Assembly: GCA_020073265.1 (NCBI GenBank)
Contig: JAIQFN010000053.1
Span: 1-42,014 of the forward strand
Origin: Terriglobia bacterium
GTDB lineage: Bacteria; Acidobacteriota; Terriglobia; Bryobacterales; Bryobacteraceae
Length of the DNA: 42,014 nt
Reading direction: 5' to 3'
Position 1 is the stretch's first letter. Each line of letters begins with the position of its first letter. The position numbers were made by a program, and so were the translations under genes. The notes below the pieces were generated by a model. It searched no databases and was not told the origin of the DNA. It was given only the letters and a program-made list of their open reading frames with translations. This document shows positions 1 to 42,014 of the stretch, one piece after another.

Positions 1-159
1 TTCCCGCGCGACCTGGCGGTTCTCCCTCCCGTCGGCACAACCTAACACAATACGCGCCCGAATCGACAATCGCTGTGCTGTTTTCGGTCGCCGCGCCCAC
101 TCTTGGAGCTTCGCCCGTTCCTCTTCACTCACCACGATTGGCTTAGTTGGTCGGCCCAT
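1..159 (-). CDS. IS630-family transposase, N-terminal fragment cut by the window edge
   Basis: The reverse strand encodes an open frame of 53 residues that starts with ATG at 159 and runs off the left edge. It begins MGRPTKPIVV and continues with SEEERAKLQEWARR and then RLSIRARIVLGCADG. This is the usual start of the helix-turn-helix DNA-binding region of IS630/Tc1-type transposases, where an Arg/Ala-rich 'RARIVL' helix precedes the 'vAxxL' recognition part. The catalytic DDE domain would lie outside the window. A 7-bp inverted repeat (158-164 with 173-179) covers the start codon and could limit translation, as is common for transposases. The family call rests on remembered consensus and is fairly secure. 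Whether the full-length gene is intact cannot be seen. Confidence 0.72.
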   Translation of the reverse strand, partial: MGRPTKPIVVSEEERAKLQEWARRPKTAQRLSIRARIVLGCADGRENRQVARE

Positions 160-226
160 GCTGGTTGGATTCCCAGCATAGCAAGCGGGTTCCTATTATT
201 ATGCGAACTTCTGACTCAGGACACTA
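1..226 (-). mobile_element. IS630-like insertion sequence, transposase-proximal end
   Basis: The transposase fragment at 1-159 is preceded on its own strand by a short leader. Read on the reverse strand, the leader begins GTGTCCTGAGTCAGAAGTTC immediately after the TA at 225-226. IS630/Tc1 elements insert at TA and duplicate it, so 225-226 is the likely target dinucleotide and 224 the last base of the element. The terminal inverted repeat cannot be confirmed because the other end is outside the window. The boundary lies 23 bases before the start codon of the DUF433 gene, so the element sits right against the promoter region of the toxin-antitoxin pair. Confidence 0.55.
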
Positions 227-249
227 GTGGGAGCACCATCAAGGCAGGC

Positions 250-564
250 ATGGCCAAAGAGTACATCGAAGAACGGGATGGCAATTACTACATTGCCGGC
301 ACGCGGATCTCTCTGGATTCGATTGTGCATGCGTTCCGGCGCGGCGAGTCTCCTGAGACGATCTTCCAGAACTTCGAGCTTCTTCGACTTGAAGAGGTTT
401 ACGGCGCCATCGCCTATTACCTCGCACACCAGCCTGACATCGATGCCTATCTGGTTCGCCAAGGCGAGAAGTGGGCTGAAGGAAAGCGCAACTCCGAGTC
501 GCTGCCAGCCAATCTGCGCGAGAGACTGATCCGCGCCCGGGACGAGTTGCACACGTCTCGCTAA
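250..564 (+). CDS. DUF433-domain protein, probable antitoxin of a DUF433/DUF5615 toxin-antitoxin pair
   Basis: The protein has 104 residues and starts MAKEYIEERDGNYYIAGTRI. The 'GNYYIAGTRISLDSIVHAFRRGESPETI' stretch followed by 'FELLRLEEVYGAIAYYLAHQ' is the DUF433 (VapB-like) winged-helix signature, covering about residues 8-72. The C-terminal tail is charged (about 75-104) and is the likely toxin-binding part. An upstream in-frame GTG/ATG region (from 103) exists, but it lies inside the IS630 sequence, so ATG 250 is the natural start. Only two bases separate its stop from the next gene, which encodes a DUF5615 PIN-like protein. This order is standard for this toxin-antitoxin type. Family role: binds and neutralises the toxin and represses its own promoter. 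The domain call is firm; the antitoxin role is inferred from the pairing. Confidence 0.8.
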   Translation: MAKEYIEERDGNYYIAGTRISLDSIVHAFRRGESPETIFQNFELLRLEEVYGAIAYYLAHQPDIDAYLVRQGEKWAEGKRNSESLPANLRERLIRARDELHTSR

Positions 565-566
565 TC

Positions 567-918
567 GTGAAAAGTCGGTTTCTGGCGGATGCCGATCTCA
601 ACCGGACCATTGTGAGCGGGGTCCTGCGCCGGGAGCCGTCATTGGATTTCCTGACTGCTCAAGCGGCTGGACTACGCGGCATGAACGATTCCGAGGTCTT
701 GGCGCTCGCCGCCGAACAGCAGCGAGTGCTCGTCTCACATGATGTCGGCACCATGCCGGCCCATTTCGCGCTTTTTAAGCCGGTGGAAAACGCAGCGCGG
801 TGTATTTCTCATTCCGCAGAGCCTCGACATCGGGATTGCAATCGAAGAACTCCTGCTCATCTGGCTGGCATCGGAAGCATTCGAGTGGGAGAACCGGTTG
901 GAGTGGCTGCCCCTGTGA
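567..918 (+). pseudogene. DUF5615 PIN-like toxin gene broken by a +1 frameshift
   Basis: The first part, from GTG 567, reads MKSRFLADADLNRTIVSGVL, then LDFLTAQAAGLRGM, and VLVSHDVGTMPAHF. These are the acidic active-site motifs (DxDxN and HD) of DUF5615 Mut7-C/PIN-like nucleases. After residue 70 this frame loses all similarity. The expected C-terminal half, RGVFLIPQSLDIGIAIEELL and then LIWLASEAFEWENRL, continues in the next forward frame and ends at TGA 916-918. Removing one T from the five-T run at 772-776 joins both halves into one normal-length protein of about 116 residues. As it stands, translation continues out of frame to 956. It is either an inactivated toxin, a sequencing or assembly error at a homopolymer, or (less likely) a slippage site. 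The antitoxin gene next to it is intact. Confidence 0.75.
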
Positions 919-951
919 ACCCAGCACGCGCCGCAAAGCTCTTGCCGCTTG

Positions 952-957
952 TATAAT
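952..957 (+). promoter_or_regulatory. -10 box just upstream of the gamma-glutamyltransferase gene
   Basis: A perfect TATAAT lies eight bases before the ATG at 966, and no ribosome-binding site lies between them. A transcript starting at the usual distance would begin at or within a base or two of the start codon, so the mRNA may be leaderless. I see no good -35 box. Similar spacing is seen at several other genes in the window. Confidence 0.5.
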
Positions 958-965
958 CACTAACG

Positions 966-2678
966 ATGCCGAGGATTCTATTTCCCGCCGCCGCGCTCGC
1001 TCTGTTCACGCTCGTGACCGTGCACGCCCAAGAGTCAGGCCAACCTGAAACCCGAACCTTGGGGCAGGGCCGGAACTACGGCCGGTCAATGGTCATCAGC
1101 CAGGGCGGGATCGTCGCCACCAGCCAGGTGCTGGCGTCGCAAGCCGGAGCGCAGATCCTGGCGCGCGGCGGATCGGTGGTGGATGCGGCCATCGCGGCCA
1201 ACGCCGTGCTGTGCGTCACCGAGCCGCTCATGACCAGCATCGGCGGCGACCTGTTCGCCATGTACTGGGACGCGAAGACCGGCAAGCTCACCGGCCTGAA
1301 CTCCTCGGGCCCCGCGCCCAAGGCTCTCTCGCCTGAGTTTCTCGCTCAAAAGGGAATGAAACGCATGCCGAACGACGGCATCCACAGCGTGACGGTTCCC
1401 GGCGTGGTGCAAGGCTGGTACCGGATTCACCAGCGCTTCGGGAAGCTCCCCTGGAAGGATCTGTTCCAGGCCGCGATCGCGTTTGCCGAGCAAGGCTTTC
1501 CGGTGCACGAAGGGATCGCCGAAGTCTGGAACGGCGGGGGTGTCATTCGTGGCCTCAAGGCCAACGACGAATCGGCGCGCGTGTTTCTGCCGGGCGGCAA
1601 AGCGCCCAAGACCGGCGAGGTGTTCCGCGATCCCGACGTCGGGCACGCGCTGCGGCTGATCGCCGAACAGGGACCCGACGCCTTCTACAAAGGCGACATC
1701 GCCAAGGCGATTCTCAAGACCTCGCAGCACCTGGGCGGAACCATTACGGCGGAAGACCTGGCGTCGTTCGCGCCCGAGTGGGTGGAGCCGCTCTCGATCG
1801 ACTACCGCGGCTGGCGCGTGTACGAGCTGCCGCCCAACGGCCAGGGCATGGCGGCGCTGGAGATGCTCAACATCATGGAGACCAAGCCGCCCAGCGTGCT
1901 GGGCCCGTTCAGTCCGGTGGAGATCCACAAGCGCATCGAGGCCATGAAGCTGGCCTACTCGGACATCCATCGCTACGACGCGGACCCGCGCACCTACGAT
2001 GTTCCGGTGGCGCAGCTTCTCTCCAAGCAGTACGCTCACAAGCGCGCCGCGCTGATCGATCCGGACCGCGCCAATTGCAAAGTCGAAAACGGCGACCCCA
2101 TCGGAAGCAACACCACTTACCTGACCGTGGTGGATAAAGACGGCAACATCGCGAGCTGGATTCAGAGCATTTTCGGATCGTTCGGATCGCGGGTGACGGT
2201 GGAGGGCATGGGCTTCGTGCTACAGAATCGCGGCGGAGGCTTCACGCTGGATCCGCATAGCCCGAACGTGCTGGCGGGCGGCAAGCGGCCGTTTCATACC
2301 ATCATCCCGGCGTTCATGGAAAAAGGCGATCAGCACGTCGGCTTCGGGATCATGGGAGGCGCGGTGCAGCCGCTGGCGCACGCGCAGTTCGTTTCCAACT
2401 TCGTCGATTACGGCATGAACCTGCAGGAGGCGCTGGAGGCGCCGCGCTTCGCCAAAGGCAACGCCTACGGCTGCGAAGTCTCTATCGAATCGCGCGAGCC
2501 CGCTCAGACGCTGCAGCAGCTTTCCGAGCGCGGCCACGTCATTCAGATCCGGCGCGAATACGTGGAGGCGTTCGGACGCGGCCAGGCCATCCTGCACGAT
2601 TCCAAAACCGGAACCAACTTCGCGGCGTCCGATCCCCGGGCCGATGGCGCGGCGATTCCGGAGCCGGTCCGGCCCTAG
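966..2678 (+). CDS. ggt: Secreted gamma-glutamyltransferase (gamma-glutamyltranspeptidase)
   Basis: This 570-residue protein has a signal peptide (about residues 1-21, ending VHAQ) followed by a full-length gamma-glutamyltransferase. Visible family landmarks are GGIVATSQVLASQAGAQIL and GGSVVDAAIAANAVL in the large subunit, 'SIGGD' near residue 95, and the autoprocessing and catalytic threonine in GSNTTYLTVVDKDGN (Thr383). After it come the GSFGSRV and FHTIIP regions of the small subunit. The enzyme cleaves the gamma-glutamyl bond of glutathione and related peptides in the periplasm and transfers the glutamyl group to water or an acceptor. The proenzyme cuts itself before Thr383. No partner genes are adjacent. 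It is transcribed alone, towards a palindrome at 2696-2747 that may end the transcript. Family confidence is high; the physiological substrate is unknown. Confidence 0.93.
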   Translation: MPRILFPAAALALFTLVTVHAQESGQPETRTLGQGRNYGRSMVISQGGIVATSQVLASQAGAQILARGGSVVDAAIAANAVLCVTEPLMTSIGGDLFAMYWDAKTGKLTGLNSSGPAPKALSPEFLAQKGMKRMPNDGIHSVTVPGVVQGWYRIHQRFGKLPWKDLFQAAIAFAEQGFPVHEGIAEVWNGGGVIRGLKANDESARVFLPGGKAPKTGEVFRDPDVGHALRLIAEQGPDAFYKGDIAKAILKTSQHLGGTITAEDLASFAPEWVEPLSIDYRGWRVYELPPNGQGMAALEMLNIMETKPPSVLGPFSPVEIHKRIEAMKLAYSDIHRYDADPRTYDVPVAQLLSKQYAHKRAALIDPDRANCKVENGDPIGSNTTYLTVVDKDGNIASWIQSIFGSFGSRVTVEGMGFVLQNRGGGFTLDPHSPNVLAGGKRPFHTIIPAFMEKGDQHVGFGIMGGAVQPLAHAQFVSNFVDYGMNLQEALEAPRFAKGNAYGCEVSIESREPAQTLQQLSERGHVIQIRREYVEAFGRGQAILHDSKTGTNFAASDPRADGAAIPEPVRP

Positions 2679-2695
2679 GCGATCGCTGAAAACCA

Positions 2696-2747
2696 CTCCC
2701 TCACGGTCGCGGCTCAGAATCGGCACAGAGCCGTGACCGTTAGGGAG
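2696..2747. repeat. 20-bp imperfect palindrome between convergent genes, possible bidirectional terminator
   Basis: The left arm at 2696-2715 (CTCCCTCACGGTCGCGGCTC) pairs with the right arm at 2728-2747 at 18 of 20 positions, around a 12-base loop. It occupies the gap between the ends of ggt and the DUF3617 gene, which face each other, so it could fold in both transcripts. There is no run of T on either side, which argues against a classical intrinsic terminator. A single related arm (18 of 20 identical) lies at 26822-26841, so this may be a dispersed palindromic repeat family. Confidence 0.6.
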
Positions 2748-2770
2748 CGGGTCCGCCTAGTCGAACCAGA

Positions 2771-3292
2771 CTACTTGGTGGAATCCTTCTCGGTGCAGAC
2801 CGACCCCAGCCATTTCGACTCGAAACTCGAGTTCACGGTCATGGATCGATCGCCCAGCAGCATGGTCATGTGCACCACACCCTTGACGTGTTCTGAGTCC
2901 GACGCTTCCACATGAATGGTCCCGGTTTGTTTCCCAGTGGGCCGCGTGCACTCGATGCGCATCTCCTGTCTGGTGGACGACGCCGTGACGATAGTGCGGG
3001 TGCAGGCCTTGTCGTCGTCGCCAAAGGTGGCAGCCTTTTCGACATCTTCTTTTCTCAAGCAGGTTTTGGTGACGAGCGCCCTGGGGGCCTGGTTGGCCTT
3101 GAAGCGCGACTCTATCCGTTCGCGCTGCTCGGGCGACATCTTGTCCAGCACATTTTGTGGAATCGGGGGCAGCCCCGCGATTTGCGACTGGCTAGTGGTC
3201 TCCCACTGGCCCAGCTTCACGTTCAGTGGCGTGATGTCGGCGGCCCAGATGGCCATGCAACTCAGAACCGAAAGCCCAATCAGAACTTTCAC
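2771..3292 (-). CDS. DUF3617 secreted protein
   Basis: This 173-residue protein starts at GTG 3292, five to six bases after a strong GAGGAGG ribosome-binding site. It carries a signal peptide (MKVLIGLSVLSCMAIWAA). The mature part contains the DUF3617 hallmarks: 'KLGQWETT' near the N-terminus, GLPPIPQNVLDKMSPEQRER, a C-x-x-x-D 'TCLRKED' element, and a C-terminal beta-rich part with the 'MTVNSSFESKWLGSVC' ending. Two cysteine pairs suggest disulphides in the periplasm. DUF3617 proteins are common in Proteobacteria and Acidobacteria and have no known function. The gene stands alone, convergent with ggt. Confidence 0.82.
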   Translation of the reverse strand: MKVLIGLSVLSCMAIWAADITPLNVKLGQWETTSQSQIAGLPPIPQNVLDKMSPEQRERIESRFKANQAPRALVTKTCLRKEDVEKAATFGDDDKACTRTIVTASSTRQEMRIECTRPTGKQTGTIHVEASDSEHVKGVVHMTMLLGDRSMTVNSSFESKWLGSVCTEKDSTK

Positions 3293-3374
3293 AGAATCCT
3301 CCTCAAAGATGTCGTACCGTCTAAGAGCTATCGGATGCTTCCGGTCAGCGGATTAGTGCCCCGCCATCTGATTG

Positions 3375-4544
3375 TTAAGGATTGACCTTTTCCAGGCGCG
3401 TCCACGATCCGTTGGAAGCTGAGTTGGGATCGTAGTTCAGGCTGCCGGTCACTAGATACTGGCCGCTTTGGTTCACCCAGGCATTGTTGTAACCGGAGGG
3501 CAGTTCGACGTTCTCGCCGCCGGCGTTGCGATAAACATCCACGCCGCGGATGGTGCGGTCCCAGCGCGCGTTGATCCGGTCCATGGTGGCCTGGCGGTTC
3601 TGATAGCCCTTCACGATCATGTCGCTGATCTGCTCGTTGTTCTTCGCGTTGTGGCGGCTGAGTTCGATGGCGCGGTCGGCGGCGGCCATCTGCTGCATGG
3701 ATCGCGCGGCGGCGGTATTGCTGGCTTGCATTTGCAGTCGCGCCAGTTCCTGAGAAACCTCCTGGACCTTGGCCCACCACTGGAGATTCGGACGCAGGGA
3801 GAACATGGCGGTCTGGAACAGAGGAACCTGCGCGTCGAGAGTGCCCTTGGGCGCCTTGGAATAGCGGATCTCGTCGGGCCCCCACATAGTTGAGACCGTG
3901 GGTCCCACCTGGAACTGGACAGCGGCGGTCAGCACGTACACGTCCTCTTCCATCGGGACGCCGTTCTCGGTGAATTCGAAGCGCATTTTGCCGGCTTGGA
4001 AGACGGCGTTCTTATACTCCGGCTGCGGATACTTCAGCCGTCCCGCGGTGGCGAGATCGGGCAGCGACTCCTGCTTGACCACATCCGCCGTTACCAGATT
4101 GCGCAGGTAGCGCCCGATGACGATGGTCTTGAGGCACTGCGCTGGGTCGAGCATGGGCGGCTGAACTTCGGTGCCGGCATAAAACGAACCGGGCCGGAAG
4201 CGCGCGCCGAGCATTTGCGGGTTCCAGATGAACGCGATGGGCGGCAGCACGCCGATTTCCTGATGGGAGGGGCCGATCAGTTTCACCCACGGAGCGGCCG
4301 GATCGGACGCGGCGTTCTTCCAGATGATGCTGCCTTCCACGCGCCAGTCGATGGGCGCGAGAATGCGAAACGCTTCGCCGCCGATGTGGCGCGGGTCGTC
4401 CATGATGCTGACGGTCTGGAAGCGGAAGACGCCCGAGCGGTCGGCGGTGGCGGACTGTGCAGGCACCGGAGTTGGGACCGGCCGCTGCGCGAGGACGGGC
4501 GAGCAGCCGAGCAAACCGATTAGGACAAGTACACGGTCGCGCAT
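3375..4544 (-). CDS. Secreted protein of unknown function
   Basis: I do not recognise a named family. The 389-residue product starts at ATG 4544 behind a good GGAGG site and has a signal peptide ending about LA-QRP (residue 20). Residues 35-225 look like a folded globular part with alternating hydrophobics (FRILAPIDWRVEG, ALFIWNPQML-like stretches). Residues about 255-325 are rich in Ala, Gln and Met (LARLQMQASNTAAARSMQQM), probably a helical or coiled-coil linker. The last 60 residues (VDVYRNAGGENVELPSGYNN, then QYLVTGSLNYDPN) resemble a short C-terminal motif that I associate with secreted proteins from acidobacteria and other soil bacteria. The gene is followed at 43 bases by the MFS pump gene on the other side of the same strand order, but no functional link is evident. 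Confidence 0.7.
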   Translation of the reverse strand: MRDRVLVLIGLLGCSPVLAQRPVPTPVPAQSATADRSGVFRFQTVSIMDDPRHIGGEAFRILAPIDWRVEGSIIWKNAASDPAAPWVKLIGPSHQEIGVLPPIAFIWNPQMLGARFRPGSFYAGTEVQPPMLDPAQCLKTIVIGRYLRNLVTADVVKQESLPDLATAGRLKYPQPEYKNAVFQAGKMRFEFTENGVPMEEDVYVLTAAVQFQVGPTVSTMWGPDEIRYSKAPKGTLDAQVPLFQTAMFSLRPNLQWWAKVQEVSQELARLQMQASNTAAARSMQQMAAADRAIELSRHNAKNNEQISDMIVKGYQNRQATMDRINARWDRTIRGVDVYRNAGGENVELPSGYNNAWVNQSGQYLVTGSLNYDPNSASNGSWTRLEKVNP

Positions 4545-4587
4545 AATGCTACCTCCATTGTGCCGCGATCGCCGGGCGTCCGGCTGG

Positions 4588-5841
4588 TTATCCGGCGCTA
4601 TTGGCCCCGTGCCGCGCTCGCGCCGGCTCGATGTTGGGCAGGAACATCGTCAACAACCCGATGGCGGGCAGGAACGCGCAGATTTGATATACGAAGCCGA
4701 TGCTGGTGGAGTCCGCCAGCTTGCCGAACAGCGCCGCACCGATTCCCGCGGTGCCGAATGCGAGTCCGAAGAACAAGCCCGACACCGTGCCGATCTTGCC
4801 CGGAACCAGCTCCTGGGCATAAACCAGGATCGCCGAGAAGGCCGAAGCCAGCACCACGCCGATGATCACCGTCAGCACGCCGGTCCAGAACAGGTTGGCG
4901 TGCGGGAGCAGCAGCGTAAAGGGAAGCACGCCCAGGATCGAGCACCAGATCACGTACTTCCGCCCGATGCGATCGCCCACCGGTCCGCCGATGATGGTGC
5001 CAGCCGCCACCGCGCCCAGGAAGATGAACAGGTAAATCTGGGCGGTCCGCACCGGCACATGGAATTTGCTCATCAGATAGAAAATGTAAAAGCTGTTCAG
5101 GCTCACCATGTAGAAGAACTTCGAGAAGATGAGCGCGATCAGCACCGCGAGCGCCAGCACCACTTTCTTGCGCGGGAGCTGGACGCTGGCGTGGGCGGCG
5201 CGGGCCTGCACTTTCTTTTCGAGGCTGCGCCTTCCCATGTGCCAGGCGGCGATGCGCGTCAGCACGATGATGGCGGCCAGCGCGGCCAGCGAGAACCAGG
5301 CAATGCTGCGCTGCCCGTGCGGCAGCACGACGAACGCCGCGAGCAGCGGCCCCAGCGCCGTTCCCGCGTTTCCGCCGACCTGAAAGAGCGACTGCGCCAA
5401 CCCATGTTGTCCGCCCGAGGCCATCCGCGCCACGCGCGACGACTCAGGGTGGAACACCGACGATCCCATTCCGATCAGCGCCACCGCCAGCAGCACCATG
5501 GTGTAGCTGGGCGCCGACGACAGCAGAAAGAGACCTCCCAGAGTGAATCCCATGCCGATCGGCAGCGAGTACGGGACCGCGCGGTAGTCGTTATACAAGC
5601 CGACCAGAGGCTGCAGCAGCGAAGCGGTGGCCTGCATCGTCAGCGTGATCAGGCCGATCTGTCCGAAGTCCAGGCGGTAGGAGTTTTTCAGCAGCGGATA
5701 CACGGCCGGGATGACCGACTGCATCATGTCGTTCAGAAAATGGCAGAAGCTGATGGCCGCCAGAATCCCGAACGCAGTGCCGGCCTCCGCTTTCGCCCGG
5801 GTAGCGACGGTGCCCGCGAGACTGGTTGTTCCCACTGCCAT
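4588..5841 (-). CDS. fsr: MFS transporter of the fosmidomycin-resistance (Fsr) type
   Basis: This protein has 417 residues and about 12 membrane segments. FGILAAISFCHFLNDMMQSV at the start, YPLLKNSYRLDFGQIGLITL and the loop GSSVFHPESSRVARMASGG are characteristic of the Fsr subgroup of major facilitator transporters, which are drug/proton antiporters first noted for fosmidomycin export. The MFS loop 'GPVGDRIGRKYVIW' occurs after segment 8. I chose ATG 5841 (MAVGTTSLAG). A longer frame to 6003 is open, but it overlaps the divergent BON gene and has no family similarity. No regulator is adjacent. Substrate specificity cannot be read from sequence, so the drug named in the family label should not be taken literally. 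Confidence 0.85.
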   Translation of the reverse strand: MAVGTTSLAGTVATRAKAEAGTAFGILAAISFCHFLNDMMQSVIPAVYPLLKNSYRLDFGQIGLITLTMQATASLLQPLVGLYNDYRAVPYSLPIGMGFTLGGLFLLSSAPSYTMVLLAVALIGMGSSVFHPESSRVARMASGGQHGLAQSLFQVGGNAGTALGPLLAAFVVLPHGQRSIAWFSLAALAAIIVLTRIAAWHMGRRSLEKKVQARAAHASVQLPRKKVVLALAVLIALIFSKFFYMVSLNSFYIFYLMSKFHVPVRTAQIYLFIFLGAVAAGTIIGGPVGDRIGRKYVIWCSILGVLPFTLLLPHANLFWTGVLTVIIGVVLASAFSAILVYAQELVPGKIGTVSGLFFGLAFGTAGIGAALFGKLADSTSIGFVYQICAFLPAIGLLTMFLPNIEPARARHGANSAG

Positions 5842-5861
5842 CTTTACTGTTAGTGTAGCCT

Positions 5862-5889
5862 TGCCGGCCGCTCCTTCGCGGCCCCGGCA
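5862..5889. repeat. Hairpin-forming inverted repeat between divergent genes
   Basis: TGCCGG at 5862-5867 pairs with CCGGCA at 5884-5889, and inside it CCGC pairs with GCGG with a two-base bulge. It lies in the gap between the divergent fsr and BON-domain genes. It could be a leader hairpin of fsr or a chance GC palindrome. Nothing decides between these. Confidence 0.3.
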
Positions 5890-5942
5890 GTGTATCGGTG
5901 ATTTTGGGTGCGAATTGTACCGGCGCTGCGCACTATTCCAGC

Positions 5943-6314
5943 ATGAGAACTCTCTTCGCAATACTCGTGTTGTCGGCCTGGTCCTGGACGGCCGGCGCCG
6001 CAACGTTGACCAAGTCGCATAGCCAGGGAAAATTCAGCGACGCCGAGGTGGAAGCCACCATCAAAGCCAAGCTGGCCAAGTCCAAGATCGGCAAGGAAGG
6101 CTTTCAAATTCACGTAAAGGACGGCACGGCCACCTGGACCGGAGCCACCAGCGTCATGCAACACAAAGGCGCCGCCACGCGGATGGCCAAGACGGCGGGC
6201 GCGACCAAGGTGGTCAACAACATCAAGGTGTCTGAGCAGCAGCCGGGCAAGGCCACGGGCGCCATCCCGCTTGCGCCGCGGCGCGTGGAAGTGAAGGCTG
6301 CGAAGCCAAATTGA
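5943..6314 (+). CDS. Small secreted BON-domain protein
   Basis: This 123-residue protein starts at ATG 5943 (MRTLFAILVLSAWSWTAGAA), giving a clean signal peptide; an upstream in-frame start at 5898 would spoil it. Residues about 33-95 form one BON domain: 'FSDAEVEATIKAKLAKSKIGKEGFQIHVKDGTATWTG' followed by 'KGAATRMAKTAGATKVVNNIKV', with the conserved central glycine and the VxNxI ending. BON domains bind phospholipid or peptidoglycan-associated partners and are found in OsmY-like periplasmic stress proteins. The C-terminal 25 residues are Pro/Ala/Lys-rich. It is single-domain, so an exact role is unclear. Confidence 0.8.
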   Translation: MRTLFAILVLSAWSWTAGAATLTKSHSQGKFSDAEVEATIKAKLAKSKIGKEGFQIHVKDGTATWTGATSVMQHKGAATRMAKTAGATKVVNNIKVSEQQPGKATGAIPLAPRRVEVKAAKPN

Positions 6315-6326
6315 GGCGCTACAGCG

Positions 6327-7427
6327 CTATTTCTTTTTCTGCGTCTTGGCCGAGAGCATCAACTGGATCAGCTCTTCGGTGACGTGCGGCTCCAGGCCCT
6401 CCGTGTGGCCTTTGGCCTCACGAACCACGTCGGCCACGATGCGGCCGCCCTTGCAGTTGGAGTATTCGTAGACTTCTGCGGTGCCCGGACGCGGCAGCCG
6501 TCCCCAGCCGTCCGAGCCGGGATTCTGACGAGTGGAATCGTAGACGTAGCCCGGCTTGGTATCGACGATGTCGGCTTTGCGGACTCGCTCGCCGCATCCG
6601 ATCGTCTTCGCCCAGGCGGACGTCTCAGGAATGCCCTTGTCGTCCATCTCGTGCTGGCCCGTTTCAAAGATGAACGAGAATTCGTTGGCCGGCGGCTCGC
6701 GCAAGGCAGCCATCGCCGCGGAGAGATCGGGCCCGCCGCGTCCTGGATCTCCCGCGCGTCCGGCGGCCGCTCCCCGGCCGGGACCCGGCGCCGGACCCCG
6801 GCCCAAATTTCCGAAACTGCCTCGCCCCGGACTCCCGCCCAGCCGTCCGCCGGACAGGCTCAGCCATCCGTCCACTTTCTGCTTGAAGAAGTCGGTGCGG
6901 ATGATCCGGTTCGAGGTCATGCCGCCCTGCGAGTGCCCCACCAGCCAAAAGGCCTTGATGTTCTTCGCGCCGATCTGGTCGTAGACCATGCTGACGATGT
7001 TCTGGAGGTATGCGTCGTCGGTTTCCCCGTTCCAGACATGCGTCGGAGGATTCGAGTTTGGAACCACGCTCGAGGTCGGGGTCGCAATCACCAGCCGGTA
7101 TTTGTCTTTGAAATCGATCAGCGGAAAGTAGTGCCGGTGCCAGTTGCCGATGGATCCCGCGCCGTGCAGCGAAAGTATGAAGGTCACCTTTTCGCCTTTC
7201 TTCAAGTCGCACGGATAGTCCAGAAAGAATTTGCGGTTGGTTTTGGGCTCCACCGCGGTTCCTTGTTCGCTGACCAGCGCGCCGCAGTTGGCGTCCGGGC
7301 AGTGCATGGGGGGCGGGTTCTGGCAAGCCACTCCGCCGAGCTCCAGCGGCCCTGACTTGGCGGCGTACGCGGCCGCCGCGAGCGCGAGCATCGGAATCAG
7401 TCTGATCAGGATTTTGGTTGGTGTCAT
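6327..7427 (-). CDS. Secreted PHB-depolymerase-like esterase (alpha/beta hydrolase)
   Basis: This 366-residue protein starts at ATG 7427 behind a good GGAGG site and has a signal peptide ending AYA-AK. The fold is alpha/beta hydrolase of the LpqC/poly(3-hydroxybutyrate) depolymerase type: '[14 protein letters not shown]' (oxyanion loop), [11 protein letters not shown], and the nucleophile elbow GHSQGG with Ser166. The late '[11 protein letters not shown]' probably carries the catalytic His. Residues about 190-235 are an unusual Gly/Pro/Arg-rich insertion ([16 protein letters not shown]). Six Cys in the N-terminal half suggest disulphides. It would cleave ester bonds in the periplasm or outside the cell; the natural substrate is unknown. 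It follows the TAXI gene on the same strand but has its own promoter-like region with a palindromic operator at 7458-7472, so it is probably controlled by the TetR regulator encoded nearby. Confidence 0.8.
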
Positions 7428-7456
7428 CGGGTTCCTCCGGCAAACAGCCATCTAGA

Positions 7457-7485
7457 ATGTTACTCGGTAACAGTTTCCTCCGCAA
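7457..7485 (-). promoter_or_regulatory. Candidate promoter of the esterase gene
   Basis: On the reverse strand TTGCGG (7485-7480) and TAACAT (7462-7457) are spaced by 17 bases and sit about 30 bases before the esterase start codon. The palindrome at 7458-7472 overlaps the -10 box and spacer, an arrangement that would allow a bound repressor to block RNA polymerase. The -35 box matches the consensus only moderately. Confidence 0.4.
7458..7472. promoter_or_regulatory. Palindromic operator 1, probable TetR-family site
   Basis: TGTTACTCGGTAACA is an inverted repeat with 6-base arms (TGTTAC/GTAACA) and a 3-base centre. An almost identical sequence, TGTGACCCGGTAACA (13 of 15 bases the same), lies at 8647-8661 before the TAXI gene, next to the tetR gene. 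Two copies in the only two intergenic gaps of this three-gene group make a shared regulator site likely. Confidence 0.65.
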
Positions 7486-7505
7486 CCGCGTCCCGTCGTC
7501 CGCGC

Positions 7506-8591
7506 CTACTTCATATAGCCCCGTTCGCGGTAGTAGCGCGCCGCGCCGGGATGCACTGGGACATCATACGCCTTCCAGACGTTGTGCAGGTTGTAGGAAA
7601 AATTCAAGAGGCTCCATTCGAGCAGGTCCTGGTGTTCGTCCAGGGACCTGGCCACCAGGTAGGCGAAATCGTCGGGTGTGTCGGTCCGGCCGTAAACCAC
7701 CACGCCGGTATGCGCGACGCTGGGAATCGGATGTTCGATCCCGCGCAGCAGTCCGTCCGGTATGTTGGCCCGCTCCATTTCGCCGCTGCGTGCAAGTTTG
7801 GCGAGCAAGTCGTCGGGAAGCTGCAGGTATTGCAGATCGAACTTCTGGCTGATTTCGTACCACATGTTGAACTCGGGCGCGTTCGCCAGCGTGCCCTCGC
7901 CGATGGCGACATCGAAGTTCTTGCGCTCCGCCTCGGCCATGCCGGCGCCGATGTGGCCGCCCGCCGACTCGATGGATGCTCTCGTCAGGCCGTAGTAGTC
8001 CAAAACTTCCGAAGCTTGAGCGCCAACGCTGGTCAGGACGCGAACCGGCCAGCGCTTCTGCTTGATCTGGCCGAGATCGGTGATGCCCAGTTCGGCATTC
8101 ACGGCCACGATGAGATAAGTGGGCGACTGAATCTGGGCAATCAGACGCAGGTTCTTGCGTGGCTGCTCGCGCGAGTACGCGCCGGCTCCGCGATAAGCAT
8201 CCCAAAGAAACGGCGCGCCAGTGGCTCCGAACTCCACGGGGGCGTGCGGCGGGGCAGGGGCTTGGTTGCGCAGAAAAGGCGCGCGCTGCCAGAGTTCCTC
8301 GATCGGCGGAGGAATCTTCGCGTCGGCTACGATGCGCGGAGCGTCGGCGCCGGAGCAGTTGTAGCAGACCTGCACATCGTAGCCATAGGGCCGCAGGGCT
8401 TCCTTGACGATGTCGCCCAGGGCGCCCCAAGGACAGACTTTGCAGGCTCCGCCGAAGACCGGCTTCTTGACCTGGATGCCGAGCTCTTGCGCGCCGAGCG
8501 GGAGCGCGGCGAGAAGTGCAAGGCCGGCGATCAGGCGGACGGACCCCTGCGGCGTCCGCCTGCAACCGGTCCTCATCCCAAGCCAAGACAT
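7506..8591 (-). CDS. TAXI-family TRAP transporter solute-binding protein with two CxxC motifs
   Basis: The protein has 361 residues when started at ATG 8591 (MSWLGMRTGC). An earlier ATG at 8624 is excluded if the strong promoter at 8611-8640 is real, because it would lie upstream of the transcript start. A signal peptide ends about GAQ (residue 34). The protein resembles TAXI (TRAP-associated extracytoplasmic immunogenic) binding proteins: 'LRLIAQIQSPTYLIVAVNAELGITDLGQIK', 'VRVLTSVGAQASEVLDYYG', and the C-terminal 'VWKAYDVPVHPGAARYYRERG' typical of the family. The N-terminal part has CKVC and CYNC (Cys50, 53, 76, 79), which is unusual for a ligand-binding protein. No TRAP membrane subunit is encoded nearby, so it is an orphan or works with a distant transporter. 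Ligand unknown. Confidence 0.8.
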   Translation of the reverse strand: MSWLGMRTGCRRTPQGSVRLIAGLALLAALPLGAQELGIQVKKPVFGGACKVCPWGALGDIVKEALRPYGYDVQVCYNCSGADAPRIVADAKIPPPIEELWQRAPFLRNQAPAPPHAPVEFGATGAPFLWDAYRGAGAYSREQPRKNLRLIAQIQSPTYLIVAVNAELGITDLGQIKQKRWPVRVLTSVGAQASEVLDYYGLTRASIESAGGHIGAGMAEAERKNFDVAIGEGTLANAPEFNMWYEISQKFDLQYLQLPDDLLAKLARSGEMERANIPDGLLRGIEHPIPSVAHTGVVVYGRTDTPDDFAYLVARSLDEHQDLLEWSLLNFSYNLHNVWKAYDVPVHPGAARYYRERGYMK

Positions 8592-8610
8592 GGCCCGCGC
8601 CCCCTCGACG

Positions 8611-8640
8611 AATATATCGTCCATCCCGCCGGGGTGTCAA
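8611..8640 (-). promoter_or_regulatory. Strong sigma-70-type promoter of the TAXI gene
   Basis: On the reverse strand a perfect TTGACA (8640-8635) is followed by an 18-base spacer and TATATT (8616-8611). The predicted transcript would start near 8604, about 13 bases before ATG 8591, and includes a GAGGGG ribosome-binding site. The palindromic operator at 8647-8661 lies only six bases upstream of the -35 box. Confidence 0.65.
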
Positions 8641-8646
8641 TAAAAA

Positions 8647-8661
8647 TGTGACCCGGTAACA
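8647..8661. promoter_or_regulatory. Palindromic operator 2, probable TetR-family site
   Basis: TGTGACCCGGTAACA shares 13 of 15 bases with the site at 7458-7472. It sits between the end of the tetR gene (8683) and the -35 box of the TAXI promoter. The position just upstream of -35 fits either repression by steric block or activation; the esterase site, which overlaps -10, favours repression. Confidence 0.65.
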
Positions 8662-8682
8662 CTTTGCGCGGCAGCGGCGAAT

Positions 8683-9333
8683 CTATGCCGTCTTTCGCCG
8701 GCCGGCGGGACGCGTGCGCTGCAGCTTCTCGAACTCGGCGCGGGAAGGGAACTTGTGGATCGCGAAGTCGACCATTTGAAGCGCCATGCTGACGTAGCGG
8801 TCCAGGCGGTTGCTGGCCAGCACCATTCGCGCGACGGTGAAATTGCCATCAATCAGGAAAGCGGCCAGCAGTTTTGCGTACAGGTCGTCTTCCGGATCCC
8901 GGCCGGCCTCGCGGCTCAACGCGGCGGCCAGCAGGTCTTCGTACTGCAACTGGATCTTCAGCGATGCCGCCGTCAAAGCCGGTTCCGAATCCACCAGCTT
9001 GCTGTAGCGGACGATGTCGCCGCGCCGGGCGACCTCGGTTGCCGAAGTCTCGATGAAATCGCGCCAGTATTGGAGAACCGAGACTTGGCGGTTCGGATCC
9101 AACAATCCCTTTTCGAAGTGATGCAGGGCGATCTGCCGGAAGGCCAGCGCGATCTGCTCCTTGGAATTGAAATAGCGCAGCACCGTCTGCTTGTGGACGC
9201 CCGCCTTGGCCGCGATGTCTTCCAGCGTGGTGGCGGTGAAGCCTTCCTTGCGGAATAGAGACTGGGCGCTCTTCAGGATCAACCGGCGGGTCTCATCCTT
9301 CTTGCGCGCGCGAAGTCCTTGCTTCGGGTTCAC
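8683..9333 (-). CDS. TetR-family transcriptional regulator
   Basis: This 216-residue protein starts at GTG 9333. Residues about 12-60 form the TetR_N helix-turn-helix: 'ETRRLILKSAQSLFRKEGF' then 'TTLEDIAAKAGVHKQTVLRYFNSKEQI', with the typical 'YF.SKE' end of the recognition helix. Residues 70-200 are an all-helical ligand-binding domain with no recognisable subgroup signature, and the C-terminus is basic (RTRPAGRRKTA). TetR proteins usually repress and are released by a small ligand. The gene lies upstream of the TAXI and esterase genes on the same strand, and both of those have matching palindromes in front of them, so they are its likely targets. Its own -10-like box at 9341-9346 has no such palindrome, so autoregulation is not obvious. 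Confidence 0.9.
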   Translation of the reverse strand: MNPKQGLRARKKDETRRLILKSAQSLFRKEGFTATTLEDIAAKAGVHKQTVLRYFNSKEQIALAFRQIALHHFEKGLLDPNRQVSVLQYWRDFIETSATEVARRGDIVRYSKLVDSEPALTAASLKIQLQYEDLLAAALSREAGRDPEDDLYAKLLAAFLIDGNFTVARMVLASNRLDRYVSMALQMVDFAIHKFPSRAEFEKLQRTRPAGRRKTA

Positions 9334-9340
9334 TGCAGTT

Positions 9341-9346
9341 ACTATA
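9341..9346 (-). promoter_or_regulatory. -10-like box directly upstream of tetR
   Basis: TATAGT on the reverse strand lies seven bases before the GTG start at 9333, without a ribosome-binding site in between. This fits a leaderless transcript beginning at the start codon. No clear -35 box is visible. Confidence 0.4.
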
Positions 9347-9351
9347 TCGAA

Positions 9352-11688
9352 CTAGTTTGTGACCGCATAGCCGGTGGTTGCGAGCATTCGGCCGTTTGCG
9401 TCACCGGCGGCGCGGCCGTTGACGACCAGTTTGTAATTGGCCTGGGGATCGACTCCCGAAAACTTGACCACCAGCCGGCGGGGCGACATGGCCGCCTTCA
9501 GGTTGAACGAAATGCGATGCCCGTCGACGTGGACTCCACTCAGCGTGCACGCATTGAAACCGGCGCCGTGAGCGCGTTGCACGTTGATGTACGCGTCTCC
9601 CAGCACGCCCGACATCATTTCCACGCTGGCCATCTCGCTGCCGGTGCCCCAATGGATGCCCGTCAAGGCTCCCTGTTGATCCGGGTAGCCGGTATGCGCC
9701 CAATTCTCCCAAGGCGCCACGGCGAATCCGGATCTTGCGGCGGCTACGGCGCGCTCCAGATACTCCAGACGGCCCGTGGACTGGTAGTAATCGAGCAGCA
9801 GCGTCGCAAGATAGCACTCGCGCGCGTCGCTCCACTCCGCATCCGTGTTCTGCGTGGTGGTGCCGCCCAGCAGTTTGGGCGCGAACAGCGGATGATTCCA
9901 GACCTGCTGGGTGAGCAGCAGATAATCCAGCACGCGCTGTCCGGTCTGCAGATATTTCGGCTGCCCGGTGAGCCGGTAGATCTGCATGTACGCCTGCACC
10001 GCTTGCATGGTCGACAGGTTGTTCTGCGGATACTGAGCGGTCCAGCGATCGTAGAACGTGAACGGCTTGCGCGCGCAGGAGCGGAAGGTTTCAAAATCAT
10101 ACCAGCGCTGCCTGGGAAGCACTTCGCGCTCGATGAATTGCTGAGCGCGGATGGCGGCCTGGAGGTATTTCGCGTCGCCCGCGAAACCGGAGAACTGCGC
10201 CAGGAACAGCGCGGAGCCGGCGGTTTCCGCGTTAAAGTCGCGAAACTCCTCGCGGGGTTGGCGATTGGAATCGAACCAGGAGGGAATTTCGCCGGAAGGC
10301 TGCTGCGCCGTCAAAAGAAAATCCGCGTAGGGACGCAGGAAGGCGAGCACTTCGGTCTTTCTTTCCGGCGTCAGGTCGGAGGCCCAGCGTAGCATCCAAT
10401 AACCGGTCCAGGACATGCAGAAGGTGTGATAGTCGTCGGCGTAGCCGGCCCATCCATCTTCTTTCTGCCAGGTGTTGGTGTCGTGGATGTAGATGGTGGA
10501 GAAAAGGCCGTGGTCCTGGGGACTCTTGAGAGCAAGCGTCAGAACCTGCTCGGCCTTGCGCCGCATTTCCTGATTGTTGGAGTGCGTGGCGTAGAGGCGC
10601 CAACCGTAGGCGGTGCGCAGATTCTGAAACCAGGCATTGAACCAGGCGTCTTCCTTGGGCGCGTCATTGAATCGCCCGCCCGGATTGCGATTGCTGGTCA
10701 GCGCGCCGCAGCGCTGGCCGCCACAATCGAATTCGAAATATTTTTCGTTGGCGTAGCGGACCCACGCCTCCTGGCGCCAATCGTCGAAGAGAAATAACTC
10801 GGGACGCCGCACGTTCTGCTGCAGGTTCAGGGTTTGCTTTAGCGCGGGGCTTCCGAATTTTTCCCACAGCAGCCGGCTGATGCGGCCGTAGCCCAATCGT
10901 TCGGGCTGGCTGGACGCCACGATCCAGTATTGATAGCTGACGGGGTCGCGAATCGCATCGCTGCTCGCGGAGCCGGTGATCCGCCGAAAGTAGCTGTGGC
11001 CATAGGGAGCGCTGGGAACCACGCCGTACGAGAACCACGCGCGGCTGTTGGATGTGACATCCAGATCGAGCGCCACTGGAGCATTGCGCAGATCGTTGGC
11101 GGTGAGCAGGTCCACTCGGGGCACGATCGCGGCGAAGATCCGCGCCTGCTGAAACATCACCGCCGGCGATTTGAAACCCCAGTGCGGAATCAACATGTCC
11201 TCGGCCGACTTCAGGTTTTGGCTCCAGACAAAATCCAGAGGTCCGCGCTCGGGTGTGTCCTCATGCCGCGGCGCCGGAGCGAAAAACATGCGATCTTCCA
11301 CCGACTGCACCGGTCGCCCGGGAACAAAACGCACCTTCACCGCGACGGTGTCGGGGTCTGGGCCGAGCTGCAGCTCGCGCTCAACCGTGCTGTCTCCGCA
11401 TTTCGCTTTGGTGAGAATTTTCCCGCCCGTCAGCTCCGCGCTCACGACGCGGCACGCCTCGGTCTTGCCGGCCGCTCGGACTTGGGTCAGGGAAGCGGAC
11501 GTATCCAGCGCCGGCACCCAGGACTTGCCGTCCAATATCTGCACCGTTTCGGCGGGACCTGACTCGACGGTCGAAACCACGACGCGGATCCTGTCCCCGC
11601 GCAACACCGACGGTGAAGTCGCTGCGGCGGCCGACAAGGCTAAGACCAGCGCGGCGCTGACAATGCCGCTGCGGATGTGGATCTGCAC
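9352..11688 (-). CDS. Large secreted protein with a helical-barrel (glycosidase-like) core
   Basis: The protein has 778 residues when started at GTG 11688. This start yields a signal peptide (QIHIRSGIVSAALVLALSAAAA) and sits nine bases after a -10-like box; an open frame continues upstream to 11823 without signal-like sequence. The N-terminal 250 residues are beta-rich. From about residue 290 to 700, repeated Trp/Tyr-rich helical segments (WFNAWFQNLRTAYGWRLYAT, SWTGYWMLRWASDLTPERK, YLQTGQRVLDYLLLTQQVW, ECYLATLLLDYYQSTGRLEYL) look like an (alpha/alpha)6 barrel, as in several glycoside hydrolase and epimerase families. The last 80 residues are beta-rich (RRLVVKFSGVDPQANYKLVVNG), like a small C-terminal sandwich. 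I cannot assign a GH family or the catalytic acids. It is likely to act on a polysaccharide outside the cytoplasm. Confidence 0.72.
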   Translation of the reverse strand: MQIHIRSGIVSAALVLALSAAAATSPSVLRGDRIRVVVSTVESGPAETVQILDGKSWVPALDTSASLTQVRAAGKTEACRVVSAELTGGKILTKAKCGDSTVERELQLGPDPDTVAVKVRFVPGRPVQSVEDRMFFAPAPRHEDTPERGPLDFVWSQNLKSAEDMLIPHWGFKSPAVMFQQARIFAAIVPRVDLLTANDLRNAPVALDLDVTSNSRAWFSYGVVPSAPYGHSYFRRITGSASSDAIRDPVSYQYWIVASSQPERLGYGRISRLLWEKFGSPALKQTLNLQQNVRRPELFLFDDWRQEAWVRYANEKYFEFDCGGQRCGALTSNRNPGGRFNDAPKEDAWFNAWFQNLRTAYGWRLYATHSNNQEMRRKAEQVLTLALKSPQDHGLFSTIYIHDTNTWQKEDGWAGYADDYHTFCMSWTGYWMLRWASDLTPERKTEVLAFLRPYADFLLTAQQPSGEIPSWFDSNRQPREEFRDFNAETAGSALFLAQFSGFAGDAKYLQAAIRAQQFIEREVLPRQRWYDFETFRSCARKPFTFYDRWTAQYPQNNLSTMQAVQAYMQIYRLTGQPKYLQTGQRVLDYLLLTQQVWNHPLFAPKLLGGTTTQNTDAEWSDARECYLATLLLDYYQSTGRLEYLERAVAAARSGFAVAPWENWAHTGYPDQQGALTGIHWGTGSEMASVEMMSGVLGDAYINVQRAHGAGFNACTLSGVHVDGHRISFNLKAAMSPRRLVVKFSGVDPQANYKLVVNGRAAGDANGRMLATTGYAVTN

Positions 11689-11697
11689 TCTTTGTGT

Positions 11698-11731
11698 AGT
11701 GTAATGCAACGCGACCACGATGCGATACACT
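11698..11731. promoter_or_regulatory. Pair of divergent -10-like boxes
   Basis: TACACT occurs on both strands of this short gap. On the reverse strand (11703-11698) it lies nine bases before GTG 11688. On the forward strand (11726-11731) it lies six bases before ATG 11738 and nine before ATG 11741. The symmetrical layout suggests two back-to-back promoters giving very short or absent leaders. Confidence 0.4.
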
Positions 11732-11737
11732 GGCCGG

Positions 11738-12616
11738 ATGATGCGTGTCCTTGCGCTCGCGGCCGCGTTTCCACTCTTGGTCGCCGCGCAGCGAGTTTTT
11801 CCGCCGCTACGGATCATCGGCAACGTGTACTACGTCGGCGATAACGACCTGGCCAGTTACCTCATCACCACGCCCAAGGGCAGCATCCTGATCAACACGG
11901 GTTACGAGTACTCGGTGCCCGAGATCCGATCACGCATCGCCACTCTGGGCTTCAAGTTCTCGGACATCAAGATCCTGCTGGTGACGCACGCGCACTCAGA
12001 TCACGCCGCCGGCGAAGCAGCGGTGAAGAAGCTCACGGGCGCGCAGATGCTGGCCATGGCCGAAGAAGCTCCGCTGCTCGAATCGGGTGGCAAGACCGAC
12101 TACCTGTTCGGCAATTCCGGCTGGTTCCCCGCGGTGAAAGTGGATCGCACGCTGAAGGACGGCGAGCAGATCGAGCTGGGCGGCACCGTGCTCACCGCGT
12201 ATCTGCATCCGGGGCACACCAAGGGCAGCACCAGTTACGCGCTAGATGTCGTCGAAAGCGGCAAGACGTACCACGTGCTGATCGCGAACCTCGGCAACAT
12301 CAACCCCGGCACCGTGCTGCTGCACAATCCGAAGTATCCGAAAATCGTCGAGGACTACGCGCGCACGTTTCAGGCGCAGAAGCAGCTGCCTTGCGATATT
12401 TTCCTGACCTCGCACGCCGGCCAGTTCGGATTGCTGCGCAAATGGCGTCCGGGCGATTCGTACGATCCCAACCGCTTCGTCGATCCGGACGGCTACGCGC
12501 GCGCGGTGGAACGTTCAGAAGGCGCTTACCTGCGGCAGTTGCAGCAGGAGCGCGACGAAGAGCAGGCCTGGAAGGATCACCTGCATTTCAAGGACGTGAT
12601 TCCCGACAAGCAGTAA
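11738..12616 (+). CDS. Secreted metallo-beta-lactamase, subclass B3 type
   Basis: This 292-residue protein has a signal peptide (MMRVLALAAAFPLLVAAQ). The metal ligands are all visible: 'THAHSDHAAG' gives His84, His86, Asp88 and His89; 'HPGHTKGST' gives His160; and 'LTSHAGQFGL' gives His226. The H-x-H-x-D-H pattern with no Cys ligand and a third-site His is the subclass B3 layout. 'NVYYVGDNDLASYLITTPKGSILINTGYE' at the N-terminus and the 'SHAGQFGLLRKW' ending also fit B3 enzymes of the GOB/BJP group rather than glyoxalase-like relatives. It would hydrolyse beta-lactams in the periplasm using two zinc ions. Activity must be shown, since unselected soil homologues vary. Either ATG 11738 or ATG 11741 may be used. 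The gene ends one base before the convergent sugar-binding lipoprotein gene. Confidence 0.82.
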   Translation: MMRVLALAAAFPLLVAAQRVFPPLRIIGNVYYVGDNDLASYLITTPKGSILINTGYEYSVPEIRSRIATLGFKFSDIKILLVTHAHSDHAAGEAAVKKLTGAQMLAMAEEAPLLESGGKTDYLFGNSGWFPAVKVDRTLKDGEQIELGGTVLTAYLHPGHTKGSTSYALDVVESGKTYHVLIANLGNINPGTVLLHNPKYPKIVEDYARTFQAQKQLPCDIFLTSHAGQFGLLRKWRPGDSYDPNRFVDPDGYARAVERSEGAYLRQLQQERDEEQAWKDHLHFKDVIPDKQ

Positions 12617-12617
12617 C

Positions 12618-13583
12618 TCAGCCGCCGCCCAGATACTTCTTCACATCCGGATAAAGCAGCTCGTGCACGTCGGGCTGGTCGAGATCGGCTTTGTGAACCA
12701 CCCGCGCGGGCAGGTCGACCTGCTTGGGCGGCGTCACTCCGTGCAGCTTGTCCACCAGCGTGCGCACCGCTTCGAAGCCCATGCGGAACGGATCCTGCAC
12801 CACCAGGGCGTCGATGGTTCCGCCTTTCAAATCGTCGATGATGCTGTCGCTCGCGTCGAAGGCCACGAATTTCACCTTGCCCGAAAGGCCGCGCGACTTG
12901 AGCGCCAGCGCCACGCCCATGCTGCTGGGCTCCGACGATGCGAAGATGCCGTCCAGATCCGCGTGCGCCGTCAGGATATTCTCCGCGGCGGCGACGCCTT
13001 TGGAACGGTCGGACATGGAGAACTGGCGCGCGACGATCTGGATCTTCGGAAACTCGGCCTTGATCACTTCGTCGAAGGCGCGCTCGCGATCCATGGTGGA
13101 CGCGCTGCCGGGAGTATTCATGACGATCGCGACCTTGCCCGCGCCGCCGATCAGCCGAGCCAGCTCGCGCGCGCCCATCTGGCCAGCCTGATAGTTGTTG
13201 GTGGCGACGAAGGTGAGGTAGTTGGTGGAATCGACGCCCGAGTCGAAGACCGTGACCGGAATGCCCAGCTCGGCGGCGCGGTCGAGCGAACGGTTCAGCG
13301 CCTTGCGCTCGGTGGCTGCCACCGCCAGGCCGTCCACATGCTGAGCGATCATCGAATCGACGATCTGCATCTGGCGGTCATACTCGGTCTCCTGCGCGGG
13401 TCCGTTCCACAGCACTTCGACTCCGAACTTCTGGCCTGCGGCGGCCGCCCCGGCGTGCACCGAGACCCAGAAGACATGCGAGTTGGCTTTGGGGATGACG
13501 GCGATTCGTTTGGTCGCGCCGCGGTTGCAGGAAAGCAGCAGCACCAGCGATGCTGCCGCTGCGATGGCGCGGTTACTGCGCAC
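12618..13583 (-). CDS. Sugar-binding lipoprotein of the RbsB type (ABC transporter substrate-binding family)
   Basis: The protein has 321 residues. It starts with GTG 13583 inside the end of the SDR gene; the two overlap by 11 bases. 'SLVLLLSCNRG' is a lipobox with Cys19, so the mature protein is probably anchored to a membrane. The rest is a two-lobed type I periplasmic binding protein: RIAVIPKANSHVFWVSVHAG, 'EYDRQMQIVDSMIAQHVDGLAVAATE', 'GIPVTVFDSGVDS', 'GIFASSEPSSMGVALALKSRG' and 'FVAFDASDSIIDDLKGG'. Family members deliver ribose, xylose or similar sugars to an ABC transporter. No permease or ATPase gene is in the window, so it may be an orphan or share a distant transporter. Translation is probably coupled to the SDR gene, hinting at uptake and oxidation of the same sugar or polyol. 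Confidence 0.88.
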   Translation of the reverse strand: MRSNRAIAAAASLVLLLSCNRGATKRIAVIPKANSHVFWVSVHAGAAAAGQKFGVEVLWNGPAQETEYDRQMQIVDSMIAQHVDGLAVAATERKALNRSLDRAAELGIPVTVFDSGVDSTNYLTFVATNNYQAGQMGARELARLIGGAGKVAIVMNTPGSASTMDRERAFDEVIKAEFPKIQIVARQFSMSDRSKGVAAAENILTAHADLDGIFASSEPSSMGVALALKSRGLSGKVKFVAFDASDSIIDDLKGGTIDALVVQDPFRMGFEAVRTLVDKLHGVTPPKQVDLPARVVHKADLDQPDVHELLYPDVKKYLGGG

Positions 13584-14322
13584 ACCAGCCGCCGTCGATC
13601 AGAATGTCGGTGCCGGTGATGAACGACGCTTCGTCCGAACACAGGTACAGCGCCAGCTTCCCGACTTCTTCGGGCTTACCCCAGCGTCCTAGCGGGACTC
13701 GCGCGTTGAACGTTGCGTTGGCCGCCGGATCCGCCGCGAGCGGCGCCGTCATCTCGGTGAGAAACGGGCCGGGACTGATCGCCACTACAGTGATGTTTTC
13801 GGAAGCCAGTTCGAGCGCCAGCGCGCGAGTGAATCCCAGGAGTCCTGCCTTGCTGGCCGAATACGCGGTGCGCTGCGGAAGCGAGATGTGCGCCATGATC
13901 GAGCTGATGTTGATCACCCGGCCGTAGCCGCGGCCTTTCATGTGCGGCACGAAGGAGCGCGACAGCAGGAAGGCGCTGGTCAGGTTGGTGTTGAGCACCG
14001 TGTTCCAGTCGGCCAGGGTGAAGTCGAGGCACAGGCTTCGCACCACGGTGCCGGCGTTGTTGATCAGGATGTCCACCGGCCCGAGCTTGCTCTTGACGTC
14101 GCGCTCGAGTTGGAGGATCTGCGCTTCGTCGCTGACGTCGGCGCGGAAAACTTCGGCTTGGGCGCCCAGTTGGCGGGCTTCCTGGGCGACGGCTGCAAGC
14201 TGCGCGGCATCGCGCGAGACCAGAGCTAAGCGCGCGCCTGCTCCGCCCAACGCCAATGCCATCGCCTTGCCCAAGCCGCGGCTTGCGCCGGTGATCAGTG
14301 CCACGCGTCCGTTCAATGCCAT
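13573..14322 (-). CDS. SDR-family NAD(P)-dependent oxidoreductase
   Basis: This 249-residue protein is a classical short-chain dehydrogenase/reductase. It shows the cofactor loop TGASRGLG (residues 11-18), NNAG (88-91) and the catalytic Ser141, Tyr154 and Lys158 (NISSIMA, then YSASK). The 'PG' motif follows at ISPGPFLTEM, and the C-terminus is 'GTDILIDGGW', as in FabG/gluconate dehydrogenase-like enzymes. It lacks a signal peptide, so it is cytoplasmic. Its stop overlaps the start of the sugar-binding lipoprotein gene, so the two are one transcript and a sugar or sugar-acid substrate is plausible. Specificity within SDRs cannot be read from sequence. Confidence 0.88.
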   Translation of the reverse strand: MALNGRVALITGASRGLGKAMALALGGAGARLALVSRDAAQLAAVAQEARQLGAQAEVFRADVSDEAQILQLERDVKSKLGPVDILINNAGTVVRSLCLDFTLADWNTVLNTNLTSAFLLSRSFVPHMKGRGYGRVINISSIMAHISLPQRTAYSASKAGLLGFTRALALELASENITVVAISPGPFLTEMTAPLAADPAANATFNARVPLGRWGKPEEVGKLALYLCSDEASFITGTDILIDGGWCAQ

Positions 14323-14330
14323 AAGCGCTC

Positions 14331-14336
14331 ATTGTA
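14331..14336 (-). promoter_or_regulatory. -10-like box directly upstream of the SDR gene
   Basis: TACAAT on the reverse strand lies eight bases before ATG 14322, with no ribosome-binding site between. The upstream -35 position falls inside the double-hairpin repeat at 14346-14387. This fits a leaderless transcript. Confidence 0.45.
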
Positions 14337-14345
14337 CACACTGGA

Positions 14346-14387
14346 GGCCGGCTGAAAGCCGGCTGCAGCCAGGATTGGCTGCCCCAC
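14346..14387 (+). repeat. Double-hairpin dispersed repeat, copy A
   Basis: This 42-base element contains two adjacent hairpins. The first is GCCGGCT/AGCCGGC around GAA. The second is GCAGCCA/TGGCTGC around GGAT. It ends in CCCCAC. Copies B (31162-31202) and C (40395-40437) have the same layout. In copy C both stems change on both sides so that pairing is kept. Copy A lies between the divergent SDR and methyltransferase genes. Confidence 0.8.
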
Positions 14388-14459
14388 GGTGGTAAACTAA
14401 GAACGCGTTGCCTCGCCTGTGCGTCGATCGCCGCACGACGCTTTTTTCGCTTCCGCTCC

Positions 14460-15224
14460 ATGCGATCAGAACCCGTACGTTATTTGTCCGAACCCGCGGC
14501 CGTCTCGATGGACGACCGCTGGTACGAGATTGCCAGTCTCGAGCATCCCTGGATCGTGCGCCGCTTCGAAGTGCTGCGCCGGTTGGGCGACTCGCTGATC
14601 CAGCAGTCCAGCTCGATCGCCGAGTTCGGATGCGGGCATGGGCTGCTGCAGCGCCAGGTGGAAGATTTCTACCACCTGCCAGTCACCGGATTCGACCTGA
14701 ATGAAGCGGCGTTGAAACAGACCGCCGCGCGATCCAGCCCGGTGTGCTGTTACGACTTGCTGGAGCAGCGGCCGGAGTACGAGGGCCGCTTCGATTTGAT
14801 TCTGCTGTTCGACGTCCTCGAGCACATTCAGGATGAGGAGGCGTTTCTCCGGGCGCTGTTGTTTCATCTGGGGCCTGCCGGGCGTGTCTTGATCAACGTG
14901 CCAGCATTCCAGTCGCTGGCCTCGGCGTACGATCGCGCGGTCGGTCATCTGCGCCGCTACAACGTGCGGTCGCTTTCGAACGCGGCTCAAAGGAGCGGAA
15001 TGGATCTTGCGAGCTGGACCTATTGGGGGCTGCCGCTGATGCCTCTGCTGATGTTGCGAAAGCTGTGGCTGGCTGGGCGATCGGACCAGCACATCGTTTC
15101 CGCCGGGTTCGAGAGCCACGGGCGGGTGATGGATCGGATGCTCTTATGGCTGTCCCGTTGCGAGCCGATTCCACAACACCTGGTGGGGACTTCGTTGATG
15201 GGCGTCTTGGTTCGATCGTTCTGA
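14460..15224 (+). CDS. SAM-dependent methyltransferase of a surface-glycan locus
   Basis: This 254-residue class I methyltransferase has motif I SIAEFGCGHGLL at about residues 52-63, VTGFDLNEAALKQ (motif II) and 'FDLILLFDVLEHIQDEEAFL', the 'DVLEHI' element of the Methyltransf_11/23 group. 'RVLINVPAFQSLASAYDRAVGHLRRY' is common in methyltransferases encoded in polysaccharide clusters. No signal peptide is seen. ATG 14460 has no evident ribosome-binding site; an in-frame ATG at 14508 (MDDRWYEI) is an alternative. It is the first of five genes with gaps of at most ten bases or overlaps, ending with a GT2 enzyme at 20584. It may methylate a sugar or the lipid carrier-linked glycan, but the acceptor is unknown. 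Confidence 0.85.
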   Translation: MRSEPVRYLSEPAAVSMDDRWYEIASLEHPWIVRRFEVLRRLGDSLIQQSSSIAEFGCGHGLLQRQVEDFYHLPVTGFDLNEAALKQTAARSSPVCCYDLLEQRPEYEGRFDLILLFDVLEHIQDEEAFLRALLFHLGPAGRVLINVPAFQSLASAYDRAVGHLRRYNVRSLSNAAQRSGMDLASWTYWGLPLMPLLMLRKLWLAGRSDQHIVSAGFESHGRVMDRMLLWLSRCEPIPQHLVGTSLMGVLVRSF

Positions 15225-15234
15225 GGATCGTCGC

Positions 15235-16563
15235 ATGGGCCGGTTCAACAATTCCAACGCGGTGGCCGGCGCTCCCGCGGAGTTGCGTCCCGTAACGTTC
15301 GAAGCGTCCGTTGTCACGCTGCCGCGCGCCGACTCGAGCCTGATGCAGCAGGCCGGTTTCGCGCTGTTGTGCCTCTTCGCGGTATCGGCGTACGCGAACG
15401 AATTCGCCACTCGCTTGTTCCACGTCAAGGCTTACATCTCGACCGTCTCCTGGGTGCTTCTGCCGCTACTCCTGCTCGTGAGCGGCAACGTGTTCCGCGG
15501 TGTCCGCGACGTGATCGGACGGCTATGGGTGTTGTTTCTCGCCTGGATGTGCCTGGCGGTGCCGTTCAGCGTGTGGAAGGGCGGATCGGTGGCGGCTCTC
15601 GTGGATTACGTGCCGCACGGTTGGCTTCAGTTTTTCTACTTCGCGGTGTTCGCCATCTCGGTCCGGCATCTCCGGCGCGTGATGCTGTTCCTGATCGCGG
15701 CCGACTTTCTGCTGCTGGTGGATTGTTTCTGGGGCGGGTCGATGCAGACCGGCCGGCTGGAAATTCCCGACAGCATGTTCTTCCGGAACGCCAACGATCT
15801 CAGCCTGCAGCTCATCATCGCGATCACGCAGTTCCTGTACCTGCTGTATCAGCGCGAGGTTTGGAAGCGGGTCGCGGGCGGCGCGGGCATGCTGGCGGGG
15901 TTGGTGTTCCTCTTCGAAACCGGGGCGCGCGGCGCGTTCGTCGCGATGCTCGGTCTGGCGGCCGCGATCCTGGTGCTGGGAAAACACCGGATTCGATTCG
16001 TTCTGGCGGCGGTTCCGATCGCGGTTGGCGCTCTGGCGCTGGCGCCTGCCTCGGTGTTTCACCGGATCACGCTGATTTCGATCGAGCCGGAAAACGTCGC
16101 GGCGCGAGACTCGCAAGATGACGCGGCCATCTCCTCGCAACGGCAGCGCCTGGCCCTGCTCGGCCAAAGCGTAATGTACGCCGTGACGCATCCACTGGTG
16201 GGCGTGGGGCCGGGGCAGTTTGGCGCGGCTGTCGCGGCGGACGCTGCGCGGGAAGGGAAGCAGGCGACCTGGCTCGGCACGCATAATTCGTACACGCAGG
16301 TGGCCAGCGAGTGCGGGATTCCCGCGCTTCTGATTTACACCGGCGTCGTCTTCCTGGTGCTGCGTTCCAACTTGCGGATCTACCGGCGGGCGCCGGAGGA
16401 CTCGAGCGATGTGAGTGCGCTGGCGTTCTGCCTGTTCGCCGGCACGCTGGGGTACGCCATCGACACGTTCTTCTTCCACGTCGCCTACAGCAGCTACCTG
16501 CCGGCGATCGCGGGCATGAGTGTGGCGCTGCGCCTGGCGGTGGACCGGCGGTTGTGGACGTGA
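15235..16563 (+). CDS. O-antigen ligase/polymerase-family membrane protein
   Basis: This 442-residue protein starts at ATG 15235, seven bases after a GAGGA site. About 11-12 hydrophobic segments are visible. The long periplasmic loop near residues 270-370 contains 'VMYAVTHPLVGVGPGQF' and 'GTHNSYTQVASECGIPALLIYTGVVFLVL', matching the Wzy_C/WaaL signature (G-x-G-x-F ... HN-x-Y). Such proteins join glycans carried on undecaprenyl diphosphate to lipid A core, to another repeat unit or to protein. Sequence alone does not separate ligase from polymerase. It lies ten bases after the methyltransferase gene, and its stop overlaps the GTG start of the next gene (GTGA). Confidence 0.85.
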   Translation: MGRFNNSNAVAGAPAELRPVTFEASVVTLPRADSSLMQQAGFALLCLFAVSAYANEFATRLFHVKAYISTVSWVLLPLLLLVSGNVFRGVRDVIGRLWVLFLAWMCLAVPFSVWKGGSVAALVDYVPHGWLQFFYFAVFAISVRHLRRVMLFLIAADFLLLVDCFWGGSMQTGRLEIPDSMFFRNANDLSLQLIIAITQFLYLLYQREVWKRVAGGAGMLAGLVFLFETGARGAFVAMLGLAAAILVLGKHRIRFVLAAVPIAVGALALAPASVFHRITLISIEPENVAARDSQDDAAISSQRQRLALLGQSVMYAVTHPLVGVGPGQFGAAVAADAAREGKQATWLGTHNSYTQVASECGIPALLIYTGVVFLVLRSNLRIYRRAPEDSSDVSALAFCLFAGTLGYAIDTFFFHVAYSSYLPAIAGMSVALRLAVDRRLWT

Positions 16564-17981
16564 AGCACGCGCTGGCGATTTGCGCGCTGCTGGCCGTGTT
16601 TGTCTGGCTGGCGCGGCGGCAGATTTTCACCTGGCCCTATTACTATGACGAGGCCGACTACATGTACGCGGCCTCGCTGGGCTGGCGCGCGAATTACACC
16701 GGCAGTCCCGCGCAGCCGCTGGCCGATTTCGTCCGCGTGGGGCTTGCGCGCGGCGGCGATGCTTCCGAGCGGTCTGAGTTGTCCGCTCAAACCCGAGCCG
16801 GGCGCGATGTCGACTTCTATCGTCACTGGCATGGGCCGCTCTATAGTTACTGGCTCCTGGCGCTGGCTCCACTGCGTCTGGATGAGCGCGTGACGCGGAG
16901 CCTTTCCTATGGGTTCCCTGCGCTGACGCTGCTGGTGATCTATCTGGGGAGCCTGTGGCTTCTGCCGGGCGGCCAACGTCAGCTCGCGGCGATTCTTGGT
17001 TCCATTTTCTATTTGTGGAGCTACACGACGACCGTGACCAACGAGATCGCTCCACACTCGCTCTTCGTGCTGTGCTATGTCGCAGCTCTGATCTTGCTGA
17101 TGAAGTGGCGTATCACCAGCCGGTCGCGTTACTGGTACGGTGCGGTGATCGCGGCCGCGCTTGCGTTCTGCACGCTGGAAGTGGCGTTTGTTCTCGTTGT
17201 GGTTCTGCTGGTGTGCGCCGCGCTCGAGCACAAACTAACCGACTGGCGCTGGATGAGCAAGTCGATTGTGCTGTTCGCCGGCACGGTGCTGGTGCTGTGG
17301 CCGGCCGCCGTTTTGAAGCTGAGCTTCGTCAAGGCCTACTTGTTCATGTCGTACCTGGCGATCTTTCGAAAGTCACCCTGGGGCGGCGTGAGCTTCGCCG
17401 AGACTTGGCGGCTGCGCTTCACGCATTCGCCCTGGGAATGGCTGCTGCTAGCGGCTGCCGTCATCCTCTATTTCCGGTTTTGCGATGTGGCTACGCGCCG
17501 CCTGCTGTTTCCGATCTTCTTCTATGCCGGCCTGATGCTGCTTGTGCTTTTGCGAGTGAACACGGAAACGCCGCGCTACATGCTCCCGTTTCTCGCGGCG
17601 CTCCAGGTCGGCGCGGGATTCACGTTCGCCACGATTTTCACGAAATGGAGGCTAGCGCTCCGAAGCGCCCCAGCAGCCGCGATCTGCGGCCTGCTGCTCT
17701 GGAACACCACCGCGCAGATTCGCGCTCATCCCATTCTCCCCGCGCCGCGGCTGGCCTCGGTTCTCGCCTCGCTGCGCGAGCAGAAGCTGACCGGCAAGAA
17801 GCTGCTGGTGCCGCAGGACGATCTGCCGATGATCCACTACTACTTTCCAGGAACGTCGCTGCGCGGCTATGTGAATGAGCAGGAACGGTCGGCCGCGCTG
17901 GCGCACGAGCGCTTCGATGCCGTCCTCGATCGAGACAAAACGCTGGCTTCCCGCACTAGTGTTCCTAACGATGAGAGGTAG
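16560..17981 (+). CDS. GT-C type membrane glycosyltransferase (ArnT/PMT-like, GT39/GT83)
   Basis: This 473-residue polytopic protein starts at GTG 16560, overlapping the previous stop codon by four bases; the longer open frame upstream lies inside the ligase gene. After the first membrane segment comes 'YYYDEADYMYAASLGWRANY', the periplasmic acidic loop (DE) characteristic of lipid-phosphosugar-dependent glycosyltransferases. 'HWHGPLYSYWLLALAPL' follows, then about eight more hydrophobic segments and 'NTETPRYMLPFLAALQVG', also typical of the family. It would transfer a sugar from a polyprenyl-phosphate donor on the outer face of the inner membrane, adding to the glycan made by this operon. 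Donor and acceptor are unknown. Confidence 0.82.
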   Translation: MKHALAICALLAVFVWLARRQIFTWPYYYDEADYMYAASLGWRANYTGSPAQPLADFVRVGLARGGDASERSELSAQTRAGRDVDFYRHWHGPLYSYWLLALAPLRLDERVTRSLSYGFPALTLLVIYLGSLWLLPGGQRQLAAILGSIFYLWSYTTTVTNEIAPHSLFVLCYVAALILLMKWRITSRSRYWYGAVIAAALAFCTLEVAFVLVVVLLVCAALEHKLTDWRWMSKSIVLFAGTVLVLWPAAVLKLSFVKAYLFMSYLAIFRKSPWGGVSFAETWRLRFTHSPWEWLLLAAAVILYFRFCDVATRRLLFPIFFYAGLMLLVLLRVNTETPRYMLPFLAALQVGAGFTFATIFTKWRLALRSAPAAAICGLLLWNTTAQIRAHPILPAPRLASVLASLREQKLTGKKLLVPQDDLPMIHYYFPGTSLRGYVNEQERSAALAHERFDAVLDRDKTLASRTSVPNDER

Positions 17982-19551
17982 CCAAGAGACACCGGCGGCG
18001 CACGAGCCTGGCCAGCGCTTTGTGCTGAACGTGATTTGGAACTGGCTGGGCACCATCGTCAGCCTGTTCATCGGCTTCGTATTGTCGCCGTACCTGATCG
18101 TGAAGCTGGGCGCGGACGGTTACGGCGTGTGGGCGATCACCTTCGCGCTGGTCGAGTATTGCTGGTTTTTCGACTTCGGGTTTCGCTCCGCCACGGTGAA
18201 ATTCGTGGCGCACTATTCGGCCATCAACGATCCGGACAATGTCCGCGCCGTGCTCAGCACCGTCCTGCTCTATTCGAGCATCACCGGTTGTGTGATCCTG
18301 GCCGGCGCGCTCGCAGTGGCGCGCTATGTCGAGCACTTCTTCCGGATTCCGGAAAACCTGCGCGGAAGTTTCCAGACCCTGCTGATTCTGATCACGCTCA
18401 GTTGGTGCCTGGGGCTGGTCTTCAATGTCTTCAACGCGTCGATTGAGGCGGTGCAACATTTCGAGTATTCCAACAAAGCCTCCATCGTGTCCGCGATAGT
18501 ACGGGCCATCGGATGGGCGTCGGCCTTGTATCTGGGGTACGGGCTGATCGCCATCGGCGTCGTGACGGTGCTGAGCCAGGCGGCCGGCTACATCGTCAAC
18601 TACATCTACTTCCGCAGGATTTTCCCGGGACAACGGCTCTCGCCGCGATTCGCGCGGCTCTCGACGCTCCACGAGATGGCCCGCTTCGGCATCCACACCT
18701 TCGTCATGACCATTTCGAACCAGTTGCGCAACGCGGGCGCGCCGTTGTTGATCGGGCATTTCCTGCCGGCGGCATTCGTGGGCTTCTACAATCTGCCGGT
18801 GCGGCTGCTGCAGTACACGGTGGAGCTGGTGGGGCGCCTCGGGATCGTGACCAACACGAAGGCAGCGGAACTGGCAGCGCGCGATCGCTCCGAAAGCCTC
18901 ACGGACCTGGCGGTTTACACCAACCGCTATTGCCTGGTGATCTTCATGCCGCTCGCGATCCTGCTGGGGACGCACGGGCCGCAGCTTTTGACGTTATGGG
19001 TGGGACCGCAGTTTGCGAACCAGAGCGCGCCGCTTCTGCTTCCGCTGCTGGTGGCTTGTGTGATCGGCGTGGTGGGGCAGTACAGCGCCGGCATGCTTCT
19101 GCAAGGCCTGGGCAAGCATCAGCGCTATGCGCGCAGCCTGCTGGTGGAAGCCGTCGCGGGACTGTTGCTCGCGATCGTCGTCATCCCGCGCTGGGGCATC
19201 GTGGGCGCGGCCTGGCTCGCGGCAGCGCTCACGGTTTTGAATCGCGGGATCGTCGCCGCGTGGCTCATCAGCCGGACCATCCATCTATCGTTCGCCCAAT
19301 ACGTGCAATCCGTTTACGCTCTGCCGGCGCTTGCGATGCTGCCGGTCCTGGCGCTTTCCTGCTGGCTACGGTCGACGATCCTGCCAGGCAACGGCTGGGC
19401 TCAGATTTTCGCTGCGGCGGTACTCTTAGGCGCGAGTTACTACGGCTTGGCGTTTTTCATGGCGCTGGAGCGACGCCATCGCGCGTTGCTGGCTTTGTGG
19501 ATTGCAAAGAGTTGGCGCGCGCCGGCGGCCGAGGCGGTGGCGCCTGTTTAG
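17971..19551 (+). CDS. Oligosaccharide flippase (Wzx/MATE-like polysaccharide exporter)
   Basis: This 526-residue protein starts at ATG 17971, overlapping the previous gene by 11 bases. It has about 14 predicted membrane segments in the Polysacc_synt arrangement. 'VIWNWLGTIVSLFIGFVLSPYLIVKLGADGYGVWAITFALVEY' at the N-terminus is the typical first-helix region of Wzx proteins, and 'QLRNAGAPLLIGHFLPAAFVGFYNLPVRLLQY' occurs mid-protein. Function: moves undecaprenyl-linked oligosaccharide across the inner membrane for assembly by the ligase or polymerase encoded two genes upstream. With the GT2, GT-C and ligase genes it forms a compact glycan-export unit. Confidence 0.87.
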   Translation: MRGSQETPAAHEPGQRFVLNVIWNWLGTIVSLFIGFVLSPYLIVKLGADGYGVWAITFALVEYCWFFDFGFRSATVKFVAHYSAINDPDNVRAVLSTVLLYSSITGCVILAGALAVARYVEHFFRIPENLRGSFQTLLILITLSWCLGLVFNVFNASIEAVQHFEYSNKASIVSAIVRAIGWASALYLGYGLIAIGVVTVLSQAAGYIVNYIYFRRIFPGQRLSPRFARLSTLHEMARFGIHTFVMTISNQLRNAGAPLLIGHFLPAAFVGFYNLPVRLLQYTVELVGRLGIVTNTKAAELAARDRSESLTDLAVYTNRYCLVIFMPLAILLGTHGPQLLTLWVGPQFANQSAPLLLPLLVACVIGVVGQYSAGMLLQGLGKHQRYARSLLVEAVAGLLLAIVVIPRWGIVGAAWLAAALTVLNRGIVAAWLISRTIHLSFAQYVQSVYALPALAMLPVLALSCWLRSTILPGNGWAQIFAAAVLLGASYYGLAFFMALERRHRALLALWIAKSWRAPAAEAVAPV

Positions 19552-19555
19552 AGAC

Positions 19556-20584
19556 GTGCCGCGCTTGTGCGTGCTGGTCCCCTGCTACAACGAGGAGGAC
19601 ATGCTGCCGGAGTTTTTCGAGACGGTGATGCCGGTCCTGGAAGACGCCACCGGCGGGCAATGGTCGATTCTGTGTGTCGACGACGGCAGCCGGGACGGCA
19701 CCTTCGCCGTGATCACCGAATGGCACCGGCGCGATTCCAGAATTTCCGGCGTCCGGCTGAGCCGCAATTTCGGGCATCAGGCAGCGCTTTCCACCGGCCT
19801 GGCCTACGCCCGGGGCGAGTACATCGGCATCATGGATTGCGATTTGCAGGACCCGGCCGAAGTTCTGGTGGAACTGTACCGGGCCTGTCTCGACGATGAG
19901 CTGGACGTGTGCTACGGCATCCGCGGCCGCCGCGACGCGCCCTGGTTTCTGCGCGCCGCCTACTCCGCGTTTTATCGCATCATCCAGAAGGCGGCCGATC
20001 ATGAATGGCCGCGCGACGCCGGCGACTTCTGCGTGCTGAGCGCGCGCTCGCAGCAGGCCTTGCTGGCGCTGCCGGAGCAATCGCGGATGCTGCGCGGTCT
20101 GCGCTCGTGGGTGGGATTCCGGCAGTCCGGGATCGCTTACAACCGGCCGGCCCGGCTGCGAGGATCGAGCAAGTACAACTTGAGGAAGCTCACCGCGCTG
20201 GCGCTGCAGGGATTGATCTCGTTCAGCAACATCCCGCTGCGTCTGGCGAGTCTCATGGGGGTCGCGATGGGGTTCTTCTCCATCCTGTTCTGCGCGCTCG
20301 TGCTGATCAACCGGCTGATTCCGCGATTCACGCTGCTGGGATATTGGGTGGGCGCGAATCCCGGCACCGCTACGCTGCTCGTGTTTCTCTCCTTCACATT
20401 GAGCGTACTGTTCATCTGCCTGGGGATTATCGGCGAGTACCTGGTGCTTCTGCTGCAGGAGATCAAGAAGCGGCCGGCCGCGATCGTGGCGTCGGTCGTC
20501 GGTGAAATGCGGCCCTACGATTCGGCCTACGCGCTCCTGGATGCCAGCTCGCAGCCCTCGCTGTGGAGCGTTACGGCGCGTTGA
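19556..20584 (+). CDS. GT2 glycosyltransferase, DPM1/GtrB-like with two C-terminal membrane helices
   Basis: This 342-residue protein starts at GTG 19556, four bases after the flippase stop. Motifs: LCVLVPCYNEEDMLPEFFET, LCVDDGSRDGT, GHQAALSTGLAYA and DCDLQDPAE (the metal-binding DxD-like region), then 'RGSSKYNLRKL' before two membrane helices (about residues 225-310). This is the layout of polyprenyl-phosphate mannose/glucose synthases (GtrB, DPM1, ArnC-like). Such an enzyme loads a sugar onto polyprenyl phosphate, which would be the donor for the GT-C enzyme two genes upstream. The stop overlaps the 3' end of the convergent membrane-protein gene by 14 bases. Confidence 0.9.
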   Translation: MPRLCVLVPCYNEEDMLPEFFETVMPVLEDATGGQWSILCVDDGSRDGTFAVITEWHRRDSRISGVRLSRNFGHQAALSTGLAYARGEYIGIMDCDLQDPAEVLVELYRACLDDELDVCYGIRGRRDAPWFLRAAYSAFYRIIQKAADHEWPRDAGDFCVLSARSQQALLALPEQSRMLRGLRSWVGFRQSGIAYNRPARLRGSSKYNLRKLTALALQGLISFSNIPLRLASLMGVAMGFFSILFCALVLINRLIPRFTLLGYWVGANPGTATLLVFLSFTLSVLFICLGIIGEYLVLLLQEIKKRPAAIVASVVGEMRPYDSAYALLDASSQPSLWSVTAR

Positions 20585-22217
20585 CCGCGGCGTAGAGCCA
20601 CCACCAATCCGACTCGGCGCGGAGCCGGAATCCCGACTGGATGCTCGGCAGGTAGTTTCGAAACAGCGCGCGGGCGTCGGGTTCCGAAGAGGCCGGATGC
20701 TTCGGCACCATCACGATGTCGGCCGATCCGAACAACCAGGCGGGCGATGGCTTGTGCCTATCGTTGAAGGTGTGATTGAAGGCCAGCGCCGGCGAGCCGC
20801 CGCGCGCCGGGGGCCGGAGCAGCGCGTAAGGAAACGGATTCACCATGTCGAGCGTGAATACGGTGTCGCGCGGTGTCGAGAACTTTTTGAGCAGGGCCGC
20901 ACCGTCGTTGACGTAGTCGACGTATGTGCGCCCGTTGCTCCGTCGGTCGGCTTCCGTGCCGTCGGGCGTGTCGTAGAGAAGCAGTTTCGCCAGGTGCGGC
21001 GCGCGGAAGCGGGCGATTTCGGATTCCGGCGGATTGTTCGTGGCCTCAATGAACGCGTACACAACACCGCTTGCGTTGCTGAAGAACGCCGGTGCGTAAC
21101 AAATCAGGCCGAGTAGGACAAGGATGGTGTGGGGTCGGGGGAAGCCGGTGGAGCCGGTCTGAGACTCCACAGCGCGGCCGTGTTCCACCAGAAGAATCGC
21201 GAGCAGCGCGTTGAGCGGGTAGCCGCTGGGCTGCGCATTGGTGGCCAGCAGGAGAGCGCCGCCGGTGAAGACCAGTGCTGTCGCGATGAGCGGGCGAAGC
21301 GTGGTGGTGATGCTCACCAGGAGCGCGAGCAGGGCCAGCGGAAGCAGTTCCGCGAATCCTCTCGCGAACGACCAGCGGATGTTCCACAGCGAAAGGCCGG
21401 AACCGCGGGCCTGGCTCATCAGGTGCAGGTCGTTCCAAACGGCGAGAAAGTCGAAGCGCAAGTACGCCATCATCGCGAGGCCGCCCGCGAGAAAACCCGC
21501 GAGAGTCCAGACGATTCGGCGGCGAGCGGGCCTCGCGATGGCGATGCACAGTGCAACCAGGCAGTAGCTGGGTTTGAGAAACAGGAGAGCGACGGAAATG
21601 ATGCCGGTCGAAATTCCGCCGAGTTTGCTCTGGCCGCCCGGCCGGAAACATTCCAGGACCACCAGGCCTACCAGAGCGTATCCGTAGCGGTTGTAGAGCA
21701 TCGCGTGGCTCAGCGTGTTGGGCGGCCAGCCGATCGGAAAAGGCGCGACGGCGATGAGCATGAGCAGTGCCGCGCTAAGGATCGCTGGTATCGCAGGCAT
21801 TCGCCGCCGGCTCAGTGCATAGGCCCAGCCACCGATGATCGCTCCGACGAGAGCGCTCATGTAGCCGACGCCATTGGCGGAATTGTGTGCGAGCTTCAGG
21901 CCGGCGGCGGAAAGCAGTCCCAGCAGCGGTCCCATGCTGGGGCTGAAATCGACGTCGGGACGCTGGCCGTTGAGCACTCGCCAGCCCGCGTCGAAGACCA
22001 GAAAGATGTCGTGGCCGAAGATTCGAGTGTGAACCGAGCCGATGGCAGCCGTCGCGGCTGAGAGAGCCAGGATCAGCACCGCCGCGCACACGTCCGTTAG
22101 CGGGCTGGCTGGCTTGGACCAGACCTCGGTCAAGCGATCGATCCGGCGAGCTCGCTGCTCCTCGCCGCCTGGCGTCGAGACGAGTCTCGATGCGGCACGC
22201 GCGAGTGCGTGCGCCAC
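20571..22217 (-). CDS. Polytopic membrane protein, possibly a GT-C fold glycosyltransferase
   Basis: This 548-residue protein starts at GTG 22217, seven bases after a GGAGG site that begins within the stop of the upstream gene. About 10-11 hydrophobic segments span residues 40-375. A soluble C-terminal region of about 160 residues follows (VYAFIEATNNPPESEIARFR ... SDWWWLYAAVNAP). The first periplasmic loop contains 'FDAGWRVLNGQRPDVDFSPSMGP', an Asp-rich first loop like that of GT-C enzymes but without a strict DE/DD pair. I cannot name the family. It is co-directional and closely spaced with the 1518-residue secreted protein, so it may modify or serve that protein. It is convergent with the surface-glycan operon. 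Confidence 0.68.
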   Translation of the reverse strand: MAHALARAASRLVSTPGGEEQRARRIDRLTEVWSKPASPLTDVCAAVLILALSAATAAIGSVHTRIFGHDIFLVFDAGWRVLNGQRPDVDFSPSMGPLLGLLSAAGLKLAHNSANGVGYMSALVGAIIGGWAYALSRRRMPAIPAILSAALLMLIAVAPFPIGWPPNTLSHAMLYNRYGYALVGLVVLECFRPGGQSKLGGISTGIISVALLFLKPSYCLVALCIAIARPARRRIVWTLAGFLAGGLAMMAYLRFDFLAVWNDLHLMSQARGSGLSLWNIRWSFARGFAELLPLALLALLVSITTTLRPLIATALVFTGGALLLATNAQPSGYPLNALLAILLVEHGRAVESQTGSTGFPRPHTILVLLGLICYAPAFFSNASGVVYAFIEATNNPPESEIARFRAPHLAKLLLYDTPDGTEADRRSNGRTYVDYVNDGAALLKKFSTPRDTVFTLDMVNPFPYALLRPPARGGSPALAFNHTFNDRHKPSPAWLFGSADIVMVPKHPASSEPDARALFRNYLPSIQSGFRLRAESDWWWLYAAVNAP

Positions 22218-22228
22218 GGTTTAACCTC

Positions 22229-25200
22229 CTACTGCTGGGCGGCGACCATCACAGGCGAAGTCGTGATCTGCCCGCCGTTGTTGCGTTCGATGATGTAATA
22301 GGCGACGCGATCCGGAATCAGATTCATTCGAATCCGGCAACCGGCGCTGCAATCGGCGTACTTGGCCGGCTCGCTCGTCCAACCGAACGGTCCCGCGACG
22401 GCGCCTCCCGGAGGCCCGTCGCCGAAAAAGATTCCGCTCAAAACGGTGTTGACGCCCACCACGGTGGTAAGGCGCAGCGTCACGTGCCCGCTTAGGTTCC
22501 AGGTCAGGTAGACGCCGTTACCGAAATTCGTGATGGACTTCGTGTCGAGCACCGCGCCCGAGTCGCCGTCCAGGATCTGCGCGGTCTGGGTTCGATTGGT
22601 GTTGTCCCAATCCACGAAGTAGAACGCCACTTGGTGCTGCGCGCCATCGGTGAAATGAAAATCCACCGTGAATGACGTAAAGTCATACACGCAGGCGGCG
22701 ATCCTTCCCGAACTGCTGATTTTCTGCAACCCTCGGGCGTCGGAGGTTTGCGTGGCCCAGGTGTACGGCGTTCCGCCGACGGCCACGTTCACATAACTGG
22801 GGTACAGTGTGGAATCCTGTAGGACATTATAGCCGTCCGCGCCGTACAGGTTTTTCCAATCGCCGGATGTCGCGGTGTCGATGTTGACGAAAGTGGCGGC
22901 ATTACCGATGTTCTGGGACGGGCTGGCGGCCGACGCCGGAACCGAGCCGATGGAACAGCCTCGCTCCTGGCGCGGCGTGGGATACAGGCTGTTCGCCGAT
23001 CCGTCCACCGGCCCGTTCTCGGCATAGCCCCAGCAAATCCGCACCTGGTCGCCCGGCGAGCCGGACACGTCGACGTCATTCGGCACGTAGTTGTTTCTGA
23101 CCATCGAATCGCTGGCCGGAAACGCGGGCATCGACACGGCGCAGATCTCCGAGCGTACGCCGTTCAACCACCAGCACGGCTCGAACATCCAGGCGCCGTC
23201 GGGACTGAGTTTGGGCGCGGAGAATTGATACTGCCCGCCGACGCCGGTGAAGGCCGTGGATAGCAGCCGCTGCCGAAGACCCGTGCCGTCGAACGGAGCC
23301 GAGACATCCAATTGTTGGATCTTTCCGGCGACCGACGACGCGTTAAAGAAGCACGGCGCCGCTTCTTCGTACTGGTTGGTCAGGCACTGGCTCTCGCCGG
23401 TGGCGAAAGGAACGCTGACGTATCGGTCGCCGGCGCTCGAGTCCATGCGGCATTCGCCGGCATGCAGGGCGTAGCACGCGGCAAAGCTGGTGGCGTCGCT
23501 GATGGTGTCGCTGGCGGTGTTGGGGCTGCTGATGTCCTTCAGCAGAAAACGGCCCGCGAACAGGACGAACGGCAGTTGTTTGGGATCGGCGGGCCCGCCC
23601 GAATACGGGTCTGTAATTTTGTAGACCTGGTTGGCGCCAGGCACCGGCGTGAGCGCTCCACCCGCGCCCGGACCGGACCGGAACTCCGGCCCGTTGCCCG
23701 AAGGCGGATTGAGATGACGATAGGTGACCACCCAGCGGCGGTCCCACGCTGAAGCGGCCGTCTGATCGCTGTTCATGTATTGCTGGATGAGGCCGGTGTA
23801 ACCCGCGCCCGAGCCGGCCCAGGCCGGAGAGACCGCGGCGATGGCCGGCAGCGGTTGCATTACTTGCTGGGTGATCGGCACATCGTAAAAGCCCGCGTAC
23901 TTGGTTTGATCCTGCAGCTCGACAGCGACAGCGATCTTATTATTGGGAGTGGATCCCACGGTTTGCACGCCATGCACTAACACCAGGGCCGGATTGTCGG
24001 GCAGCCAGGTGGCGCTCGAGTCGGTGCCGTCCATCATCCAGTTGGCGGCTGCCACAATCCAGTTCGCCGTCATCACGAGCGACAGCCCGTCCGTGTGCGC
24101 GGAGGCGATAGTCGCATACGGCGGTTGCGCATTGTTCGGCCAAACGCCGCCGCCGCGAACCAACCACAGGTTGATCTCGGTTGCCGAGATCACATCCTTC
24201 TTGACGACGATGAACACCTCGTCGTAGTCGTTGTAGTTTTCGTTCGGGCGCACCCAGTCGCCTACCGTCAGGTTCTGTAACTTCGACCAGGCGGCGTTGG
24301 TTACCGTGGATCCGTCGGTGCTGGTGCAAGGAAACTGCTGCGCCTCGGGCTTGCCTCCCGGATAAATGGCGGCCGTTCCAGGAGTGTGGCTGCAGGGTTC
24401 CGACGATACCTTGACCTGAATGCAATGGCTCCCCGCGGCGCCCTGGTCCACCAGATACTGCGCGAGCCCCGTCGGGCACCCGTACGCCTCGTTCGCCGCC
24501 ATCGAAGTCCCGGCCCCGGCTCCGGCGTTGGTCCAATTCGCCGTCTGCCCGTAACCAGACCGATTGACCGCGGTAACCGCCATCTCAAACGGTCCATACA
24601 AAGAACTGCCGGCGCTGGCTGCATTGGGATAAGGATGATCGAGAGTAAGTGAATGGTACTTACCCAGAGCGTGAATTGGCCCATGCACGTAACCCCATCG
24701 CCCGGGATACTTGGAGAAACTGTCGAAGACCTGGACTAAGTTCCCGGTGGTGGCATCAAACGCGGCGCAGACTCTCAGGTTGCGATCACCGCCGCCGATC
24801 GCGCCCAGGCACGTCCTGGCATAACCTCCCGCCACCGTCACTTCGCCGATCGTGAATCCGGAAAGATCGAATCCCGGATTGTAAGTGGCGTAAGCCCTGA
24901 CGATCTGCGAACGCAAGTCCATCGGCGGATTCGCGGACGGGTTAGTGAGGTTGGTGTAAGTGAAACAGGAGGTCTGCGGGTACGAGTAGGCTGGAACATA
25001 ATTCTGCGCCCCGGCCCAGGTCCGGTAAGCCGGACTGCACCCTGGCTTAGTCGAATCGTATTGCCCAGTCAGCAGCAAGGCCGTGGCGCCGGAGTTATAC
25101 GACGCGCTGGCCATGAACTTACTGCCGTCGGTGGGGTGCCATCCGGCGAACGACATGCTTACGCCGTTCGGAAAGCTAGCGCCGTTGGACGACCACGACA

Positions 25201-26785
25201 CGTTGGTAGGCACGCCGGATTCACCCAGCGGGCGCGCCTCGCCCAGCGGTGCGTTGTTCTGGTCCTTCGAAATAAAAAGCCAATAAGCAGTGCCCGCCCA
25301 CTCGTGCGAGAAGGTGCAAAGATAGCCCTGGAGCGTGTACCCCTGATATGGATTGCCGGCGGCATCGTTCGCCACGGCTACCGGATTCTGGCTGCAATGC
25401 TGAGGAAGGGCGTCTTCGAGCACCGACCACGAGCTGGACATATCGGCTTCGAATCCAAAGCTGACTCCGATCGATCCGCTCGCGCCGCCTCGAACGATCT
25501 GGAAGCCGAACGCCCGGCCCTCGTAGTTCGCCGAAGAGGGGCACGCGCTGCTGCATGTTTCGACGGTAGTCAGTTGGACGGCGGATTGGATGGACGCGAC
25601 GGTGCAGTAGTCGCTCGCGCAGCCCCAGGCCGAAGAACCTTGGATGTAGATCTTGCTGCCGCCCGGCCAATCGGTGTCGAAAGCGTTGGCCGAGGTATAA
25701 GCCTGGCCAGGATTCGTCAACGAAACGGTGCTGCCGCTGACGCTCACCGTTCCCGGCGTCGGCACCACGTCGCCGTGCAGGGGCGTGTAGCCCCAGTTGG
25801 CGAATACCGGCGCAGGCGTGCTGGCCGGAACCTTCACCGTTCCCGTCGCGCCAGTGGTGCTTTTTAAAGCAACCGTGAACTGCCGCGACAAGCACGGTAG
25901 ACCCGCGCCCTGCGACAGGCAGACTGCCACGGTATCGCTGCCATTCGCCGCGCCGATCGCTGTGGCGTCGGCCGAGCCGTACACATAGAACAGCAGATCG
26001 TCCACATTGAAACGCGGATACCAGTTCTTGAACACGCCCGTTCCGGTCATCTGGAAGGCAGGCACCGGCATGAAGATCGCCGACGCGCCGGTGCAGGTTG
26101 CATAACTCGCTCCGGAAGTATTGAGGTTGCCGGCGTTCGCGCATGCGCCACTGCCCACCACTCCCGTGGCAAGCTGAGCGCCCAGGCCGTCCGTGCTGTT
26201 CTGACTCCGGGCGTACGCATCGCCGGCGAAGGTCACGCGCTTCACCAACTGTCCGGTGACCGGTTCCACCAGCGCCTGGTTTCGTTGGCTCACCGTCCAA
26301 TCGAACTGCGGGTAGGCCCGATTGTCCCAGCCGTTCTGATCGAAGGGCGGCTGTTCTGGGTAGAGATTCCCCAACGGAAGCGTCGTAGTTGTAAACGAGC
26401 CCTGAGAAGTCTGGGAATCTACTATGTCACTTACGACATAGTAGTAAGTGGTCTGCGCCGCCAGTGCGCGAGAGTGTAACTTGCCGTCCAAGGCTTTCTG
26501 CGACGTTCGCAACCCGGCCACGAAGCTGACGTTTCTACCGGCGGCGGCCGATCCGGCGCGATTGCACTGCTGGGATCCGGCAAACAAAGCCGTGTTGCTG
26601 TCGTCCACCAGATTCGTTCGCGCCGCGTCGCTGTAAATCTGGACGGTGCACTGCGCCGGATCGCTGACGGTGAACGACAGGACCGCTTGCGTAGGAGTGG
26701 CTTGGATCGTTAGCTGGCCGACCGCGCCAAAGGCCGCCGGCGAACCCAACACAACCGCGGCCAGACCAAAAATGACACGACGCAT
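22229..26785 (-). CDS. Giant secreted protein (1518 residues) with C-terminal malectin-like domain
   Basis: The protein starts at ATG 26785, seven bases after AAGGA. An open frame extends upstream to 26890, but MRRVIFGLAAVVLGSPAAFG is a good signal peptide. Residues about 22-140 form a fibronectin-III-like beta domain (GQLTIQATPTQAVLSFTVSD ... TTYYYVVSDIVDSQTSQGSF). The middle 1100 residues are rich in Gly, Ser, Thr, Tyr, Trp and paired Cys, with no family I recognise. Residues about 1290-1455 resemble a carbohydrate-binding/malectin-like sandwich repeatedly seen in large acidobacterial proteins: 'GDWKNLYGADGYNVLQDS', 'HQVAFYFVDWDNTNRTQTAQILD', 'GVYLTWNLSGHVTLRL'. There is no anchor or LPXTG-like signal. 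It is probably an extracellular or outer-surface structural or binding protein. The gene is flanked by a tail-fibre-like secreted protein and a membrane protein in the same orientation. Confidence 0.75.
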   Translation of the reverse strand: MRRVIFGLAAVVLGSPAAFGAVGQLTIQATPTQAVLSFTVSDPAQCTVQIYSDAARTNLVDDSNTALFAGSQQCNRAGSAAAGRNVSFVAGLRTSQKALDGKLHSRALAAQTTYYYVVSDIVDSQTSQGSFTTTTLPLGNLYPEQPPFDQNGWDNRAYPQFDWTVSQRNQALVEPVTGQLVKRVTFAGDAYARSQNSTDGLGAQLATGVVGSGACANAGNLNTSGASYATCTGASAIFMPVPAFQMTGTGVFKNWYPRFNVDDLLFYVYGSADATAIGAANGSDTVAVCLSQGAGLPCLSRQFTVALKSTTGATGTVKVPASTPAPVFANWGYTPLHGDVVPTPGTVSVSGSTVSLTNPGQAYTSANAFDTDWPGGSKIYIQGSSAWGCASDYCTVASIQSAVQLTTVETCSSACPSSANYEGRAFGFQIVRGGASGSIGVSFGFEADMSSSWSVLEDALPQHCSQNPVAVANDAAGNPYQGYTLQGYLCTFSHEWAGTAYWLFISKDQNNAPLGEARPLGESGVPTNVSWSSNGASFPNGVSMSFAGWHPTDGSKFMASASYNSGATALLLTGQYDSTKPGCSPAYRTWAGAQNYVPAYSYPQTSCFTYTNLTNPSANPPMDLRSQIVRAYATYNPGFDLSGFTIGEVTVAGGYARTCLGAIGGGDRNLRVCAAFDATTGNLVQVFDSFSKYPGRWGYVHGPIHALGKYHSLTLDHPYPNAASAGSSLYGPFEMAVTAVNRSGYGQTANWTNAGAGAGTSMAANEAYGCPTGLAQYLVDQGAAGSHCIQVKVSSEPCSHTPGTAAIYPGGKPEAQQFPCTSTDGSTVTNAAWSKLQNLTVGDWVRPNENYNDYDEVFIVVKKDVISATEINLWLVRGGGVWPNNAQPPYATIASAHTDGLSLVMTANWIVAAANWMMDGTDSSATWLPDNPALVLVHGVQTVGSTPNNKIAVAVELQDQTKYAGFYDVPITQQVMQPLPAIAAVSPAWAGSGAGYTGLIQQYMNSDQTAASAWDRRWVVTYRHLNPPSGNGPEFRSGPGAGGALTPVPGANQVYKITDPYSGGPADPKQLPFVLFAGRFLLKDISSPNTASDTISDATSFAACYALHAGECRMDSSAGDRYVSVPFATGESQCLTNQYEEAAPCFFNASSVAGKIQQLDVSAPFDGTGLRQRLLSTAFTGVGGQYQFSAPKLSPDGAWMFEPCWWLNGVRSEICAVSMPAFPASDSMVRNNYVPNDVDVSGSPGDQVRICWGYAENGPVDGSANSLYPTPRQERGCSIGSVPASAASPSQNIGNAATFVNIDTATSGDWKNLYGADGYNVLQDSTLYPSYVNVAVGGTPYTWATQTSDARGLQKISSSGRIAACVYDFTSFTVDFHFTDGAQHQVAFYFVDWDNTNRTQTAQILDGDSGAVLDTKSITNFGNGVYLTWNLSGHVTLRLTTVVGVNTVLSGIFFGDGPPGGAVAGPFGWTSEPAKYADCSAGCRIRMNLIPDRVAYYIIERNNGGQITTSPVMVAAQQ

Positions 26786-26821
26786 CACCTCATCCTTCCT
26801 ACTTTGTTGAACTCTGGACCG

Positions 26822-26841
26822 CTCCACCACGGTCGCGGCTC
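26822..26841 (+). repeat. Single arm related to the palindrome at 2696-2747
   Basis: CTCCACCACGGTCGCGGCTC matches the left arm at 2696-2715 at 18 of 20 positions. No complementary arm is found beside it. It lies in the leader region of the 1518-residue protein gene. It may be a decayed copy of the same dispersed repeat, or chance. Confidence 0.35.
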
Positions 26842-26879
26842 GATCAGCGGCCTCGCGGTCTTGCAACAACTCCGGAAAT

Positions 26880-26923
26880 GCCTGTGCCACAGGATTGACT
26901 GCAGGAGGTCATGTGGCACAGGC
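26880..26923 (-). terminator. 12-bp perfect inverted repeat between two secreted-protein genes
   Basis: The arm GCCTGTGCCACA (reverse complement at 26912-26923) pairs perfectly with 26880-26891 around a 20-base loop. It lies 35 bases beyond the stop of the tail-fibre-like gene and about 95 bases before the start of the 1518-residue gene. It has no T-run after it, so it could be a weak terminator, an attenuator between the two genes, or a protein-binding dyad. The perfect pairing over 12 bp is unlikely to be chance in this gap. Confidence 0.45.
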
Positions 26924-26957
26924 CGTCGACCCTGCCCAGGAGCGATTCGACGGGCTC

Positions 26958-27797
26958 CTACCAGGTTGTTAGTGCCGTGCGGCGCCAACTATTCGCAGCC
27001 ACACAGACGTAATAGAAGGACGTGTCTACCGACCAGGTCCCTTTGGTGCAGGTGCTCGAAGAAGTGCCCGGGACCGGCACCCACAGCCCGACCAGCGTCG
27101 GATCGATCGCCAGCGTGGTCACCCCGTTGGCGGTGGCTCCCAGCAGTCCCGAGCCGGCTCCAATATTGGTTGTACTCTCGAACGCCCGCCAGTCCACGCC
27201 GCCTCCGGCGTTCCAGACGCCGTTGCTGGCCGTCCAGGTGAACAGCGGGATCGCGTTCGACGGGAAAGCGCTGATTCCGGGAACGGCCAGGCATCCGGAG
27301 GCGCAATTCACGGTCATGGTATGGCCCACGCTCAGCGTGCCGCTCGGGTCCAGGTAGAAGAACGCGGTGCCGGTGCCGGCCGAAATGGTCGCCGAAGTGG
27401 AACTGGTGAAGGAATGCGTTACGCTGCCGATCCGCACGTTGCACGGCGCGGCTACCGAGCAGTTGGCGCCGATCGTGAGCAGGGTTTGCGAACCCAAGGC
27501 CGGTATCAAGTCGGTGAGCTGGCTGGCCGACTGTGCTCCGCCCGCGGCCGATTCGAGCGTCCAGGTGTTGGCGGACGTGCAGCCGTAGAGATTCGCCCCG
27601 GCCGTGGCCGCGGTTAGGTAAAACATCTCGCCGACCGAGCAGGCGCTGGGCATCGTCGTGCCCGACTTGAACGGCCGCGTGGTGGCCGCGCTGGTGAAGT
27701 CAACGTTCCTGCTCTGCGCCCTCAGGTCGATCGCCGTCGGAGTCTGGCCCCAGGCTTGGTGAATGAGAATCGGAACAACCAGGTATCGAAGCAACAC
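26958..27797 (-). CDS. Secreted protein with a phage-tail-fibre-like C-terminus, unknown function
   Basis: The protein has 279 residues from GTG 27797, giving a signal peptide MLLRYLVVPILIHQAWG-Q. A longer frame begins at TTG 27848 but would start upstream of a TATACT -10 box (27834-27829), so the shorter start is preferred. After the signal, DLRAQSRNVDFTSAATTRPF and 'MPSACSVGEMFYLTAATAGANLYGCTSANTW' form a short Cys-containing module. The middle is Gly/Ser/Thr-rich beta sequence (SFTSSTSATISAGTGTAFFYLD). The ending 'CTKGTWSVDTSFYYVCVAANSWRRTAL' repeats the same 'Y.C..AN.W' theme and resembles the tips of phage tail and other fibre proteins. It lies directly before the 1518-residue protein gene and is probably co-expressed with it. 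No enzyme motif is visible. Confidence 0.68.
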   Translation of the reverse strand: MLLRYLVVPILIHQAWGQTPTAIDLRAQSRNVDFTSAATTRPFKSGTTMPSACSVGEMFYLTAATAGANLYGCTSANTWTLESAAGGAQSASQLTDLIPALGSQTLLTIGANCSVAAPCNVRIGSVTHSFTSSTSATISAGTGTAFFYLDPSGTLSVGHTMTVNCASGCLAVPGISAFPSNAIPLFTWTASNGVWNAGGGVDWRAFESTTNIGAGSGLLGATANGVTTLAIDPTLVGLWVPVPGTSSSTCTKGTWSVDTSFYYVCVAANSWRRTALTTW

Positions 27798-27942
27798 AGC
27801 CGCGCAAAAGCTCCTCTCGTATGACCGCAGTATAGAGGAGGCCCGCAAGCTGACCGGGCTAACGCATTGATTGGATTGACAACATTACTTGTGACCGCCT
27901 TTCCGGCCGGCTACGCGCGCTGCGGCTGGACGCATCCCGCGC

Positions 27943-27948
27943 TATACT
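27943..27948 (+). promoter_or_regulatory. -10 box of the rpmH-rnpA-yidD-yidC operon
   Basis: TATACT lies about 49 bases before the rpmH start codon. The -35 region is weak (TGCGGC-like). rpmH has its own GAGGA ribosome-binding site seven bases before ATG 27997. Confidence 0.45.
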
Positions 27949-27996
27949 GAAACTTGCTTCGACGTTTCGGGTCACCTGCCCGGGCCGAGGATTCAG

Positions 27997-28164
27997 ATGC
28001 CAAAACGTACATTTCAGCCAAACAATCGGAAACGGGCCAAGACCCACGGATTTCTAGTGCGCATGAGCACCAAGGACGGGCGGGCCGTGCTGGCGCGGCG
28101 CCGTGCCAAGGGCCGCCATAAGCTCACGGTTAGCGACGAGAGAGCCATCCGGTACGCCGACTAG
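27997..28164 (+). CDS. rpmH: Ribosomal protein L34
   Basis: This 55-residue basic protein begins [20 protein letters not shown] and continues '[27 protein letters not shown]'. This is the complete L34 signature (KRTFQPN, K.HGF..RM.T..GR.VL..RR.KGR). It is a component of the large ribosomal subunit. A GAGGA site precedes the start. The C-terminal extension 'RAIRYAD' is slightly longer than usual. It opens the conserved cluster rpmH-rnpA-yidD-yidC-khpB-mnmE. The rnpA frame may begin inside it. The dnaA gene that often lies upstream is absent; secreted-protein genes occupy that place. Confidence 0.97.
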
Positions 28165-28591
28165 ATTCGCGTTCCCGAAGAGCGACACTGCGCGGGCCGC
28201 GCTCCCTCGCCGGCAGCAAGTCCTGGCGGGCCGCTACGTTGTCACGCGCATACTGGAGAGCGCTCGGATTCTGAGAACTTCTGACTTTCGCAAAGCGTAT
28301 AAACAAGGGACACGGATTGCTGGCCAGTACTTTACAGCCTTTTGCCTCAGAACGCCGCGCGAGGACGGCCAGGGGCCCCGGCTGGGATTTACGATTCCGC
28401 GCGCCTTCGGAAAGGCCGTGCTGCGGAACCGAGCGAAAAGACGGTTGCGGGAGATTTTTCGGGTTCGTTTGCTGGAATTTTCCCCGGAATGGGACATTGT
28501 GATCAACCCACGGCGCGCAGCGCTCACCGCGTCGCCCGAGGAGCTGCGGCGCGAAGTGGATCGGCTCATCACGCGATGCGGAAAGCAGTAA
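28103..28591 (+). CDS. rnpA: Ribonuclease P protein component, start codon uncertain
   Basis: The core '[28 protein letters not shown]' plus [28 protein letters not shown] contains the RNR motif and the hydrophobic cleft residues of RnpA, which assists RNase P RNA in trimming tRNA 5' ends. The only ATG/GTG/TTG start in frame is GTG 28103, inside rpmH. It gives 162 residues with an atypical 56-residue N-terminal extension. Normal RnpA length (about 107 residues) would need ATT 28268 or CTG 28271, which have GGAG 9-12 bases upstream. An rpmH-overlapping, extended RnpA is known from Thermus; whether that happens here is open. The stop overlaps yidD by 16 bases. Confidence 0.9.
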
Positions 28592-28785
28592 TCGCCACCT
28601 TGCGTTGTTACAAGCGGTTCGTTTCGCCGCTTTTGCCGTCGGCCTGCCGTTTCCATCCCACCTGCTCGGAATACATGCTGGAAGCAGTCTCCAAGCACGG
28701 TGTACTGCGCGGCGTCTGGCTGGGCACGCGGCGGCTGTTGCGCTGCCATCCCTTCCACGAGGGCGGCTTCGATCCGGTTCGATAG
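28576..28785 (+). CDS. yidD: Membrane protein insertion efficiency factor YidD
   Basis: This 69-residue protein, [20 protein letters not shown] then '[48 protein letters not shown]', is a full YidD (DUF37) with its conserved cysteines and the HPF..GG.DPV ending. An amphipathic N-terminal helix attaches it to the inner membrane, where it helps YidC-dependent insertion. It starts inside the end of rnpA and lies 14 bases before yidC, the usual order. Confidence 0.96.
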
Positions 28786-28799
28786 AAGATCTTCATACC

Positions 28800-30527
28800 A
28801 TGGCCGATTCGCCCAACAGTCCCGTTCAACTCGGCAAGCCACCTAAGAAGGAGCTGTCGATGGAGATCCGGCTGCTGCTGGCTTTCCTGCTGATGGGCCT
28901 GGTGCTGTTCGTGACACCGTACATTTACAAGGCTCCGCCGTCTCCGCCGCCCGCCGCGGCCAAGCAAACCAAGACGGCTGTCACGCAAACGCCCGGGGCG
29001 ACGACTTCGACGCCTGCCGCCAAGACCACGGCTGCCGAAACCGTGCCCGCGCAGCCCGCGCCCGGACAGATCCAGGCTGCCTCCGAGCAGGAATTCACCG
29101 TGGAAACCCAGCTCTTCCAAGTCCGCTTCTCCAACCGGGGCGCGGTGGTCCGAAGCTGGGTGCTCAAGAAGTACAAGGACCATGCCGGCAAGCCGCTGGA
29201 GCTGGTGAACCAGGTCAGCTTGGCCAAAGTCCCGCCGCCTTTCTCGCTGGCGCTCAAGGACGACAAGGCCAATAGCAGTCTCAACTACGGGCTGTACGTG
29301 GCCAAGACGGGTCCCGACGGCCTCGGAATTCAGTACGAATTTTCCGACGGCGTATATGACGCCAAGAAGTCATTCCATTTTTCCAAGGATGGATATCTTT
29401 CCCAGGTCTCCACCGAAGTCACCCACAACGGTTCTCCGGTGGAACACATGATTGCCTGGCGCGGAGGCTTCGGCGACTCCACCGAGATCAATCGCACCGC
29501 CAAACGGCACGCGGTCCACTATGACCTGAGCCAAAGCAAGCTGATCAGCAAGGACGCCAAGTCCGTCAAGGACTCCCCCTTCTCTTCGGCCGGCGACTAT
29601 TCGTTCGCGGGTCTGGACGACCATTTCTTCGCCTTCGTCTTTCTTCCCAAGGAAAACACGTCCACCAAAGTAGAAGTCGTCAAGGACGACGTGCCCGTTG
29701 CTCCCGGCGGCAAGGACGAGGCTGAAGTGGGCGTCGAGGTGGGCGGGGACAGCGTCAATCGCCTGACCGCGTTCGTGGGACCCAAGGACGTCGATCTGCT
29801 GCGCAAGGTGGATCCGAAGCTGCAGCAGCTCATCGACTGGGGCTGGTACGGCGTCATCGCCAAGCCCATTTTTCTGATCATGCATTGGCTGAACGACAAC
29901 GTGGTTCGCAGCTACGGCTGGTCGATCGTGCTGATCACCGTGATCATCAACCTGCTGCTGCTGCCGCTGCGCTTCTCCAGCCTCAAGTCGCAGCGCAAGA
30001 TGCAGTCGCTGCAGCCCCAGATCGCGGCCATCAACGCGAAATACAAGGGCCTCAGCATGCGCGACCCCAAGAAAGCGCAACAGAACCAGGAAGTCATGGA
30101 GCTGTACAAGAAAGAAGGCGTCAATCCCGTCGGGGGTTGCCTTCCGATGCTGATTCAGCTTCCCATCCTGTACGCCTTCTACAAGGTGATCGATGTCACC
30201 ATCGAGCTTCGCGGCGCGCATTGGCTGTGGGTGATGGATCTGTCGCAGCCCGAGCAGATTCCCATTCGCATGCTCCCCGTGATCCTGATCGTCACGCAGT
30301 TCGTAGTCCAGCGCATGACTCCCAACCCGGGCATGGATCCATCGCAAGCCAAGATGATGGCCTTCATGCCGCTCATGTTCGGCTTCCTTTTCTACAATGC
30401 CTCGAGCGGCCTGGTGTTATACTGGTTGACCGGTAATTTAGTTGGGATACTGCAGCAGTGGATGATCAATCGAAGCATGCCTCCGCCTCCGGCGCCGGTC
30501 AAGGCGGCGTCCAAGAAGAAGGGCTAG
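28800..30527 (+). CDS. yidC: Membrane protein insertase YidC
   Basis: This 575-residue protein starts at ATG 28800 (MADSPNSPVQLGKPPKKELS). The first membrane helix is MEIRLLLAFLLMGLVLFVTPYI (about residues 20-42), followed by a Pro/Ala/Thr-rich linker. A beta-supersandwich periplasmic domain spans about 95-355 (FTVETQLFQVRFSNRGAVVRSW onwards). The conserved insertase core includes 'PLRFSSLKSQRKMQSLQPQIAAINAKY' with its key Arg, 'KEGVNPVGGCLPMLIQLPILYAFYKV', and the last helices 'MAFMPLMFGFLFYNASSGLVLYWLTGNLVGILQQ'. It inserts and folds inner-membrane proteins with or without SecYEG. The length is typical for Gram-negative YidC. The C-terminal tail is basic (KAASKKKG), which aids ribosome contact. 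Confidence 0.97.
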   Translation: MADSPNSPVQLGKPPKKELSMEIRLLLAFLLMGLVLFVTPYIYKAPPSPPPAAAKQTKTAVTQTPGATTSTPAAKTTAAETVPAQPAPGQIQAASEQEFTVETQLFQVRFSNRGAVVRSWVLKKYKDHAGKPLELVNQVSLAKVPPPFSLALKDDKANSSLNYGLYVAKTGPDGLGIQYEFSDGVYDAKKSFHFSKDGYLSQVSTEVTHNGSPVEHMIAWRGGFGDSTEINRTAKRHAVHYDLSQSKLISKDAKSVKDSPFSSAGDYSFAGLDDHFFAFVFLPKENTSTKVEVVKDDVPVAPGGKDEAEVGVEVGGDSVNRLTAFVGPKDVDLLRKVDPKLQQLIDWGWYGVIAKPIFLIMHWLNDNVVRSYGWSIVLITVIINLLLLPLRFSSLKSQRKMQSLQPQIAAINAKYKGLSMRDPKKAQQNQEVMELYKKEGVNPVGGCLPMLIQLPILYAFYKVIDVTIELRGAHWLWVMDLSQPEQIPIRMLPVILIVTQFVVQRMTPNPGMDPSQAKMMAFMPLMFGFLFYNASSGLVLYWLTGNLVGILQQWMINRSMPPPPAPVKAASKKKG

Positions 30528-30538
30528 GAACACGACCA

Positions 30539-31162
30539 GTGGACGCCACGAAGTACACGGTTGAATCAACCGGCCCGCGCCTCGAGGAGTTTCTCGACAC
30601 CATCCTCGACAACATGGATCTGGACGTGGAGTACGAGATCCTGGACGGCGCGCACACCCATCCGGACCTGGAAGATCCCGATCTGATCGTGAAATTTTCC
30701 GGCCCGGACGTCGATCTGATACTGGCCAACAAGGCCGAGGTGCTGCTGGCGCTCGAGTTCCTGGCCATGGAGACGCTGCGGCTGCCGCCCGACCATCATT
30801 CGCGGCTGTGCTTCGACGCCAATGATTACCGGCTCTTGCGCATCGAAGAGCTTCGGGTCAGCGCGCTCACCGCGGCCGAACGGGTGAAGAAGACGCAGCG
30901 GCCGTTCCACTTCAGTCCCATGAGCAGCCGCGAGCGGCGCATCATTCATCTCAGCCTGCGCAACGAAACCGACATCCGCAGCGAGAGCACCGGCTCGGGT
31001 CCGTTCCGGCAGGTGGTGGTGCTGCCGGTGGGCATGCCGCTGCCGGAGCCGATCCGTCCGCCTCGCCCGGGTCCGCCGCGCGGGGAGGGCCGCGATGGAC
31101 GGGATCGCCGGGGTGGTCCGGGTAGAAGGGGTGGTCCTCCGCACCGGGGCCGCCGCCCGTAG
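30539..31162 (+). CDS. khpB: RNA-binding protein KhpB (Jag/SpoIIIJ-associated), KH and R3H domains with Arg-Gly-rich tail
   Basis: The protein has 207 residues. GTG 30539 follows the yidC stop by 11 bases with an AGGA site; an earlier in-frame ATG at 30458 lies inside yidC. Residues about 8-100 hold a type II KH domain: 'GPRLEEFLDTILDNMDLDVEYEI', 'LIVKFSGPDVDLILANKAEVLLALEFLAM' with an altered G-x-x-G (GPDVDLILANKAEV). Residues about 105-170 are an R3H domain (SSRERRIIHLSLRN and SESTGSGPFRQVVVLP). The N-terminal Jag_N domain found in many homologues is missing. The last 35 residues are Arg/Gly/Pro-rich (GRDGRDRRGGPGRRGG), an RGG-like RNA-binding tail. It probably acts as a global RNA chaperone with KhpA; in other bacteria it affects cell division and envelope genes. 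Confidence 0.9.
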   Translation: MDATKYTVESTGPRLEEFLDTILDNMDLDVEYEILDGAHTHPDLEDPDLIVKFSGPDVDLILANKAEVLLALEFLAMETLRLPPDHHSRLCFDANDYRLLRIEELRVSALTAAERVKKTQRPFHFSPMSSRERRIIHLSLRNETDIRSESTGSGPFRQVVVLPVGMPLPEPIRPPRPGPPRGEGRDGRDRRGGPGRRGGPPHRGRRP

Positions 31163-31202
31163 TGGGGCAGCCAATCCTGGCTGCAGCCGGCTTCAGCCGG
31201 CA
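31162..31202 (-). repeat. Double-hairpin dispersed repeat, copy B
   Basis: This copy is inverted relative to copies A and C. The reverse strand reads GCCGGCTGAAGCCGGC, then GCAGCCAGGATTGGCTGC and CCCCAC; the first loop is one base shorter than in copy A and the second hairpin is identical. It starts at the last base of the khpB stop codon and ends five bases before the mnmE ribosome-binding site, so it is transcribed inside the operon. Confidence 0.8.
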
Positions 31203-31207
31203 ACCTC

Positions 31208-31222
31208 AAGGAGCAACACCTG
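31208..31222 (+). promoter_or_regulatory. Ribosome-binding site and CTG start codon of mnmE
   Basis: AAGGAG (31208-31213), six bases, then CTG (31220-31222). No ATG, GTG or TTG occurs in this frame between the khpB stop (31160) and GTG 31280, and the latter would remove the conserved N-terminal '[17 protein letters not shown]' of MnmE. The spacing is ideal, so CTG is the best start. Confidence 0.65.
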
Positions 31223-32557
31223 CTACGCGATACCATCGTCGCAATTGCCACGCCGCCAGGCCGCTCGGGTCTGGGAATCGTGCGCCTTTCCGGCGATCAA
31301 GCGCGCGACATCGCCGCTAGCACTCTGCGCTTTCACTCCGCGCACGAATGGAAGTCCTGGTCCGCCGCTCTGGCCGAACTGATCGACGATTCCGGCTGCG
31401 TGGTCGATCAAGTGGTGGCGACTTACTACGCCGGCCCGCGCTCCTACACCGGCGACGACCTGGTAGAGATCTCCTGCCACGGCTCGCCGGTCGTGCTCCG
31501 GTTCGCGGTGGAGCGCGCCAGCCAGGCGGGCGCGCGCCTGGCCGAGCCCGGCGAATTCACGCTGCGCGCCTATCTCAACGGACGAATCGACCTGCCGCAA
31601 GCCGAAGCGGTCCGCGATCTCATCGACGCCACCACCTTGTACCAGGCCCGCGTGGCCGCCCAGCAGGTGGAAGGCTCCGTCTCGCGGCGCATCCGTCCGG
31701 TCAAGGAACAACTGCTGGAGCTCATCGCGCTGCTCGAAGCCGGCATCGACTTCGCCGAAGATGACGTCAGCGTCGCACCGGCCGGTGAAATCCTGCGCCG
31801 GATCGCGCCCATCGAGCAGGCGCTCACCAAACTGATCGCCAGCTTCGACTATGGCCGGCTGGTTCACTCCGGCCTGACGCTCGCCATCGTCGGCCGTCCC
31901 AACGTCGGGAAGAGCAGCCTCTTCAACCGCCTGCTCGAACAGGACCGCGCCATCGTCACCTCGATCGCCGGCACCACGCGCGATCTGGTGTCCGAAGTGG
32001 CGGCCATCGATGGGATCCCCATCAAGTTCGTCGACACCGCGGGCATCCGCGTCGGACAGGACCTGGTGGAAACGTTGGGCGTCGAGCGCAGTTACCAGGC
32101 CATGGCGGACGCCGACGTCACCCTGGTGGTGCTGGACCTTTCCGAACCGGTGCAAGCTGACGACCTGGCGCTCATCGAGCGCGCCCGCGGGCAAGGCCGC
32201 TACATCCTGGTGGGCAACAAGTCCGATCTGCCGCGCGTGGCCGAACCGCCCGAAGACTACGACGCCGTATCCGCGATCACCGGCGACGGGTTGGATCTTT
32301 TGCGCCAGCGAATCGCGCCGGCCGCCGCCCGCGAGCAGGATTCCGGTTTCATCACCAGCATCCGGCACGCGCAGTTGCTGCGCGAGAGCGTGGAGGCGCT
32401 GGCCCAGTCGCGCAAGGCCGCCGAGTTCGGCATCCCGCACGAGATGCTGCTGCTGGATCTTTACGCCGCGCTCCGGCCCATCGACGCCATCACCGGCGCC
32501 ACCACGGCCGACGATATCCTGAACCGTATTTTTTCGACCTTCTGCATCGGGAAATAA
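31220..32557 (+). CDS. mnmE: tRNA modification GTPase MnmE (TrmE)
   Basis: The protein has 445 residues from CTG 31220 ([20 protein letters not shown]), a normal length. The N-terminal tetrahydrofolate-binding domain (1-118) ends in [23 protein letters not shown]. The helical domain surrounds a Ras-like G domain (about 215-370) with GRPNVGKSS (225-233, G1), AGTTRD (G2), DTAGI (G3) and NKSD (G4). The C-terminus is FCIGK with the invariant cysteine. With MnmG it installs the carboxymethylaminomethyl group at U34 of certain tRNAs. It is last in the rpmH-yidC cluster and is separated from khpB by the structured repeat copy B. The non-canonical start may limit its expression. Confidence 0.95.
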
Positions 32558-32559
32558 GC

Positions 32560-32901
32560 ATGCAAGAAATCGAGTTCACCGTCCCTCCAAAGTTCGACTT
32601 CGCGCAGGCGGAAGGATGCATTGAAGGCGTCTGCGCCAGGCACGGGATCGAGGTCGCGATGAAAGGCTCGCTCGCGGCTTATCCCGGTTCGATTCATTGG
32701 CACTATAAGAAGCCCAAGCAGAAGGGCACTCTGGAACTGACCGTTTTCGGACGCGATGGTCGCATCTGGGCCCAGGTCCACACCAACCGCGCGGCCCCCT
32801 GGATACCGGCGTTGCTGCCGAAGATCCGCGGGGACATCGAGCGCGAACTCCGAAGTACCGGCGGCCGTGCCCGCTCGAAGCCGCGCCAGCGTTTACAATA
32901 G
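32560..32901 (+). CDS. Small protein of unknown function
   Basis: This 113-residue protein begins three bases after the mnmE stop (ATG 32560, without an evident ribosome-binding site, so possibly translationally coupled). MQEIEFTVPPKFDFAQAEGC, then 'IEGVCARHGIEVAMKGSLAAYPGSIHWHYKKPKQKGTLELTVFGRDGRIWAQVHTNRAAPWIPALLPKI' suggests a small alpha/beta domain. The C-terminal 15 residues are basic (GGRARSKPRQRLQ), hinting at nucleic-acid contact. I recognise no family. It lacks a signal peptide and is probably cytoplasmic. Confidence 0.65.
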   Translation: MQEIEFTVPPKFDFAQAEGCIEGVCARHGIEVAMKGSLAAYPGSIHWHYKKPKQKGTLELTVFGRDGRIWAQVHTNRAAPWIPALLPKIRGDIERELRSTGGRARSKPRQRLQ

Positions 32902-32909
32902 GAACGAGG

Positions 32910-34400
32910 TTGATTCGTCCGCTTTTAATCACGGTGCTCTCGGCGGCTGCGCTCGCCAGCGCTCAGCCCAAGCCTCCCCCTGGCCAGCTGGACGGGAGTG
33001 AAACGCTGTTCACCGTGCTTGCCGCCCTGAACGCCTCGGGCTTCGACGCCGATCCGGATTCCACTGCGGTCAATGCGGGAATTCGCAAGCAGATGCGAGA
33101 CATCATCGCGTCCAAGCACCTGGAGTCGGTGGACGCGCTCAAGAAGTTTTTCGACGAACATCGCCCGCCGGACCGCGGCGCCGAGCTGAGCCAGTACATC
33201 TCCTTCGCGCTGACACTGGACGGCCCGCCCGATTTTCACCTCCGCGTGAAGCCCGAAGAAATTCCTCCGGACGTCAAGAAGCTGGAAGGCCTGGACGCGC
33301 TGATCGCAAGCTTTTATCGCGAGGCCGGCATCGGCGAACTGTGGAAGCGGGCCCGCACGGCGCACGAGCAGTTGATCGCCGCCTACCACGGCGGAGTGAC
33401 CGAGGCGCTGCTGGAGGCCAATGCCTACCTGCGCAATCCCACCAGCGGGTTCCGCGGCAGGCGCTTCCAGATCTACGTGGACCTGCTGGGGCCGCCCAAC
33501 CAGATTCAGACCCGCAGCTACAAGGACGATTACTTCGTGGTGGTGACGGCGTCGGCCGAGCCGCAGATCCAGGAGGTCCGCCACGGCTATCTGCACTACC
33601 TGCTGGATCCGCTCGCGCTGCGCTTTTACGAGCAACTGAGCCGGCTCCGGGGGCTGGCCGAGTTGGCGGCGCCCGCCCCGGCGCTCGACAACGCCTATAA
33701 AGACGATTTTCTGCTGCTCGCCACCGAGTGCGTGATCAAGGCCGTCGAAAGCCGGCTGGCGCATGGCGCTCAGGAAAAGCAGGCGCTGGTGGACCAGGCG
33801 CTCGGCGAAGGTTTTGTTCTGACTCCGGGTTTCGCCGACGGCTTGGCCGTCTACGAAAAGCAGGAGCAGTCCCTGCAGCTCTACTATCCGGACCTGGTCG
33901 GCAAGATCGATCTGGAACGCGAAGACCAGCGGCTGGCCAAGGTTCGGTTCGCTGAGCAGGCGGCGGTCAAGAAAGTGCAACATGCCCCGGAGCCGCCCGC
34001 GCCGGCGTTGTCCGGAGCCGATAAGATTCTGGCGGACGCCGAGGAATCCTACACCCGGCGCGACCTCGAACCGGCGCGCCAAAGCTATCTGAAGGTTCTC
34101 GAGGCCACCAGCAACCCGACCCTGCACGCGAAAGCGTATTATGGATTGGCGCGCATCGCCACCTTGCGCAACGATCCGGAGCTGGCCGAAAAGCTTTTCC
34201 AAAAAACGTTGGAGATGTCGCCCGACAACGTTACCAAGTCGTGGGCGTACCTGTACCTCGGCCGGCTGGCGGATGCCGCCGGCGAGCGCGACGAGGCGCA
34301 GAAGAATTACCATGCCGCGCTGGCCATCGAGCAGGCCCCGGCTGCCGTCAAGAGCGCGGCCGAAAAGGGGATCGCACAACCGTTTGGCCGGGGCAAGTAG
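32910..34400 (+). CDS. Secreted TPR-repeat protein
   Basis: The 496-residue protein starts at TTG 32910 after an AGGA site. A signal peptide (MIRPLLITVLSAAALASA-QP) is followed by about 340 residues without a known domain, containing repeated helical segments (LHYLLDPLALRFYEQLSRLR). Residues about 370-480 hold two to three tetratricopeptide repeats: LADAEESYTRRDLEPARQSYLKVLE, 'AKAYYGLARIATLRNDPELAEKLFQKTLEMSPDN' and 'YLYLGRLADAAGERDEAQKNYHAALAIE'. TPRs mediate protein contacts, here probably in the periplasm. It is followed 46 bases later by another TPR protein gene, so the two may work together. Confidence 0.78.
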   Translation: MIRPLLITVLSAAALASAQPKPPPGQLDGSETLFTVLAALNASGFDADPDSTAVNAGIRKQMRDIIASKHLESVDALKKFFDEHRPPDRGAELSQYISFALTLDGPPDFHLRVKPEEIPPDVKKLEGLDALIASFYREAGIGELWKRARTAHEQLIAAYHGGVTEALLEANAYLRNPTSGFRGRRFQIYVDLLGPPNQIQTRSYKDDYFVVVTASAEPQIQEVRHGYLHYLLDPLALRFYEQLSRLRGLAELAAPAPALDNAYKDDFLLLATECVIKAVESRLAHGAQEKQALVDQALGEGFVLTPGFADGLAVYEKQEQSLQLYYPDLVGKIDLEREDQRLAKVRFAEQAAVKKVQHAPEPPAPALSGADKILADAEESYTRRDLEPARQSYLKVLEATSNPTLHAKAYYGLARIATLRNDPELAEKLFQKTLEMSPDNVTKSWAYLYLGRLADAAGERDEAQKNYHAALAIEQAPAAVKSAAEKGIAQPFGRGK

Positions 34401-34446
34401 GTTCGCCGCGAGGTTTTTGAGCGATAATTTTGAAATAGGAGCATCC

Positions 34447-35262
34447 ATGAGAATCAGATTGACGGGCCTGCTGGCTTTGGGCGCCTTCATCCTGGCGTCA
34501 GCGCTGTGGGGGCAGAAGCCTAAGTCCCAGAAAGAAGTCGAGGCATTGCAAGCCATCAACGCCGCCAAGACCCCGGACGACCAGGTCAAAGCCATCGAGA
34601 ACGTTTTGACCAAGTTTGCCGACACCGAATTCAAGCCGGTGCTGCTCCAGATGGCCTTGCAGATCGAAGGGCAGAAGGGCGACTACACACAAGTCGTGTT
34701 TTACGGCCAGCGGTTGCTGGAAGTCGACCCGAAAAACGCGGTCGCGATGGTCACGCTGGCCTCCGAGACCGCGCGTCATACCCGCGAGTTCGATCTGGAT
34801 AAAGAGGAGAAACTCGCCAAGGCGGATAAATGGGCCAAGGACGCTGTCGAGGCCGCCAAGACCATGCCCAAAACGCGCGCCGACATTACCGACGAGCAAT
34901 GGGAGGGCGCGCGCAAGGACATTCAAGCGCAGGCCTACGAGGCGCTGGGCATGTCCGCGGCGCTGCGGAAAAAATACGACGACTCCATAGCGGACTTCAA
35001 ACAGTCCATCGCCGTGGCTTCCACGCAGGACGCCGGTACGTTTCTCCGGCTGGGGCAAACCTACATCGACGCCGGCAAGCTGGACGATGCCAATGACGCC
35101 TTCGACAAAGCTTTGAATACTCCCAACGCTTCGCTGCAGGCAAAGACCATCGCGCAGAATCGCAAGGCTGACGTAGCCAAGCTCAAGGCCGCCGCGAGTG
35201 GCGCGAAACCGCCTGCGGCCGCCCAGCCCCCGGCCGCCGCGCAGCCCCCAAGCGGCAAGTAG
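34447..35262 (+). CDS. Secreted TPR-repeat protein, second of a pair
   Basis: This 271-residue protein starts at ATG 34447 (MRIRLTGLLALGAFILASALWG, signal peptide). A nearby GGAGCATCC gives the ribosome-binding site. Residues about 40-235 contain TPR-like helical pairs: 'ADTEFKPVLLQMALQIEGQKGDYTQVVFYGQRLLEVDPKN', 'AYEALGMSAALRKKYDDSIADFKQSIAVAS' and 'FLRLGQTYIDAGKLDDANDAFDKALNTPN'. The C-terminus is a low-complexity Ala/Pro/Gln tail (PPAAAQPPAAAQPPSG). Similar protein pairs lie near rnc in soil acidobacteria as I recall them. No enzyme activity is expected. Confidence 0.8.
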   Translation: MRIRLTGLLALGAFILASALWGQKPKSQKEVEALQAINAAKTPDDQVKAIENVLTKFADTEFKPVLLQMALQIEGQKGDYTQVVFYGQRLLEVDPKNAVAMVTLASETARHTREFDLDKEEKLAKADKWAKDAVEAAKTMPKTRADITDEQWEGARKDIQAQAYEALGMSAALRKKYDDSIADFKQSIAVASTQDAGTFLRLGQTYIDAGKLDDANDAFDKALNTPNASLQAKTIAQNRKADVAKLKAAASGAKPPAAAQPPAAAQPPSGK

Positions 35263-35295
35263 CCGCGGTAGCATCCGGAAAGCAGTTCGTTGCTC

Positions 35296-36000
35296 ATGAG
35301 CGTGGCGCGGGACGCGTTGGAAGAGACCCTGGAGTATCACTTCCGCGATCCCGCGCTGCTCGAGTGCGCGCTCACTCACCGGTCATTGATCGCTGAGAAG
35401 AACCCCGCAGGAACCGCCGCCGACAACGAACGGCTCGAATTCCTCGGCGATGCCATCCTCGGTTTCGTGGTCAGCGACATGCTGGTGGCCGGGCATCCCG
35501 ACTATGCCGAAGGGCGGCTGTCCAAGCTAAAGGCACATGTGGTGAGCGCTTCGCATCTGCACGAAGTGGCTGTGCGCATCCGGCTGGGCGATTGTCTGCT
35601 GCTGGGCCGCGGCGAGGAACTGAGCGGAGGCCGTGGAAAAAAGGCTCTGCTCGCCAACGCGCTCGAAGCCGTGATCGCGGCCGCGTATCTGGACGGCGGC
35701 ATCCAGCCGGTGCGAAACTTCGTGGCCAAGCACATCCTGGGCGATCTGCAGGTTCCCGAGGCCGGCCTGCAGGTGACCGATTACAAGAGCGCCCTGCAGG
35801 AAATGGCGCAGGCTTTGAAGCTGCCCCAGCCGCGCTATTCGATTGTCGAGGAACACGGACCCGAGCACGCCAAGACGTTTCTGGTGGAGGTCCGCGTGGG
35901 CCGCGATTGGTTCAGCCGCGCCGAAGGACTCTCGAAGAAGAGCGCCGGGCAGAAGGCCGCGCAACAGGTCCTGCAGCAATTGAGCGACTGGGGCCGGTAG
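35296..36000 (+). CDS. rnc: Ribonuclease III
   Basis: The protein has 234 residues from ATG 35296; TTG 35290, two codons earlier, is nearly as well placed. The nuclease domain shows 'NERLEFLGDAILGF' with the Mg-binding acidic residues, then 'LLANALEAVIAAAYLDGG' containing the second catalytic acidic cluster. The C-terminal dsRNA-binding domain (about 160-230) starts at DYKSALQEMAQALKLPQPRYSI and ends 'KSAGQKAAQQVLQQLS'. It cuts double-stranded RNA, including rRNA precursors. It is 27-33 bases downstream of the TPR pair and could be in the same transcript. Confidence 0.95.
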   Translation: MSVARDALEETLEYHFRDPALLECALTHRSLIAEKNPAGTAADNERLEFLGDAILGFVVSDMLVAGHPDYAEGRLSKLKAHVVSASHLHEVAVRIRLGDCLLLGRGEELSGGRGKKALLANALEAVIAAAYLDGGIQPVRNFVAKHILGDLQVPEAGLQVTDYKSALQEMAQALKLPQPRYSIVEEHGPEHAKTFLVEVRVGRDWFSRAEGLSKKSAGQKAAQQVLQQLSDWGR

Positions 36001-36109
36001 AACTCGCCGGATCGCTTGGTCCATCCAGCCAATTGCACACGCGCGTTTCCAGCATTATTTCCACAAGGACAGTCCGATTCGGGCGATGAGGTCTGTGGAG
36101 GTGTTGCTG

Positions 36110-36916
36110 GTGTCCACGCAGAGTTTCAGCGAAAACTGGGTCATCATCGAGACCCGCAAACAGGAGTTTGCAGTGCCCGCGATTCATGTGCGTGAGATTG
36201 CGGCGATGCCTGACATAACGGCCGTTCCCCAGCGCCGCCCGCAGGAACGCGGCGTCGTCAATCTTCGCGGGCGCATCCTGCCGCTCATCGACCTGCGCAA
36301 GCAGTTCGGCTGGCAATCGATACCGGAGGAGCTGGGGGATTTCTACAAGCTGATGGGCCAACGCGAGCAGGATCATCGGAATTGGCTCCGGGAGTTGGAG
36401 AAGTCCGTGGCCGAAGGCGCCGAGTTCCGCCTCGCAAGGGACCCTCACAAGTGCGCGTTCGGGCAGTGGTACTATTCATACCGGTCGGAATCACCATGGA
36501 TTGCAGCGCTGTTGCGGAAGTTTGAAGCGCCCCACAGCAAGATCCACGCCATGGCCTCGTCCATCGACGAGTTGATGAAGAGTGGGAAGAATGAGGCGGC
36601 GTTGCGGCTGATCGAAGGCGCCCGAAGCGGAGTCTTGCAGGAGATGGTCTCACTATTCCAGCAACTCAAGGAACTCATGCGGGAAGCGGTGCAGGAGCTG
36701 GCCATGGTGATCGCCGTGCCCCAGGGAACCTTCGCGGTTTCAATCGATCGCGCCGTCGCGGTAGAGAATATTTCGTCCGATCTGATCAAGGAAGTGCAGA
36801 CCGATGCGGTCTGGTCCGGCCGCGGGCTGGTGCACCGGGCGGCACAGCGCGGTTCTGCCGGTTCCCTTGCCATGATCCTGGAACCCGACCTGTTTGTGTC
36901 GGCTTCGCCGGACTGA
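36110..36916 (+). CDS. CheW-like chemotaxis adaptor with an inserted zinc-binding CZB domain
   Basis: I start it at GTG 36110, seven bases after GGAGGT; ATG 36086 also lies in frame. The 268-residue protein has a split CheW domain. The first half (about 1-75) reads 'ENWVIIETRKQEFAVPAIHVREI' and 'PQERGVVNLRGRILPLIDLRKQFG'; the second half (about 195-265) reads 'VIAVPQGTFAVSIDRAVAVENIS' and 'RGLVHRAA'. Between them, residues about 80-175 form a CZB (chemoreceptor zinc-binding) domain with DHRNW, 'PHKCAFGQWY' and 'PHSKIHAM': His89, Cys115, His142 and His146, the 3His/1Cys zinc site. CheW links receptors to CheA; CZB senses zinc or oxidants such as hypochlorite. It is convergent with the motility operon. 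No cheA or receptor lies in the window. Confidence 0.85.
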   Translation: MSTQSFSENWVIIETRKQEFAVPAIHVREIAAMPDITAVPQRRPQERGVVNLRGRILPLIDLRKQFGWQSIPEELGDFYKLMGQREQDHRNWLRELEKSVAEGAEFRLARDPHKCAFGQWYYSYRSESPWIAALLRKFEAPHSKIHAMASSIDELMKSGKNEAALRLIEGARSGVLQEMVSLFQQLKELMREAVQELAMVIAVPQGTFAVSIDRAVAVENISSDLIKEVQTDAVWSGRGLVHRAAQRGSAGSLAMILEPDLFVSASPD

Positions 36917-36935
36917 ACCAGCGCCAGCGACGCAA

Positions 36936-36964
36936 GAGCACCCTGGAAGGCTCGCTTATTTTTT
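36936..36964 (+). terminator. Possible weak terminator of the CheW-CZB gene
   Basis: GAG...CTC (36936-36938 with 36951-36953) plus CCT/AGG form a short, bulged hairpin followed by TTATTTTTT (36956-36964). The T-rich tract is also the end of motB on the other strand (Lys codons), so the signal may be coincidental. Confidence 0.3.
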
Positions 36965-37792
36965 ATTCTCGGCCCCTTCCGTTTTGGATTCCGGGTGCGC
37001 CGCCGCCGGGGGCCGTTCCGGTTCCCCTTTCACGCCGGTTTGGTTCAGGATGATGATATCCACGCGGCGGTTCTTCTGGCGGCCTTGCTCGGTGTCGTTG
37101 TTGTCGACCGGCGCGGTGTCGGCGTATCCGGCGATCGAGAGCCGGTCCCGGTCGACGTCGAATCTGGTCAGCATCTCGAGCAGCGCGATGCTGCGCGCCG
37201 CCGATAGCTCCCAGTTGCTCCGAAAACGCGAGGTGTGGATCGGCACGTCGTCGGTGTGTCCCTCCATCCGGACCGGATTGGGAATGTGCCGGATCGCCGT
37301 GGCGATCTTTTCGATGCTCGAATAGGTGTCCTTGGAAATCTCATTCTCGCCGGAAGGGAACAGCGCGGCTTGCGTGAAGCTGATGGTCAGCCCGCGGGCG
37401 CCCATGCTGATCTGCAGCTTGCCGCTCTTGATCTCCGCCTCTAATTGCTTGCTCAGCACCTGGAGCGAGGGGAGCAGTTCGGCGATTTCCGGCGTGGTGG
37501 GCGTCGGCGCGCTCTTCACCGCCAGGTTGGCTCCTCCGGGACCGTGCCGCTGCGCGTTGCCTGGTCCCTTGGCGTCGATGGCTCCGCCCAGAAGCGAAGC
37601 CACCACGCTCTTGAACGATTCGCCCTCCAGCGCCTTTTTCACCGAATCCGCCACCACCTGCGCCTTGGCCTTGTCGGTTTGCGACGTGGCGAACATCACC
37701 ACGAAGAAGGCGAACAGCAGCGTAATGAAATCGGCGTAGGAAACCAGCCAGCGTTCGTGATTGACGTGAGCTTTTTCCTTCTTGCGTGGCAT
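36956..37792 (-). CDS. motB: Flagellar motor stator protein MotB
   Basis: This 278-residue protein has the plug/first helix 'WLVSYADFITLLFAFFVVMFA' with the essential proton-binding Asp21. A periplasmic linker follows, then an OmpA-like peptidoglycan-binding domain (about residues 130-255): 'ISFTQAALFPSGENEISKDTYSSIEKI', 'VRMEGHTDDVPIHTSRFRSNWELSAARS', 'RLSIAGYADTAPVDNND' and 'KNRRVDIIIL'. It anchors the stator to the cell wall while MotA and MotB couple proton flow to rotation. It ends a three-gene operon flbD-motA-motB on the reverse strand, six bases after motA. The C-terminal 30 residues are low complexity. Confidence 0.93.
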   Translation of the reverse strand: MPRKKEKAHVNHERWLVSYADFITLLFAFFVVMFATSQTDKAKAQVVADSVKKALEGESFKSVVASLLGGAIDAKGPGNAQRHGPGGANLAVKSAPTPTTPEIAELLPSLQVLSKQLEAEIKSGKLQISMGARGLTISFTQAALFPSGENEISKDTYSSIEKIATAIRHIPNPVRMEGHTDDVPIHTSRFRSNWELSAARSIALLEMLTRFDVDRDRLSIAGYADTAPVDNNDTEQGRQKNRRVDIIILNQTGVKGEPERPPAAAHPESKTEGAENKK

Positions 37793-37798
37793 GCGGTT

Positions 37799-38743
37799 CT
37801 AGCTCTTGGCGGGCGCCGGCGCGGGCCTGGACGCGGTTTTTGACGCGGCGGCCGGGCTGGCTTTTTCCTTCTCTTTGGCTTTCGCCTTGGGCGCCTTCTT
37901 CTCTTCGTGCCGGTAGGCTTCCAGCTTGCTGCGAATGAGCTTGGGGTTCAATCCTTCCACGATCGCGACTACTCCTTCGAGCTTCAGTTCCTTGAGTTCG
38001 GTGTCGCGCTCGATGCGCGCCTTGATTTTGTTGGCCCCGGGCAGCAGGAAGATGTTGGCGAGGCCCACGCCGTACACGGTGGCCACGAAGGCCACAGCGA
38101 TTCCGTGCCCGACTTCCTCGATGTTGGCCAGGTTCTTCATCACTTGGATCAGGCCCATCACGGCGCCGATGATCCCAATGGTCGGCGAGTACCCTCCGGC
38201 GCTTTCAAATACGCTGGCCTCCGCCATGGCCCGTCCGTCCGCCATGTCGATCTCCAGTTGCATCATGTTGCGGAGCTCCTGAAGATCGGTGCCGTCCACC
38301 GCCAGGGTCAGGGCTTTTCTGAGGAATGGATCCTCGATCTCCAGGGCTTCGGTCTCCAGCGAGACCAGCCCGTTCTTGCGCGCCTTGGTAGCATAGCCGA
38401 TCAATTCCTCGATGGCCGCGTCGGGAGGCTGGGTCTTGTCCAGGAACACGTGCACAAAGCGTACCGCGGCTCCCTTCAGCGCGCCCAGTGGCGTACTCAC
38501 CATGACTGCTCCGAAGGTGCCGCCCAGGACGATGAAAGCAGCCGTGATCTGCGAGACGTCCTTGATCTTGCCGCCCTCCATCAGCAGCCCTCCCAGGATC
38601 CCGCCGAAGGCCAGCAGGATTCCAGCGACCGTGGCGAAGTCGGGCCGCGCGCCGGCCGGCTTCTTCGCCTTTTCCGGCTGGGGTTTGGCGTTGCCGGGTT
38701 TGGCGCTGGCGGGTTTGGCTGCGGCTTGGGGTTGTTCTGCCAT
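37799..38743 (-). CDS. motA: Flagellar motor stator protein MotA
   Basis: This 314-residue MotA/ExbB-family protein has four membrane segments: 'FATVAGILLAFGGILGGLLMEGG', 'ITAAFIVLGGTFGAVMV', 'SPTIGIIGAVMGLIQVMKNL' and GIAVAFVATVYGVGLANIFLLPGA. The last two form the 'GPxIGIxGxVxGLIxxM' signature with the expected proline. Cytoplasmic parts contain 'SLETEALEIEDPFLRKALTLAVDG'. Unusual for MotA are a 33-residue Ala/Pro/Lys-rich N-terminal extension and a roughly 45-residue C-terminal tail, both low complexity. The tails could bind regulators or the membrane. It lies six bases after flbD and six before motB. Confidence 0.93.
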   Translation of the reverse strand: MAEQPQAAAKPASAKPGNAKPQPEKAKKPAGARPDFATVAGILLAFGGILGGLLMEGGKIKDVSQITAAFIVLGGTFGAVMVSTPLGALKGAAVRFVHVFLDKTQPPDAAIEELIGYATKARKNGLVSLETEALEIEDPFLRKALTLAVDGTDLQELRNMMQLEIDMADGRAMAEASVFESAGGYSPTIGIIGAVMGLIQVMKNLANIEEVGHGIAVAFVATVYGVGLANIFLLPGANKIKARIERDTELKELKLEGVVAIVEGLNPKLIRSKLEAYRHEEKKAPKAKAKEKEKASPAAASKTASRPAPAPAKS

Positions 38744-38749
38744 ATTCGA

Positions 38750-38989
38750 TCAGGGCTGTTCGTCTTCGGCCGGAGTTTCCTCTTCCCGCTGGATGAGCGC
38801 TTCCGGTCTGTTGATGATCGAGCGCCGAAACTCTATTACCTTCTGGATTACTTCATCCGCCGATTCCATCACCATGAACTTTTGACCGGACGTCATAGCG
38901 ATCACCGTGTCCGGCGTAACTTCCAGATGTTCAATCAGATCCGAGTTCAGCACCAGGGGAATGTGATTGATGCGAGTGAGCCGGATCAT
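38750..38989 (-). CDS. flbD: Flagellar protein FlbD
   Basis: This 79-residue protein starts at ATG 38989 (MIRLTRINHIPLVLNSDLIE). It continues 'HLEVTPDTVIAMTSGQKFMVMESADEVIQKVIEFRRSI', matching the small FlbD/Flg family (IxLTRLNGxxFxLNxDLIExIExTPDTxITLxxGxKxVVxESxxEVI). An acidic tail (EEETPAEDEQP) is added. It is commonly encoded beside motA/motB; a link to flagellar regulation is proposed from context. No ribosome-binding site is obvious. Confidence 0.88.
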   Translation of the reverse strand: MIRLTRINHIPLVLNSDLIEHLEVTPDTVIAMTSGQKFMVMESADEVIQKVIEFRRSIINRPEALIQREEETPAEDEQP

Positions 38990-39078
38990 AGGGCTTGTCC
39001 GTCTATGCATATCGGCTCAAGTCTGCGTTTTCTGAGACTTATGGCTTGTGGTGAAGCTTGGAGGGTTGCCCGGCGGCG

Positions 39079-39486
39079 CTAGCCCAGCAGTTCGAGGATC
39101 GCGGTCAGTTCTTTGCGGATCTCGTCGAGCACCGGCGCCGGATTCCGGAACAGGTCGCCTTGCGAGCGCCCGGTGGTGCGTGCGGCGGCTTCCGGAGTTT
39201 TCGTGGAAACTTCGCGCGGGCGGGTCTCCAGATACTTGCGGGCCCCTTCGATGGTGTAGCGCTTCTCGTAGAGCAGGCGTTTGATCTCCAGCACCAGCTC
39301 CACGTCCTTGCGGCGGTACAGGCGATGACCCTTGCCGGATTTCTTCGGACCGAGCGAGGAAAATTCGGTCTCCCAGAATCGCAGCACGTACGGTTTGATT
39401 CCGGCCAGTCGGCTCACCTCGCCGATCCGGAAGTAAAGCTTGTCCGGGATTTCAGGACGTTGCTCGCTGACCGCTGCCTCGCGCAT
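39079..39486 (-). CDS. MerR-family transcriptional regulator
   Basis: The protein has 135 residues from ATG 39486, or four more from 39498. Residues about 17-85 form a MerR winged-helix domain: YFRIGEVSRLAGIKPYVLRF then 'WETEFSSLGPKKSGKGHRLYRRKDVELVLEIKRLLYEKRYTIEGARKYL'. This belongs to the group of short MerR-like regulators that lack Cys effector ligands. The C-terminal 50 residues are helical and charged with no sensor domain recognised. It stands divergent from rlmB; targets are unknown. The start is favoured by a -10 box at 39497-39502, which would put ATG 39498 upstream of the transcript. Confidence 0.82.
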   Translation of the reverse strand: MREAAVSEQRPEIPDKLYFRIGEVSRLAGIKPYVLRFWETEFSSLGPKKSGKGHRLYRRKDVELVLEIKRLLYEKRYTIEGARKYLETRPREVSTKTPEAAARTTGRSQGDLFRNPAPVLDEIRKELTAILELLG

Positions 39487-39496
39487 ACTGTGCAAC

Positions 39497-39502
39497 ATTC
39501 TA
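39497..39502 (-). promoter_or_regulatory. -10-like box directly upstream of merR
   Basis: TAGAAT on the reverse strand, preceded by TGC (extended -10 pattern TGnTAGAAT), lies ten bases before ATG 39486. It implies a very short or absent leader. Confidence 0.45.
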
Positions 39503-39620
39503 GCAGAACCGGGATGCTGCGTTTCACGTTTCGCGCCGGCCAGCTTAAACTGGAACTACGCAACGCGAGAAACAAGAACAGCCGAACCCCGCCGGCCGAG
39601 CTGCCGGAATCCTGGCCGGC

Positions 39621-40322
39621 GTGCATCCGGTGCGCGAGGCGCTGCGGGCCGGGCGGGCATTGGACCGGATATTGATCGCACGCGGCGCGGGCGGGCCGCG
39701 TCTGCAGGAGATCATCGATGCCGCGCGCGAGCGCTCCGTGCCGCTGCGTTTCGAGCCGCGCGATGCGCTGGACCGCGCCTCCAACGGCGCCACGCATCAA
39801 GGCGTGGTGGCATTCGCCGCCGCGCAGCGCTACGCCGAATTGGAGCAAGTTCTCGAAGGCGCGCAATTGCTGGTGGTGCTGGATGGCGTCGAAGATCCGC
39901 ACAACCTGGGCGCCATCGTTCGAAGCGCGCACGCCGCCGGAGCGTCCGCCGTTCTCATTCCCGAGCGGCGCGCTACCGGGCTGACCGAGACGGTGGCCAA
40001 GGCGGCTGCCGGTGCGTTGGAACATCTTCCGGTGGTTCGCATAGGCAACGTGAGCCAGACGCTGGAACAACTGAAGGCCCGTGGCTTCTGGATCTACGGC
40101 CTGGACGAGCGTGCGCGCGATCTGTACTGCGAAACCGACTTCGCGCAACCGACCGTGTTCGTGCTGGGCGGCGAGGGCCACGGCCTGCACCAGCTCGTCC
40201 AGAAGCATTGCGACGTGATGCTTCGCATTCCCATGACGGGCGCCATCTCGTCGCTTAACGTGTCGGTGGCGGCGGGCATCGTGCTGTTCGAATGGCGGCG
40301 CAGAACTTCACAGCACCGCTAG
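39621..40322 (+). CDS. rlmB: 23S rRNA 2'-O-ribose methyltransferase of the TrmH/RlmB family
   Basis: From GTG 39621 the product has 233 residues. An N-terminal substrate-binding domain (HPVREALRAGRALDRILIAR ... ATHQGVVAFAA) precedes a SpoU/TrmH catalytic domain with the knotted-fold motifs 'LDGVEDPHNLGAIVRSAHAAGASAVLIPERR', 'VFVLGGEGHGL' and 'RIPMTGAISSLNVSVAAGIVLFEW'. These motifs give Asn and Arg of motif 1 and the Ser-Leu-Asn of motif 3, for 2'-O-methylation of G2251 in 23S rRNA. The family usually begins with a G-(I/V)-H strand, and here 'AGILAGVHPVREAL' reads upstream in frame back to 39549 without ATG/GTG/TTG. The true start is therefore uncertain. Confidence 0.87.
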   Translation: MHPVREALRAGRALDRILIARGAGGPRLQEIIDAARERSVPLRFEPRDALDRASNGATHQGVVAFAAAQRYAELEQVLEGAQLLVVLDGVEDPHNLGAIVRSAHAAGASAVLIPERRATGLTETVAKAAAGALEHLPVVRIGNVSQTLEQLKARGFWIYGLDERARDLYCETDFAQPTVFVLGGEGHGLHQLVQKHCDVMLRIPMTGAISSLNVSVAAGIVLFEWRRRTSQHR

Positions 40323-40394
40323 CTTTCTTTGTGAGGCGGGCGATCCTGCCTGCCGCCGTGCTGCTGAGCGGCGTCCTGATTCGTGCATTTCGAG

Positions 40395-40437
40395 TGCCGG
40401 CCGGAAGGCCGGCTGCGGCCAAGATTGGCCGCCCCAC
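40395..40437 (+). repeat. Double-hairpin dispersed repeat, copy C
   Basis: First hairpin GCCGGCC/GGCCGGC around GGAA; second GCGGCCA/TGGCCGC around AGAT; then CCCCAC. Compared with copy A, a T-A pair in stem 1 has become C-G and an A-T pair in stem 2 has become G-C, keeping both stems intact. It lies between the convergent rlmB and ligase genes. Confidence 0.8.
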
Positions 40438-40462
40438 AGCTTATGAATCACACGGCGAATTT

Positions 40463-41989
40463 CTAAGTCAGGACCGCTAGCTTCTGGACGGTCTCGAAGG
40501 TGTCGGCTTCGGCGGCCGTCTTGTCGGTGCGGTAACGCTTCACGCGGGCGAAGCGCAATGCCAGGCCGCTCGCGTAGCGGGGGCTGGCCTGGATTTCATT
40601 GAAGGCGATCTCGGCCACCAGCTTCGGTTCGACGTAGATGGTGTAGGTGTCGCGTCCGATCTCGAGCTTTAACAGTTCTGAGGTCTGCCATTCCAGCATG
40701 TGGTCGGTGAGACCCTTGAAGGTCTTGCCCAGCATCGCAAAGCCGCCCTTCGCGGTGTCGCGCGCGCCCAGGTGCAGGTTGCTCAGCCAGCCGCGGCGCC
40801 GGCCATGCCCCCACTCGGCCGCCAGGATGACCAGATCCAGCGTGCGTGCGCGCTTCACCTTCAGCCAGCTCTGGCCACGGCTTCCGGCGGCGTACAGCGC
40901 GCCGGTGGCTTTGGCCATGATTCCTTCGTGGCCGCGGCTCAGGGCCTGTTCGAGAAACTCGGCGGCGCGCCCGGAGTCGGAGGTGATGGTGTGCGGCATC
41001 AGGAACTCGCTGGTCAACTCCGCGAGCGCGGCGAAGCGGCGCGACTGCGTCTCGTCGAGCAGCGATCCGCCATTCAGGTACAACAGGTCGAACCAGAACG
41101 GCGTCATGGGCAATTCGGCGCGCATTCGATCGACATCCAGCTTGCGGCCGAACCGGCGCATGCTGACTTGAAACGGCTGCGGGCGTCCATCTGGCTGCAG
41201 GCTGAGCACCTCGCCGTCCAGGATCAAGTCGCGGGCCGGAAGCGCGCGCACGATTTCGACGACCTCGGGCACAGCCAGGGTGACGTCGTTCAAACTGCGC
41301 GAGTAGACCACGACATCGTCCGCGGATTTGTGGACCTGGACGCGCGCGCCATCCATTTTGTATTCGAGCGCGGCCTCGCCGAGGTCCGCCAGCGCTGCTG
41401 AGATGTCGTCGGCCGGTTGCGCGAGCATCGGCTGGATGGGCCGGAATAGCTGCAGGTCGTATTGCGCCAGGCCGGCCTCGCCTTTTTCGAGCACCGCCCG
41501 CGCCACCGCCGCGAGATCGCCCGCCAGCATGACCGCGCGCCGGACGCGTTCGGACGCGACCCCGGTGGCTTTCCCGAGAGCGTCGATCATGACGGCTTCG
41601 AGCGCGCCCTGGCGAAGTTCCCCGGCGAAGAGGGCGATGAGGAACTGCTGCTCAGGCGCGGTGGCGCGCGAGAACATCTGTTGTAGAAGCTCCAGGCGTT
41701 GCCGTTGGGAACCGCTTCCGCTGGTGCTGGAGATGGATTCAAAGATCCGGTCGATCTCGGCGAGATCGAGGCTGGGACTCACGGCCGGCGATCCGGCTGC
41801 GTCCCGCAGCGCGGCATAGCCGACGCCGATGCGTCCCTGGCGGATGTTGCCGGAGAGAAACGCGACGGCGATTTCGATCTCGCCGCGAGGAAGCTGGCGC
41901 AGCAGTTGGGCCAGCAGGTCGACTTTTTCGAGTCGCCGGGGAGTCTCCCCGACACGGCGCGAGGTCTCGACCACGCTGGCCAGCAGCAT
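40463..41989 (-). CDS. ATP-dependent DNA ligase, archaeal/LigB type
   Basis: This 508-residue protein starts at ATG 41989 (MLLASVVETSRRVGETPRRLEKVDLLAQLL), with an in-frame stop seven codons upstream. Residues 1-175 are an N-terminal DNA-binding domain of the archaeal/eukaryotic ligase I type. Residues 180-380 carry the nucleotidyltransferase core with motif I 'YKMDGARVQVH' (Lys211 forms the ligase-AMP), 'VYSRSLNDVT', 'LDGEVLS', 'PFWFDLLYLNG', 'EGIMAKATGALY' and 'WLKVKR'. The C-terminal OB-fold (about 390-500) includes 'GFAMLGKTFKGLTDHMLEWQ'. It seals DNA nicks with ATP. Most bacteria rely on NAD-dependent LigA, so this is an accessory repair ligase. Convergent with rlmB; no Ku gene is adjacent. 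Confidence 0.92.
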   Translation of the reverse strand: MLLASVVETSRRVGETPRRLEKVDLLAQLLRQLPRGEIEIAVAFLSGNIRQGRIGVGYAALRDAAGSPAVSPSLDLAEIDRIFESISSTSGSGSQRQRLELLQQMFSRATAPEQQFLIALFAGELRQGALEAVMIDALGKATGVASERVRRAVMLAGDLAAVARAVLEKGEAGLAQYDLQLFRPIQPMLAQPADDISAALADLGEAALEYKMDGARVQVHKSADDVVVYSRSLNDVTLAVPEVVEIVRALPARDLILDGEVLSLQPDGRPQPFQVSMRRFGRKLDVDRMRAELPMTPFWFDLLYLNGGSLLDETQSRRFAALAELTSEFLMPHTITSDSGRAAEFLEQALSRGHEGIMAKATGALYAAGSRGQSWLKVKRARTLDLVILAAEWGHGRRRGWLSNLHLGARDTAKGGFAMLGKTFKGLTDHMLEWQTSELLKLEIGRDTYTIYVEPKLVAEIAFNEIQASPRYASGLALRFARVKRYRTDKTAAEADTFETVQKLAVLT

Positions 41990-42014
41990 GTACGCCAGAA
42001 TAGCGCGCGTTCAC

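Follow-up and report, generated by a model that had tools for sequence, protein, structure and literature searches.

A family of two-hairpin REP elements, probably mobile and linked to a single RAYT gene, in a soil acidobacterium

The genome of a soil acidobacterium contains a family of at least 150 tiny dispersed DNA elements that, judging from sequence comparisons, are probably mobile. They are very likely non-autonomous REP elements of about 41 nt that are spread in trans by the single RAYT (TnpA-REP) of this genome. This reading rests on their copy number, two compensating stems, a GTGG-type foot and a RAYT gene with inverted flanking copies, together with co-variation of RAYT and stems across genomes, placement at stop codons and an element-free junction in relatives. 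REPs accompanied by a RAYT are known as a kind; what looks new is a class of REPs with two hairpins that is tied to one clade of RAYTs.

Results

Copies in the window

The window is the whole stretch of 42,014 nt that was analysed, contig C25 of genome G000 (6.41 Mb, 131 contigs). It holds three copies exactly where the original prediction placed them: copy A (14346..14387, plus strand), copy B (31162..31202, minus strand) and copy C (40395..40437, plus strand). They score 72, 65 and 58 bits, respectively, against a covariance model whose training sequences they resemble. Both hairpins are present in the best fold of each copy as single-stranded DNA (z = -3.7 to -4.9 versus shuffles). In copy A, which was delimited with the model and the DNA fold, stem 1 pairs 14347-14353 with 14357-14363, stem 2 pairs 14365-14371 with 14376-14382, and the foot at 14383-14387 reads GTGGG on the minus strand. 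The guide strand of copy B, which begins with GTGGG, is the plus strand. The two 7-bp hairpins that had been predicted are found in copies A and C (7/7 bp), but stem 1 of copy B has only 6 bp and a 4-nt loop (6/7 bp). The CCCCAC sequence said to follow them is also present, but its first C is paired and the unpaired tail beyond stem 2 is CCCAC. Read from the foot, the element consists of GTGGG, a 7-bp hairpin of the GCAGCCA/TGGCTGC type, one base, and a second hairpin of 6-7 bp that is of the GCCGGC/GCCGGC or GCCGCC/GGCGGC type. The compensatory changes noticed earlier are real: T-A in stem 1 of copy A becomes C-G in copy C, and pair 3 of stem 2 is G-C in copy C instead of A-T.

When filters are turned off, the model finds a degenerate fourth copy in the window (40331..40373, minus strand; 25.6 bits, E = 0.00074) that has unpaired positions in the model alignment. 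The next-best match is noise (12 bits). This fourth copy is the inverted partner of copy C, which is therefore half of an inverted REP pair (40331-40437) with GTGG-type ends facing outward.

The divergent, in-operon and convergent gaps originally assigned to these copies were recovered as well. Copy A lies between divergent SDR and methyltransferase genes (own gene caller and Pfam). By Pfam, copy B directly follows the stop codon of an R3H-domain gene (jag) ahead of mnmE, and copy C separates convergent SpoU methylase and DNA ligase genes. No Rfam family matches the window at the gathering threshold, and no match to copy A was found in a plasmid collection at E = 0.001. Copy A was not seen beside the SDR gene in the three same-genus loci compared (L218, L219 and L223). 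No conserved two-sided junction that would allow a full empty-site alignment was found in relatives for copies A and C. By eye, only a short basic stretch is visible beyond the SDR gene start in the window (14388-14480), and the same three relatives have the end of a small basic protein there on the other strand. This protein resembles bS21.

Copy number and controls

A degenerate pattern allowing up to three mismatches occurs at 152 places in the genome, 76 on each strand, and its reversed counterpart occurs at none. The original prediction was to be given up if the genome held only the three window copies, and the whole-genome covariance model search points the other way. All 150 scored candidates match (E <= 2.4e-5), and since these were drawn from 14201 first-look candidates, 150 is a floor for the copy number. 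Fourteen in-register sequences (12 of G000 and two from the RAYT flanks of relatives) went into the model, because a MAFFT alignment of 44 copies had stem 1 out of register as a result of variable loop lengths and was discarded.

Among 100 of the 152 places that were listed, 99 fall within the stretches analysed further, which total 286 kb with a few other loci. A finder for two hairpins followed by CC[CT]AC returns 108 matches in these 286 kb versus 6 in the reversed sequence. Two of the 108 are opposite-strand readings of other copies, and the remaining 106 copies were kept for the counts below; these loci were selected by pattern, and stem counts lean to the consensus. The two hairpins are 0-2 nt apart in all 106 (the finder allowed up to 3). 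The GTGGG foot is present, with one base separating GTGG from the stem, and its constancy is partly by construction because the finder demanded this end. The elements share with REPs a short palindrome in high copy number, a GT[AG]G tetranucleotide at the hairpin foot and a dispersed distribution, with 96 of the 106 copies in gaps between genes. They depart from the canonical REP in having two hairpins rather than one.

Covariation in the stems

Standard pairs fill 98.5% of the 1334 cells in an alignment of 122 model matches, of which 104 are distinct, versus 91.0% in shuffles. Cells changed on both sides number 83 versus 21.0 in shuffles, and they fall to 1-9 when the partner is slid by 1-3 columns. 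A weaker measure, the number of further pair types, gives 11 versus 9.0, and 8 of 500 shuffles reach 11. The main switch in stem 1 is G-C/C-G (pair 5); in stem 2 they are A-T/G-C (pair 3) and C-G/G-C (pair 5). Stem-breaking changes had been named beforehand as a second ground for giving up the idea, and the changes that we see preserve the stems. The alignment was fitted to the structure and its members were selected for likeness, and within one subfamily the copies have a change in common by descent. Covariation within this genome partly reflects amplified subfamilies. The stronger and more independent evidence comes from comparing RAYT loci with one another: entire stems are different there, and they still pair.

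The original prediction left it open whether selection acts on folded RNA or on single-stranded DNA. G-U pairs occupy only 4 of the 1334 cells, and copies in co-directional gaps are oriented with transcription in 23 cases and against it in 25. These observations favour the DNA half of that proposal over the RNA half.

Placement near genes and paired copies

With gene calls from a simple caller of our own (coding fraction 0.86), 48 of the 106 copies lie in co-directional gaps, 45 in convergent gaps and 3 in divergent gaps, while 6 overlap a predicted gene by at least 20 nt and 4 are at the edges of the analysed stretches. The median distance to a stop codon is 3.5 nt from the foot end (n = 70) and 35 nt from the tail end (n = 68). 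Of the 48 copies in co-directional gaps, 35 are closer to the upstream stop than to the next start (medians 4.5 versus 43 nt), and none of 2000 random placements within the same gaps gives so low a median. Just outside the foot there is an excess of A/T (71% and 68% at the first two bases, n = 106), and no fixed insertion motif or cleavage dinucleotide was found at the 106 copies. According to the available text of PMC3733652, other REPs are already known to lie behind genes, to form heterodimers and to provide a stop codon from their ends.

Pairs were counted with a looser match (123 copies, up to 4 substitutions). Inverted pairs of the BIME/REPIN kind are present: there are 24 pairs within 150 nt, 19 with their feet outward, 2 inward and 3 in tandem, and one of the 24 belongs to the second REP family described below. 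The remaining 75 of the 123 are single copies. In 16 of the 24 pairs, the two partners are unlike at pair 5 of stem 2, a number as high being reached in 204 of 10000 shuffles. The G-C type at this position is carried by 16 of 48 paired copies versus 3 of 75 singles (Fisher p = 1.7e-5).

The RAYT gene and its flanking copies

Three genes in this genome match PF01797 (L009, L010 and L011). The single matching RAYT is that of L011 (G000:C86:42671-43330, minus strand), which matches both PF01797 and REP_Tyr_transpos and is framed by inverted element copies at 1395 (minus) and 2024 (plus) of the locus. The gene that the original prediction proposed to look for is therefore present, and it is flanked by copies of the dispersed element in the manner of a REPtron, as in several relatives. 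A search of named genomes for relatives, in which 80 of 132 loci were kept, was topped by E-value by a Bryobacterales genome (Acidobacteriota). A loose pattern places the element on both sides of the gene in L042, L043, L044, L049, L053, L054, L056 and L058, and the RAYT of L042 is 66% identical to that of G000.

The L011 protein scores 68.7 bits against NCBIfam NF047646, which is under the curated cut-off of 80 and still makes it the best NCBIfam family. All 34 aligned relatives match the same family at E <= 0.001. A PDB search with the single protein gave no match at E = 0.001, and a profile of the 34 relatives has the solved TnpArep 4er8 as its best match (E = 3.4e-11). The residues, including a conserved HUH motif, are those of a class 2 Y1 enzyme: H105, H107, W143 and Q144 of A1 are invariant in the 34 aligned sequences, and Y164, N168 and R153 of A1 occur in at least 90% of them. 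The Y-motif reads YIEQN, with Tyr followed by Asn at +4, and an Asn at this distance from the catalytic Tyr marks class 2. The stretch WQ....D[HR]..R is also conserved among the 34, and the guide-reading residues W94/Q95/R104 were equated with this RAYT by spacing.

The flanks of each RAYT were compared for their best inverted repeat, whose median length is 42 nt in the two-hairpin clade (51 loci with sufficient flank) and 26 nt for RAYTs outside the clade (37 loci). The RAYT stop codon falls at the hairpin 1 loop in 13 of 36 right flanks with two hairpins, and elsewhere in the element in another 11. RAYT C-termini run into the flanking element at L063, L065, L078 and L130, for example, with ends such as GLKPAAG, and at such loci the last residues of the enzyme are thus encoded by the repeat.

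One RAYT clade with two hairpins

Of the 111 RAYT loci, 90 entered the tree: 14 gave results identical to those of others and were left out as duplicate sequences, and 7 more had a frame that was short or held a stop or unknown residue. A strict mechanical two-hairpin label is positive for 40 of the 90. All 40 fall among the 53 loci of one Acidobacteriota clade (support 99/94), and none among the 37 outside it, of which 13 belong to an Acidobacteriota sister group and 24 to other phyla. A relaxed label that accepts any two-hairpin report with mismatches is positive for 48 of 53 inside the clade and 6 of 37 outside (L079, L084, L085, L097, L106 and L119). Inside the clade, this finder reports no two hairpins for L069, L070, L073, L089 and L137, and L070 has little upstream flank. 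The split is consequently strong, not absolute. The strict label needs 12 changes on the tree, which is rooted at its midpoint, 9 of them forced by supported branches. Across this one clade the element regularly includes a second hairpin, and we infer that the two-hairpin build may have arisen once.

At the 29 loci where both flanks were read, the stem arms on the left match those on the right with an identity of 0.90, versus 0.56 (maximum 0.68) when right flanks are redealt, and none of 5000 trials reaches the observed value; the arms of L011 were entered by hand. Such likeness would also arise from gene conversion, which counts against reading it as support for a RAYT-driven family. RAYT distance correlates with stem distance across 28 loci that hold 15 stem-1 arms and 17 stem-2 arms (Mantel rho = 0.41, 0 of 2000 permutations).

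The element pattern matches in 26 of 121 genomes. Of the 8 genomes with a close RAYT, 6 have at least 40 elements, versus 3 of 113 others (p = 6e-7), where close means at least 61% identity and at least 240 bits, G000 is counted and the thresholds were set after seeing the data. Several genomes go against this link. G070 has 136 elements and RAYT fragments only, the RAYTs of G052 (92 elements) and G003 (44) are all more distant, and G051 has 12 elements and no RAYT at E = 1e-10, whereas G040 and G018 have just 8 and 4 elements despite a close RAYT.

The jag-mnmE junction

When the junction that holds copy B is aligned with four same-genus genomes, this element is found only in G000. G001 and G002 carry GTAGGGCAAGTCTCCGACTTGCC there instead, a sequence with 146 places in G001, 181 in G002 and none in G000 (up to 3 mismatches). 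Two of the G002 places, on one strand, are 68 and 32 nt from a G002 RAYT. The element at the G003 junction resembles a family with 267 places in that genome, three of them beside its RAYT.

Forty-one genomes were searched and 30 loci were read, and jag was found upstream of mnmE in 23. REP-like hairpins of five sequence types occur at 6 of these 23 junctions (G000, G001, G002, G003, G010 and G012). Nine are compact (21-43 nt) and have no hairpin of 6 bp or more, and eight are longer or otherwise built. In G024, another REP-like type precedes mnmE, and jag was not detected at that locus. A plain scan for GT[AG]G hairpins gives 6 matches within the 160 nt that precede mnmE, and 3 more in other parts of the 95.7 kb. 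The reversed control gives 10 matches over whole loci, which puts single matches away from the junction at noise level. The junction comparison is comparative evidence of a putative insertion. The junction was picked because G000 has a copy there, and it consequently illustrates presence and absence rather than a hot spot.

Between the jag stop and the conserved mnmE start (window 31162-31282) there is no in-frame ATG, GTG or TTG, and an AAGGAG lies six bases ahead of a CTG at 31220. Either mnmE may have lost its usual start through the REP, or its translation may begin at a non-standard codon.

Other repeats and Y1 genes in the genome

A second, larger REP family consists of GTGGCGCACGCACTCGTGCGTGC and a second hairpin, and it has a window copy with one mismatch (22172-22217, minus strand). 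It occurs at no fewer than 100 exact genome places and at 205 with up to 3 mismatches (reversed control 1), the 205 including some first-family copies. No copy was found around the three PF01797 genes in the stretches analysed. The RAYTs of L147, L149 and L150 are flanked by similar ends, and the second family may be an orphan whose RAYT was lost or is unassembled.

At L010 (1406-2262), a REP_Tyr-like gene is framed by perfect 21-nt inverted repeats starting GGGGACAG, which fits the TIRYT motif GGGGWSAS as given in the available text of PMC3733652, making L010 a TIRYT-type unit in G000. L009 (1262-2400) contains an IS200-like gene that scores above the NCBIfam IS200 cut-off and sits directly behind another reading frame. 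We take that frame to be glutamate-tRNA-ligase-like. A 94-nt stretch near the end of the frame has an 84% identical second copy beyond the gene, and several further repeats are present.

Discussion

The suggestion that these are REP elements mobilised by a RAYT is upheld by at least 150 copies, compensating stems and a RAYT flanked by the element, features from which we infer the mobilisation itself. If the guide strand becomes single-stranded, GTGGG and the adjacent hairpin could fold. The HUH/Tyr enzyme would then bind foot and hairpin, cut beside the hairpin and paste the single-stranded DNA elsewhere, and selection would retain insertions that land just behind genes. Single-strand binding and cutting have been demonstrated for other TnpA-REPs, and one enzyme cleaved at CC or CA when the foot was GTGG, according to the available portion of PMC8266576. 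The second hairpin might provide an extra contact, a second end or a brake on read-through. A more specific and rather doubtful proposal is that it is a true part of the transposase substrate that was invented once at the base of the clade. Both ends would then be contained in one 41-nt unit with one hairpin per subunit, and RAYT and both stems would have co-evolved as lock and key. In IS608, the left and right ends serve one hairpin per subunit, as this proposal has it for the two hairpins. If it is true, a lone element could be a self-sufficient substrate.

Hairpins that follow stop codons could instead be retained at the RNA level, for protection, processing or termination at mRNA 3' ends, with no transposase involved. 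The short distance from foot to stop, the 35 of 48 co-directional copies nearer to the upstream stop and the preference for convergent and co-directional over divergent gaps all agree with such a role. It is nonetheless improbable as the main explanation, because the two orientations are about equally frequent, G-U pairs are nearly absent, 9 of the 23 jag-mnmE junctions manage without a hairpin, no terminator-like T run was found around copy C (the only place scanned), and the RAYT flanks are left unexplained. A secondary RNA effect may still exist. The copies could also be decayed ends of a TIRYT-type transposon that moves as a whole, RAYT and two inverted ends together. The tight framing of the RAYT by inverted copies is what such a unit would look like, "double palindromic TIRs" appear in the available text of PMC3733652, and relatives hold up to 12 RAYT-like matches per genome, some of them fragments, which means that the unit may sometimes move whole. 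We nevertheless consider this origin very improbable for a genome with one such RAYT and at least 150 elements, 24 close pairs within 150 nt that are too short to enclose a RAYT, and feet that read GGGGCAG or GGGGCGG and do not fit GGGGWSAS. Finally, short GC-rich palindromes are common and this sequence is GC-rich, but chance or compositional likeness of unrelated hairpins has a negligible probability and is ruled out by the reversed-pattern and reversed-sequence controls.

A RAYT-driven REP family shares dispersed palindromes and the GT[AG]G foot with REP/BIME and TnpA-REP of E. coli and with REPIN/RAYT of Pseudomonas and Stenotrophomonas, as far as these are covered by the available text of PMC8266576, PMC3116915 and PMC3686654. 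REP/RAYT systems described in the accessible part of PMC8266576 likewise have a class 2-like RAYT with flanking copies and a location behind genes, and the E. coli y-z pairs, like those of G000, are inverted pairs of unlike subtypes. The E. coli REP in the same portion (PMC8266576) is one imperfect hairpin and the studied group 3 REP one short perfect hairpin, whereas the G000 element has two adjacent hairpins; the experimentally studied systems described so far there have one hairpin. The IS200/IS605 ends of IS608 and ISDra2 share the HUH/Tyr enzyme, subterminal hairpins and a 5' guide tetranucleotide, but the G000 element is non-autonomous and its flanking copies are inverted and alike (PMC8266576 and PMC6006769, available sections).

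TIRYTs and TIRtrons, some of which occur in Acidobacteria, resemble the present case in a Y1 gene framed by inverted repeats, sometimes two palindromes, that recur as a family, and the TIRs of P. putida and P. fluorescens are a degenerate REP joined to another stem-loop (excerpts of PMC3733652). The GTGG foot and the conserved guide-reading stretch differ here, in a comparison by text description that leaves room for a closer likeness (PMC3733652, same excerpts). No description of two-hairpin REPs in Bryobacterales was found in the literature searched, which was thin on subscription journals. Solibacter usitatus is a related acidobacterium. Its class 3 TnpA-Y1 is likewise a Y1 gene with high-copy structures beside it, about 600 in number, according to the available text of PMC6006769. 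Class 3 has a Gln Y-motif and a CnGA foot in that text (PMC6006769), and the G000 system has YIEQN, with Asn at +4, and GTGG instead; the two are set apart by description, and some copies may be identical.

Several RAYT reading frames end inside the element, which is a warning for annotators. In this clade the substrate has a regular build of another kind, many enzymes are naturally paired with substrates whose stems differ, and species of the same genus have different dominant families. Together these are a ready panel for asking which features a RAYT recognises and whether REP movement occurs in trans.
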